64,000 nt of DNA, from the NCBI GenBank assembly GCA_021432635.1, contig MU270100.1, forward strand, positions 183,592 to 247,591. The letters are read 5' to 3'. Of the stretch, positions 1 to 64,000 are shown piece after piece. Each line of letters starts with the position of its first letter. The first letter of the stretch is position 1. Position numbers and translations under genes: made by a program. The stretch comes from Thozetella sp. PMI_491. Taxonomy: Eukaryota; Ascomycota; Sordariomycetes; Chaetosphaeriales; Chaetosphaeriaceae. A model generated the notes under the pieces. The model ran no database searches, was not told the origin of the DNA, and saw only the letters and a list, made by a program, of their open reading frames with translations.

Positions 1-1700
1 TACAAAGGAAGATTGAGTCAGATGAGCTTGATAGTTACGACTAGGATGAGAAACATACAACAGCGCGTCCATTTGGTCGATAGTCAAACCCTTCGTCTCG
101 GGCAGAAAGAAGAACGCCCAAGTCGTGGCGACCAGCATCCAAGTCGCGAAGAAAAACCAAGTTCCGTAGCCGAACGAGCTGAAGATGTAAGGTAGAGCTT
201 TGGTGATGACGAATTGAATTGCCCTGACAATGAATTAGACAACGACATTAGCTTTATACAGGTAACAATACATACCACTGAACTAGGGCAGCCCAAGTTC
301 CAGACAGGTTTCGCAACGCACCCGGGAAGATCTCGGCTGCGACAATCCACGGAATACCGTTCAAGCCGAAAGACCAAAATACAGAGTAGATCATAATCAT
401 CGCTGTGGCGGCTTGTCCGCCTCGTGCGGTCGAGTCGGATAGCGTCCCGCCGGCTGCGATGATGTCGGCAGGATGCCCGACTTTAACGTAAGTACCGACG
501 ATCCAGAGGCACACGCTGCAAATTATTGACGATACGATGGCTGGGCGACGCCGTCCAAGCAAATCGATCAAAAATATGTAGAAGATAAGAGATGCGATAG
601 CCTTCACCAAGCCGTATATCCCAGTGTACAAAGCAACGTCGGAAATTCCGATAGATCCGAATAGAGTGGGTGAATAGTAGTTGATTGCTGCAGCTCCGGA
701 CAGATTCTGCAGTGTGAACGACCAGAAGACGAGAAACACGCGGTTCCTCATCCCTTTTCGGGAGAACTCGGACATGGCGCCACGGAAGAATGCCCAGGAT
801 CCGGTTCCGTATGTCTCGGCGATCGATGCTTCTTCAGCCAGGCGGTTCTGCATCATAAGAATATCCTCTCGAACGTAGGGATGATCTCGGGGAAGCTTTC
901 GAAGCTGTTCCAGCGCCCTGTAAGCCTCCTCGTGCTTCTCACGACGCATCAGCGACAGAGGCGACTCGTGAAGGAAGAAGATGCCAAAGAAGAGCACACC
1001 AGCAGGCACCAATTGGAATGCCATGGGGATCTTCCAACTTGCGGTGGAAGTGCTAGGTATATGTTGTGTGATCCCATAATTAATCCAGAAACCAATTACT
1101 GAGCCGATCTGATAGGCAACCTCGAAGAGGCCGGTGAGAATCCCTCGGATGGACGAGATGGAGAGCTCGGCGATATAACTTGGCACAGTTGCCGTGATTC
1201 CGCCACAGCCGAGACCCGTGAGGCTGCGCCCAGCATCTCCAGAACGTTAGTAGTGCTTCGTGTATCTGACGAAGAATGATACATACAGATAAAAGATAGC
1301 TGGTTTGTGGCGGCGGTCATCAAGATGGCGCCGATAAGAAAGAGAACGACATTGAACTGGAGAGCCCACTTTCGGCCGAACTTCTCCGTAACTAAGGCTT
1401 TATTAGAGCAACTCCATGCTAAATCCCAGATTCGATCTCACAAAAGTAACAGAAGAGCGCGCCGAAAAAGGCCCCAGCTTGGAACGCTGATGTGATGTTG
1501 CTGGAAACATCGCTGGAAGTGGCCGAAGTGATGCCAAAGGCTGCGGTGAAGCTCTTTCGAGAAATTGTTGTGCCTAAAAACGCCGAGTCATATCCAAAGA
1601 GCAAGGAGCCTGTGGCGATGATGCTGGCCTCGGTGTAGAGCCGCCAGTTGTACACTTCCTTTGGCGTTGGCCGGTCCTCGACCGCGCGAAACCCACCCAT
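1..1700 (-). CDS. MFS sugar/quinate-type transporter, 3' end cut off by the window
   Basis: Major facilitator family permease, probably a plasma-membrane proton symporter for a sugar or quinate-like polyol. Exons on the minus strand are 1442-1700, 1287-1391, 276-1236 and 59-223, and a fourth intron (donor GTATGT at 58) runs toward the left edge. All four exons join in phase and give about 496 residues. Introns are 50, 50 and 52 nt. Family motifs seen: FGRKW after TM2, GLGCGGITATVPSYIAEL, LLGRRRP, the WIVAAEIFPGALRN loop and the terminal LPETKG. The start ATG at 1700 gives MGGFRAVEDRPTPKEVYNWRL, typical of the quinate permease subgroup. The last C-terminal residues are missing. The substrate cannot be read from the sequence; family assignment is firm. 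Confidence 0.9.
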
Positions 1701-3222
1701 CTTGAGGCGCTCCGCGAATAGTCGGCAGCAGAGGGCAGAATGGTCTAAGAGTGTTCAAGCTTTCGCCTAGGCAAATTCGCCGTGGAATGAGGCAATGTAT
1801 TTCAAGGTCGGTGGTCCGGCTCGCAATCGAAGTAGTTCCCGAAGTCGGGTGGCAGCTGAACGACACCCCGTTGCGGGGCCCCATGGGGTCGTCTTGCTGG
1901 GGTTTAGCTCGCGGGGTATGTTCACCATCTAACCCTTGTTGGAGGGAGCAGCCCCGCGCTCGACCGACTTTCTTTGGATGGACTGTTGTATTTCCACGAA
2001 TCCTTGTCGCGGATTTCACCGACGCGGTGAATGTAGGGCCGAACTCTAGTAAGGTGGCCATCTCGTGGCGTTGGGCTTCGGCAACTATTGAGTAAGAGAT
2101 CGATAGCTGCAATTCGCATACTAACGAAGGGCGAGATGCCTTCTCTTTTCTCAATGCTGCGTCTCATGAGCCAACTTCTCCGGCTTACTTTTCTTTCCCT
2201 AGCCTGGACCCGCAGCCAAATGTCGCTAGGGGAAACGGAATGAGAGTGTGAATTGCTGGGAGCTTGCAGGGCTACCTGCTATAGTGCTCAGCTGCTTTAG
2301 CGGTACTTATTACACTATAACTACTTGCTAAACGTACTTCCTAAATTTTCATTTAACTAGAGATTGGTGTTCTTCAGGAGCTCCCCACATAGCAGACGCG
2401 TTACGGTGCCTCACGTGATGCTGCCTGATCACCATTCCCCTGTCTTCTAGCCGCTGGCTACTTAAATCAGCATTTCTTTGAGCTGTACACTGGCTGTACT
2501 GTGTATTCGTGTACAAGATACATGCGCCACGCAAAAGAATAAAGTAATTTCCGGGGTGTTTTGGGGTTCAGAGAAGGGATATATCGTGGGCCGAGTGCGG
2601 GGGGCGAACTGCGGTTGCACAACATAGGGTATAGCCCACCATCTCCTAGGAAAATGGGCTTGTTGGCTAATTAGCAGCTACGGAGACCCCACTTCTCGGC
2701 CACTCATATTGATACGCACGCAGCAGCACTGAAACTGCTATCATAGGATTGAAGGAAAAAATCTTGGTTGATTTTCCCTTATTCAACATATCAATCCTGA
2801 GAGGCTTAAAGCAACGAAAGATTGCGACTGTGGTAGTGACCAAGTTAACGTAATCATTATGCGGTGTCTGCCAACTGCCCTCGGTTGCTTACCCGATTTG
2901 TCATCGCAGATGTTTTACGCAACCCGACTTGCCAACCTGCATACCCTGCATCGTAGCCTGCCTCGCAAACTGATGCATTGCACACATGTACCGCCCGCGT
3001 GAGCGATATACGGCAAATCAAGCAACGTGCATCGCCGATGGGCTTTGCCGAGAACTATAGGAAGCCTATCCTTGCTGCCTGGAGTGTGTCCTACACGAAG
3101 AGCCTCACTCGTAGTCCTGGCAGTTACATGTGCCTACCCATAGCCTTGTCACCCCTCTCGCTGGAACCTAACTCTGTAGCCAGATCCAGCATCTGACTGC
3201 TTCTCGCCAAACCGCGATTACA
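1701..3222. other. Intergenic region, 1.5 kb
   Basis: This is the upstream region of both the leftward transporter and the rightward modin-like gene. I see only short overlapping open frames without family resemblance, and no tRNA-like or repeat structure. The promoters of both divergent genes must lie here, but I cannot mark elements. Confidence 0.5.
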
Positions 3223-5217
3223 ATGTCGTCGAATAGTAACAATCCCGCGGAGAATAGTAACAGCGACGACTTTACTGAGCTTATTATCGCCTCCGTCGCG
3301 CTCGTGATATCGGTCGCCGCGTTTATCATAGCTATCCTGCAAGCACTCCAGCAGTACTTCTCATCCGCAAGGGGTTACTCATCTTGCAGTCGCGATATCA
3401 TCGGAGGATGGGCGCAATGGAGACACAGAAGACTACGCTGGTCCGAGTTTCGCTTTGAGGTCCAGTTTAGCGTACCTATCATCTTTGTTGCCAGACCCGA
3501 GAACAAACTCGCCCCTCTGGACATAGCAGAGGGAGGGGCGATCTTACATGTGGACGGCACAGATGACAGTCTCGATAATACCCATATACCTAAAGAGATG
3601 TTCGAGCCTAAACAGGCGAATGACTCGAGCAAGCACAACCACCTCCGGGGCCTCCACACGGCCAAGAATGAAGAGGCGACTTGGCTTGCCCTGCTCGCGG
3701 CCATACAGCGCATGGAGAGGGAGTCGTACAGCTGGCAAGATCAGCAATTGAAAGAACCAAGAAATACAGTGCCGGGGAGTGAGACTTCACACTTGCAGGC
3801 GAATACCATACAAGGGCTGAGGCGCCGACTAGCTGGACTTGTCGGGTATAGTCAGCCAGGTATCTCCACTTCAGTGTCCAAGTTGGACAGCGCAAACCAG
3901 TCCAAGGCTACACACGCCCGATCACTGGTCGTCTGCATGCAGAGAAAGCCAATGTCGTGGGATAGCATGCCAGATGGTGTAATTAAGCCATACGCCATCA
4001 CGACCATTTCGCACCTCGTCGAGTTCACGGCCATGCTGGGCATTTACTGGAAGGAGTTCAACCTCAACGAGCACCGTTACCGTGCACAGGGCAACGGTTT
4101 CAACCTGGAGGGTTCTTATATCGAAAGCCTCGGTGTCACATTTACCTTTCAGAAGACGGCACCCACTTGGTTCATGGAGAACCGCGTGGTGCCTAGCCAT
4201 GACATGAAGGAACTGTGCTTTGGGCTAGCGCCCACCATATTTCGGAGACACGACGAGGAGCTTTACGCCGATGAACCAATGGGAGATGGCACGCTGCGGC
4301 TAGGAAGCATGGCTGAGATTGCCGACACCCTCGCCGTCTTTGGCTGTAATACCACTACAGTTGATTACTTCCGGAAAGCCAGTGAAAGCACTCGGCACGG
4401 GCATATCTTTCCAGGTACGATCGCCGAGAAGCTATGTTGAAAGCCTTGGCATATCTAATGCGTTCTAGTCCCGTTTGAGATCCTAGGAATGATCGGCATC
4501 GTATTCCAGGTAGAGGACACCATCTTCCGCATGCTGCCTAACCCCACAGTATTCACGTGGACCACGACGGAGCTGTCTCTCATCGCAATGCTGCGTGATT
4601 TTCGCGGCTTCTTCGAGTCGCTGCAACTAAAGAAGGATAATTCACTAGACCAAGCGCATGTTTCCCTCCTAGACAAAATCCTCGTCGGTATGCAAACCTT
4701 TGACAATGAAAACAAAGACCGGCTCAAATCATACAAAAATGGGGCCGTAGCCTTCGATATCGATATTCTGCGGGCGCTGCATCACTCAATTAAGTTCTGC
4801 GACGCCTATCTAAGTGACCCGAAACGAAAGCGATTCGTGCGTTCCGTGCTCCGTGCTCATATCCAAGAAGTCCTAGCTTTAGCCAACACAACGGGTTATG
4901 CCGAGGAGATGGACTCGATCAATGTTGATTCCCTGCCGCATAAACTCGTTGAGGACTACTGGCTACAACTGCGTCCTGGAGTCAGCAAAGCTGTCTTGCG
5001 CTGGGAAAAGAGCCTAACAAATCAGGGTCCAGTTTCTGAGGCGCAAAGACCTACTTCCAACAGTGGTGCTGACCCTGAACAGGTCTTTCAGGGCATCTGG
5101 GGCGTACTTGTCATTCGCATGCTCTGCTGGCTCCTGCTGCACGACTTCCACCCGAAGGACCTCCAGATCAGTAAGAGCGGGGTTTTTAACAGCCGGAGGC
5201 CCGTCTTCATAGTATAA
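3223..5217 (+). CDS. Modin-like fungal membrane protein
   Basis: Two exons, 3223-4414 and 4469-5217, with a 54-nt intron (GTACGA to TTCTAG), give 646 residues. The splice joins HIFP to VPFEILGM in phase. A single hydrophobic segment at about residues 19-42 (ELIIASVALVISVAAFIIAI) is followed by QALQQYF and a GGWAQWRHRRLRWSEFRFE stretch. That stretch is typical of a large family of uncharacterised ascomycete proteins often labelled modin. The remainder is soluble, with a conserved GNGFNLEGSYIESLGVTFTF region. Function is unknown; members are numerous in accessory regions of fungal genomes. Family resemblance is from memory, and no catalytic motif is visible. Confidence 0.82.
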
Positions 5218-6301
5218 TATGGGCGCACTTAGCGCCCCTCGCATGATTATAGGCAATCTGGACTCACTATTCGTTTTGATTTCTTTCCTAAGCCCTCTTT
5301 CCCACTATTTAATATACAGTTATTACACTTGCTGTTTTTTTTTTTAAAAAAAACGGACGCAAACTTATGACGAGTAGATATACGTTACGAGGTGCATAAC
5401 GTATTTGCAGATACACGTTGAGGTATCAAGTGTCTACCTGATCAGACTATACTCAAGCACACCCAAAGTAATGCTATCATGCATGCTACTATTGTAGGCC
5501 AGTTCGTTCTGGCCCGTCACCAGCCTGCTAAGGGTAGTGTAACTCGTGCTAATAAGATTTTTATGGCCTGTAATATTGCCGAGGTGTCCTAAGAAAAGCT
5601 CTAACTGACATGTTAGACTTAAAGAAATACTTATAATCCTAAGATCTCTCAGAGAAATCTTCAAGGCCTAGACTAAAAATTTATCCGAGCAAGTTGCTAC
5701 TATAATGGCTCCGTTTCCGGCCATCGAGAAGGGTTACGGTTGGAAAAAAACAATAGTTATAGTTATAACCTATAAATGCCCCTATGTTTGTACGTGGTGG
5801 ATACAGGTACGTATCAAACCGGATCATGTTGTGGCCGCTGGGCTCTGATACCTTTGCCGCGAGAACTTTTGTCTCCGCCAAGCCAGATGTCAACAGGTAG
5901 GATCACGGATCCTCGGATGGCCTATCGGGCAGTCCTGAATTGTCAGTTGGTGCTCGGCCCCGCAAATGGACTCAAATAGACTACCAACCACACTGCTGTC
6001 TTTGCCTCTTATTTGCTACCGATCAGGCGAAAACCTAGGTCCTACAGATTGTCCCCACACTCCGGTGTCAGCGCTAGGGATCTAGCATAGTAAACTACAA
6101 TGAGTCTAACCCGGAATCGTAATTTTGGTCATCCACAACCAACTTGTCCCATCCAAAAGGCCTCGTACGCCAACAATCTTTTCACGGCTTGAGTGTATAT
6201 CACTGCTGCTTCTCTGCCCCCCTTCTCGTTCTTTTTGCTACCAACTTCTCATTCTATTTCTCGAGTTGTCTCAAGGACCCCCACCGACCATCGAAGTAGC
6301 A
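5218..6301. other. Intergenic region, AT-rich, 1.1 kb
   Basis: AT-rich stretch with a T-run/A-run pair around 5335-5352 and no credible gene. Frame shadows only. The right end is the promoter and 5' UTR of the FAD oxidoreductase. An in-frame upstream ATG at 6125 exists but would add a non-family, low-complexity N-terminus. Confidence 0.5.
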
Positions 6302-7738
6302 ATGCCAGAGCAAATCCTCCCACCCATTCCGGTGAAGTGTAAGGTCAAATTTCCCGGCGTAGACGACACCATTCACACCTTCCTTGACCGATGGTCCCAC
6401 GGAAATACCTCGTTCCCTGCTGCAGTGGTTATACCAGACTCGGAAGACGACCTACCTGAGTGTCTTCAGTATGCTCAAGCCCACAGCCTTCGCGTTGTCG
6501 TCGGAGGCGGTGGCCATGCACCTTTCGTGCCCATCACGCGGAAGACTCTATATCTCGACATGCAGCACTTCAAGTCCATCGTTCTAGACGAGAAATCCTT
6601 GACATGCACTGTTGGTGGTGCCGTCCTAGTAAGGGACCTGCTAGCCGTACTTGCCGACAAAGGTTTTTACACTACTTTGCCATTCGCTAATTCTGTGGGA
6701 GTCGTTGGAGCAATTCTGGGAGGAGGAAACACGCTACTCAATGGGATACATAGCTTCATGGCCGACAACGTGGAACGAATTCGAATCACCACTGCATCCG
6801 ACGGCGCGACACGTGAAATCAGCCCGCATTCGGTCGATGAAGACGACCGAGCGCTGTTCGCCGCTATCTGTGGCGCGGGACACGGCCTAGGTATCATAAC
6901 ATCTCTGACCATGCGCATGTACCGCCTTAGCACGTTGCGCCTGGACGAAGTGGACAAGATCTGGCAGCGTCGCATAGTTTTCTCAAAGTCCTGCATCAGA
7001 GATGCCGCTCGCGCAATGGTGTCACTGATTCCCTTGAAGGCGCCGATGGCCGCAGGGCTCATGTTTTCACGCACCCCGCCAGGATCCCCGCACCCAGGCA
7101 CACCGATTGTCGTCTTGATGGCCTTTCATATAGGCCCGTCTTGTGAGGCGGAAGAATCAGAAGCCGCTCGCGTGCTACTCGCGCCCGAGCTGACAGCGAA
7201 GGCGCTAAGCGAGGTTACCGGGGGGATTACGATGGCTCAGGTAAACAACCTGACTGCGGCCTATGAGACACACGGCGGAACAAAAATTCTCGACGGTGCC
7301 TTCGTTAGTGGCATCGACGAAGACACCATCGTCGCCTTATTTGAACGTTATGTGGCGTTCGCAGAGAGCGTGCCGGGGCTCGTTGACACGTACGCGAATA
7401 TCTTGGGATGGGATACCTCAAAGGTCCTGGAGGCCGGTCGCTCGGAAGAGAGAAAAGGGAATTTCTTCATTCCTAGGGATAGAGGGATTGTCTTACTCAA
7501 CGCTGTGTGGCTTAAGGATAGCGATTCCGAACTAGAGGGGAAGGCATATTTACGAGAGATGAAAGAGATCAGTATGAGAGGGGAGCCTGGTGCCTTGATC
7601 GCGTTTCCCAACAACCTAGATTTCCCGGTGGATCTGAAGGACTACTATCCGGAGGATAAGCTTCGGGAGCTAGAAAGCGTGAAAAGGAGGTGGGATCCTC
7701 ATGGCCTGCTTTGGAGCCCCTCGATGGGCTCATCGTAA
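6302..7738 (+). CDS. FAD-binding PCMH oxidoreductase, BBE type
   Basis: Intron-less flavoprotein of 478 residues in the berberine-bridge-enzyme/6-hydroxynicotine-oxidase family, which oxidises small alcohols, sugars or alkaloid-like substrates using oxygen. The FAD_binding_4 fold is visible in VVVGGGGHAPF (about residues 65-75; the His is the usual covalent flavin site), LDMQHFKSIVLDEKSLTCTVGGA and SVGVVGAILGGGNTLLNG. The BBE C-terminal signature YYPEDKLRELESVKRRWDPHGLLWSPS closes the protein. I chose the ATG at 6302 (context AGCAATGCC) because the homologous region begins there. There is no signal peptide from this start, so a cytosolic enzyme is likely. The substrate is unknown. Confidence 0.88.
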   Translation: MPEQILPPIPVKCKVKFPGVDDTIHTFLDRWSHGNTSFPAAVVIPDSEDDLPECLQYAQAHSLRVVVGGGGHAPFVPITRKTLYLDMQHFKSIVLDEKSLTCTVGGAVLVRDLLAVLADKGFYTTLPFANSVGVVGAILGGGNTLLNGIHSFMADNVERIRITTASDGATREISPHSVDEDDRALFAAICGAGHGLGIITSLTMRMYRLSTLRLDEVDKIWQRRIVFSKSCIRDAARAMVSLIPLKAPMAAGLMFSRTPPGSPHPGTPIVVLMAFHIGPSCEAEESEAARVLLAPELTAKALSEVTGGITMAQVNNLTAAYETHGGTKILDGAFVSGIDEDTIVALFERYVAFAESVPGLVDTYANILGWDTSKVLEAGRSEERKGNFFIPRDRGIVLLNAVWLKDSDSELEGKAYLREMKEISMRGEPGALIAFPNNLDFPVDLKDYYPEDKLRELESVKRRWDPHGLLWSPSMGSS

Positions 7739-8914
7739 CAGGATAGATAGCTTGTTCGGAGGTTCCGTGTCCATCTCGCAACCGTTTAAGACACTAGCTA
7801 GTGCAATCAACATCGTCAACTAACCAGGTAACTGACATATTAGAGGATGGTATCCCTCCGATAACTAGCTCAGGTCAATAGAAATCTTCAATCTTCTCGA
7901 CAAGGCTTCGCTCCTTGTCTAGTCACCCATCTTCTACAGCAGCGACTCCGCTTTGTTCTTTTGCACAATTATAGCATGCCTACGTAACTCGATCTCGGCT
8001 GGGTTTGGAGATTCTTGCCTCCGTCACAGCCTGTGCACTATTGTGGTCATATCCGTTCAATTAATCTTTCTCTTCAAGGTGAAGGCCCCTTTTAGGCGCT
8101 TGATGGTACGGCACTACCCGAGAGGCAGGTAGTCTGCGGGGCGATTGACCCCAGAAAAAGTATCGGTGCCGAAACGGCGGTTTCAATGCCCCCGGGGGTC
8201 GGTAATCGGGAGTCCGGGGAAAGAGTGTTTGGTAAATTGCACCCTATTTTCCCGGCATTGGAGCCAACTGGACGGTCCAAGTGTAGAGTCCTGGACTCAA
8301 TGCTTGGACCTGTGCTAATCAATTACCTCTTTAAAAACTCCGAGTCCGTGCAAATGGGCGCACGAGCCGAGAGTGTCCATAAATCCATGACGCGCCCCGG
8401 TGTCGGGGTCCTTTGGATCTAGCCAAGACCCGGGGATAGGTTCGTCTCGAGGGAAAGAGATCGACACGGGTAAGATGGGGGAAGGGTGCATGAAAATTTG
8501 CCACACTTGGGATCATTGTGGAGAGGCTCTAGGACACGGAAAGTGATTCTAGTATTTACGTTTATTTTCATATCACGTAAAAGCTCATCGGTAAGGCTAT
8601 ATTTTCCCGGACTAATGCCCACATGACTCTAAGAACAGCGAAGGTCACTTTCAGTTATAAATTGACAGCAATTGAAACACGCAGAAGCTTACGTAGCTCA
8701 TCAGTAACCGAGGACACTCCTTATTGATTAACCTTTGAAATGCGTGAGACGAAGGGGATATATTTAGGTCAACTGCGGCTTAACATATTGTCCTCGAGAT
8801 GTATAAATACCGGCCTAGACGTCAGCTTTTAGTTCCACTGTTTCCTTCGGAGCAACACCGTCACTCTGTCATCGAACTCAGCACAACTACCATACATAGG
8901 ATTCATTAAGCAAA
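7739..8914. other. Intergenic region with promoter of the small secreted peptide
   Basis: No gene seen. The right end holds a clear TATA box (8802-8808) and an A/C-rich 5' leader before the ATG at 8915. The stretch 8110-8420 is GC-richer than its surroundings but has no supported coding frame. Confidence 0.5.
8802..8808 (+). promoter_or_regulatory. TATA box of the small secreted peptide gene
   Basis: TATAAAT lies 107 bp before the ATG at 8915. The segment between them is a C/A-rich leader typical of strongly expressed fungal genes. Confidence 0.6.
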
Positions 8915-9255
8915 ATGAAGGCTATCAGCATCCTCTCCGCCTTGATCCTCCTCGCCGTCTCCGCTGCCGCCATGCCGGCTACGGGTGACAACCCCGGCGG
9001 ACCCCCTGGGGACCACAGAGGGGACCACCCCGGAGACCATCCTGGAGATAGAAACCCTGGACACGGACACACGATCGAGGACTGCAAGCGTGACTGCTCC
9101 CGCAGCCGTGATAGCTGCGAGGACGCCAACAGGCGAGACCAGCGAGGCCGGGAGAGATGCGAGGACACATTCAGTAAGCTACACCCTATTTACGCATCTA
9201 GAGCCCAGACGGAGCTGAAATGCTACTAGGGGAGTGTGACCGGAACTGCCGCTAA
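8915..9255 (+). CDS. Small secreted six-cysteine peptide (helical-hairpin-like)
   Basis: Two exons, 8915-9173 and 9230-9255, with a 56-nt intron (GTAAGC to CTACTAG), give 94 residues. A signal peptide (residues 1 to about 19, LSALILLAVSAAA) is followed by a Gly/Pro/Asp/His-rich linker with GDHPGD repeats (24-52), then a charged, helix-prone Cys domain. Cysteines at 57, 61, 68, 82, 89 and 93 are spaced 3-6-13-6-3, which is exactly mirror-symmetric. Reading through the intron would replace the last two cysteines with an unrelated tail holding a single Cys, so the spliced model is preferred. Likely an extracellular effector-type or antimicrobial-type peptide. Function is inferred from architecture only; I recognise no named family. 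Confidence 0.8.
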
Positions 9256-11796
9256 TGCATCCTGAATACTGGCGATTTTCTGTTCATGACCAAGCCACGC
9301 AGTTCCACGCCAAATGGGGGATAATAGGGGAGAACAAAGGCTGCGATGTTAACAAAGTACCCGGAAATCCCAGGAGTAGTATAACTAGTGCTATAGTTGC
9401 CCAAATGTCAGGGTACATTATTTCTCTGAACATCTGAGTCCCAGATTATTTGAAATTTAATCACCATCTTTGAACCTTTCTGTCTTTGCCGTCGTATCGC
9501 CTGTCTCAGAAGAGGTTTGGCTGCCGGAAGAAGGAACGACATTGACGTCCTAGTGCCAGTACTTTGTGGCCTTTGGCAAATCGTGTCTGGATACAAGAAG
9601 AGCTAGAAATCTGAATAGTGAATGAAGGGGAATGTTGATTGGTGATGAGGCTAGTCACCTAAAGTAGACACCAGCGCCCGAAAGCCCCGCCAGGAGCGGT
9701 ACGGGATGATGATGGAAAAGCTGTTCGTCGGCACCGTTCTAGCCTCGTGGCTAAGTCTGCGCCATGAGGGGTGGGAAAACTCAGCGAGGGCACCATCCAA
9801 TGCCGGCATAAGCACAACTTCGGCGCCGGGGAGATATCGCGGCTGATGCAGCCACCGCTCCTTCACGACTGTTATGGTCGAGGACAACGAGGAGGCTAAT
9901 AGAAGGACGTGGAAGAGGAGGCGGGAGAGGAGGTGGGAGGAGGAATAGGTGGTCGCAATAGCCGAGAATGACCACTACGACGACGGCATGTTCGGCCTTT
10001 CAGTCGGTTCGTTAAGAACCTGTGACCCGCCTTCGTCGCAGTTCACCGTCAGTAAATAGGGTTAAAGACATAAGGATACCTACGACAATGAACACAATAA
10101 TAATCATCAATTCACTCACCCGCTCAGCTGTAGCGTCGTATCATAAAGTTTAGGATATTTTAGAGTATGGGTACTAAAATTTATTCCTGAGAATCATCTT
10201 GAAACCACACCCTTATCCTCGTTTGCTGAACAACTGCCTAGTGAGGGTGAAGGCTACCGTAAATCTTTGCGCTTTTCCTTCTTCGTCAGTTCTTGCCTGT
10301 CTAGTCAGAGCTTTCTGTACCTGCGTTGTGATGGCCGAGGTCCGTATCGGCTTCATTCCACCTCTTGAAACCCGTGTGCATGTGGGCTCTAGCTAATTTG
10401 GGCTGGCCGGCTCTCGAATCTATCGCAACCCAAGATCCTTCTCCCCCGTTCGCCGAACACTTTTGCCCCAAATTTAGCGGTACTAATACCGCCCAGCCCC
10501 TCGTCCACCCACATAGCAAAGATGTCTAGCCCCGGAATAAGAGCCACGGCCCATGCCGATAGGTAGTCCTGCACTATGACTACGACTAGGTTCTCATTTC
10601 CCACCTTCCCGAAGTAGCTACAATCCTTGCCTCACCCGCGCAGTGCCGACCAGATGGAACTTGGGAGTCTGTGGGGGCCACTGTTTGACCTCTGCAGGGA
10701 GGCACTAGCACCCCCGGGAATAGGGTGGCATTTTTGCCCCGTTTTGACGAAGCGCTCTTTTGTGCTCCTCGGTGGCGGAGCCGGTAAGGCTGTGGGCTCG
10801 CGCTTATATTAGCTACAGTACCTCCTTTCCCTAAGTGCCTGCAGCCGCTAGGCGACCTATGCCGGAGTCGGGAGTCGGGACCCTTCCCGCTCATGACCGG
10901 TGCCGAATCTCGGGGCGTGCACCCGCCCTCGACTTATATCTGCCAGTCGCCATAGCCGCGATCACCAAGCGCTCAATCGTCTGGGGCGTCAACTCAAAAG
11001 CCTCTACCCAGTTTCAAGAATGTGTTGGCAGCGAAACTCCCTTCACTCGGGGGCATCTGTTTTTATAGGCTGCAGGACTGCTATGGAGGGCGATAGAGTC
11101 AATCGGCCTGTGTACAGGTCTACTGCTCATCTCACTATGCATCTATGTCGCGATGTGTATAGTTAGTAGCTACGGAGCTCAACGCTCATGTTCAGTATCT
11201 CTGGTGTCAATTAACATACGTGTAGAATAACACAAGCTAACTTGCTGTCGCCTGCATGTGGGATAAAATGTGGGATTATCCCATATTACATTTACCTCCC
11301 GGATCCGACCACGCCCGCTGGCGTCAATACGCTTTTCGATGATGGCATTCGGGCCCCGGGCCTGGTCCAGATTCCGGTCTGCAGCTCGACGGCCGCCTTC
11401 ATCGCCTGGATGCAAACGGTGAACCCTTGCTATGAAAAGCCGCCGACGTGGCCGTGCGACCCGGACCACGCGGACTGCGACCACAACAGCCATTGGTGCT
11501 GCAACTCGGCGGTTTGGCTGCACTGGAGCACGTAGTTATTCTTTCAAATTTGGATGGTTGCTCAGGGCTGTCTGTCTAAATTACATTAGGAAGAGACCAA
11601 ATTGGTGTTTGGTGTCCTGTTCTCCACGTGCTCGTCCATGCCAGGGGGTGCCCTGCTTGACCGCAAACGGCATCTCCAAACGGCTACCAATACAATAGCT
11701 TGGCTCTGTGACTTTCCTAAGCGCAAGAAGCATTCATTGGGTAAGAGCCACTACAAGAGCGGCTTGGATTCAGAGAAGCTCGTTCTCCGCCAACAT
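9256..11796. other. Intergenic region, 2.5 kb, with a possible gene relic
   Basis: No complete gene supported. The only stretch that looks coding is about 11300-11535 on the plus strand (separate entry). The remainder has short shadow frames in all phases. Confidence 0.45.
11300..11538 (+). pseudogene. Possible orphan exon of a Cys-rich secreted protein
   Basis: A GC-rich frame with coding-like codon use reads GIRAPGLVQIPVCSSTAAFI, then a Trp/Cys-rich tail (NPCYEKPPTWPCDPDHADC, SHWCCNS) ending in a stop at 11536-11538. No signal peptide or clear 5' exon is visible upstream, and the upstream DNA is AT-rich with many stops. It may be the last exon of a secreted protein gene or a remnant. I do not recognise the family with certainty. 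Confidence 0.3.
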
Positions 11797-13620
11797 TCAC
11801 AGCCAAAACTTCCAGCCTTTCCGTGCTGGTGTTAGGCGCCTAAATGGGTGCGCTTCGGTATTGAAGACCCACTCGTCCAGGCTGATGAGCTCTGGCTCGC
11901 TGAAAATGAGGTAAAAGTACTTGAGCGTCTCGCCCAGCCAGAAGCTCTCCATCGAGTCGGCCATAGGTGGCTTCTCGTCCTTGGGGACGGTCACGTCGTG
12001 TAGCGCTGAATGAGCCAGCTCCGTCCGCGTCGCCGTCTCGATCGCCTCCCACATCTCCCATGCGGCGTCCTGTAGATCGGCTCTGCCGGTGACGCGGTAC
12101 AGCACGAAGACGCTCTCAATGGCCTCGGGCCGGAGGATGTACCGCGTGTCGGGAATGCTGGCGAAGCCGGGCGGAAGGCGCTTCTCTTCAATGATGACGT
12201 CTGCCGCGCGCGGCTCGTCCTCGGCGCAACGCAGCCGGACTTCCCTCTGCCACCTCACCTTGTCCCAGGGGCAAGTTTCTGCATTGGGGCCGGGGCATGG
12301 GACTGCGTAGAAGGTCTCGGGCATGATGCCATGGGGCATGGCGCGGTACGTCCATACGCAGCCGTCCATTAGCTTCTCGGCCGTTGCGACATGCTCCTTG
12401 TTTTCGACGAGGCGGCCGCCCAGTGCGAGCATGCCGCCAGTAAAACATGCGAGATGCTGTCCCTCGGGCCTTAGCTCCGGGGGGCCGTCGGATGACACGT
12501 CCACCATCCCGGCGATGAGGACGTCGCTCTCGTCCGGCAGCATTGGCCGGAAGAAGTTGTGCTTGATCGCCGGGACCATAGCCTTCTCGTACATATCGCG
12601 GTACATGGGCAGCAGGCCGCCGACTAGGGCGTGCATCTTGGGAAGGTATTCGTACATGGAGTCGGCCATGGCGCCAAGCGTGAAGGACGTATACTCATTG
12701 AACTTGGCGTTGCCCGCGTCCACGATCACCGGCCACATGCCCGGCATGTGGCCAGAGTCCTGCTGGTCGCGGAAATGCTCCATCACGCGCTGCACGGCGT
12801 CGAAATAGCGCGGGTCCCCCGTCACGATGCTGAGCCGCGTGAACTCCATGCTCATCGAGCCAATCTCAGCCAGCAGTGTGTTTCCTTGCGCGTGTTGGGT
12901 CTCCCCGCGCGCCGCATCCTGCAGCTTCCAGCGGGTGAGCGGCATATGGTTCGGCGTATCGAAGGCTACCAGCAGCATGTCGCCGACCTCGCGCGCCTTG
13001 CGCAGCAGTCTCTGGTCGCCGGAGAGGTCGTAGGCGCTTAGGAACCCGCCGAGGTACCGGATGTTGGTCTCGAACACGTTGATTTCTTCGTCGGTCGTGG
13101 AGTCGGGGGCGAAGCTGATGTTGGCAGCCGCATCCACCGCGTTGGAGAACTCCTTCTGCATGCCCATGAGCCACAGCGTGTCCAGACTATCCACCAGTGT
13201 CGCGCCCCATCCGCCAAATGACTGCCGTGGCTCCCCGGACACGGGTGTCACCTCGTCTTTGCCCATCGCATAGCTCTTGTAAGTGTGCCACGACCGCCCG
13301 AAGGCAGCCTTCACCCGTGTCCGGCGTCGCAGGCGGATCTCGCGTTCCATAGCCGTCTCGGAGCGGAAGGTCGTCTGCACGCGCGGCAGCGGCAGTGGAG
13401 GGCCCGTCGGCAAGGGCCGCAGGTCATCGACCGGGTTCTGCACCTTGCGGGTGCGCCAGATCAGCGTTCCGTCATACTCGGGATCGTCGGCAGGCTGGAG
13501 CGGCTTGTGGATCGCGGGTGGCAGGACTTCCACGCGTTGGGAGAGGTAGAGAAGGTAGGCGAGCACTATAAGTGCCGGCACCCAGCTCCGGAAACGCAGA
13601 CGTCGCCTCGTAGGGAACAT
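11797..13620 (-). CDS. GH47 class I alpha-1,2-mannosidase
   Basis: Intron-less, 607 residues. Trims alpha-1,2-linked mannose from N-glycans in the ER/Golgi, probably as a type II membrane protein: a short basic N-tail (MFPTRRRLRFRSW) precedes one hydrophobic anchor (VPALIVLAYLLYL). GH47 landmarks seen: SFGGWGATLVDSLDTLWLMG, GSMSMEFTRLSIVTGDPRYF, HLACFTGGMLALGGRL, the LRPEAIESVFVLYRVTG segment, DSMESFWLGETLKYFYLIF and the C-terminal FNTEAHPFRR with the calcium-binding Thr. I chose the ATG at 13620 (A at -3) over an in-frame ATG 60 nt upstream, which has weaker context. The activity class is secure; the ER versus Golgi assignment is not. Confidence 0.93.
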   Translation of the reverse strand: MFPTRRRLRFRSWVPALIVLAYLLYLSQRVEVLPPAIHKPLQPADDPEYDGTLIWRTRKVQNPVDDLRPLPTGPPLPLPRVQTTFRSETAMEREIRLRRRTRVKAAFGRSWHTYKSYAMGKDEVTPVSGEPRQSFGGWGATLVDSLDTLWLMGMQKEFSNAVDAAANISFAPDSTTDEEINVFETNIRYLGGFLSAYDLSGDQRLLRKAREVGDMLLVAFDTPNHMPLTRWKLQDAARGETQHAQGNTLLAEIGSMSMEFTRLSIVTGDPRYFDAVQRVMEHFRDQQDSGHMPGMWPVIVDAGNAKFNEYTSFTLGAMADSMYEYLPKMHALVGGLLPMYRDMYEKAMVPAIKHNFFRPMLPDESDVLIAGMVDVSSDGPPELRPEGQHLACFTGGMLALGGRLVENKEHVATAEKLMDGCVWTYRAMPHGIMPETFYAVPCPGPNAETCPWDKVRWQREVRLRCAEDEPRAADVIIEEKRLPPGFASIPDTRYILRPEAIESVFVLYRVTGRADLQDAAWEMWEAIETATRTELAHSALHDVTVPKDEKPPMADSMESFWLGETLKYFYLIFSEPELISLDEWVFNTEAHPFRRLTPARKGWKFWL

Positions 13621-15061
13621 GGTCGGTGGCGGGAATGGGAATTGGGAATGGGGGAAGAGAACAGAAATTGAGACGCACATGTGGCGAGAGGACGACGCCC
13701 GGGAAGCTGACGCATGCTTAGCGTTTAGTACCGGCGTGCGCGCCGGCGCCAGCGGCTTGGGCTAACTTTGCGATGCTGCGGGGGTGTAGCCCGCGAGGTC
13801 AAGGTATTGGTTGCGGCCGAGCGCCTCCTGGTAATCTGCGCTGGCATGTGCACGGGGATGCATGCAGGATTAGCGCCTTGGCCTGGCTCCAGCTGCTTTC
13901 AGGAGGAGAGCTGAATGAGGTAATATATTCGAGATTATGTCTAGAATCTGACCGTGTGAGACATAGGTCGTTGCTGGAGGCCGTGACAAGATCCAGAGCG
14001 ACTCTCGTAAAACAACAAAAAAAAAAAAAAAGACATGCAGGGTATAGCGATTATTTGGAGCGTTGAAGGGGTCCCTAGCATGGGTAAGACGCTATTGTCG
14101 GAAAAGATAAAGACCCCGATGGACGACACCATGGTGTGGAGGGGCTTGAGCTTTGAGCTGGGAGGTGTCTGGTGTGGTGTGTAGCTGAGGAGTCGGTCGG
14201 GGTCTGACGTGGACGACTCGCCCAGCAGCCACTCTCGTATCCTCGTACTCGCGGCTTATCAGAGATACGAGTATACGGAAAGACCATCGGAGGAGACCTT
14301 GAGCTCCTCTCCTCTTGCCCACCCGTGACTTTTCGCATCGCTTCCATGCATGCCATGGGCTGGTCGAAAGCGTCGCAAGCTCGCTGTAGTGGGTCCAAAC
14401 CTTATTTGATGCTATTGGGACCGGACGGTAGTAGGGTGCCCTTGGGCGACTGATCGGCACGACCTCACGTGACGCGGGCCGTGCCTCGCAGCGCAACCTG
14501 GCGTGGATCTGGAAGCTTTCCACGTGAGGTTCCGCCATGAGGCTCTGCGTGCCACACGGTTGCATGTGCCAAGGATGTTGGTCGGGTTATTACCCGGTTC
14601 TCGCCCTAGAAGGCGCGGAGTATAGCTTGCAAAAGTACCTCTTCCAGAATTTACGGATATAGTTAGGGTTTAGTGTGTATGCGGCCCTCTCGTCGCGAGG
14701 GTTACGCAAGACAAAAGTTCACAAAACACCTTAGAAGCCCAGTAGCGCGTCTTCTTCTCTTACTAATCCCGCAGTGTTTACCGACACACGCTGCCCAGTG
14801 CCCACAGGCTATAACGACGCCAAAAATACGACAAAGTAACAATAATTTGGTCGCTCAGGTTGAGATGCAAAGTCAGGCCCAGTTACATGGCCGCAGTGGA
14901 GATTCCATCGGCTGGTGCCTGGTGCCTGGTACCCCTCTCCATGCCCCTGTCAGCCTTCCAAATTCATGCTGGACTTTACATACCGCACATCCCTCTGCCT
15001 CTCTTCTTCCCGCTCCGAGCCTCCGTTTAATTATTTTGTCTCGGTCAGCGCCGTCGATTCA
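13621..15061. other. Intergenic region, 1.4 kb
   Basis: Shared upstream region of the GH47 gene (leftward) and the NLR gene (rightward). Contains an A-run at 14015-14030 and nothing else I can support. An in-frame upstream ATG at 14915 could extend the NLR by 49 residues. Confidence 0.45.
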
Positions 15062-18000
15062 ATGCATCTTGTCCAAGCAGGCACGGCCAACCCGGTCGGA
15101 CTGACCGCACGAACCACTACGCTCATCAACGTTTGCGCGAAAGTCATCGGCTGCATACAGGAAGTGAAGGATGGCTCAAACCGGCGCACCCAGCTGAGGC
15201 TGGAGATGTTCTCGGTCAAAGCAACTCTAGAATGCTTTCTCACGACAGTCTACGATGCGGAGGTGGACCCTGAAGCCTGGTCTGCAACGATGCGGTTCGT
15301 AAATTGCGACGGGGGTCTGATCGATCTCCTTGAAAGCCAGCTAGTCGGTCTTCATGACGAACTCGCCCAAGCAGTGCACGCAAAAGGCGTTGGACTCAAC
15401 ATCAAGGGTGTCGCATGGCCGTTTGAGGACAGCGACTTGGAGGAACGATTGGAGGCCATCCGCAGACAAAAGGCACTCCTCAATCTCGCTTTGGACAACG
15501 ATCATGAGGCCTTGCTGGACGAGATCCGTGGCGATGTAATTTCCATATATTCCGACGCATCTCAGCCGGTTTCCGAAACAACTTCCGAGGCACTGGAGCG
15601 TAGAGAGAAAGAAGGGAATCGGTATACTTTGCTTTGGCTCAGCCCAGTCGACCACGTCGCTCAGCAGGCCGATTCCATCAGCCAGAGGCTGGAAAGCACC
15701 GGGCAATGGATCCTAGACTCTTCAGAATTCCAGACATGGCTGGTGACCGAGAACCAGACGCTTATCTGCCAAGGAAACCCTGCTGTGGGAAAGACTGTCC
15801 TTGCACCGATTATTATCGAGCATCTCCACAGGATGTATCGAACAAGCGGCACGCACAGCCAGATAACCGAAAGAAAGGCCCATGTAGGCATTGCCCATGT
15901 CTATTGCAATTATCGATGGAAACACATTCAAAATGCCAGAGAACTTCTCGCCAGTTTGCTGGCTCAGCTCTGCGACTCCCTGTCTCCTTTCCCGGAATGC
16001 GTGGGTGATCTCTCCATCGCCTTTCTTGGATATTCAATAGCGCCTCCATTTGAAAGTATTTGGAAAGCGCTCCAGAAAGTGGCTACTCGGTTCTCGCGGG
16101 TTTTTGTCGTCATTGACGGGCTTGACGAAAGCTCTCCAGAAGTAAGGGAGGCGCTGCTAGATGCACTTGCCCACCTGCAGAAATTAGAAGACGTCCATTT
16201 GAACATATTTGCAACATCGAGCCCAGAAATCGTGCCACATTTTGCCGACCAGTTTCCGGGATGTCTGTTGACAGAGGTTCGGGTAACGGAAGATGAGATT
16301 CTCACTTACATCAATAGCCGACTACACACCGTTCGCCGCCCTTGCCTTTCGAATTTTCCGAGGCTAAAGGACGAGATTAGGAGCCAGATCATAAAATGCG
16401 CCAATGGAAGGTATTTCACGCTTGTTTCTCACTCTTGCTCTGTATCATTTCATCTTTCTAACCATTCGCTAGATTTCTGGCCGCAAAGTTACTCTTAGAC
16501 CACATATTTAGCAAGCCAACAGCTGGGGATATCAGAGATGCGCTGGAGGAGATGGGACCTGAGGCATCGGACCTGGATTCACTGTATTCCCTGGCCATGG
16601 AGCGAATCGATGGCCAAGAATCCCGTATTCGGGAGACTGCGATCAAAGCTCTCTACTGGACCCTGCATTCCAAGAGACAACTTACCACCACTGAGCTCCA
16701 ATATGCCGTCGCAGTCAGAGCAAAATCGCTTAAACTGGAGCCGGAATATCTTTCTCAGCTTGACCATCTAGTCTCCGACTGCGCCGGACTATTGGTAATC
16801 GACGAGGCGAGCAACACTGTCCGTCTAATGCACCACACCGCGGAGAAGTATCTACAACAGACACAGCACGAATGGTTTCCAAACGCGAATGCCGAAATTG
16901 CAGCAACATGTATCAACTACCTCTCCTTCTGTGAGTTTGAGGATGGTCCATGTGTTCCACACTCGGATTTCAAGGAGCGGCTACAGCAAAACCCACTCTA
17001 CGACTACGCTGCCCGTCACTGGGGACAGCATGCTGGCAGCGGCACGACGACGCCGCAAATGCTCGACTTTTTCTCATGCCTGTCAAAAGTCCAAGCATCA
17101 GCTCAGGCAGTGATGGTAGATCTCAGACCCGCTTGGCAACATCCGAAAGAGCCCGTCCCCAAGGACGTCGCTGGACTGCATCTGGCGGCATGTCTCGACC
17201 TTATAGGAATATGCGACGTCTTATGCGAAGAGGGCTGTGACGTCAATATCACAGACAGTTTTGGCCGCACGCCGTTGAGCTATGCCGCCCAGCTAGGACA
17301 CAAGGCGTTCGTGAAAGCACTTACTTCAAGGAACGCCAACGTCAACGCCCCAGATGAGCGCGGCGCGACACCACTTGGATACGCTATTAAGGGAGGACAC
17401 AAGGTTGTAGCTGAGTTGCTCCTTGCTCACGGCGCCAACATCAACTCGGACGACTATTCCTCACCACCCTTAAGTCTTGCTGCCCACACGGGGGACGAGG
17501 CCCTAGTTCGTCTCATCATCTCGTATAACCCCGATATCAATCTAGCGAACAGTGCAGGCGGGACTCCACTCACATCTGCTGCTGGGGGAGGGCATCTCTC
17601 TATAGTTCAGCTTTTGCTTGATCTTGGAGCCGAGATTAACCAGGGATGGCCACTGATCTCTGCAGCTCGGGGTGGATACGAAGATATAGTTGCACTCTTG
17701 CTCGCGCACGGGGCCGATGCTAGCCTCGAAAATGAGTATAGCCAGACGCCGTTGAGGTGGGCGGCCCAAAGAGGGGACGAGGCTATCGTCAAGCTGCTGC
17801 TTGATCACAACGCCAAGATCGACACGGCGGATAAATACAACGAGTCGCCGTTGGCCTGTGCAGCGACGAAAGGGCATGCCGGCATTGTTCAGCTCCTTCT
17901 TGATCGCGGAGCTGATGTGAACCTTGCACATGGCTTCAACTCGACGCCAATAGCCCGTGCCGCTTCGCACGGACATAAAGCTGTTGTCCAGCTCCTACTC

Positions 18001-18591
18001 TCGCGCCAGCCCAACGTCAAGAAAGATGACTTTTCTGGCTCGATGCCATTGATCTACGCTGCCCGAGGAGGGCACAGCGAAATTGTTGCGCTATTGCTTG
18101 CGCACGGAGCCGACGTAAATCTTGCGGATAACTGTGAAATGACAGCTCTAAGCTATGTGGCTGAGGAAGGGATTGAGTCTATTGCTCAGTTACTGCTTAA
18201 TTACGGGGCCGAAGTAGACAACGCCGACCATTCTAACCGGACACCGTTAAGCCGTGCCGCCAGTAAGGGACACGAGCCTGTTGCTCGCCTGTTGCTCGCT
18301 CATGGGTGCGACATCAACCGCGCAGACACCTTCAGCCAGACTCCATTGAGCTATGCTGCCGAGAACGGTCATGAGGGCATCGTTGAACTGCTCCTTGCTC
18401 AGAATGCTGACATCAATCTTGCCACTACTTTCGGCTGGACGCCGCTGACATTTGCGGCTCGCCACGGGCGCAGCGCTGTGGTCCGGATGCTACTAGCCCA
18501 CAACGCTAATGCCAATACAATCGATAAATACGGGCGAAAGCCTCTAGATTATGCTGCTAAAAGAGATATACGACTATTGTTGAGTTGCTAA
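15062..18591 (+). CDS. NLR-like NACHT/STAND NTPase with about 15 ankyrin repeats
   Basis: Exons 15062-16410 and 16473-18591 with a 62-nt intron (GTATTT to TCGCTAG, branch CTAAC) give 1155 residues. The junction reads CANGR-FLAAKLLL, a conserved spot in fungal NACHT proteins. The N-terminal roughly 130 residues are helical, like the regulatory or HeLo-like heads of this group. Walker A CQGNPAVGKT is at about 237-245 and Walker B VFVVIDGLDES at about 346-356. From about residue 680 to the end there are fourteen full and one partial ankyrin repeats (PLxxAAxxGHxxIVxLLLxxGAD). Proteins of this plan are intracellular non-self sensors in fungi. Which ligand or cell-death output this one has is unknown. 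The start is uncertain (15062 or 14915). Confidence 0.9.
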
Positions 18592-18847
18592 ATGGGTAGG
18601 AAGCAGTTCAAAGGCGATGTTGGATAAACAGGTAGTTAAAAGACTAATCAAGTCATAGAAGAACTGGCTTAGCTGTCGGTTAATATGATGAAACATACGA
18701 GTACTCGTTGCTATTACTAGATCAAGGAGCTAAGAGAATGAATAGGATTATAGCTTAATGTACGGACGATCATCACACTAATTGTTGCACAGTGAAACTG
18801 CGTAGCTTAGCTCCCCGCGAGGGGATATTCAATACAGATGTCCCGCA
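18592..18847. other. Short convergent spacer
   Basis: AT-rich 3' region between the convergent NLR and SDR genes; nothing recognisable. Confidence 0.5.
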
Positions 18848-19778
18848 CTACATGTCTACTCCATTGAGAGCCAACCTCAGGAGAGTAGAGTTCTTAATCT
18901 CATCAGCTCGATCTTTAAGCTCGTCCACGTCCCAGTTGACCCAAACAAACTTCCGCTTGAGGAATTCGGCCTCGGGCGAAGCGAGCCAGACGGTGAAGTT
19001 GCCGCAGAGCTCAGCTGAGGAAAGGTGTAATTAGCAAGATGCTCACAGACCACACGATCAAGCTAGAGGAGTGCTTACGCGTATCCTCACTGACCACACC
19101 AAACCTAGCATTGAGCCCAGTGGACACTACACCGGGCTGGAGCTGGACCACATGCCACTCTGGCTGCTGCTCCTGTAGGTAGTCGAACATTTTGACAACA
19201 GCTGCCTTTCCAGCAGCGTATGACCAATGTTCGATCCACATAGGCGCTATATGCGCCATGCCCGACGAGATGTTGTACACGTGGGCGTGGGTAGCGAGCA
19301 CCGGTGCGAAGGATTGCATCACGTTGAAGGCGCCGATGACGTTGACCTCCAGTCCGTAGCGATACTGAGACTCGGAATACCCTTTCACTGGCCCTATATC
19401 CTGCGAGACACCCGCGCTGTGTACAAGGATGTCAACCTTGGCGTTCCCAGCCTTCTCCATGAGGCCAGCGACCGCGCTGTCTAAGCTGGCACGCTTGCTG
19501 ACATCAGCGCTTTCGAACAGCACCTTGGTCTCGTGCGCGCTGGCCTCCTTGGATATCTCGGCGGCTGCAAGCTCCAGGTTCTCTAGCCGTCGGGCGAGAA
19601 TTGCGATAGTCTTGGCACCAGCCTGCGCAAACGCTATGGCGATTGCTTTGCCGAGGCCCGTTGCGCCGCCCGTGACAACGACGAACTTGCCTTTGGCGCT
19701 AAGCTCGGGACGCTTGGGATCGATTGCCGCATAGGGCTCGTTGTGCCAAGTCTTTGTAAAAGAGACGAAGTTGGACAT
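18848..19778 (-). CDS. Short-chain dehydrogenase/reductase (SDR)
   Basis: Exons 19079-19778 and 18848-19014 (minus) with a 64-nt intron (GTAAGC to TTTCCTCAG) give 288 residues. Classical SDR: the NAD(P)-binding motif VVVTGGATGLGKAIA (TGxxxGxG) lies at about residues 35-49, and the downstream segments SAGVS, NVIGAFN, ISSG and YAAGK (catalytic Tyr-x3-Lys) are present. Exon 2 supplies ELCGNFTVWLASPEAEFLKR and the tail common to fungal SDRs; without splicing the frame would end early. The start at 19778 begins MSNFVSFTKTWHNEPYAAID; an upstream extension lacks homology. It is divergent from the Zn2Cys6 gene 451 bp away, so co-regulation is plausible. The substrate is unknown. Confidence 0.88.
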
Positions 19779-20229
19779 TTTTGCTTGATCGCGATAGAAG
19801 GCGAATGGTGCTCTCGTTACAGGATTTGAAGGAAGGATATCGGTCAACTGCAGGGACTCCAACGGCAATTTATACCTGGATCGCATACCACGTATACACC
19901 AGTCCTCATAGAACAAATCATTTTGACAGTAGATGACTCGCCTTGAGCTGAAGCATTTGCAATAGAAAATCCATGGAGGCTCTGTTCACATGCGAGGCAT
20001 TGGTGATGTTTATATTGTTACTAATATGCTGTTGTGGTTTGTCAGCACCTCCATGGAGGCTTGGCACGCGATTCTACCTTCAGTAGACGGGCATCTTCCC
20101 CAATGCCATCGATCAGCCACTTCCACGGAGAACTTTGTCATCGAGCCCACCACCTAGTGCAGACTCAAGCCTGATCTAGGACTCCACTCCGATGCGGAAG
20201 ATAATACTTCAACGGAGTTCGGAACTGCA
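19779..20229. promoter_or_regulatory. Divergent SDR / Zn2Cys6 promoter region
   Basis: 451 bp between the two start codons. It contains two copies of CCATGGAGGC (19971-19980 and 20052-20061) and no gene. Bidirectional control is inference from the arrangement. Confidence 0.45.
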
Positions 20230-22118
20230 ATGGAACCAAACAATCGTCCAAGAAAGGTAGGATCACGCTCAAAATTCGAGTCTGATATCCGAGGCGGGCT
20301 ACTAAGGTATCCGAGAACAGGCGTGCGACCTATGCTACACTCGAAAGCTCAAATGCGATAGGCAGTCGCCTCGATGCTCGAACTGCGTTACCTATGCGAC
20401 AGACTGTACGCATGCGGCAGAGCGTCGAAAGTGGGAACCTAAGGGGCGCCGTAACGGCCGCGCTCAAGAGACGGCCGAAATCCGAAGTCTGCGAGCACAG
20501 ATACAAAGTTTAAAGGCGCAAGTTGTACGTCATCTCCGCCAGTTGAAATCGCAAGTATGCTCATAATGAACAATCTCCACCATAGCCTCGAGTACGAGGT
20601 CGAGCGCAAGATCAAGCCGAAGACATCACGAACTCGACGACAGCAGCTTTGTCTCAAGATCAACCCTCCAAAGATACTGAGAAACCCATCAACTCCATGA
20701 GCCTCCCTCCTCTACAAGAATCCTTGGCCATGATCGGAGTCTTTCTCAACACTGTCAACACTGTCCTGCCACTCTTCCACACTGACACACTTTTACGAAT
20801 TGTTGGCGAATGCTACGCGCTCCCACCTCTTCAGCGTGATCCGGTGGTATGGGCTACTATCAACGTGGTTTTGGCTCTGGCTAGCCAGCACATGCCGACG
20901 GGCAACACCGACGGCAGGGATAGATTCCGAACTGATCGTGCGACTGAGTATCTAAACAAAGCACAATCCATCATCTCGCAGTTGATGTTAGGCGACATTC
21001 GTCTCTTGAACATACAGGCACTTATTGGTATGATTATGGTGCTCCAGACAGCACATGATGTCACCCCATCATTGATCTTGATATCAGCGACGATGCGGCT
21101 CGCACACAAGTTGGGCTTACACAGCCGTGCCGCATCGGCGCATCTCGATCCAGTTGAAAGGCGACAGCACGCCCATGTGTTTTGGCTGGCGTATATACTT
21201 GACAAGGATCTGAGCCTGCGTGCCCATCAGCCTTCGATTCAGCTCGACGACGATATTGATATAGAACTACCCTCCCCGTCGCTAGCGGCTAATGAAGTGA
21301 ATGCCAGCGCTTGTGGTATCGTCGCTACGGCCGACGGCAAAACTAAGATGAACTTCTTCCTAGCACGTGTCCAACTCGCGACCATCGAGGGCTCCATATA
21401 TGACTATCTTTACTCGACACGCGCCGCAAACCGCACTGTTGAGCAGCGATTGATGGCGAGGGAGGGTATAACCCGTACACTAGAGCAGTGGCGAGCTTCT
21501 ATTCCGCTAGAATTTGAGGCTGATGTCGTCACCTCGAATACGAGCAATAACTCCGCCATCGGTAGCTTCTTTTGCGTCCTACACTCAATCAGTCTACAAT
21601 GTATAACACTTGTCAACCAGGCTCACGCTTGGGATGAACAGTGGGTAATAGGTCTTCGCGACCATGGCCGAGGGGTTCGAACGCTACAGCTCCCGCCAGG
21701 ATGGGAATGTTTGGTCCGCCAAGCTCGGAACTTCATGGTCTTATTCAGCAAGGAGTGGTCAGGCGATGCCTGGTTTCGCTGGTCAGTTCCTTCCAAATAT
21801 GTTAGGGTGCCATACTCTAACGATAGCAGGATGGCTTCCTGCTCCTACATTACAGCCATGGGACTGTTGATAGCAAATGATCTGGGTAATCCAGAACACA
21901 GTGAGACGCGGTCAGATAGCCAACTTGTTGACGCAGCACTCGTGTGGCTGAACGAGAGGATAAGTGAGGGCCAAAAGGATGACGTTCGAGTGCTTCGCGA
22001 TGTGTGCGTTGAAGCTGTTCGAGAGGTACGGCGGAAGCGCGCGGAAGCCATTGCAATGGACAACGTCGGCAGTCTATTTTCCAGTTCCCTCGTCGTTACC
22101 TGGTCGTTTCCAACATAA
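20230..22118 (+). CDS. Zn2Cys6 transcription factor (fungal_trans type)
   Basis: Exons 20230-20256, 20321-20524 and 20586-22118 give 587 residues. Introns are 64 nt (GTAGGA to GAACAG) and 61 nt (GTACGT to ACCATAG). The 9-residue first exon splices to ACDLCYTRKLKCDRQSPRC, completing a canonical C-x2-C-x6-C-x6-C-x2-C-x6-C zinc cluster, followed by a basic linker. The rest is a fungal-specific regulatory domain (ATINVVLALASQH, LIGMIMVLQT, ATMRLAHKLGLH, FWLAYILDKDLSLR). A further 48-nt in-frame segment (21782-21829, GTCAGT to TAGCAG with a CTAAC branch) looks like a fourth intron and would shorten the protein by 16 residues (FRW-MASCSY). Nuclear regulator and the nearest one to the RiPP locus; targets are unknown. 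Confidence 0.88.
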
Positions 22119-22518
22119 TTTGCTGTATGACTGGAAGAGGTAATACCGATGTATCCATTACGCGTATAATCGAAAATAATAGGTGCATGGCGTCTAACGA
22201 AGAAACTGTCTTTCTTTACGCCCTCCTGGCCGAGTCGGAGGAGAACTGAAAGACCTCTAGCCGGTTATTTAGTAGCTCTCAAGGAGTGCGAAGCCGGAGC
22301 CCCAAGCGCACTCCACACTAGAGCATGGTGTCGGATAGAAAACTTATATCTCGTTGCCTTTGTTAAGTCTGCGTGGCATGCTAACAACGGACCATTTTGC
22401 GAATATAGCATCGAACATGATCATTTCTGTAGCTATCCTGTCGATTCCCCGCACACTATGCTAGCAGAGAGTTCCGTGACGCCCCATACACTAGACCATA
22501 GGCCGATTATAAGCCATT
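22119..22518. other. Convergent spacer
   Basis: 400 bp of 3' sequence between the regulator and the first UstYa-like gene. No coding signal. Confidence 0.5.
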
Positions 22519-23535
22519 TCAAGGGAATTCTGATAAAATCAGCGCGCCTTCGTGAGGTTGGACCTTCATCTCCTTGAGCAATGGCTGTTGCCTCGTTCTT
22601 GCAGCTTCTCGGATTGCGTCGAAGCTTTTACACTTGTGATCGCGGTTGAAGTCGGGGAAAGGATGAGGGGGTTCCCCGACCCAGAGGAAGGGCTGCAAGC
22701 CCGTATCAGCACTGCACATCAAAGCCTGTCGGACCATATCAAGACAGTGCCTAATGTGTCGCCTTAGGGTCTCTTCATTGTTATAGAAAGCGCCTTCACC
22801 ACGCTCGCGGTAATAGTCCACGTTAAAGTAAATAGATTGGCGAAGCAGATTCTAGGGAGACAGCGTTAACCTAGTGCAAAAGAAACTGAACCAGGTCAGA
22901 CCCTTACCAAACAGTGTAACTGATGCAGAGCTTCCACTATAACCGGATATCCCGGGCCGCCATACTCTTCGCCCACTCTCAGGCGGTCTAGCGATACACC
23001 TGACTTCTCTGCTTCCCCAACCGGAAGAACCATCGCAGAATCTGAACCATGTGTCAGTTATGCTACCGTACTAGGCCTACATCTCCAGATTAGATAAAAA
23101 AATAACCAACAGTCTGTGCCGAGCGACTTCCATGCAGCATCCACCTCGGGGCTCGGTTCCCCACGGAAGATATTGTCCTTGAATAAAGACCCGTTAAAGG
23201 TGATCGAAGAGTACTTGACATTAGCTTCCTGCAGGATTGGTGCTATTTCGTATCAATTAGCAAAGTACCTCACTGGAAGGTCATCCTAGACTCGTACTCC
23301 AACTTTGAGATGTATGAATAGCACATGTCATGTCGAGGCCGGTTTCCTTAGCCAACATTGTTGCAACAAAAGTCAAAGTGTTGGTCAATAGAATGAGTAG
23401 AACCGCGACTAAAAAATGGAAGTGGCGATTTAAAGATAGCCCCTCTTGACCTTTACGGCCACGCAGCTCGGCCCCATTCTCGCCATCGACCGTCCCGGTG
23501 AGGAATGGGACCGTAGTTTCATCCGGGAGCCCCAT
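22519..23535 (-). CDS. UstYa/DUF3328 family oxidative cyclase-like protein (copy A)
   Basis: Four exons (minus): 23298-23535, 23111-23242, 22908-23041 and 22519-22851, with introns of 55, 69 and 56 nt. All join in phase to 278 residues. One TM segment (FHFLVAVLLILLTNTLTF) sits near the N-terminus. The body has the family hallmarks SSITFNGSLFKDNIFRGEPS, PEVDAAWKSLGTDYSAMVLP and YPVIVEALHQLHCLNLLRQ, then HIRHCLDMVRQALMCSADTG and DFNRDHKCKSFDAI. Both HxxHC motifs (HQLHC, HIRHC) are intact. Characterised homologs carry out oxidative macrocyclisation of fungal ribosomal peptides (dikaritins). Membrane-anchored, with the catalytic part probably lumenal. Part of the locus with the precursor at 26223-26531. 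Confidence 0.9.
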
Positions 23536-24057
23536 TAGGTTGTGAATTCCTCTTCCCCGATTACCGCTTTCGCAAATCTTTATATTTAAGCTGTAAAGTG
23601 CCTTTTCGATATTTGCTGTGAAACGTGCCGATGGTACAAGGCTTGAAGCTGCTGTTTGCTAGCGGCCAACGGTGCCCAATTTTGGGAGTGGAGGAAAGTG
23701 GAAGGGTATGGGACTCGGGTGGGTATTTAAAGGAGCAGATTGAGTGATCCTACATCGCACGTGCTCAGTGTAAGCAACCCAAAGAGCAAGCCAATATGCA
23801 TCCCTGGAAATGGTGGCAAGCCGGGCAACTACCGCTACAGACTCAAGATCACCCACTGTCTTTCTGCGGTTTTTTGCCTTCCTGCCTTAGGAATAGAACC
23901 TATGTTCTCTACCCTTATGCTAGAAGTAGGACCTTTGCTACACTATTCACTCTGCAACCATAACCTCCTGTTAACCTAGGCCATCACTTCGAACTCTTTT
24001 TTTTCTTTCGAAAATGTCGTTATGAGAGCACTATCTACAGCTTCCTAGTCTATACAG
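23536..24057. other. Intergenic region between UstYa-like copies A and B
   Basis: About 520 bp holding the promoter of copy A and the 3' region of copy B. A repeated element CCGATTACCG lies at about 23558-23567. No gene seen. Confidence 0.45.
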
Positions 24058-25166
24058 CTAGCTTAAAGGCGACCAGCTACCACGCATCGGCGTGGGGTGT
24101 GGCCTACTATTTTCCTCTTTACTTAGAACATGCATGTGTTTGGATGCCCATTCCTGGATGCCCTCCCACTTGCGGCAAGTGTGAGGCGCCTCAGCCCTCA
24201 GAACAGTTCGGTTGATGGCATCCGACCAGTACCATTTCATCGGCGTGAGATCTCCCTGGCACTGGATGGCCTGCCGCAAAAAGTCTATGCAATGGTCTGA
24301 GCGAGTTAGAAGTCTGATGCTGGCTGGAGACGGCGTTGGTGTTTATACCAAGGTGAATCCAAGTGAATGCTCGCTTAGCTTTGTCCTCTGGGAAGAGATA
24401 ATAGCTCCTATAGACGGCCATTCTGATCATGTTCTGCTGTTGTAAGCAATGAACTGACGCAACAAATCTAGAAGGCTGAATCATACCAAGCAGTGGATGT
24501 TATGGTGCACCGTTAATCTGATCGATGCAGATTAGTAAATGTAGCTCTCTGCTTTATATGTCATCGTACCCCGTGAAATGCAGGTCCGTGTCTGGCCACA
24601 CATAGGTATCCGAGATATCTTTTGCTTCACTCCCGGTGAGATCAATATTGATTGCTATTTTTTTCCCCGGAAGTCAGGATCACCTCTTCCAATGGGGAAG
24701 CGAACAAGTCGTACGAGATATCAAATCTTTCCAGGCATCGTCTATGGCGTCGCTTGGTGGTCCAACGTACTCTAGCCCTGTAGGTGTTGGCACTCGAATC
24801 CACTCTCCTTTCTCATCCAGAGACAGCTCGCCAGTAAATGGGAATACGACCACTTCAATAGCAGACGCAGCAGCATCTACCGTATCTTGTCAGCATCCAC
24901 TTCTGATTCATGAGGAGCTAGGCACCCTCCTTACCGAGCTCTGTGTCGAAGCCATACCCATAACCCTTCCTACCAGAATAAAATATCCACAAAAGAAGAA
25001 GTGTTGCAGCTGCAAAGATTACGGTTGTCGCAGTCAAAAATGTCTCTCGAGTGCATCTGAGTCGCCTCGTCGTTTGCCCTTCTATCTCCTGAGTAGTTTC
25101 ATCGTCGCTTTTTTCACCGAGAGGTTGGTAAACCAGCGATATGTCCCTCCTCAGAGAGGCAAACAT
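24058..25166 (-). CDS. UstYa/DUF3328 family protein (copy B)
   Basis: Six exons (minus): 24935-25166, 24715-24876, 24570-24654, 24487-24517, 24349-24433 and 24058-24296. Introns of 52-60 nt all join in phase to 277 residues. N-terminal cytosolic tail, one TM helix (FLTATTVIFAAATLLLLWIF), then IEVVVFPFTGELSLDEKGEW, EYVGPPSDAIDDAWKDL, TYVWPDTDLHFTGLTVHHNI (leading into HC), CLNMIRMAVYRSYY, HLDHCIDFLRQAIQCQGDLT and PHTCRKWEGIQEW. Both HxxHC motifs (HNIHC, HLDHC) are present. The 31-nt exon 4 carries the first motif; its frame is disrupted unless the flanking short introns are removed. The fold and likely role match copy A (peptide oxidation/cyclisation), but copies A and B diverge strongly, so their reactions probably differ. 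Confidence 0.9.
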
Positions 25167-26222
25167 TTTATTCAGTGGAAGAGATAGAGTGAGAGGCCGA
25201 ATGTAGGGAGAGAACTTGCCCGGGTAGTAAGTTAGAGGAGTTCACCCATCAACTGTTACAGAGCCAGTCTCCTCTATCCGCACACGTGGCGGTTTAGGCC
25301 ACGCAATTGGCTAGAATCAAATATATACCGCAGGTTTGACAATGGAGATTGAAGGTTCTCACCCCGCTCGTAACTGCATGATTAAACGGCGAGGGCCAGT
25401 AGGAGATCCCCGAAGTGCAGAGGACTTGGGCATAAAACCCGGAAATACGACTTGATAACAGAGGATTCATAGTACCCACAGTCGCTGAGTGAGAGCTACG
25501 CTTACTTGTTTCGGTGTCCAATGACATGGATATGAGGCTCAAGGCTCGGCGACCTATTCTGTTGGCGCGGCACGCGGGCTGATCTCCACATTGACGACGC
25601 TGTGTTGTCGGAAGAAGGCATCGCTTATAAACGGAGCAATAATTGTCAAGTGATCATAATCTAGCTGCAATTAAAAGCAGTTTCCAGCACACGTGTTTTT
25701 TGTTTATTTGGGCAATACTGCTTGGTTTGGTTAGCAAGGAAACCAAAATGCAACGTAAGGAGCATTAGAATGTTTGTGATCGACAGCCGAGTATCGCCCA
25801 CCGCTGTTCTCTTGTCCACTTAAACAAAAATGCCAGGTACATGTTTAAATCAACCCAGATTTGCCATAAAGCGATTTATTTCGATGCATCGCAGCGCTGT
25901 CACAAGTGAGCGCTGCTAAAGGTTAGCATGTGCAGCGAACATAACCTTGGAATCAGGGGATCACAGGTGGTCTGCAAGTAGTTTTTATGTGGCTCAGTGT
26001 TTGACTATACTGAAGATAGAACTGAAGCTAGGGACGGTCGCCAAGTATCCGGGCTGCTTTGTCGACCTTCAAATTTCTACGGCTAGCTAGCATTCTGGCA
26101 CTGTAGCCCTATTTCTTGACTCTCACAAATCCTCCCGTCTCCTATCAATTTGTTACCCTTGTTTCATCCTAAATGTTGTTGAGCCATGAGAGAACTGAAG
26201 TTTGAGAATTCAAGTCTCACCT
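25167..26222. other. Intergenic region, 1.06 kb
   Basis: Promoter of copy B at the left, 3' region of the peptide precursor at the right. A minus-strand frame starting at 25527 (about 77 codons) has no family resemblance and I do not call it. A possible 3'-UTR intron of the precursor (GTGAGA at 26220 down to ATTTAG near 26168) is visible just after its stop codon. Confidence 0.45.
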
Positions 26223-26531
26223 CTAAAAGTAGATGTACTGGCCATCGTCGGGAGACTGGCGTTTCTCTTCGGCAGATCCATCACGCCTAAAGTAGATGTA
26301 TTGACCGTCATCTGGGCTCTGGCGTTTCTCTTCATCGCGCTTGAAGTAGATGTATTGGCCGTCATCGGGTGACTGACGCTTCTCCTCATCACGCCTGAAA
26401 TAAATGTACTGACCATCATCGGGGCTCTGGCGCTTCTCCTGGACAGCAGTAGAAACCTCGGTGGCAGGAGTTGGGGCGGCAGCAGCCAGGTGGACCACAG
26501 CCAAGACGGCAAGGGTGCTTAAGAACTGCAT
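26223..26531 (-). CDS. Secreted RiPP precursor with four Kex2-flanked 11-residue cores (dikaritin-like)
   Basis: Single-exon 102-residue precursor. A signal peptide (MQFLSTLAVLAVVHLAAAA) is followed by a short pro-segment ending in EKR, then four identical copies of QSPDDGQYIYF at residues 35-45, 53-63, 71-81 and 92-102. Each copy is preceded by a Kex2 site (KR at 33-34, 51-52, 69-70, 90-91). The first three are followed by RR or KR plus an acidic DEE or DGSAEE spacer, and the last ends the protein at its Phe. This is the layout of fungal dikaritin precursors, processed by Kex2 in the secretory pathway and cyclised by UstYa-type proteins. Three such genes adjoin. The core differs from those of the products I know. 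Product structure is inference. Confidence 0.9.
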   Translation of the reverse strand: MQFLSTLAVLAVVHLAAAAPTPATEVSTAVQEKRQSPDDGQYIYFRRDEEKRQSPDDGQYIYFKRDEEKRQSPDDGQYIYFRRDGSAEEKRQSPDDGQYIYF

Positions 26532-27036
26532 TTTTGTGGAGGAAATCTAGGGCACTGAGTCTAGGATTAGGGTGAGAAGTATCGTGTGATCGGGCTCAAA
26601 GGGCGAGTAGGACTGCCTGTTTATATACAAGAAAGCGAGTCCCGCATTCTGATGCAACTCGCAGGTGAGGCACGGCCTCTCTGGTGGATTACACTCAAGT
26701 ACCTCCCAAGCCATGCACTGTGGTAAGCGACTGTTGTCCGTGTATTAGCTTATTTAGACTCACGGACAAGCAAAGAATGAATGTGCTCACACGTGGAGAG
26801 CACAGGGATCATGGACGTATTGGAGTGAGGCGGTATGCATGCCTCTTGATGCATAGGTTCTTCGGCGTGGTCAGTCAGCTTTGATGTCACTCGGGTCATA
26901 GCAAGAGCGGGGGAATTCCTGCCTAGCGCTAGTGACATACCAAGCAACCGGTACTTCTCGGATGTATATCCTACAAAGTTTCTCTCCCTCAACACACCAG
27001 ACAGACATCACCTAGCCTGCTCAAAGAACCAACAAA
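26532..27036. promoter_or_regulatory. Divergent promoter between peptide precursor and UstYa-like copy C
   Basis: 505 bp between the two start codons. A minus-strand TATATAA (26621-26627) lies 90 bp before the precursor ATG. No gene seen. Shared control of precursor and copy C is inferred from the head-to-head arrangement. Confidence 0.55.
26621..26627 (-). promoter_or_regulatory. TATA box of the RiPP precursor
   Basis: TATATAA on the minus strand, 90 bp upstream of the precursor start codon, with a C/A-rich leader between. Confidence 0.55.
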
Positions 27037-27974
27037 ATGCCATTTCTAAGAAGCTTTAATATGTTCTCGACCAGAGCACACGCCCTTAAGGGCTCTTACC
27101 TCCCCGTGAGCGGTGCAGCTGATGGCGAGTCTCCTCATAGTCGACGAGCCGATGCCGATGCCACCGTAATTAAACTCACGAAACAGATTCGCTTCTTCTC
27201 CATGCTTTCTTCACTTCTTCTAGTTATTCTTCTGTTGTCTGCTCTTGGTCACATCCTCCGACCTCCTAAATCCTCAAACAGTCTTGCCAAAGATGGACTG
27301 CTTCTGGCACCTGCCTGTAAGCTCATCTTCTTTTTATCACGAAGCGGTGCTGACATGTATGGGATATGGATATAGTTCCCCTTGTGACGAAGATATTCGA
27401 GAACCGCAATCTCATCAAAGAAATATCAGCTGAAGTGGAAGCCCGGTGGGAAGCAGATATGCCTAGTATGTACCGTAGTAAAGTTCGCAATCGGAACCTA
27501 CTAATGTGCAACAGGAGGAAGAGGATTCGTTCACGTTCCAGGATTCCATACAGAAGATCCTGATGGCAATATCCACGTCGTCTCTGTCTTCCACCAGCTT
27601 CACTGCCTGGTGAGTTCTCATTGGAAGGTAGCTTCGCCATGAGCATTCTAATCAAGTAAGTCTAGTACATGATGCAGAAATCTTTTACTCGAGCCATGCA
27701 GAATTCATCTCAGGTAGAGGAAAAGGAAGTCTACCACACTTACCACTGTGCCGAGCTTCTCCGCCAAGCCCTCAAATGCGCGGCCGACCCAACCTTGGAT
27801 TCGACGGCCGTCGTCCCCTCAAGCCCTACTGGACGTGGGACAAGTGGTTGGAATGGTACCCACGTGTGCAGAGACTTTGATAGCCTATTTGCCTGGACAG
27901 ATGCCCATCGGACTAACGATCGGGTTGGGGCCGGAATTCTAGACGGGCATCACGTCGCGGATCATCACCAATAG
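27037..27974 (+). CDS. UstYa/DUF3328 family protein (copy C)
   Basis: Four exons: 27037-27316, 27376-27465, 27515-27609 and 27678-27974, with introns of 59, 49 and 68 nt, give 253 residues in phase. N-terminal tail, one TM helix (FFSMLSSLLLVILLLSALGH), then VTKIFENRNLIKEISAEVEA, MPRGRGFVHVPGFHTEDPDG, VVSVFHQLHCL, VYHTYHCAELLRQALKCAAD and GTHVCRDFDSLFAWTDAHR. Both HxxHC motifs (HQLHC, HTYHC) are intact, and a THxCRDF segment follows as in other members. The stalk between TM and first motif is shorter and lacks the DAAW element seen in A and B, so this is a different subfamily. Divergent from the peptide precursor. Confidence 0.88.
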
Positions 27975-28679
27975 TGGCCCAATAGCATTAGATAGAACAG
28001 ATCGGGCTAGGCTTGGTGTTACAGTCAGATTCGGACTTAAAGCGCTGCAACTCTTAACCCGGTGGATCTGCTCGTGCTCTGCTTCTGGAGCCCTATAATG
28101 AAAAGTGGGCGCATCTTTAGCAAATGGAATATCCTTTTGACACCACGTGTGTTCTACGTTGGCGCATCTCTGGCGTTCCAGCGTTCTGCGCCGTCTTGAT
28201 GCTATGTCAGATTCCTGCATGTTATCGTAGCCTAGAGATTGTTACAACTCTATGCGGTATTGTGGTATGCTGCCGCCGAGTCTTTGCGACTTGGCAGGGT
28301 AGGTACATATTCAGGAGTGGTCTCCACCCCATCCCGCAGGGATACGAGATTATTTCGCCATCGCTCCGAAGTTCTCTACGATATTCCTAATTTTTGCCTT
28401 GGATTCGTTGCATCTTTCGGATGGTCCCGCCCTGTTCGCATCGGCAGGTGGGTAGCTGTGGGACCCGGATACGGGTTTAGGTATAGGACTGCATTCCTGC
28501 TTCGGGAAGTTTTGCCAAGGAGAGGGATCGGTATGCCTTATAATCCTGGTACTCCGGCTTAGCAGTGTCCACATGTCAATTATGACATCCTGCAGGATAT
28601 TACGAAGCGAGCTAAGTTAAGAAGAGGATCAACGCCTAAACCTGGTTACTGTTTGGTAAGCGTACGAGATCTCGTAAAG
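27975..28679. other. Region downstream of copy C up to the assembly gap
   Basis: About 700 bp with overlapping short frames on both strands and no family resemblance. The last 30 bases match the end of the window (see repeat entries). Confidence 0.4.
28650..28679 (+). repeat. 30-nt dispersed repeat, copy 1, abutting the gap
   Basis: Begins TGTTTGGTAAGCGTACGAGA and runs straight into the N-run. The same 30 bases recur at 63908-63937. Contains the palindrome ACGAGATCTCGT. Starting with TG is compatible with an LTR end. Confidence 0.7.
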
Positions 28680-28759
28680 NNNNNNNNNNNNNNNNNNNNN
28701 NNNNNNNNNNNNNNNNNNNNNNNNNNNNNNNNNNNNNNNNNNNNNNNNNNNNNNNNNNN
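28680..28759. other. Assembly gap (80 N)
   Basis: Run of N bases. Its left edge is a sequence repeated elsewhere in the window, so an unassembled dispersed element is the likely cause. The true length is unknown. Confidence 0.98.
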
Positions 28760-30102
28760 CTAGCTTTGTACCTAGCTCGCCCGGAACATTGCCCCGGATA
28801 TTCGCACCCCTCATTACACCAAAGCCTTTGTTTCTAATGACGTGCCTTGCCACGATTACGGGGTAAGTACGCACACGGACCGTCGGTCGGTTCTGTGCCA
28901 GAGTTCATGCTAAAATAGCCTAGGGCTTTGGTCCTCGAGCCGAAAGTTACGCTCGACCGTCTGCCCCTGAGACCGTCTCACCAGCCACGCGAGCACCATG
29001 ATCTGTCTAGGCTGGAGACCTTGGCGAGCTAGAAAAGCCTAGAACCGCTAGCGTTCCAGGAAGTTTGCCCGCTCACCGCTCACCGCTCACCGCTCACCTT
29101 CGCAATTGCACACAGTTATGCTGCTCCAGAGATAAGTATCCGTACTGGCCCAACTTTGACGGCGGCGAGATGGTCGTCTCCTTCATCAGTCAAGCCGTAT
29201 CATGTGAGGCTAGCGACAAGCGCATCCGAGACCCATTCGATCTCATAAAAAGGAAAAAGAAAAAAAGATAAAAGCACTCACCGATTCGCAGCCCATGAAT
29301 TGATAGAGTGACAATGTTCTGGTCTTTCTTTGTGCTTTTTGAAACAATTTGATCGAAGACTGTTCTGTCGACTCGAGGCTCAAAATTTGTATACCCTCTT
29401 CGAGAACCTCAGAGACGTGTGTCTCTCGGAAGAGCCCAGCCCCAAGTGCCTTAGCTCCGGGTGGGGGTTGCCTTTACTCGATGGGAATCATAGAAAGGCG
29501 CGCTGTGATTCGCCAGCGACACCTGCTTATCAGCGAGGCGACCTCGTCCGAGATGTCGGGACCGCGCTCGAGTGGGTCCGTGAATGAGAAGCCGCGACCG
29601 AGGTTTTCGATGCCCCGTCGAGAGCCTGTATTTCGCGCATGTCTCTACTCTGTGTATCTTGGCTCCTTGCGATTTCAATCCGTGATTGAAGGTGAAGGCA
29701 TCTAGAAAACGGATCACTTGCTCAAAGCTACCGCCCCGGGTCCTGCTCCCGGTAACGACAGTAGTTAGCCGCCCCGCCGTTACATTGAATGGGTCTTCGG
29801 ATACTTTGGCGCGAGTGCGGGTCCCCATCTCCAAAGCTCCAACCTCCCGCCCCTCCCTCCCGGAGTAGAGAGACTTGAAAGGCCGAGCCAATATTCGAGT
29901 TGCGTCTATGATGGAGTCGAAAAACACTGTGGCGAGGAAATAGAACATCCGGACGACGTCGAATGCGATATCACCCGCAACCCGCGACAGCCGGCCACCC
30001 CACGCGCGAGCAGTGTAGCCCGCTGACGAGCTTTTCCCTCCTTCCTCACCGCGACTTCTTCGGCGAACTGCTCCGGCCAGAACCCCTCCATCCGGCACCA
30101 CC
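28760..30102. other. Region between the gap and the Zn2Cys6 gene
   Basis: 1.3 kb holding the GCTCACC tandem repeat (29071-29098) and the upstream region of the next regulator. A minus-strand frame covering 29451-30374 overlaps the regulator's first exon and is not called. Confidence 0.4.
29071..29098 (+). repeat. Tandem GCTCACC x4
   Basis: Four perfect 7-bp units in a row, followed by TT. Confidence 0.9.
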
Positions 30103-33100
30103 ATGCCGGCGCATTTGCCTTCCTCTCCGACACTCGTCCCGTCTAAGCGCGCCCGCCCGAGCACCCCGGACAAGGAATCGCCAGCGTCGCTCCCGTCCGC
30201 CGGTGGCGGCGGCGCGAACTCGCCTACGAGCCAGGATGGCGGGGCGTCCCACGCCGCCGGGAAGATTGGGCAGAGTAGCAACTTTCGGAATGTGAGCGCA
30301 TGCAACCGGTGCCGGCTTCGCAAAAATAGGTGTGACCAGCAACTCCCGAGCTGTGCGAGCTGCGAGAAAGCCAATGTCGCCTGTGTCGGCTATGACCCCA
30401 TCACGAAGAGGGAAATACCAAGGAGGTCTGATAGGACCCATGAGAATGCGCTAGAAGGGGGCTGCCACTAATGCTCGCATAGCTATGTCTTCTACCTCGA
30501 GACGAGAGTAGAGCAACTCGAGGCTCTCTTACGGGCTAACAATGTGGCATTCCCGCCTGCAGACAACCTCGAGCACTGCTCCCGGCCGGGCACGGATTCG
30601 GGTACACTCTCGGCGTCTCTGAGGTCGCCAACGGAAGCTACTGCTCCTCAGTTCGACCCCATGGACAATGCCGGGCAGTCGAAACAGCAGGACAACGGAG
30701 ACGATAACGCCAAACTGCAGCGATTAGTCTCTAAGACGCAGCTGTCCTGGGTCCCCGAAGCTGCGAATCCTCGCTACCTCGGTGCCGCGTCAGGTGTCTC
30801 CTTTGCCCGTGTGGTCTTTGCAGCAGTTCAATCATCCGTATCAGATCAGAAATCGACGTCAGAAAGGGGCGGTATCCGACCCTACAAGCCCATTGCCGGG
30901 AACAATTCTAGCGCTGGTGCCGGGACCTCGATGCGGGACTCGTTCTTCGGCCTGCATACTAAACCGACCATCCATCCTGCTCCCTTCCCGGATAGAGAGC
31001 TCGGCCTGAAGCTGGTGACTCTCTATTTTGAACACGCCAACCCTCAAATCCCGGTGTTGCACAAGGGCGCGTTCATGCACATGTTCGAGCAAGCCTACGC
31101 CGAAGAAGGTCGCGTGCGTGGGCCACGAGAACTATACATGCTAAACATGGTGTTTGCCATCGGCGGCGGAATAATCATGAGTGACCCCGTCAAGAATGAG
31201 CCTGGACCTCGGTCTTCTTCGAAGCAATGCCCGCCGGAGGAATACCATGCTAGTGCGATCGTCCATCTTGAAGCATGCCTTGGCAATAGTGGAGGCGGTT
31301 TGGAAGAGCTCCAGGCTGTCTTGCTTCTTGCCAATTTTGCTCTCTTGCGGCCTGTCCCGCCAGGTTTATGGTATGTTCACACTTGCTCCAGCTGAGGTCG
31401 TTCGATGGCCTAATATTCTCAAGGTACATTATCGGTGTGGCGGTCAGATTAGCTGTCGACCTAGGCCTTCATTATGAAGACGGCAAGGATATCGATGTAG
31501 GATTAGGGGATGCCATGGCAGCACCCAACGACAATCTTGCGAAGGAACGGGGAAGACGAGAATATGTTAGGGATATGCGGAGGCGACTCTGGTGGTGCAC
31601 ATACTCCTTCGACCGCTTGGTCAGCGTATGCGTTGGGCGACCATTCGGCGTATCGGACCAGGTCGTCACAACCGAGTTTCCTTCTCTCCTCGAGGACAAG
31701 TACATTACGCCATCCGGGTTTCTTGAAAAGACGGATACCAACGAACCGACCTACAAGCTGGTAGCATACCACTACTTCCGCCTGCGGCTCCTCCAGTCGG
31801 AGATTCTTCAGGTCTTACAGTTCCAGCAAGCACAGATTGCACGAGCGGGCGGCCAGAACCAAAAGAACGCGTACATGCACACGCACCTCCCATCACCCTT
31901 CCTCTCCAAGTTTGACTCGTTCCGATCGTGGCGAATAGACATTGACAAGCGGCTGTGGCAATGGAAGGGCGCCTCCCCGAAGAGGAGCGAGACAGGCGTT
32001 GCGTTCTCGACTGAGTTCCTCGAGCTCAACTACTGGCAAGCGGTCATTATGCTCTACCGACAGAGCCTCAGCGTTCCTGCCATGTTTGAAGGCGAGTACC
32101 ATACGTCAAATGAAGTCAACAGCCCCAACAGCTACCCGAGGGAGCTGCGAGAGGATGAAGAAAGGGTGTATCTCAAAGTGGCAGAAGCAGGGCAAAAGAT
32201 ACTACGGCTCTACCGCCAATTGCACCTGGTCGGCCTGGTCAACTACACGTACCTGGCAACTCATCACCTCTTTATGGCTGGAATTTCGTATCTGTATGCG
32301 ATATGGCACTCTCCGATTGTCAGGAGCCGACTGGTGAGCTGCTTCGCTTTAAGTACTGCTGCTGCATGAGCTAACGATGGCCCTAGACAATGGATGAGGT
32401 GGATTTCACAATTCTTGCTGCCAACTCGGTCTTCGGGGATTTAGTCGACAAGTGCCCTCCGGCGGAGGCCTGCCGGGATGCATTTGACCGCACTGCGAAG
32501 GCTACGATCAAGATGGCCAACTCGACCGGTGGCTTTGGCCAGAGCATCTCCCTTCGCCGGTCACCGTCGCGCGACAGCATAGACCAGAGATTCGACTGGA
32601 GCTCCAGGAGCGACAACGCCTCCGTCTCGAGCAAAGGCCATGGTCATAAGCACAGGCGGTCGCAGGACCTTGCACCGAAAGTTCCCTTGTTTGACACGGC
32701 TTCTGACGCGTATTCTCACAGCGGTGCGTCCTCGATCAGAATGCCGAACTTGCCGGCCATGAAGCACGACCCAGAAAGCCTCTCTACCACTCCCGACGGC
32801 GTGATTGACCCCTCGCTCATGCCATCGCCGACCTTAGCGCAGAAGGCTACCCCGCCAGCCACAGGCCAGATTGCATCCCCTGCATCAGGCGTCCCACAGC
32901 AGTTAACGACAGCTCAGGCAGTCGCGCTCAGCAGTCCCCCTGCGCCAACGCCGGGGCTCACAAACTTTTTGTCCCAGCAACAGCAACCCCAGCAGTTCAG
33001 TCCCGGAACCATGAACTTTGCCGAGCTACAGGGCATGGACTTTTTGCAGAATCTGGGCAACCCTGGCGGCACGGATGGCGAATTTAACGGATCAGACACA

Positions 33101-33232
33101 CAGATGGACCTCGGCTTTGGGCTTGGCTGGGAGGGACTGAACCATGACTTCAGCGATGGCCAGCAGGTTGACCTCTTTGACGGTTTCTTTTTTGGCGGAC
33201 AGCAAGGAGCCGGCGGTGGCGGCGGGTTCTAG
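30103..33232 (+). CDS. Large Zn2Cys6 transcription factor, PPR1-like DNA-binding region
   Basis: Exons 30103-30425, 30483-31370, 31424-32333 and 32387-33232 (introns 57, 53, 53 nt) give 988 residues. A Pro/Ser-rich N-tail precedes the zinc cluster ACNRCRLRKNRCDQQLPSC (Cys at about 67-94, spacing 2-6-6-2-6). After the first splice comes KREIPRSYVFYLETRVEQLE, the linker and dimerising coiled coil of the PPR1-type subgroup. The fungal_trans domain covers roughly residues 270-640 (LWYIIGVAVRLAVDLGLHYE, RRRLWWCTYSFDRLVSVCVG). The C-terminus is Gln/Pro/Gly-rich and activation-domain-like. Nuclear regulator. The subgroup resemblance does not prove a role in pyrimidine or purine metabolism. Confidence 0.9.
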
Positions 33233-34515
33233 AGCAACGCGATAATACAGACCTCTTGAGCTACGCTGTCAGGAGAAGCGCGGTCCTATGTCTCGAGGAG
33301 TTCTGCTAGCCGAAATGTGTTACGTAGGGCCTGCAGGGACTAGCTGGACAATCTAACCCCCGCTTTAACGGGTGGTGGATGCTGCTGATTTGGGTTTGCG
33401 GTTGGCGAAGTCTTATCGGTACTCTTGGATATACCCCTGATTACGAAGCGTCTTGTCGTTGCCATCTGCCCAGTCTTGACGCAGCTCTGAGACTAGGGGC
33501 GGGCTACTATAACTGTTCGGCCGACACGGCTCAACAAAGTAGATTGCGGACAAGAGGTCTCTAGAGCCCTAGACATGGGCGAGAATATTTAAATGACATT
33601 TGCGAGAGGCTCACTGAAGTGGCGATTCTCCTACACTTGCTGCGTTACGGCAGTGTACACCTCCAGAGGTCGTTGCTGCCAACAACGGCTTCGAACACGA
33701 CGGTGTGTTACACTAGAAATCTGTGCAGTCCCACTTTTCTCAGGGGTAGAATAAACAACTTCGCAGTAAAATGTTAACATTGGAGCTGGGCAAACCTCTT
33801 AGGCCTAACTAAGGCAGCTGGTATAGATGCAATAGTATCCGGACTAAGACCGAGTAACACAATATTGTGACACAAATTGCTCTCAAAAGCGAATCACAAG
33901 AGGGGAGGAAAAATAGGTAAGAAGACTGGACTTGAAATCCATCTTCCAAGCCTGATCACTCGCCTAGGTTGCGCCTCCTTCTCCTCCACAGACTGCTGGC
34001 CATCATTTATCAGGACTGGTTTCACAATACGCTCTCCTTTCGTATCAAAGACGGAGTTTAGCGTTGCTTATTCATTTCGCCCGCTGGTGTGTAATTTATT
34101 TTTCTGGAGCTTTGTTGATGGTTGAAACTGGAAATCTAGGTAGGTAGCACATGTTCCAAATTTCACTAGGAGGATAAAGTTAATACCGCTGCGCCAGCCA
34201 CCGTAATCCCACCCCTTCTATGTCGCAGATCTGGAGCTTAAGATATGCTATCAATTTTACGCTGCTTCCAGGCCCCTTTCTGCCATAACCGCGGGTGGTT
34301 TGCAAAGATGGACTCGTGGGGATCAAGTAAGCGGTGCAGCGTGCTCCCTAGTCTACCGTGTCAATGTCATCAGAATACTCACACCGTGCTATCGTGCAGA
34401 GACCACCTCCACTCGCTGACCTGCTGCTTTGTTGTATATAGTACATGGGTACAAGTAACTGGCCTATGCAGCCGCATACACGCCATTATGTGAGCGCCCC
34501 TGGTAGCGAATACAC
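33233..34515. other. Convergent intergenic region, 1.3 kb
   Basis: 3' sides of two convergent genes. AT-rich, no gene seen; a TAGGTAGGTA motif lies at 34137-34148. Confidence 0.45.
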
Positions 34516-35522
34516 TTAAGCCGTTTTCTCCTCCTTTTGCCCCGGCGTTGGGCCCAATCCAGTCTGACCAAGGAGCACCAAGACGGGCCAGCAAGCTAGC
34601 ACTCCAAACACACAAAAGAGGGTGCTGACAATCTGCCACAGGTACCACGCAGGCGCACCGAGACCGGGCAGGATAAACTTCAGGAATTCATTGGTCTGAT
34701 AGAGATCCTCCTGCTTCGCGATCATGTATCTGGTATACCCGAGCCGGAGAGTCGTGTCGTCTTCACCGGTCGACGAATGGACGGCTTTAGACTTGCCCTT
34801 ACCGTTGGGCTCGGCTGCGGCTACTTCGGCATAGGATGGCCCGTCGTTCTCACGCGGCTTCGCAGTGGATGCCTGGGGGAGACGCTCCAAGATCCGGCCG
34901 CTGCCAGTGACACGGCACTGGACGAGATGTAGTACCGTAGTAAGGTGGACAGGGGCGCGGTAGAAGGGTATGAACCATATAGCAAAGACTTGCGAGATTT
35001 CCAAGTACATACGGTTTGTTTGCGGGTCGAGGACTGCAGACACCGGGAGAGTGCGGTTAGCCTGGGTCACACACATAGGGGGTTCCGGTGACGTACTGGC
35101 CGATTCGATCTCGAGGGAGATCCTCGGGCTGAGGATCCTATACCACTTAAATATGGCCAGGATAAGCGTCCGAGAATTGAAGGTGCCGAGGCCGGGCACC
35201 GTCACGTCGTCAAAGGCCGGCACGCGGCAGAAAGGATGCACAAAGGAGGCTTCAGGGAGGAAGTGCTCCTGCACGACCTTGTACTGCACGGCTGGCGAAC
35301 CCTGGCAGAGGGCTCTCACGACACCCGCGATCTCCTTTTCTGTGCGAGGGGTCAGCGATGCGGCAGAGGGAGCATGGCGGGCCCAACAGGAGGAAGAGAA
35401 GCAACCCCACCGACGCAGCGAGAGACCACCTTGGACGGGAAGGAGATGCTGCCCTGCCGGACGGGCGGCCGTTCCGACACGGAGATTGCGTCGGAGGCGT
35501 CATGCTTACCTGGATGTTCCAT
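34516..35522 (-). CDS. SigF-like NTF2-like domain protein
   Basis: Exons 35510-35522 and 34516-35339 (minus) give 278 residues. The 13-nt first exon (MEHPE) joins KEIAGVVRALCQGSPAVQYK across a 170-nt intron (GTAAGC to TCGCACAG). The NTF2-like fold region includes EHFLPEASFVHPFCRVPAFD, ILAIFKWYRILSPRISLEIE, MYLEISQVFAIWFIPFYRAP and VHLTTVLHLVQCRVTGSGRI, followed by a disordered insert, a QEDLYQTNEFLKFILPG block and a C-terminal hydrophobic helix (WQIVSTLFCVFGVLACWPVL). This is a conserved fungal family of unknown function, probably membrane-tethered. The tiny first exon is supported by an excellent start context (CCGCCATGG) and by phase. Confidence 0.82.
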
Positions 35523-36666
35523 GGCGGTGGTAGTAGCAGTCGTCTAAGTTCTTTGGGGCAGACCCTGTTTGACGCACAGTCTCTCTTTTCGGGTCGGAGG
35601 GCTGTGTGCCTCAGTCGCCGAGATGCAGGTTGGATTCCTCTGCGCGTTCGAGAACGAAACATACATACCTAGGTGGGAAAGGAGCGCCTAAGATGCCATG
35701 TTGCTGTGATGTGCGGTACACATTGGTGTGTGCAGGTCAAAGGAGGACGTCTACGGACGGGAGGGCTCGGAGTAGTGATGTCATCATTCCAAAAGGGTTC
35801 TGGAGCTCCAAAGTTTAGCACGTGTGGATGCGGGATAGGTGCAGATGTTTCCCGATGCGGCGAATTTCAAGCGCCAGTTGCCCCCCCCCTCCCCTTGCGT
35901 TAGGCAACAGCTAGGTAAGGTGCGGACAGTGCCTTGGCGACTTACCTTAGCTAGGGCGCCTGGTGCGGGGTCTTGGCATTGCGCCAGGAACGGCTCAGGC
36001 ACTGGCTCGCTCCTTCCTTCCCTCCCTCCCCGGAAATTGTAGGTGTTGCTTTGCTGTCGCGTCTTTTGGGGGGTGGCGGGGCGCAAGAGCAGGAGCCAGG
36101 GCGAGGGCCTGCCCGCTTGTCCCAGGAAATCGGTAACCTTGGCGCGTCTGAGCAGCTGCAGCGTTTCGGACGCGGGTCTGGGCCTCTCGAAACGGGCTGC
36201 AGAATGCCTCTTTTGGCGGTACGGGTACCATGAGCCTGTCTAAGACGCGCCTGTCTAACCGAGACATTCAAGCCAGCACAACCAGCTGCGGAAAAAAAAC
36301 GGTGCGCGCGCAACATGTGATGCCACTGAGAATTCCGCGAAATCAGAGCGACCTTGATCCGCTCCTATTATAAGATATGGAAAGAACCCAGCTCCGGCAT
36401 TCCCTTGGTCGGGACATGTCCCTCTTTGAAGGGGGGGGAGGGGGAATAAAATCAAGCACAAACCCGCCTGTCAGATACATAACTCATTCTCGGCATGAAT
36501 TGCACCGCCCGCTGCATGCTGCCTTCCTTCAACGCCGGAAACATGGGGAGGCAGCATGGCTCGTTGCTGGCAGTCCAACGGCCGCTCCAAAGCCGTCTCA
36601 AACACAATAAACGCCAACCCACCCCCCGGCCAGCTCTAACCCTGTCCAATTCTGCCTTTCCGCCCA
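35523..36666. other. Intergenic region, 1.1 kb
   Basis: GC-rich and low-complexity in places (C-run at 35881-35889, G-run at 36430-36440). No gene supported. Confidence 0.45.
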
Positions 36667-37509
36667 TCACCTCCGCCGGCTGCCGCTGGACCTCCGTACT
36701 TCCCGGTACGGCGCGTCGCCCCCGGCAAACCTATCTGGATCCACGTCCCTGTAGACGCCGGGGTCTCTTCGGTACTCGCTGCTCCTCCGCTGGCTACTCC
36801 GATGCCTGCGCGGCGGGCTGTGCTCCTCGATGACCACCACCTCATCCTCATCGTCCGCAGACACCACCCTAGGCGGCGGCGGGCCGCGGCTCATCTCGCG
36901 GCGCCGCTCCTCCACCACGATGCGCTCGGCACGTGGCATTGCCTCCTCCACCACGACGGGCACGGGGCGGGTGGTCGTTGTCTGCCGGACCTCGACGGTC
37001 GCGCGGCCGCGCGACCGGTGGCGATGGTGGCGGTGCGACCGGCTCTTGCGCGTGACGACTGAGGCCGTGCCAATGCTCTCGGTCGTGTCGGGGTTGCCGA
37101 GGTTGATGCACCAGTAGACGATCCACAGTAGCAAGACGAAGCCGCCCACGGCACCGAGGGTGATGCCGACGACGGTGCCTGGGTCCGGGCCGCTGGTGAG
37201 GGACCCGTACCCCGCCGGGATGGCTGTCGTCGTGACGATCACGTCACGCGCCTGTACCGGCGTGCCGGCTTCGATTTCGCGCGGGAGTTGAGGGGGCAGT
37301 TTGCGCGCTGCGAGGTCGGGGACTGTGGGCGAGGCGTCTGCCTCGAACCGTGATGCGACGGAGGATGTGTCGGGGCCGCGGGGGCCGTGTAGGGATCGTG
37401 GTGATTCTTCGCGCGTCTGTAGCAGCTTGAGGAGTTGTCGATCGGCGAGGCGGAATTCTAAATTGAGCGCCGGCGCGCCCCGCGGGTCGGCTAGGGCCAC
37501 AGGCGCCAT
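36667..37509 (-). CDS. Single-pass membrane protein with Arg/Ser-rich cytosolic tail
   Basis: Intron-less, 280 residues. Extracellular or lumenal N-half without a clear cleavable signal, one TM helix (TVVGITLGAVGGFVLLLWIV, about residues 112-132) followed by YWCINLG, then a long basic tail rich in HRHHRHRSRGR, pairs of Arg and acidic patches (ADDEDEVVVIEEHSPPRRHR). The GAVGGFxLLLWxxYW block recurs in uncharacterised Sordariomycete proteins as I recall them. It could be a cell-surface sensor or scaffold; no enzymatic motif is visible. ATG at 37509 is the only sensible start. Confidence 0.75.
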   Translation of the reverse strand: MAPVALADPRGAPALNLEFRLADRQLLKLLQTREESPRSLHGPRGPDTSSVASRFEADASPTVPDLAARKLPPQLPREIEAGTPVQARDVIVTTTAIPAGYGSLTSGPDPGTVVGITLGAVGGFVLLLWIVYWCINLGNPDTTESIGTASVVTRKSRSHRHHRHRSRGRATVEVRQTTTTRPVPVVVEEAMPRAERIVVEERRREMSRGPPPPRVVSADDEDEVVVIEEHSPPRRHRSSQRRSSEYRRDPGVYRDVDPDRFAGGDAPYREVRRSSGSRRR

Positions 37510-38793
37510 CGCAGCACCAACTCTGTGGCCACGGGGAAAAGGGGCGAGGGATACGTAAGAGGCAAATTGCAGAGCAGCTGTTGTGCTTCACCAGGGCGAC
37601 CCTTTCGCAGATGACGAGGTGTCGCAAGGGAGGCGCCGGGGTCTCTGCTCGGTTTCGTTGGCGCAAAACGGCAGAATGCAGATTATGATCGGGCGGTCCG
37701 GGATGGGTGTTGTTTGGGTTGGGCTGAGGGGCGTTGGCCCGTTCGTTGTGCTGACTGGGGAAGTTGGCTCCAGATTACGCGCGATAATCTTGGAAGGCTG
37801 GGGTGGGGGAGCAAGCACTGCAGACAGGGGGCCTGGTTTGCCGCCTGGGGCCGAGGAACACGAGCTATCGCTTGTTGACGTAATTTGCGGCGTGTACCCG
37901 GCGCGCGCTGCATGAAGAGACGCTAGGCCCGTGGAGAGATCCAGTCATTGTCGTGTAACTGTGGGCGGGCGATCTGTGTGCATGCGCAAGGAGAGAGCGA
38001 GCGTTGGAAACTTCGACGAACCACTAGTGTATATCCATCTCTCAAGCCTCCGTTTCAAACCAACACGGCAGCGAAGCTCGGAGGGAAGGGGGGGGCCGCG
38101 GGCGAGCCGCCGTGTTAATTAACCACGGCCGATCTGAAGAGGTGGCCAGGCCTGGCCAGTCCTCATCCCCGCACAGGGCAACGGGGTTGGGCTTGCCCGG
38201 GAGTCGGGACATATATCATACAGTAATACATGGGGATGGTATTTTTCCTGGTCTATGTAGGTAGGCAATTCTATACAACATTACCAGTGCATGGTCCCCA
38301 CCCCAAAGCCGGGAGATTGATTGGGTGGACGGCTGCGAGAGGGAGCAAACCCGGGGTCGAAATCAAGTTCCGCCCACTGCACCACCTTGATTGCCCAGAC
38401 AGCTCGGCAGCTCAAGCCGTGCCACGGCGCACCCGCTCGCACAAGAGGCTGGAGGCAGCAGGCGGGCGGGCGTGTCCTTGGCTGGGGTTGAGGCTAGACT
38501 GCAGAGGCTCGAATGGGCACGTAACCGCTACCGCCATTCCAGCCTCCAGGTCCTATAATAGCAGGTTGCATATACTGCGGCGGACTCCTAACATTGCCCT
38601 CGATTGTGATATTCGAGCAAAAACAGGGGTATAGACCATCATGTTCTCACCCTACGGGCCGCCGCCCCCTCCTTACTGCGTAGAGTCTTCCTCACGAGGT
38701 TTGCACCTCCATGGCCTGAGCCCAGTTGTATCATGCGCCCCCGATCGCCTCGAAGACACGCACATGCCGGTGGGAGTTGATCGCCCTGCATTT
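37510..38793. other. Intergenic region, 1.3 kb
   Basis: Upstream of the membrane protein and downstream of TSC1. Short GC-rich frames only; no gene called. GTAGGTAGG lies at 38258-38266. Confidence 0.45.
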
Positions 38794-41700
38794 TCATACA
38801 AACCCTCTAATTCTCTGCATCCCGGTCGCCTTCTTTTCTTTCTTGTTGTCCTTGTCGTCCTTGTCTTTGCGGTCTTTCCGAATGGTGTTTTGTACGCCGC
38901 CTGTTCGTTGTCAGTATGCTACAGTTGTTTATAGCCGGAGGTACAAAGTATGGCGCTCACCTCTGCCGAAGTACCGCTCCGGACTGTTCCTGCCACCGGC
39001 AGCTGCATCTAGCGGCGACACGATGGGAGGGGTGTGCGGCTGTTGAGACCCGGCAGTTGCCGGGGATCCGTCTAGCCCATCGAAATCAGAGAATACTCGG
39101 TGGCCCTTGTTCCGAATGTCCACCGGACTACTTCCTGGTGACATCTCGGCGTCCGGGTCGAACGAACTGGTCCTGTCGCCCGCTCTGCCCTTCTTCTCAG
39201 CGAGGTCGGCCTGCATGTCTAGGATCGAAGATTGCAGCACTGTATACTTCCGCATCAGCGTGCTGTACTGTTTCTGTAGCTCCGACTGCTTGGCGCGGCT
39301 CGCAGCGAGTGCGCTCTCGAAGACGGCCGCAACGTTGTTCTGCGCCTGGCTGGGGTCGTTCTTCTGCGCGTCTGCGAGCCTAGTGTTTAGAACCACGATT
39401 TGGGATTCGTAGAGGCGGCGCGCCTGATGAAGCTCCCCGTCACGGGCGGCCAGGTCCGCCGAGAGCTGTTTTGCCTGTGCCTTGGCCACCGCGGCTTCCT
39501 CGATTGCAGTCTGCATTGTCTCCTCTTTACCCTGGAACCGGCGCTCCGATGCTGACAGCCGTGCCACCTCGCTCCGCAGCCGCTCGATCTCGTCGGCGTT
39601 GATGTCAATCGCCTCGAGGGCCTGCTCCGCCATGAGCTTCCTCTCATCCGCTTCGAGGACCACCACACGCAGCTTCTCGGATTCTCCTTTCGCAGCCGCC
39701 AGGTCGCGCTCGAGCTGCTCGCGCGACGCCGCCCACTTCCTCTGATCTTCCCGGAGCAGCTTGAGCTTCGCCGACAGGTCTGCATCCCACTTATGGCTCA
39801 TGTTTCGCCTGTGGTCCGACTCCTTTTTGATCTGTGCCTCGCTTAGCTTGGCTTCCTCCAAGCGGCGCCTCATGTTCCGTGCCGCCATTACGAGGTTCTG
39901 GGTCTCGGCTTCCGTTGCCTCTTCCCGAAGCTGCTTCCGGCGCAGCTCGCCAATGTGCGCCATATGCTGCTCCTTAATGTATCGCTCAAACTGCAGATCG
40001 TTTTGCAGGAGGAGAATCTGATGGTAAGCGTGCGAGAGCTTATCGCTCAGATCCGCTGTCGAACCCGACATGACGTTCGATTGCTGCGGGAGGGGGAGCT
40101 GTGCCGAGGCTTTTTCTGGTATCGAGTCCTGGTGGCTGAGCGCCAGGGACAAGACGCTCTCGTTCCCGTGTGACTGATGCAGGCCAGATTTGATCACCTT
40201 GTTGGACTGTATCATGTCCTGGAGCTGGCTGTTCGACGGAGACTGCACCAGATGTGGTGGAAGCGTGGGGCTGTCGGGGACGAAGTCGCGCGGTCGACCG
40301 TCTCCAGACGCCCTCGTCGAGACATGGCTTGACTGTGAGTTTCGCCGGACGGAAGGGGTGCTAGATGGGCCGATTTGCGAGTCCATAGCGGTGGTGGACT
40401 GAGTGTGGCGCCAATGGGCAGAGAGCGAATCTCGCGACGACGAGGTGGCATCCCCGGCAACAGAGGTGCTGAGGAGCCCATAATTCAAGTTGTCTCGGTC
40501 CGCGCCTTCCCGAGTGGAGAGATTAAGAGACTGCGCAGGCGAGACGACCCCATAGCCGTTCTCGGCCGCCCGGTCGGGAAGAACCGAGAGGGCCATGCAA
40601 TCGGCCAAGACCTCGTGCGCCTCACACTTGATCCAGCGGCTGAAATCTGTCTTTTCGGTCTCAATCGTGAGGCTGTAGAAGTTGGCGTGGAGAAGGTGGT
40701 GCTTCGTAAACCGCCCTGATCTGTCGCGGATCTCGGTCGATTGGACGTCGATGTCCTCCGCGTTGTTAGCATGCCGGAGGTAGCGCTGGGGCTTCCTTAT
40801 GTAGTCCAAGAAGTTTATAGGGTAGAGGCCGTAGAGGAGGGTGTAATACTCGGAGAGATGGGGGATCGAGTACGGATCGTTGTCGGGGTTGATTAAGCTC
40901 TCCTCCCAGGTCGAATTATGGCCCAGCGATTCCATGTCCATCTCTTGCTCGGTATGAGCGACCGCGAACGACTTGTCGCGCTCCCAGAACAAGAGCCGAG
41001 CATAAATATTGAAGAGGGTTGGGAGGAACGGCACGAGAGAGCTGGGGATGTAGGGCAAGAGCATGTTCAGCGCGACGAGGGCCAGGGCCACCGTCGTGGT
41101 GGAACTGTCCTTCTGTAACGATTGCAGAATATTGCCGAACAGGGGCGTGTCAAGCACCAGATGAAGATGAGGAGGCTGACTTCGAATGAATTCTGCCAGG
41201 AGGGTTAGGGCCGCGTTGCGAGAGTCCCTCTTGACCATATAAGCATCTAAGCCCGTCATGAACTTCTACACGAAGGTACCTGTCATCAGCGCATATGCCC
41301 CATCAACACTTGAGAGTAACGGGAAGCCTACCTTAGGGTCCTTCTTCCCGTATATCATGAGACACTCGCGAACTAGCCTCACTTTGAACTCGGTCCGCTC
41401 GTCGCCACTTTGTATCGCACGGTGCACCTCCACCCACCTCACCATTAGCCGCCCGGCAAACGGAGTGAGGCCGCCATCGTTGATGCTTTGTTCCTCTCCG
41501 CTGTCCATCGTGGCTAGCGCCGTCACGTTTCCAAGGGCCTCGTTCGCCAATCCTTTCTGATGTGGTAAAAAATCCAGCACTGGGTCTATCAGTCTATCAC
41601 ACCAAGGGAGCAGCAATGTGCGAGTCCGGATCATTGGCAGAAGGCAGCGAAGCACGACGAGAAATGCAGCGAGATTCTCAGGCTTGCCTACGACGTACTT

Positions 41701-42019
41701 CTCGTACAGGGCGAGGAGGTCATCGTTAATGCCTGCCTCTTCGCCCCTATCGTATCTCTCGAGGTATACATCAAGAAGCGTGGTCAAGTCGTCGGGAAGG
41801 GGGAGGCTCGGTTCGCGGAAGAATACATCTATCGCCTTTGCGACTTCTTTGGCAGTCCTACATGACGAGAAGACTCAGTTGATTAATTCATCCGCCAATA
41901 GCTCTAGGGACATCATGGACGGGCGGGGAGGTGCCAGCACAAGTGCGGAGAGGCAGCGCAGGGGAGGAAGAGGGAGGCCCGGTTCCGGGGAGGCACGATA
42001 CGTACGCAGAGGATGCCAT
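38794..42019 (-). CDS. tsc1: Hamartin (TSC1 homolog)
   Basis: Four exons (minus): 42006-42019, 41332-41857, 38961-41265 and 38794-38900, with introns of 148, 66 and 60 nt, give 983 residues. The 14-nt first exon (MASSA) splices to TAKEVAKAIDVFFREPSLPL, and the last intron yields the C-terminus YFGRGGVQNTIRKDRKDKDD, then KATGMQRIRGFV. The N-terminal half is the hamartin helical repeat (ALTLLAEFIRSQPPHLHLVL, LYGLYPINFLDYIRKPQRYL). The C-terminal half is coiled coil from about residue 570. Partner of tuberin (TSC2) in the Rheb-GAP complex that restrains TORC1; cytosolic/endomembrane. A Lys/Asp-rich motif before the tail is typical of fungal orthologs. Identity is strong. Confidence 0.92.
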
Positions 42020-43363
42020 GTTGGCGATTATGCTTGTCTAAGCAACTCCTTCGCTCTCTGCGTCCTGGCCAGCGTGCACCCGTCTCCCGTCCGAAGTCCC
42101 TTTCGAGCGTTGGTGCGGGGAACTCTGTCCGGGGAACGGTCGCAACGAAGGTCGGACCTCTGGATCAACCCTCATAGGTTTCGGACACAAGACGAGGAGT
42201 TCAGCTCTGCGGCAAAGAATGTCGCCGCGGCGAATGGGGACAAGACGCTGGCGCGAGCAGACAAGCCAAGGTGAGCGCAGGTGAAAGATTGTAGCTTTGG
42301 CCAAGCTACCTACCGCACCTGAGGTGGTTGCTTGGTAGGCGGGCCGGGAAGAAACTTGAAAAAGTGGAGCCAGGGCATGCTCGCCGGGGGGAACGCAATA
42401 ATTAGGTCCCTTTCGCGTCGCGCCCAGCTTGGACCGGCATGAGCAGACGTGCACCATGTGACCTAATTAATCACCTGTGCCGGTCGTGGGATGATGCCGC
42501 CTAGTGGGACCTTAGGTAATTGCCGTGTGTGGTTAGATCGCTTTACATCTGCTCCTGCCTTCGTGGAGCACTGTGTAGCATCGTTTTCTCTTCTCGCCCC
42601 GGCGAAATCGTTCTAGCGTTGCACGAGGTGAGCTGATTATCTCGGCCACAGCTCCAGAAGCTTTGTGCGCCATTTGTTGCTTTTGGACCGATCCCGGCGG
42701 CCAAGCGCCATGGCCACCGACTCGAAGGATATTAAGTGCTCGGATTGAAAGAGTCTCTGACGATCGTCCGTGAGTGCCTTCTCTGCACGGTTAGACACTG
42801 TCTGTCTATCTGCCAGGGAGGGGCGCACTAGCGACTCTTCTCTGCCTTGAATGACCTGCGCCTGCGTGGTCGCGGCGGTCGATCGCAACCCCGCATTCCG
42901 CTCAGAGCTTGCCGGGTTGTGCTAGGGCTCCACCGCGGGCAGTTTTAGCATTCGGGAACAGGGGCCTTCAGGCACTGGGATGCGCTGAGGGCGACACACT
43001 GTGGGGCCAGAATGATGCTGAAAGCTGGGGAAACCGGACGAGGTCACGCATCCGCCCCTCCAACACTGACAGGACCTCTGGACGTCTTGCCCCCCCCTCA
43101 CGTGTGTGGAGGATCTGCGCAGCTCTGGCCACCCTCTCATTGTTCAAGAGGGAGGGCACAGAAAACCCAAACCTCAGCTTCCCCTCCTTCTTTTCTTCCC
43201 TCCACAACCGGCGGGCTATCTCGACATCGTCAGATTCGAGGTCCCTTTGTCTACACCACAACCCTTCCCCTCCCCCCCCTTTCTCCATATCGACCAATCC
43301 ATCCCATCTCCTCCCCTTCTCCCTCCCCCTCCCCTCCTATCAGCTCAGACAACGATCGCCAAG
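42020..43363. promoter_or_regulatory. Divergent TSC1 / DJ-1 promoter region
   Basis: 1.3 kb between start codons. A pyrimidine-rich tract (43260-43340, mostly C and T) precedes the DJ-1-like start and is typical of fungal core promoters without TATA. No gene seen. Confidence 0.5.
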
Positions 43364-44562
43364 ATGGCCACCAAGACCCCCGCCTCGGAGGAGCCCATTG
43401 AGGTGCTCTTTGCACTTCACGACAAGTTCGACCTCTTGGACTTTGCTGGTCCCGTCGAGGTCCTCACTACGGCCATGCACAACTTCAGCGACTCCGGTGA
43501 GTAAAAACCACGGCCGTTGTTCGAGCCGATTCCATTGTCTGTGATGGTTGCCCCTTGTATTACCCCTCCTCCTGAACCATGCACCGGGTGGATGCAGCTC
43601 CCATCCCCCCTTCGACCCCTCAGTCCCGAGTCATCCATTGGGGCTTCACTCCTCGATGAGCATCAACCATCATGTCCTTGTTGCTGTTAGAGCAAGCCCA
43701 TTTAGCCTATTGTGCCCGTGCGTTCTCTCACAGCAAGGAGTCGTGGCTAACTTGCGTCGTCCAGGCACCAAGGCATTCGAAATCACCCTCGCCGCTGGCG
43801 AACCCAAGGTCCTCTCGGCCCAGGGTGTTATCATCGGCTCCCAGGTCTCATGGAAGGACGCCTACGAGCGTCTCACAGACTTCGACGTACTTGTCGTCCT
43901 CGGTGGCAACAGCCAGGAGATCCTCAAGAACAAGGCCGAGCCCCTCGACCTCATCACGGCCTTTGCCAAGCTCCAGAGCGAGGATTCATCGCGTGAGCGC
44001 TCTCTGCTCTCCATCTGCACCGGCTCGCTCTTCCTCGCACAGCAGGGGATCCTCGCCGGCCTGTCGGCCACCACCCACCCCGACCACCTCACCACATTCG
44101 AGAACCTATGCAGCCAGGCTGCAACTCGCGAGCTCGACGACCGCACCGACATCATCGAGGAGGCTCGATATGTCGTCAATAACCTACGATTCGACCTCGG
44201 AGACGAGGATGAGAACCCCTACATCCGCAAAAAGTCGGACGCTCGCCGCCCGTCGAACGCCCGGTACGTGTGGCATAGCGCGAGACTGTCCCCTCCTCTC
44301 CACTGACTAACCTCGTTCGTCTTATAGCAAGGGATCCATCTCTTTCAAGGGGTCCAACGCGCGTCGCGAGTCCATTGCCCGCCGCGCGGCGATGCGCCTC
44401 GGTGGTCTTCGGGTCATCACGGCGGGGGGCGTGGCTGCTGGCCTAGATGCAGCTCTGTATCTGGTCAGCATCCTTGTCTCCGAAGATTCGGCCAACGAAG
44501 TGGCCCGTATTTTGCAGTTGACCTGGACCAAGGGCATCATTGTCGATGGTCTGGATGTCTAG
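43364..44562 (+). CDS. DJ-1/PfpI family protein (class I glutamine-amidotransferase-like)
   Basis: Exons 43364-43496, 43765-44263 and 44328-44562 give 288 residues. Intron 1 is unusually long (268 nt), intron 2 is 64 nt with a CTGACTAAC branch region. Family features: IEVLFALHDKFDLLDFAGPV at the N-terminus, FDVLVVLGGNSQEIL, the nucleophile elbow LLSICTGSLFLAQQGIL with its Cys, ATTHPDHLTTFENLC and the final GGLRVITAGGVAAGLDAALY block. A roughly 40-residue basic insert (RKKSDARRPSNARKGSISFK) sits before the last block. Members include isonitrile hydratase-like and stress-related proteins. The exact reaction is unknown. Confidence 0.9.
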
Positions 44563-45093
44563 GCGTCCGGCGCAAATGGCTATAGAGGACTTGACCTTCA
44601 TAGAGCCATAAAAGGATCAAATGGGAACTCTACGGTAGAGCACTCAAAACAGAGACCATTGCAATCGAGATGAATAAATTTAAAAAAATATATGTAACCA
44701 AACTTTGCTATCTTCTGCCTTCTCCCGTCCCCCCCTCTTCTTAAATTCTCTGATTCCGGACGGGGACGCATAGGAACTCAATTGCCTTGGCCTACACCCG
44801 AAGTAAGGCAAGGTCTGCAGGTACTATGTAGGTGCGTGAGGTAGGTAGGTACCTAAGGTATAAAAATAAAAAAACGGGGTACTGTGAAGGCATTGGGCTA
44901 AGCTGGTTGGGTAGGTGCACGGACCATGCAGTCCCCTGCTGGCAAGCAAAAGTCGAAAATTCGGGACATCCGTCCCAAGCTCGATTCGCGTGTAGACAAA
45001 CATTGTTCAGCGCCGCCACCGCTTGAGCCTAACTCCGGCCACAATTCACTAACCTTGCTGCGAGCAGGGGATCTGAAGCTACATATATATACT
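44563..45093. other. Spacer with TAGGTAGGTACCTAAGG-type motif
   Basis: 3' UTR of the DJ-1-like gene and promoter of uL23m. Contains GTAGGTAGGTACCTAAGGTA at 44841-44860, followed by an A-rich run; no gene. Confidence 0.5.
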
Positions 45094-45901
45094 ATGGCGA
45101 CAGCTGCGGCCTCTGCGGCCGCGAAGCAGCTGGCGCCGCACTTTAATGTCGGCCACAAGAAGATCTTCCTGTACGACGTCCACCCACTGCGACCCCCATT
45201 GAGAATGGCTCTCGTCCAAAGCACGATCGGAGGAGAGGGATAACGTTCTAGAGCTGACCAAGTTCTCCATTGCCAGACCCAGCCATGTCATTGCCATGAT
45301 CCGCCCCCGCAAGAACATGGCTCCCAACTTCGCCACCTTCAAGGTGCCCCTAAGCTTCAACAAGCTCGACCTCCGCGACTATCTCTGGAACGTTTACAAC
45401 GTAAGGGTGCTCTCGGTGCGGTCCATGGTGAACCAGCAGGCACCGACGACCAAGAGCGGGCTGCGTGGCCAAATCTACCGCCCGCTGTCGGAGAAGCTGA
45501 TGATCGCCGAGCTCGACAAGCCGTTTGTGTGGCCCGAGGCCCCGGCCGAGGAGGACCGTGGCGATTTTGACTATTCTCTGTGGAAGAAGTACGACGAAGA
45601 GCGCCAGAGCCACTTGCAGACACGTAAGGATATGATGGATAACAAGATTCCTATGCGCGGGGACCAGCCCACGCCCGAGAGCCGCCGGCTGTTAGCGAAA
45701 GAAGCTGAGGCGATCCTCGAAGGCCGGAAGGAGTGGAAGAGCAGCGCCAAGCTGGACGAGGTGTGGAGCAATGCCGACATCTCGAGAGCGGCAAGGACAC
45801 CGAGAGTCGCGGAGGAAGCAGGAGAGCCACGGCTGGCGGGAAGCAGCAAAGATGTGGACATCATTGTCGAGGATGACAAACCATCCAGAAAGAGCTCATG
45901 A
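45094..45901 (+). CDS. Mitochondrial ribosomal protein uL23m
   Basis: Exons 45094-45170 and 45277-45901 with a 106-nt intron (GTACGA to ATTGCCAG) give 233 residues. The junction restores NVGHKKIFLPSHVIAMIRPR, followed by FATFKVPLSFNKLDLRDYLW, NVYNVRVLSVRSMV and KLMIAELDKPFVWPEAP. This is the uL23 core as found in the fungal mitochondrial large subunit (yeast Mrp20). The Ala-rich N-terminus (MATAAASAAAKQL) could act in import. The C-terminal 80 residues are charged and specific to filamentous fungi. It binds 23S-type rRNA near the peptide exit tunnel. The unspliced reading of exon 1 ends at a stop and would miss the fold. Confidence 0.9.
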
Positions 45902-46034
45902 GCACTGGGCATGGAAAGCAGTGTGTATGATGGGCTAGATCTGTATAGATCTGTATAGATGTATAACACTAGGAACACGAAAAGGCAATGTAACTGTTCA
46001 CGGGTATCGAGATGGTGTCTCATGGCTCTATGCT

Positions 46035-47186
46035 CTACCGACGGTCAACTGTGGGCTCCTCCTCTTTTCGTCTTGAGGTCTGCGCATCGGCAGTTTGGGG
46101 CGGTTCGCTCTTCAACTCTCTGTCAAGATGGTTGTCCCCATGTTGGAGAGCGGCCCAGCAATCGCGATGCTGAAAACGAAGCACCTCGTCACCCCAGCTC
46201 CACCAGCCCGAGGTTAGATTTCGCGCAAAAACCTCCAGTGCCTGGTACCCTGGAGGAAGCAGCTGGTCAAACAAGGCGCGAAGGTTGGGCTTCCGTGAGT
46301 GCAGCTCGGGCACCGAGACCACAACTTTACCCTTAGCCTCGGCGGCCCAGGTGCTTCCACGCCTGCGGGCGATCAAGAGCCGCTCCCAGGGTTTTCTCCA
46401 TAGCGAGTTCACAGCAACGATGGGCTCGCCCCCGGTTGTGACTTTGAGCCAAGTCCATTCGTCCAGCAGCTCAACTCCCCAGTCGGCAAAGAGCCCCCTA
46501 GGGCTAGTTAGCATTTCGGTGAAGCGTGCAGCATTAGTCACCCAGACAGCGACTAGCCCGTCTTTCGAGAGGTGAGAGGCAACCGGGATCAAAGAAAGTA
46601 GGCTCCGGATGGCATCAAGGTCATCGGCTGTGCGGTACCCTCTCCTCTTGCGCCTGGCGGAACGATTGGGCCATGGGGGGTCTAGTATGATGAGGTCAAA
46701 AGCTGGTGCCTTGGATAGGAAGCGCGCTCTTTCCGCCTCGATGGTTCCTAGAAAATATTGCGAACCGTGGGGGATGAATATCTCAGGGGAAGGGTCAGGC
46801 AAGAGGACCGGGGAGGCCTTTCTCTTCCGGCCTTTGTCCTCTTGTTCCTCTTGTCCAGCGGGCTGCGAGTCCTGCAAGAGACGGGGCAGACACCATGGCC
46901 CACGGTACGATGCCGCAAGCTCAGCCAGAGCCGCCTCGACGGCAGCCGAGGTCATCAGCTCGATCACTTGAGCCAAAGCGCTGGGGGCGGGCTGCGGAAG
47001 TTCACCGGATCTGGGTTCCGGGGTCGGAAAGGGCCGGTCGGGGGGGTTTTCCGAGCGAAGTCGGATGACTGGCTGACTTTTTAGCCCAGGCGGAGAAGGG
47101 GATTGGGCCTCCTCAATCGACCTGGGGAGGTCTAGCAGGACGACGGTTCTGCTGGCATTCTGGAAGAGGATACAAGAGTCACCCAT
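46035..47186 (-). CDS. MT-A70 family methyltransferase, METTL4-like
   Basis: Intron-less, 383 residues, convergent with uL23m (133 bp apart). SAM-dependent methyltransferase of the MT-A70 family. The catalytic DPPW motif is at residues 169-172 (FDLIILDPPWPNRSARRKRR), preceded by IPHGSQYFLGTIEAERARF and followed by GLVAVWVTNAARF, WGVELLDEWTWLKVTTGGEP, LWRKPWERLLIARR and a final RKPNLRALFDQLLPPGYQAL, EVFARNLTSGWWSWGDEVL. The order and the RKPN/EVFAR block match METTL4, which methylates adenine (6mA in DNA or m6Am in snRNA) in characterised organisms. The substrate here is unproven. Divergent from the Leu5-type carrier gene. Confidence 0.9.
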   Translation of the reverse strand: MGDSCILFQNASRTVVLLDLPRSIEEAQSPSPPGLKSQPVIRLRSENPPDRPFPTPEPRSGELPQPAPSALAQVIELMTSAAVEAALAELAASYRGPWCLPRLLQDSQPAGQEEQEDKGRKRKASPVLLPDPSPEIFIPHGSQYFLGTIEAERARFLSKAPAFDLIILDPPWPNRSARRKRRGYRTADDLDAIRSLLSLIPVASHLSKDGLVAVWVTNAARFTEMLTSPRGLFADWGVELLDEWTWLKVTTGGEPIVAVNSLWRKPWERLLIARRRGSTWAAEAKGKVVVSVPELHSRKPNLRALFDQLLPPGYQALEVFARNLTSGWWSWGDEVLRFQHRDCWAALQHGDNHLDRELKSEPPQTADAQTSRRKEEEPTVDRR

Positions 47187-47968
47187 GAGGTCGCGTGACC
47201 GACAGGGCAGAGGCCGTCGCGGGCTTTCTGCGACGACGGGTGCAAAGACAGGTGCAGCGACTGGGACGGCTCCTTTTTTGTGCTTCAGCCCGTGGCGGCG
47301 GGAGGACAGGAGCGCACGCGACCAATCCGGCGCTTAGGCGTTTTTGCCTCTCCAGCCCTGGGTAATCAATCCTACGGGTCCTATCGCGCCCCGGAGCGAT
47401 CCAGGCGACCAGGCCACAACTCACGTACCTTGGGCTAGAACAATTGGTGCCAGAGACGGACCCGGGCTCACAAAGGGGTCATTTTTTGTGGCGCTCGTTA
47501 GGCCGACCCAATGCCACAGTAAGCTTCAGGACGGCGTGGGCAACGGCGTGATAAAGCCCTTCCACGAGTCCCTGAGACACACGCTGTAATTAGAGTGCAC
47601 CCAGCGCAAGGAGCATAAAGAAAAGGCCGAAAAAGTCCAGGTCGGCAATCCTCGGCTTGGTGTGGGGCGCCGTAGAAATCCCTAGGAGCCGAACGGCCGT
47701 ACCGCCGGGCCTCGCCCCCCTCCAAAGCACTTTAATGACGTCCGCCCGCTTCTCATTCCCGGAACCCTCTTTTTTTGCAGCAGAAAGAAAGCACGCAGGC
47801 GACCAGCAACACCGCGCCTTCCCCCACAAAACCCGCCCCTCCCTTCCGGCCAAAGTCCCCCGGATTGATGAACTAGATGCGCTCCTAAAACCCGTCGGAT
47901 ACGCCCATCAACCCAGCAGAGCCGGAGGCAGCTGAGGCCTCGTGTACAGGCAGGCACTCGGGCAGGGA
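47187..47968. promoter_or_regulatory. Divergent METTL4-like / carrier promoter region
   Basis: 782 bp between start codons, GC-rich, with only shadow frames. Promoters of both genes must lie here. Confidence 0.45.
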
Positions 47969-49232
47969 ATGTCCTCGGCCGTCGCAGGCCATGCCTCCAT
48001 GTCGGAGGGGCCGCCACACGAGCCACGAGAGGCTGCCGGCCTCGCAAGCAACGGCGCGCCTCATGCCACGAGGAGGAAACGAGACTTAACCCTTCGCGCC
48101 ACCGACGAAACGGCGGGAGGGCCGCGCAGGAAGATCTCGGACCGGCGCAGCTTCGACTACCTGTGGCGGTCCGGGGTCGCCGGCGGACTAGCAGGATGTG
48201 CGGTATGTGCATTCCCTCTCGAGCGCTGACGGCCGCGACGCTGATACGATCTTTTAACAGGCCAAAACTACCGTCGCGCCTCTCGATCGCGTCAAGATCC
48301 TCTTCCAGTCCCACAACCCCCAGTTCGCCAAGTACGCCGGCTCCTGGGCCGGAGTCGCGACCGCGATCCAAGACATCTACCGCCAGGACGGCCCTTCGGG
48401 TCTGTTTCGTGGTCATTCGGCTACGCTTCTTAGGATATTCCCTTACGCGGCGATCAAGTTTCTTGCCTACGAGCAGATCCGGTCCGTTATCATCCCCTCC
48501 AGGGACCACGAGACTCCGATACGCCGTCTGTTGTCCGGGTCGCTTGCGGGTGTCACTTCCGTCTTCTTCACGTACCCCCTCGAAGTAATCCGCGTCCGCC
48601 TCGCATTCGAGACTAAGCGAGACTCCCGGTCGTCCCTCCGCTCCATTTGCAAGCAGATATACCACGAGCACCCGTACGGCAACGGCACCCCCTCTGTCAC
48701 CCTCCCGAATGCGCCTGCTGCCCTTCAGACGGCGGCCGGCGCTGCTGCGCAGGCCCTAAACACGGTGGCCCCTCGCTCGGGCATTATCAACTTCTACCGC
48801 GGCTTCTCGCCCACCATGCTTGGCATGGTCCCCTACGCCGGCATGTCGTTCCTCACGCACGATACGGCCGGAGATGTCCTGCGCAACCAGCGATGGGCCA
48901 AGTATACCACGCTCGCACAGCCCGAGAACGCACCACCGGGCAAGCCGGCACCCCTGCGGTCCTGGGCCGAGCTGACAGCCGGAGGCATCGCCGGCCTCGT
49001 ATCACAGACGGCGTCGTATCCCCTCGAGGTCATCCGGCGCCGTATGCAGGTGGGCGGGGCGGTGGGCGACGGTCACCGACTGCGCATTGGCGAGACAGCT
49101 GCTCTGATCATGAAGGAGCGTGGCCCCAGCGGTTTCTTTGTCGGGCTGACGATCGGCTACGTCAAAGTATTCCCCCTGGCAGCAGTCAGCTTCTACACGT
49201 ATGAGAGAATGAAGACTTGGCTGGGCATCTAG
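47969..49232 (+). CDS. Mitochondrial carrier, Leu5-type (coenzyme A/PAP transport)
   Basis: Exons 47969-48202 and 48261-49232 (58-nt intron, GTATGT to TTAACAG, phase 0) give 401 residues. Three mitochondrial-carrier repeats: TTVAPLDRVKILFQ in the first, FFTYPLEVIRVRLAF in the second, QTASYPLEVIRRRMQVG in the third, each with the PxD/ExxK/R signature. The block SATLLRIFPYAAIKFLAYEQ and RRLLSGSLAGVTSVF closely recall yeast Leu5 and SLC25A42/16, which move coenzyme A across the inner membrane. The roughly 60-residue charged N-terminal extension is usual for fungal members. A second Met 10 residues in (MSEGPP) could be the start. Substrate by homology only. Confidence 0.88.
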
Positions 49233-49808
49233 TTGCTTGGCGTCTCTCTTCTTCTTTTTCCCCCCCTTTTCTAGTCATAAGATCGGCGTTTAGGCACATG
49301 GAGTCAGCCAGCATTCCAACCGCTTGGGTATGTCTGTTTCTTCTACTCCGCGGTCATGTCGCGATCTTGAGATACCTCTATAGAGATGGCTCTTGGGCGG
49401 ATATATGGTCGTCTATTCCTGCATTACGGGGGTTGAGGGGGTTGGGGTGGATACTTAGAGGTACAGCACTTGTACACTACAGGTCTCACTCTGCGTCAAG
49501 GAGTTCGTTAGGACGAGGAAACATAGCGTTTACGATCTGCAATTCGCAATTTGCACCTTTGTTTCACATAGTGATGTTCGATAGGTGACATTCGTCCATG
49601 TTCTTATATTTATTTCTAATGACGAGTCTGATGCGTGGCAATGTTGCGGCCCCCCAGATGGACTTGGCCTGAACACAAGATACCTAGGTGCTGCCTCCAA
49701 TGTGATGTGTTGCGAATTAGACACCGAGGACATGGCCGGATTCCTCGTCCACGTTCACTCCCCTCCAAAAAGCAAACGAGTTATTTCCAACCCTACGTGA
49801 GCCTTCAT
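49233..49808. other. Convergent spacer
   Basis: 576 bp of 3' sequence between the carrier and LtrA genes; no gene seen. Confidence 0.5.
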
Positions 49809-52243
49809 TCATTCCTCGTGGCGCCTGAACATGAGTGACTCGTTTTCGTGGCTCGCTAGGACGGAATCTCTGTTGGGACGCTCTCGCCCCTCCACCAAGG
49901 GGGATACCTGGGTAACGGGGTGCTGCTCGCGGCGTCGGAAAAATATAGGCGGAGGGTGTGGCAGATGGTTCACGATGAGGACAATAAAGAAGACGAGGCA
50001 AATTGTCGGCAGCATCCAAGGCGAGCTCTCATAAGCCTCGGCCCTGTCATCGTTGTTGTTGACCAGCGAGACGAGACACAGGCCAACCGCGAAGAGCGTG
50101 TTGAGGGTGGTGCGGAAGTAATTGAAGGGAGTGAAGCGCTTCGTGCGCGACACGACGTATAGCAGGTTCATAAGTAATAGAACAATGCCAGCAGAAATGA
50201 AAGCGTATAAGAACTACGAAATATAAGCATCAGCGGGCCGAACATGTTTGTATCGCAAACTGTAGAGTGAGGCACCTACCACTGTGTTAAGCCGGCTTGC
50301 ATTCTGTTCGTAGACCTCGTCCTGAAGCTCTTGCTCAGTCCCGTCGAATCCCTGCTCGCTTGCCTCCTTGAACGCGCCTTCAATGTCGAAGTTCGCGAGC
50401 AGCGAGTTGAAGACTGTCTTGACGAGGTATTCTAGGGCATTCTCTAGATCTTTGTACAGCGGGTCATCCTCGTTGACCTCCGTCGTCGCGTTGGCGATCA
50501 CCTCGGTGACGTTTGCCAGCTGGTGATACGCATCATCAATCGCCACCTGGGTGTCTTGGTATCTCATAGGGTACAGCTCAAAGACATGGTCAAGAGTGCT
50601 GTTTACGGTGTCGAGGACCTGCTCGACGGAGATGTTCTCGGTGCTGTCGGCCAGTTTCTGCATGGCGTCGTCGAATGTAGTAGAAAACCAGCCGACAACT
50701 TCTGCGATCTTGTACCAGAGGACGACTGTTCATGACCGAGTGTTAGTAACTTCCTAAAGTGGATATTTATGTAGCCACCCGGAGCATGTCTCAAGAGCAG
50801 GGGCCCAAATGATCCCGATATTCGATGAAAACGGCAATAAAAAGCACGGGAAGACGTACACTGGGCCGAGCCCTCGACGAATAAAGTTAGCGACAGGTGG
50901 AAGGGGAAGTGAAGGACTGCCCAGATCAGCTGGCGGTAGCGTGGGAGATGCAGGTGGCGCATCCAGTCGAAGTAGATCATGTAGACGATATAGAGCGTGG
51001 TCACGGCGGCCGTCACGGTCCCAATAGTAGGCGATGTCCACGAGTCCGCGTTCTTCACGATGAGGGTGATATTGCTGCACACCACGATGAGTCCTTCACC
51101 AATAATGATAAAGGTGAGAAGACTCATGCGGCTAATCAAGTGTGTGCCCTCGAAGCTCAGGACCTTCCAGAACAGCGACAACACGGCGGCGGAGACGAGC
51201 TCGGCGGCGCCAATCACATACCACGCGACGTAGATGTTCGTATTGCTCTCGGTAAAGGCGAAATTGAGGCCAAGATAGACCATGGCAGTAGCCAAGTTGA
51301 GGCCGATCATCATGCCCAGAGGCGGGAACGTCTTCTGGTAACGGCGGACATGCCATAGAATAGTGCCATACTGAACGGCCATGGTCAGTCGCGAGGCCAT
51401 GAGAATGATAGCTGTAGCGTGATGTTAGCGTACGCAATGACTTCCTTCCCTCTCTAGTTTCCACCCCGTTGGCTGCCGCGCTGCGGGCGTCGAGTCGGAC
51501 TTACACATCGCCCGGAACGTCAGCCGGACCTGTTGCATGGGGTCGAAGTTGGCCGCAACGACGGCGAACCCCACCATGACGCCTAAGTGTACCGCCCTGG
51601 CGCAGCGCTCTATACCTACTGTCAGCCGAAATCTACAGAGTGGGACCCCGGCCCAGGAGGTTGGTGTGGGACGGGGCCGGCGACCAAGGCGGCAGCTCAC
51701 CGAAGATACTGTCTGTTACAAAGCGCACGTCGAACAGGCCGACGAGCGCCCATGTAAACCATAGCATGCAGAAGTAGCCGATATACGAGGTCAGCTGATC
51801 TTTGTTCGTGACATCGTGAACCTCAGAGAAGACGGTGAGGTTGGCGGCGAAGAAGAGATCGTAGAACAGCTCCGAGTTCGTCGCTTCTTCGTGCTATTTG
51901 TCCGCGAGCGTGTCAGTCCAGACATGTCCACTCTTCCTTGGTTCTAGGGGAAGGGGCAGGTGAATTGGGTTCTCCCAATTCCAAATCCCACGTAGCTCAG
52001 AAGCGGTCCTCAGGGGGCAGGGGAGGGCAGATTTGCGCGGCTCGTATAGTGTACCTTTTCAAATTCAGGGCACTCGTGGCTGCCGCTGTCACGGTAGCCG
52101 AGATTCTCGATATCCCGAATCTTGTGGCGTTCGGAGCCCGCCGAGTCCGAGGCGGCCTCATCGCCGACGACAGGGCTCTTGATCAAGTAGAGCTTATGCT
52201 CCTTCTCACCATGCAGGTGCGCGTCCTGTTCTCCGTGGCCCAT
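49809..52243 (-). CDS. LtrA family (low temperature requirement A) membrane protein
   Basis: Six exons (minus): 52055-52243, 51701-51893, 51505-51609, 50860-51411, 50280-50725 and 49809-50213, with introns of 161, 91, 93, 134 and 66 nt. All join in phase to 629 residues. A soluble N-tail (MGHGEQDAHLHGEKEHKLYL) leads into NSELFYDLFFAANLTVFSEV, the LtrA signature start. Many TM helices follow: YFCMLWFTWALVGLFD, FAVVAANFD, LATAMVYLGLNF, LLTFIIIGEGLIVVCSNITL, AAVTTLYIVYMIYFDW. Exon 5 encodes a mostly soluble loop of about 130 residues, and exon 6 has three more helices. LtrA proteins are poorly characterised. The ACACCATGG context supports the chosen start. Confidence 0.88.
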
Positions 52244-55119
52244 GGTGTAGCGGTGCTGCGAAGGAAGGGGAACGCTGCTTGTTCTCACGAGTTCAGCGAC
52301 TGATTTTCTGCAGGGAGGCCGGCGAGCACTGGTGCCTGGGCTGATAGGTCGTGGGGGACGGGGCGAGATATGCGCCATCGCGATGGGTCAGCACGTTATT
52401 AATATCATCGCATCTGGCTCGCTGGTGCGATGATCCCTCTCGCCGTCGGTGTGGAACCGACGGCGGCGAGGGATACAGGGGTAACGGCAAGGCAGATGGG
52501 AGGCACGCCTATGTTGCGCTGGGTCTGGGTTCCGGCTGGGAAATCATGGCCCCAACTGTGACGCCATCTATCTGACTGCAGAGCTAGGCTCGAGGCATCA
52601 GCTCGTAGAGCGGACAAACCACAGCCAATCAGGAGAGCCGGGGTACACGAATATCACCATATATGGAGGTGCGGCTGGAAGCCTAGCCCCCCTGACCTTA
52701 CGGAAGATTTTCCTGGGAGGCGGCGAGAAGGTGCAGCGGCCATGTTGGGGCCCTCGTGAGGATATAGCGGGCACTATTCATGGCGGGGTCGGAGGAGCCG
52801 CCTTCATTTTAAGGATTCGGGGGCCGTGGCCCGTGGCCTTCACCCAACCCTTGTTGCCTGGAAATTCGATAGGTATCCGTGACCGACCTCGCAGACGTTT
52901 CTTTTTCGTTGTTCTGGTCATGGGACCTTTTAGAGGGAAAGCTGATGGATTGGTTGGTACTCGCTGCGAGACCTTCCCCTTGTCTCTCTGAGCGGGCTAA
53001 CAGCAAACCAAGTCCGACAAGTACAGGTGGCTCAGCCAGATGCAATGATCGTCCAGCTAGGCGACTCTGGAAAGATTACCGGCCAGGGAGGGAGGACCAG
53101 GAGGGCGAGCTAAGACGGCGGGCTAAGAAGGTGGGTGCTGAGTAAAAGGCTTAGCAATGCCGGCAGTGCAGAATCCCTCAGGCTGATTGTATAAACCATG
53201 TAATGCCATTGGCCGCTGACCTCGAGATTCGTTTCCCACATTTTAAGCGTGCGTGTGAGCCGCGTCGGCCAAGCCCCGAGCCTCGGCGAGGAATGTTCGG
53301 GGTCTCGCCCCCAATTATTCGGGGCCCCAAAAGATAATCTTGAGCACCGGTGCCGCAAACACGAGGTCCGACCACTCCAAGGCCAACGAGTGGGAAAGAA
53401 CTAGGTACCCAGTTCCCGTTACTACCGTCACTAAGTCTGACTAAGTCTGCTTGGGAAGGTGAGATAAAGAGACAAATGGTCCGTTTTGGGACATGTCTCG
53501 ATGCCACTACACACGGCCGAGTCGCTCGGTAGAGACACCCTTTGAAGCTCCGCGGCGAATCTTCAATAGGCCCTCGCCAATCATCCATCCCCGGCCCCAA
53601 TGTGCTGGCAGGCATAATAATTACAAGCTTACCTTCGCGCCGAAGTGTTCGTGGCCGCGGGGCCTTTTGTCAAATCGACAGGAGACCGTGCATAGATGCC
53701 TTGTTCATGTCGAGAGAGGCGTCTCCGGGCCGAGAGGCCACGCTCGCTTTATATTTTTCCAAACAATGACCCTAAATCTAGTAGGTTGTACTGTCAGGTC
53801 TGAAAGCGGACGAGGCTTTGTCACAGACATCCGCTCCTTATTGCCTCCGAGACTAGACTGCTCTCTATTGCGTCGAGGGCTACTGAATTAAACATCATTT
53901 TGAGTTCGACCTGTGCTTCCGCCGGGTGGCTGTTTAAAATCATAACTGCTCGCAGATCCCGCTTCGGTCGAGCCCACTGGGCGTGATTGTGATATAAGTA
54001 TGCCCTCGCGTGCGCCATCTTTTGGTGACAGCAAGCACGCGGAAAACACCAAAGAAAACCTGCCCTCCGCCGAGTTATTTACCCGTCGCCTGAATCCGTC
54101 TAAAAGCCCACGTCTCTTCAGGAATGAAGCCTACGCGTTTCCTCTCAGCTATCTGCCGTAAGTCACTGGCTAGTGGAAGGGAGAATGAGGACAGCGCCGT
54201 CACGCCTCTCGTGAAGCTCCAAAATATGGTTGATGCGCTCGTTTCGGCGTACAGTAAATCGCCAGAGGAGGACACTTTCGACTGATATGCATGCATGAAT
54301 AATTTTAATACCTGCGAAGACAAGATTAAGAGCACGGATAACTGTTACGAGAAAGAAATATGCTGCTACTACGGTTTCGGTACATGATATGCCTCTCGAT
54401 CGAATGAGGGTACACGTCGATGCTAACTTCCATTCCCGCAGACATAGCCAAGTCGCCCTCAAGAACGAGCGCCACCGCGGTGGCATCGCACGTACCCTGA
54501 TATCGGCTCTTCTAGATCCTACAGATGGTAAGACCGTTTGTCCAGCTGAAAAAGGCGGTCAATAGGAAGCTGGGGACGAGGTGTGGGAACGAGAGTATTT
54601 GGTGGGGGGGAGGGGAGGTCAGCGCTGGGATGGACGGGCCATTTGAGACCTATAAAGACCACTCTCCGCTTCTACTCGGCTGTAGGCTGTAGTTTCTAGT
54701 CCTTGTGTCCTAGGTTTTCGTTGGCATAATAAAAGCCCCTCCGAACCTCCTTCTAACGTGTATAGGGACCGCTAGTCATTTATTTCGCGATTTTTATCTT
54801 TTTATATGCCATTTTCGATAGAATGCTCTTTCGAGCGTGTTGTTGGTAGAGTAGCACAGCCAGTACCTGAGCTTTGGTCCGGTAGAGGCAAGCGAAAAGT
54901 ATTGGCGCTAAGCCAGGGGGCTCCGATTAGATTGATTGCCTCGTGGATTGACAGCCACTGATCGGCATGATCGACCCTCGACAAGCCACACGCCATAAAT
55001 TTACACTCCAACCCAAACTCAACCTTCCCACGCGCCCTTCAGCCCCGAATTCCCGCCCACATTGGCTGGTTCTGTCGACTCCCACCAAATTCCCTTCGCC
55101 CAGATTCTCTCCCTCCAGC
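52244..55119. other. Intergenic region, 2.9 kb
   Basis: The largest gene-free stretch on the right side. Short frames on both strands show no family resemblance. A splice-like arrangement near 54121-54520 (ATG at 54124, GTAAGT, later CCGCAG) does not yield a convincing protein. An in-frame upstream ATG at 54967 could extend ORC4 by 51 residues. Confidence 0.4.
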
Positions 55120-57971
55120 ATGTCGGGCCGCCACGGCACGCTCAAGCGCCAGCGACCACCGACCACCGACGATGCGCCCACCGAGGGTTCGCCAATGTCG
55201 GCCGCCAAGAAGCGACGCGTGAGCGAGGCTGGCGGCGCGTCACCCACTCCAGCCCGGTCTGGAAACGGCATCACGGACGTCCTTTGGAACCTGGGCCGTC
55301 GGTTTGTTTCTGGAAGCGTCTCCCTGACCGGAAAGCCCCACGAATCCACACACGAAGCCGACGAAGAGCCCAAGCCGAGGCCGGACGGATCTGCGGCAAA
55401 GAAGGGCCAATCGCGCCACAGGCCATCGAGCACCCTGAAAGCTAAGAACACGCGCAATGTCTACGACGTCCCAGACTCCGGTGACGAGCTGGACCTCCCT
55501 GAACCCGCATCCCAGCCAAAATCTGGCCGCTCAAGAGGACGAGCTTCTACAAATGGCCAAGAATCGGAGAAACAAGGCTCAGGGCGGCGGCCCAGGAAGG
55601 TGGCAGAGAAAGTCACAGCAGACGCTCGTAACGAGCAAGCTGAGACACCTACCAAACGACGCCCTGGGCGGCCACGGAAGATTCAACCGGATGCGCCGCC
55701 CTCAAATGGCGTCGGAGACCTGTTTTCGGCCGAGGATCTCCTCGACCCTTCGCGGATATCGAGCAAGCTGGGGTCTCGTAAGAGGAAGGGCGGCGCCGCG
55801 ACGAAAGAACTGGAAGACTCTGCAAAACTGAAAGGTATCTTGACACCCGAGAAGCGGGGCGGCCCCCGACGGAAAAAGAGTGTTGTTTTCGATAAGCTCG
55901 AGAGCGGCAAAGAAGCCGAAGTGTTCTTCGAGGATATACCGTCTAAGGCCTCGTCCTCGAGACGAGCCGCCAAGCCCAGTCGCAAGGCGGCCGAGATTAT
56001 GGCAGATCAACGGGCTACCCAGCAGAAGGTCAAGCGGCGGCGAGAAACCGTAGTAGTGGAAGCCGAGGAAGACGAGGTAGACGAGGAGGATGACCAGGAA
56101 CAACTCGAAGATGACACCGACAGGGACGTCGCGGATACAGAGGAGGAGAACCCGGACGCGATGGACGTCGAGGACGGCGAGGACGGCGAGGACGATGAAG
56201 TCTGCATGATCTGTTCGAAGCCGGACTCTAAGGCCTCGAACCAGATCCTCTTCTGCGATAGCTGCGACAAGGCCTTCCACCAAAAGTGCTATGGCGTCGC
56301 CTTCATTCCGAAGGGCGACTGGTTCTGCCGCGAATGTGCTCCGCCTGAGCCGGCTCCTACCAAAGACTTGGTGCTTGAAGACCAGGGACTATCGGAGCGG
56401 GCTTCTCTAGATGACCGGGCCCCCGAAGTGCCCAACTTCGGCCACCACTTGCAAGCGGCGCAGCGGGTGCTGCTGGACCGTTGCACGGGGCGGCGCCGGA
56501 TCAAGCTGAGGGGGCAGGATGATGCGTACGAGAAGACGTCGCAGCTGATTGAGCAGACAATCGTGGCCGGTGAGGGAAACTCAATGCTGGTGATTGGATC
56601 TCGAGGGTCAGGCAAGACAACGGTATAGTTTTCACCGCCCTATTCCTCCCCACGACGAGACTTCAACAGATATCTGACTGTAATGGCAGCTGGTTGAGTC
56701 CATCTTGGCAGATATGTCACAATCCCACAAGGGAGAGTTCCACGTGGTAAGATTGAATGGGTTCATCCACACCGATGACAAGCTCGCCGTCAAGGCCATC
56801 TGGCAACAGCTCGGCAAGGAGCTAGAAGAAGAGGAGGGACAGATTGGCAAGGTAAGCTCGCTTCAGGCCCTGTTTTGGATACATTGCGGGCGCTGACAAG
56901 AACCGGCAGGCAAACACCTATGCCGATACCATGGCTTACTTGCTGTCGCTCTTGTCTCACCCATCCGAGTACGCCGAGGGACAGGATGGGGTGACGAGCC
57001 AGTCCGTTATTTTTGTCATTGACGAATTTGACCTCTTCGCCACCCACGGCCGCCAGACGCTGCTGTACAACCTCCTCGACTACGCGCAGGCCAAGAAGGC
57101 CCCGATCGCCGTCCTGGGCCTCACCACCAGGATCGATGTGGTGGAGAGCCTAGAGAAGCGGGTGAAGAGTCGCTTCAGCCACCGATATGTCTACCTGTCG
57201 CAAGCCAAGAGCGTACCTGCATTCTGGGACATGTGCAAGCAGGGCCTGACCATCGCCGATGAGGACATGGGGGCCGAAGGGATTGATGCCACAGTGGAAG
57301 GGCATGCTCAGTTTTGGGAGTGGTGGAACCAGCGCATCGATGTAAGTGTGCGGTCGGGCGCAGCCCCTTTCCGCTCGGCGAACGTCCGCTGACAACCAGG
57401 AAAGACTCTCTACAAGATGCAGTCGTTCAGAGACCACCTCGAGTTTCACTTTTACAGCACCAAGTCGGTCCCGGCCTTCTTGACCACGTGCATCCTGCCC
57501 CTCTCTAGCCTCTCGCCTCGCTCCTTGGCGCTCGCCATCCCATCCGACACGTTCGCCCTAGAGCCCCCGGACTCGAACCTCCACGTGCTCGAGTCCCTGT
57601 CGGACCTCGATCTCGCCCTGCTAATTTGCGCGGCTCGGCTCGACATTATCGCGCACACGGACACGGTCAACTTCGCCATGGCGTACGACGAGTACACGGC
57701 GCTGATGGGTAAGCTACGCGTCCAGACGGCGGCCTCGGGGATGCTGGCTGCGGGCGGACAAGGGCGCGTCTGGGGCCGCGGCGTGGCAGCTATTGCGTGG
57801 GAGCGCCTCATCGATCTCGGACTGCTCCTCCCCGCCGGGGTTGGCGCGCGCGGCGCGGCGGCCCAAGCGGGCGCCGAGGGCAAGATGTGGAAGGTGGATA
57901 TGGTGCTGGAGGAGATTCCGGGCGCGGCGGAGCTAAACAGCGTGCTTACGAGGTGGTGCAAGGAGATCTGA
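55120..57971 (+). CDS. orc4: Origin recognition complex subunit 4 with AT-hook-like and PHD regions
   Basis: Exons 55120-56622, 56690-56851, 56910-57341 and 57405-57971 (introns 67, 58, 63 nt) give 887 residues. N-terminal 350 residues are basic and disordered, with AT-hook-like KRRPGRPRKIQP and SGRSRGRAS. An acidic block is followed by a PHD finger (CMICSKPDSKASNQILFCDS, then CDKAFHQKCYG and WFCREC, about 361-408). The AAA+ domain has Walker A GSRGSGKTTL (split by intron 1) and Walker B SVIFVIDEFDLFA, then sensor LGLTTRIDVVESLEKRVKSR FSHR. The last intron must end at AAG (57404), not the CAG 5 nt upstream, to keep frame (TLYKMQSFRDHLEF). Part of the nuclear ORC that loads MCM at origins. Start at 55120 preferred to 54967. 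Confidence 0.9.
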
Positions 57972-59434
57972 CGGGCGTGTACATACCGCCCTGGTCCTGC
58001 GCGAGATGGGGAATTGCTGCCGTTGTCATCGCTCCTGCTCCCGCTACTACTGCTCTGGCTACTACTGCGAGAGGATCGTGCTTGCTGCCTAGGTACCTAC
58101 CAAACAGAGACAGGAGACTTGTAAACTATCGGGGGCATCCGCGTTGGTGTGTGCAAGCATGCGCGACCGAGGAGCCCAATAGAATTTGTCATGTCGCCGC
58201 TTCTCGGATTCTGGCTAGGTGCTATGTACGGGTAGTACATACCAAGTAGGTAGGTATGGGCGGTGCATCCCAAGAGCTACGAGATTGCGCCTCATCATGT
58301 GCGGAAGAGGCGCCTCTTGCTATTTGACACCCGGCGGCCGGCGTTCGGCTGTCCATCCTCCCGTTCTTAGGCTTCGCGGAAGTATGCTCTAGCCGCGGCT
58401 AGGCGGCTGGCGACAGCCAACGGGCGTGCAGAATTGACGCCCGATGGACGCTCCTGAGAAGGGCGGCCGGCCCCCCGGGTCCTCGGAATTGAGGCCGATC
58501 CGGTTGGGTGGCGCCGCATGACTGGGCAACTATAGCCACATTTGGGGCCGCGTGTGGTGCAAAATAGTTCCCCAGGCCCACGTCTATTTTCGGACGCCCA
58601 GGCACAGCCTCCTAGGTCAGGTCAACGTTGGCGCGACCATTCTGGCGCTAAGCTTAGAGCCTCCTTGATGACACACACCCTGGGTGACCGACAAAAAAAG
58701 GCATAGGAAATGACAACCGGGACTGGCAGCGGCAAAGCTTCGCTTCTTTTTACGACTTGGCAATTACACTAGGTGGTCTATACGCGGCCCAAAGGCGTCC
58801 GATGGCCATGGCTCCAAAAAAGAAAAAAAAAAAAGAAAAAAAAAGTAAGGATGAAAGGGGGGGGCTCCTTCGCAGTTTGCGTTCCCTCGTTTCTCATTAC
58901 CCCCCCCTAGTTCGCTAATGTACGCTCGTTCCTACCCCCCTCGGCCGAAACCTCCCCTCCTTGGCGCGTTGTATTCTCTTCCTCTCTTATGTCCATGGCA
59001 CCGGCCTGTTTTTTGCTCCGTTTCCCTTCGTGAGGCATCGCATCGCTCCTTTTCACGGTTCACCTCGCTTAGCCAAGTGTCGCGAAACGAAACAGTTGGA
59101 ATCGGATCTGCACCTCAACCACACAGCACACGCATGTCTCGGGCGATCGTTCGCCGCGTATCCCGAGCGTCAAATCCCCTCAAAGAGAGTCCCTTTACAC
59201 ATCGGGTATAGGGTGCTCTACCAGCTCCTCACAGGTCGCACCGGGTTGCGCAACTCGTTCAGTTAACAACCTCGTCTCTATCCCACCGCATCCTCGAGCT
59301 GAGTCAACTTTGGAGTGGTTGGCTGTTCGCCTTCCCAGTCCGTTCCGGAGCCTAAGGGGATCAATTCTTAACCCCGCCCGCCAGCATCCCAAGTTCGACG
59401 ACGTTGGGTCCTCGCGGCTCACGCATCTAGGGCC
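57972..59434. other. Intergenic region, 1.5 kb
   Basis: Contains TAGGTACCTACC-type motifs at 58090-58100 and 58246-58258, an A-rich tract (58815-58844) and C/T-rich leader sequence before the DUF7053 gene. No gene seen. Confidence 0.45.
58815..58844 (+). repeat. A-rich simple tract
   Basis: Runs of A interrupted by single G bases over about 30 bp; length may be unreliable in assembly. Confidence 0.8.
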
Positions 59435-60764
59435 ATGTTGTCAAAACGAACCACTCTTACCTCCATCACCCCGCTTCCCCCGGGCGTCTCTCGGGAGGTA
59501 GTTATCGACTTCCTCCACAACTTTGGTGGGATGATTGATCTCAACCCCCTGGTCAAGGAGCGCCATCCAATTCGGCCACCGTCCCACGCGCCGGCCGATG
59601 AGAGGGATTGCGTCTGGTACTCGATCACAGACAAGATCAAGTACATCCCGGGTGGTATCGCCGAAGGGGACGTTACCTACACATGCGCGTTCCAGAAGCT
59701 CTCGAACGGGATTCAGACCCACTGCTATGCTCCAGCTGGCGTAGGTGAGTCTTGCCCCCATCCCCTCCCCTTCGTGTCCAGCCCTCGATGCATTCATGAC
59801 AGACCCCGGACCTAACACACTCACAGACCTCCGTGAAAAATGGACCCTCAACGGCACACTCCCCGGGGAGCGCCCGGAGCCACAGGAGCTCGGCATCGGT
59901 GCCCCGGCTACTGGACTCTATCTCCGAGAAGATGTCGACATGCGCTGCAACGTGCTTATGACCTCGTTTGTCAAGAAGACCCTCGTCAAGGCGCATGGCA
60001 AGCTCGTGGACCAGCTCAGGGCTAGGGCGCAAGCCGCCACCGCCACCAGGCAGCAACTCAGCCGGAAGGCCACCTTCAATGCAATCTCGCCTGTGGCAAC
60101 TTCACCCTCGCCGTCCATGTCCAGTGGCGGCTCATCAGGGCGAACATCAGGCTTGACCACGTTGGCGGAGGGCCTGTCGCCGGCGCCTTCGGCATGCAGT
60201 TCCACGTTGTCCTCGCATGCCTCGGTACAGCAGGCACGATCTCAGTCGTACTTCTCACAGGACAAACCCGCTGCTTTGACTATAACCCAGGTGCCTCCTC
60301 CGGTACCTCCTAAGATCCCAGTGGACTGTCCATCGCAACCGTCAGATCGGCAGTGGCCGGCCTCTCAGCCTTACCTGCTGCCTCAAGCCTCCACTAATAT
60401 CTATTCCCACACAATTAAGCCGCAAACGTTGTTGCTGCAGATGCAAAATCCTCCACAGCCTCGTCGGTCTAGCATTACGACAACGCCTCTCAGCGCAACC
60501 GACCTCAGGCTCGTTCCGGATCCGTTGAAGGTCCGACCGAGGAGCAGCGACAAGGGTGGAAACGGCCGCGCGTACCCACACCCGGACTACCCAGTCATGA
60601 ATCCGTATGCAACGGATCTTGTCAAGTCCTCGGTAGGCATCGTCCGCTCGCCGGGCGAGACCAAGAGAGGCATTTATACACTGCCCGCTGGACGACAGGC
60701 AGTACGGCAGGAGGTCGTGCTAAGTGCTTCCCTTACCGGTCCGTTCGTCGCAGAACTAGAATGA
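59435..60764 (+). CDS. DUF7053 domain protein
   Basis: Exons 59435-59744 and 59827-60764 with an 82-nt intron (GTGAGT to CACTCACAG) give 415 residues. The N-terminal 190 residues form the conserved fungal domain: TSITPLPPGVSREVVIDFLH, MIDLNPLVKERHPIRPP, DCVWYSITDKIKYIPGGIAE, QTHCYAPAGVDLREKWTLNG, GLYLREDVDMRCNVLMTSFV and KKTLVKAHGKLVDQLRARAQ. The fold resembles START/polyketide-cyclase-like lipid-binding domains, which is inference. The C-terminal half is Ser/Pro/Thr-rich and disordered, with a PPVPPKIP SH3-type proline motif. Biochemical role unknown. Confidence 0.85.
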
Positions 60765-61544
60765 CGAGGTGTAGCTAGAGGCTTAGTTACTCACGGCTAA
60801 TGGGACGTTAGGAAGCATGCCCGTTGTATATAAGAGAAGGGATTTTAGGAAAAATGTTATGGCTCTAAAAAGTGGCGTTCATTAGATATATACCCTGTAG
60901 AGTAGGTTCCTTCATCTAATTGCTATACTACGCTTCCACTACAAACAATCCCGCTCGAGGCATTTCTGGCCTCCGCCTGATCACGCCAAGCGATGGTGTT
61001 GAACCCTTGAGCAGGGAAGGTGTGTCACACCAGTAGAAAAGATTACTAGAACGTGGCTCGCACTGTCTTAGGGGCTTCTGTAGGAAGGAGGGTCAATTGT
61101 GCATTGTCCTACGTCAAAGTGAGCAATGCAAGAGCCACGTGGTGTATTGCAATCTGTGTGGTGAAAAATGCAAATTAATCCTAACTAAGTATTCAAGACG
61201 AGGACCGGATGGGCTCCGTCCTGTCATTCTGCTCGTCGCCGCTGCGATGCCGAGTGTCGAAATCGTACCAGCCACTCTACTAAAGATACAAGACGCAGTT
61301 TTCAAAACATTTCCTATTAAAAAATTGTCACAAAAATTACTGCACCCGGGTCTAGCCGGCTTGCTTGGCCCCGGTTCGCATGTCCCGAGCCGTCGTTCAT
61401 GAGCGTGATGTCGTTCGTGTTGCTGTCGTCGTGGTGCTTCATGAGAAGAATCGGGGCCAGTCGGCTGGGTCCCAAAGCTTGTCGAGACCCCGAGGACTGC
61501 AGCCGAGTCGAGACCCGCCGTGGCTCCGAGTTTCCCTTCCCTGC
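60765..61544. other. Convergent spacer, 780 bp
   Basis: 3' regions of the DUF7053 and GPI-protein genes. No gene supported. Confidence 0.45.
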
Positions 61545-62332
61545 TTAGAGGGCGGCAACGCCAAAACCAACGGCAATGGCGGCGATGATGCTGCCCAGGA
61601 GCTTGGCCTCGTTGGTACCGGCGCCGGCGACGACAACCTTCACTGGGGGAACCGGGCCAGTCGTGCCGTTGTTCTTGGGAGGCGCCGGAACCGGGGCGGG
61701 GGGGCCGACCGGAGGAGGAGCGGGGGGGCCCGGAGGAGGGGGGCCCGGGGGAGCAGGAGGGCCCGGGGGAGGGGGGCCTGGGGGAGGGGGAGGACCGGGA
61801 GCCGGGGGACCAGGGACCGGGACGAGGGTCGGGGGGCAGGGAAGAACCTTGTATCGTGTCTATCAGTTTTTGTCGTGATCGTGGCCTAGAAGGAACCTTT
61901 ACTTACGGTAGTGTGCGTGCAAGGGCACGGCAGAGTAATAGTGGTCGGCTGAGTGACGGTGACAGTATGTCCGCCCCAGGTAAATGTTGTGGGGCTCGGG
62001 CAGTAGGTTGTGTACGAGGACACGGTGGTGGTTACGGTGGTGAACGGCTGCCACGGGGGTGGGGGGCCACCAGAACCACCGGGAGGCGGGAACGAAGGCA
62101 GCGAGCCGCTGCCGCCGCCGGGGCCCATGGTGGGGTTTGCGGTCGTCGTGGGCGGGAACGAAACGCCGTTCGTGGGCGGGGGGCTGGCGACACTGGGCGG
62201 GGCGGCCGAAGAAGGCGCGGAGCTGGCGCTGGAGCCGGCGCCGTCGTTGACGTTCATCACCATGTCGCCGTCACCCATGTCAGCGTTGACCGCCATCGCG
62301 GCGGCGAGAACAACGAGGGACTTGAGCTGCAT
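61545..62332 (-). CDS. GPI-anchored, proline-rich cell wall protein
   Basis: Exons 61907-62332 and 61545-61847 (minus) with a 59-nt intron (GTAAGT to GATACAAG) give 242 residues. Signal peptide MQLKSLVVLAAAMAVNA; Ser/Pro-rich segment; a Thr-rich core with TTVTTTVSSYTTYCPSPTTF and GGHTVTVTQPTTITLPCPC. The second exon encodes a Pro/Gly run (GPPPPPGPPPPGPP-like, about residues 147-200) and ends with a hydrophobic GPI signal (LLGSIIAAIAVGFGVAAL) after KVVVAGAGTNEA. Architecture fits a covalently wall-linked surface protein. The start at 62332 places the signal peptide at the N-terminus; an upstream in-frame ATG (62362) would bury it. The polyproline tract is GC-rich and may vary in length between strains. 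Confidence 0.87.
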
Positions 62333-63907
62333 TTTGGCGGTGGAATACAGAAAGGCTTTCAAGTGCTACGCGGCAGACGGAAGAGAAAGCTGGGCAATTT
62401 GGGGGGTTAAAAGAGCGACTGGAAGACACCAAAAGGCGTTAGCGAGCGACTGCAGTGAAGAAGCAAGTGCTAAGAGTGGATGTGGGTGTGTAGGAAAGAC
62501 TAGAGCTAGAGGAGACGAAGATGAGGAGGCCCTTTATGTTCGAGGCCCATGGGCGAGGATCAACCAACGTTGAAAGGGAGGTCATCTCCATCTCAGACAT
62601 GACGAGAACGTCCGCATTCCCGGCGCTGCTTGCCCAGATCGGCCAATGACCGCCTGCCGCCCGTTGAAATCGTGCAAACATAGCCCAATGTTTGGACGTT
62701 TCGAAGAATGTCGAACCGTAGCTGCCACGGCGATGTGCCATTCCAGCGCCAGCCCCCGGTACCAGGCCGGTGCCCGGGCGGGCCCGTGGCGGAATGGTCG
62801 CTCGCGTTCAAAATCACTCTGCATTCCTGATGCGGGACGGAGGCCACACACATGTTTTCAGAAATTCGGCCCTGCGAGGCCACTCTGTCTTCTCATTCGT
62901 CATGCTATTTTCCCTATCCACCACCGTTGTGGTCCCCGCGTTTCGACTTGCGGTTGATGTGGCGGGCGAGCAGCGCCGGCGACATCGTTGGTATTTGACT
63001 CTATCCACCACACGTTGTCGCGTCGCTTCTTGCCCGATCGAGAAGCTATTCCACCGTCTCCGTCTCCCTCCCCTACCCCTAATCCGGTCTGAAACGGATC
63101 ATGGTTGGCGCAACGGGCGTCGCGATGCGGAGAGCTTCCTGGAGATGTAGCCCAGCCGGCGGCTCCTAGGGTATGATGTTCGTTAAAGACCGCCCAGTAA
63201 TCCTCGCAAAGCACATCTTTTTGCTGATTCCCCCTCTATCACACATCCCTCCTTTGCCAGTCCCGCCTGTCAAGGTCTCAAGCCTCGTTCCGCCAGGACA
63301 CCGCCTACCATGATGAGGAACAAACAAAACCACCAGCGATCCGGTCTTGAATCTATGCGATAGGGCCCCCCAAAACGCCTCAGGTTTCCAGGAGGGAAAA
63401 CGTCCAACGGGATGACGAGCAGATATTAATGGATGGCTGAACCGCCGAGCCGCGAAGAGAGAAAGAAGAAACAAATATAACGAAAAAGGAAACGGCATAC
63501 AACAAGCCCGCGGCATGTAGTCAGTATACACACAAGTGACGTTGTGAGGTGGTTGGCTTCTTTCCTCCTTGGCCACCACCATCACGTTTCCGTCTATGCA
63601 ATGCGACATGCCTCGTGCGAGATACCCGCTGGGCTGGTGACATTAGACCGGCATGAGAGGCAGCGGGTTCCGCCCCTGGAGAAATATGGCCGTTCCCATC
63701 AGTGGTGGGTGAATGATCGGCCTCACTTTCGGGTGGATCTGCTCTGGCTGCGCTCTGGAACGCGGCCTTGGGAGTGAGACGTAGACGTGTCGAAATCGTA
63801 GTTTTTGAGCGTCTGCTCATATTTAGGGCTGCGGAGGAATTTTGGAACCGAGTCCTTGGGTCAGAAAGTTAGTGGCTGCTTGCCGGAAGAAAAAAAAAAG
63901 ATGAAGG
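62333..63907. other. Intergenic region, 1.6 kb
   Basis: Promoter of the GPI-protein gene and further sequence without a supported gene. Minus-strand frame 63166-63609 has no family resemblance. Confidence 0.4.
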
Positions 63908-63937
63908 TGTTTGGTAAGCGTACGAGATCTCGTAAAG
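63908..63937 (+). repeat. 30-nt dispersed repeat, copy 2
   Basis: Identical to 28650-28679 and followed by AT-rich sequence (AATAAAGCAAACAAACTGTG) running to the window end. This may be the start of the element whose other copy fell into the assembly gap. Confidence 0.7.
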
Positions 63938-64000
63938 CAATAAAGCAAACAAACTGTGTAAATCCGTATCGTGTATTAGTATCTATCTTGTGTATTGTCA

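Follow-up and report, generated by a model that had tools for sequence, protein, structure and literature searches.

A locus of Thozetella sp. PMI_491 (Sordariomycetes), contained in the 64-kb stretch of DNA analysed here (the window), is very probably a dikaritin-type cluster whose product, a new ribosomal peptide carrying modifications, derives from an 11-residue unit present in repeats, QSPDDGQYIYF. We are confident that a small repeat precursor and three UstYa proteins, called A, B and C, form together a dikaritin-type biosynthetic cluster, and its predicted peptide is a not previously described dikaritin. An earlier note on this DNA had postulated a dikaritin-type ribosomal-peptide locus, which is supported by the repeat precursor and by three UstYa proteins carrying both motifs; the precursor frame and the three neighbouring gene models agree also with the coordinates it gave. 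By 2022 only five dikaritins had been reported (PMC10512285), against 1758 of 7878 repeat proteins of this kind described by Umemura in 2020 with DUF3328 genes near, at a mean of 3.09 genes away (PMC7329392).

The precursor is a 102-residue repeat protein encoded in a single exon, as one open frame on the minus strand at 26223..26531, stop codon included. Its N-terminus, MQFLSTLAVLAVVHLAAAAP, was judged by eye to be signal-peptide-like, and the hydrophobic start ends in AAAAP (likewise read by eye), as expected for the secretory signal of a dikaritin; the protein is probably secreted. The signal-like start is followed by four KR-QSPDDGQYIYF units, whose cores are located on the minus strand at 26397..26429, 26343..26375, 26289..26321 and 26226..26258 (copies 1 to 4), with the stop codon directly after the final Phe. 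All four are preceded by KR; behind the unit stands RR or KR in three copies and the stop codon in the fourth, which is the arrangement of a Kex2 repeat protein. The four identical units after KR described earlier were read as exact copies. The spacers between units are RRDEEKR, KRDEEKR and RRDGSAEEKR, and TRF called the array with a period of 54 bp and 3 copies. Because the last unit ends at Phe-stop the C-terminus of the core is fixed, and the dibasic borders together with this exact end fix the limits of the unit. At E ≤ 0.001 the genome contained no match to the precursor other than itself, and a search of the protein database with E ≤ 10 brought up the window's own protein alone. The last seven residues of the precursor were absent from the open literature searched, and the core, for which the earlier note had named no matching product, was not met elsewhere in the protein database or in that literature. 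NCBIfam, composed of prokaryote models, gave no match for the precursor or the UstYa proteins.

Of the three UstYa genes, two are on the same side of the precursor, no more than 3.7 kb from it, and the third is 0.5 kb away on the opposite side. Gene A (22519..23535, minus strand; exons 23535-23298, 23242-23111, 23041-22908 and 22851-22519) encodes 278 residues with the motifs HQLHC and HIRHC; its first donor was moved after comparison with homologues. Gene B (24058..25166, minus strand; exons 25166-24935, 24876-24715, 24654-24570, 24517-24487, 24433-24349 and 24296-24058) encodes 277 residues with HNIHC and HLDHC. Gene C (27037..27974, plus strand; exons 27037-27316, 27376-27465, 27515-27609 and 27666-27974) is transcribed divergently from the precursor and encodes 257 residues with HQLHC and HTYHC; the deposited GQ53DRAFT_832844 (249 aa) corresponds to its product from the second Met onward. 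All introns are GT-AG, of 49-69 bp. The UstYa profile PF11807 of Pfam matched A (E = 7e-55, scanned in an initial model of 276 aa), B (2e-40) and C (3e-20), all above the cut-off, the match in C spanning only profile positions 115-220. UstYa/DUF3328 proteins are recognised by two HxxHC motifs (PMC12048977), and such a protein, expected near a dikaritin precursor, was found here three times, as the spliced products of the three UstYa-type neighbours proposed before.

Orthologues of the three proteins were found in other ascomycetes. A shares 60.6% identity with B7463_g3987 of Scytalidium and B shares 52.3% with NA57DRAFT_71898 of Rhizodiscina, over an alignment of 281 columns. In Scytalidium lignicola A, B and C correspond to g3987, g3988 and g3990, each on a contig of size 172198; the Rhizodiscina lignyota orthologues of all three are each on a contig of size 3322451, and in Xylogone sp. 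PMI_703 the B and C orthologues are each on one of size 6927901. Contigs of equal size are presumably the same contig, which would place the orthologues together in Scytalidium and Rhizodiscina and, by the numbering, g3989 would be the gene in the place of the precursor, between the B and C orthologues. Since all three appear together in these two fungi, the trio gives the impression of a conserved unit with a patchy distribution. One tree supports the grouping of the five B rows with 100/100 and that of the five C rows with 100/99; the A group was not exclusive, with an Oidiodendron protein inside and a metagenome A-like row outside. Among Umemura's types linked to DUF3328, G-3 has a di-histidine core and takes in Scytalidium, Botrytis and Oidiodendron (PMC7329392), three genera in which A-like proteins occur as well. 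The product of the Scytalidium cluster may for this reason differ from that of the Thozetella locus, and the protein-database search with the precursor gave no relative from the orthologous Scytalidium and Rhizodiscina clusters.

Considering that about 125 UstYa genes are spread over 91 loci of the genome, so that chance neighbours are possible, and that C is the farthest of the trio from the Pfam model, it could be that only one or two of the UstYa proteins act on the precursor, the remainder being remnants or parts of a different pathway. We regard this variant as unlikely, given the joint appearance of the orthologues in two other fungi and the presence of both motifs in A, B and C. Moreover, the next best genome matches were far weaker, with 38% over ~120 residues for B (searched exon by exon with the Rhizodiscina orthologue) and 47% over ~70 residues for C (exon-by-exon search).

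Pheromone precursors share the layout of a signal followed by repeats (PMC7329392), and the repeat protein could be a mating pheromone or another unmodified signal released by Kex2, with the UstYa genes as chance neighbours or serving otherwise. This is very improbable, since pheromone-type repeat proteins, alpha-type mating pheromone precursors included, almost always lack DUF3328 genes beside them, three exceptions being reported (PMC7329392), whereas three such genes adjoin here. In other classes, too, the trio appears to have remained together. Furthermore, the acidic core with its Y-I-Y-F is not of a known pheromone shape.

The four copies of the unit vary at 11 of 33 nucleotide positions with no amino-acid change. 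The 18 differences from the consensus are all silent, AGC/TCN serine switches included, and the protein was kept in none of 200,000 random placements of an equal number of changes, a figure which is indicative, as the units were picked for their identity. Such purely silent variation means that selection acts on the peptide itself. Fungal DNA readily gives rise to tandem repeats, and no precursor homologue was found in the protein database, but the idea of a chance or decaying repeat with no working precursor is already contradicted by these silent differences and by the signal-like start, dibasic borders and adjoining enzymes, and is hardly credible.

Convergent with gene A there is a Zn2Cys6 transcription factor gene (20306..22118, plus strand; Zn_clus and Fungal_trans by Pfam, in two open pieces), a candidate pathway regulator, and beside it a short-chain dehydrogenase/reductase (19014..19985, minus strand), a possible cluster member. 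The scarcity of classic tailoring genes mentioned in the earlier note was confirmed beside the locus: no tyrosinase (UstQ/PhomQ type included), P450, peptidase (S41 included) or peptide methyltransferase was detected by Pfam among 39 proteins and longer open frames, a scan that genes made of short or split exons at other places in the window could escape. In the 14-36 kb stretch neither a peptidase nor a transporter nor a gene resembling isoflavone reductase could be recognised, only the dehydrogenase at 19-20 kb. The S41 peptidase is also reported as missing from the asperipin and U. virens ustiloxin clusters (PMC12048977). The motif CACGTG, picked by eye, was present in all three intergenic stretches with 4 sites in total (0.0002 for all three stretches and 0.0006 for at least 4 sites in 5,000 first-order shuffles). 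It was rejected as a shared promoter motif and treated as chance, taking into account its choice by eye, the 39 six-mers common to the three stretches (palindromes ATGCAT and GAATTC among them) and its absence upstream of 9 other repeat-precursor genes (0/9; over 800 bp from approximate gene starts, or 150 bp for L015).

Among known systems, the four-gene asperipin-2a cluster of Aspergillus flavus (aprA, aprY, aprT, aprR) likewise joins a precursor and a UstYa-type oxidase without tyrosinase, its core FYYTGY being Tyr-rich and different from QSPDDGQYIYF. It has one UstYa homologue instead of three (PMC6514808), so the Thozetella locus is not the minimal gene set that had been suggested. It also includes a transporter and an isoflavone reductase, neither recognised here, and its account in PMC10512285 gives no transcription factor, whereas one adjoins the Thozetella locus. 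For asperipin-2a, expression in the laboratory host Aspergillus oryzae has been carried out (PMC10512285). The ustiloxin B cluster of A. flavus shares the signal peptide, the Kex2 repeats and a C6-type regulator, and has a UstYa pair (PMC4740483, PMC10512285), with 15 genes and 16 repeats against four; its first cyclic intermediate requires the tyrosinase homologue ustQ with ustYa and ustYb, while no tyrosinase was found here. Phomopsin, with core YVIPID (PMC7099791), has several UstYa homologues as in Thozetella, five by PMC7329392, and requires a tyrosinase. UstYa proteins are capable of desaturation as well as cyclisation; for phomopsin, three homologues are described as acting in both (PMC10512285). 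Epichloecyclins (gigA) and victorin also come from Kex2 repeat precursors, in plant-associated fungi; gigA has four repeats, as here, but the cores and links differ, victorin being chlorinated and joined via its C-terminal Phe (PMC9233826). A term search of the main text of an Arabidopsis root paper (PMC8664821) gave no mention of Thozetella. Tyr occurs in 65.6% of the repeats of DUF3328-linked proteins versus 38.2% in the rest (PMC7329392).

On the basis of the gene models, the 11-residue unit under selection and the three conserved enzymes, a pathway can be proposed that borrows from relatives the order of processing, the cross-link and the tasks given to each enzyme. The precursor would enter the secretory pathway, a Kex2-type protease would cleave after KR/RR between units, and a carboxypeptidase would remove the trailing basic residues, leaving four copies of QSPDDGQYIYF. 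These would be oxidised by the membrane-anchored proteins A, B and C. By analogy cyclisation is likely, and one UstYa protein would most likely connect side chains of the terminal Tyr-Ile-Tyr-Phe, such as the oxygen of a Tyr with the beta-carbon of a residue close by, while the others could add a second link, desaturate or hydroxylate. The calculated [M+H]+ of QSPDDGQYIYF is 1332.574 for the linear form, 1330.559 after loss of 2H, 1328.543 after loss of 4H and 1315.548 for the linear pyroglutamyl form; for YIYF the corresponding values are 605.297, 603.281 and 601.266. More tentatively, and with more doubt than belief, A-B-C may stand for a conserved dikaritin pathway of its own, present in three or more ascomycete classes. 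There, three non-interchangeable UstYa proteins, without tyrosinase or P450, would do all the oxidations on an 11-residue peptide that is retained entire and not only as its Y-I-Y-F end; the product would then be multiply cross-linked or dehydrogenated, of a type not yet described. Given its small size, the clear limits of its core and the low number of enzymes that come into question, the locus is a good test of UstYa action without tyrosinase.

No second repeat precursor was found by the repeat scan in the rest of the window. In the 31 sequences covered, the scan counted 10 precursors, after dropping shadow matches in other frames or strands (L011, L020/L021, L025) and second records of one gene where stretches overlap (L001 with the window, L016 with L015, L021 with L020). 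Its control, 0 matches in 3 shuffles of all these sequences, is weak, as shuffling destroys any repeat. A repeat precursor was present at 9 of the 24 UstYa loci examined, the trio locus included, and with so many UstYa genes this genome seems to be an exceptional source of peptides of this kind.

The cluster is a dikaritin-type locus not previously known that belongs to an established kind, namely a Kex2-processed repeat precursor accompanied by UstYa proteins, and the observation of the earlier note was real and well described. The precursor (26531-26223, minus strand, 102 residues) presented a hydrophobic start and four QSPDDGQYIYF units, so that the secreted-type protein with four identical 11-residue units, each behind KR, was confirmed. 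The spacers between units were RRDEEKR, KRDEEKR, and RRDGSAEEKR, and a stop codon followed directly after the last unit. Among the four copies, 11 of the 33 nucleotides and 9 of the 11 codons varied and the encoded residues were all identical. Considering that 5 to 8 bases differed in every pair of copies, their origin in a recent duplication is unlikely. When equally many changes were placed at random, the protein was retained in 0 of 200,000 placements, a figure that is indicative only, given that the units had been picked for their identity. The silent changes were distributed over both ends of the unit; therefore, selection acts on the entire 11-mer, beyond its Tyr-containing end.

Three UstYa/DUF3328 genes flank the precursor. 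The spliced products of A (22519-23535, minus strand, 278 aa, HQLHC/HIRHC), B (24058-25166, minus strand, 277 aa, HNIHC/HLDHC), and C (27037-27974, plus strand, 257 aa, HQLHC/HTYHC) scored 187, 139, and 74 bits, respectively, against the Pfam profile PF11807 (cut-off, 25 bits). Each showed one hydrophobic N-terminal stretch, judged by eye, and two HxxHC motifs, as had been claimed for the three neighbouring genes. The first donor of gene A was shifted 6 bases after comparison with homologues, and the resulting gene structure was checked on the DNA sequence itself. The deposited protein GQ53DRAFT_832844 of Thozetella sp. PMI_491 was identical to the product of gene C from its second Met. The precursor and gene C are divergently oriented, with 505 bp between them. 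In the Thozetella genome B and C have no close second copy, the next best matches to B (38%) and C (47%) covering short stretches only.

Homologues in other fungi were taken from the best 120 of the 178 matches of a first protein search and all 33 of a second. Scytalidium lignicola had g3987 (A, 60.6%), g3988 (B, 43.7%), and g3990 (C, 63.9% over 158 aa) on contigs of one size (172198), and its numbering leaves room between g3988 and g3990 for one gene, at the place occupied by the precursor in Thozetella. Rhizodiscina lignyota had A (52.3%), B (52.3%), and C (55.8%) on contigs of one size (3322451), and Xylogone sp. PMI_703 had B (47.6%) and C (55.2%), also on contigs of one size (6927901), with no A orthologue among the matches listed. 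Taking equal contig size as the same contig, the agreement of protein names and contig sizes suggests that the trio is located together in other fungi. These relatives belong to Leotiomycetes (two fungi) and Dothideomycetes (one); three metagenome proteins on short contigs were A-like (46%), B-like (56%), and C-like (60%). In a tree of 52 rows (our 3 and 49 picked from the 153 listed proteins), support for the group of five B rows was 100/100 and for that of the five C rows 100/99. Clustering was weaker for the A rows: those of Thozetella, Scytalidium, and Rhizodiscina, together with an Oidiodendron protein, grouped at 93/96, and the metagenome A-like row fell outside. The deposited B orthologue of Scytalidium lignicola, B7463_g3988, is without both HxxHC motifs, apparently because its gene model skips short exons. 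Type G-3 of the published survey of fungal repeat proteins has a di-histidine core and counts Scytalidium, Botrytis, and Oidiodendron among its sources; 57 of its 64 cases are linked to DUF3328 (PMC7329392). The A-like enzymes of these fungi may therefore serve a different peptide.

In a search of 5.8 billion proteins, the one encoded in the window itself was the sole match to the precursor among 1224 candidates, with E values of up to 10 allowed. String searches of 5.39 million open papers gave no match for DGQYIYF or DDGQYIYF and a single unrelated one, on wastewater antibiotics, for QYIYF, in line with the earlier remark that the core is not that of a familiar product. No paper tying Thozetella to RiPPs was among the matches listed, a search mostly confined to non-subscription literature, and a term search of the main text of the survey found Thozetella, Rhizodiscina, and Xylogone unnamed (PMC7329392).

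In relatives, Kex2 cleavage and UstYa-dependent oxidative cyclisation are established, and desaturation in phomopsin requires UstYa homologues (PMC10512285, PMC6514808). The released peptide would be the 11-mer itself, and its Y-I-Y-F end, with two Tyr and one Phe, would be likely to carry one or two links, by analogy with the asperipin core FYYTGY. Pro, Asp, and Ile of the core are candidates for desaturation; phomopsin chemistry acts at residues such as these. The value of the locus lies in a seemingly conserved three-enzyme set without tyrosinase and a sharply defined core.

A Zn2Cys6 regulator (20306-22118, plus strand) faces gene A, with a short-chain dehydrogenase behind it; still farther out on this side are an NPHP3_N-ankyrin protein, a GH47 mannosidase, an FAD_binding_4 protein, and a sugar transporter. 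The side of gene C holds a second Zn2Cys6 regulator, an NTF2_SigF protein, and a hamartin-like protein and, at least 15 kb past the gene, a DJ-1/PfpI protein, an MT-A70 (nucleic-acid methyltransferase) protein, a mitochondrial carrier, and others. Among 39 Pfam-scanned proteins or open frames of the window, a set that includes the three spliced UstYa proteins and excludes short and split exons elsewhere, tyrosinase, P450, and S41 peptidase were all absent, and close to the cluster there was likewise nothing resembling a peptide methyltransferase, in agreement with the few classic tailoring genes noted earlier. The NPHP3_N and ankyrin-repeat gene (14864-18591) is NLR-like and lies in two open pieces; the NACHT model matched its product only below cut-off. 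Just past gene C, a run of 80 N (28680-28759), an assembly gap or masked, may hide a small gene.

The genome of Thozetella sp. PMI_491 (72.3 Mb, 157 contigs), a fungus placed in Sordariomycetes, Chaetosphaeriales (PMC6367777), gave at least 149 PF11807 matches, with 150 of 203 candidates scored. Merged, these amount to about 125 UstYa/DUF3328 genes spread over 91 loci, exons being perhaps wrongly split or merged. In the survey, 1461 fungal strains together had 9399 DUF3328 genes, about 6.4 each (PMC7329392), a comparison that is not like-for-like, as it covers annotated genes of all fungi. We inspected 24 of the 91 loci, the window and 23 of the 90 others, chosen by contig order independently of content. 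Repeat precursors with dibasic borders were found at 9 of the 24, with 10 precursors in total; the scan called for three near-identical units within a single unspliced frame and may therefore miss some. Tyr was present in the units of all ten. A signal-like start was seen in seven, four in the same frame and three in an upstream open piece; in the latter (L011, L015, and L024) a stop or frame change, taken for an intron, separated it from the units. L010 was partly masked, and for L022 and L026 the reading excluded the upstream DNA. The nucleotide difference per site of the window precursor (0.207) was second only to that of L024 (0.227), and it was the highest of the four precursors without amino-acid change (the other three, 0.085 to 0.125).

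The nine further precursors near UstYa genes lie in the stretches L010, L011, L012, L015/L016, L020/L021, L022, L024, L025, and L026. Their units include DVSVNTPGDRTGIYWGKV (x8), SEAQSPDILYNNPAGWGK (x5), QLYRDNGGGYSALVPGDVE (x5), WSDDFGAADGPASGYGQDK (x4), the IEYIKEGK/IDYIKEGK type (x14), YCGEDELK (x4), and the EPLSVIINATY type (x6). An SPD triplet was also seen shortly past the Kex2 site, or close to it, in three precursors that otherwise differ, those of the window (QSPDDGQYIYF) and of L012 and L020 (SEAQSPDILY and SPDVSVNTPG); it could serve as a recognition element or have arisen by chance.
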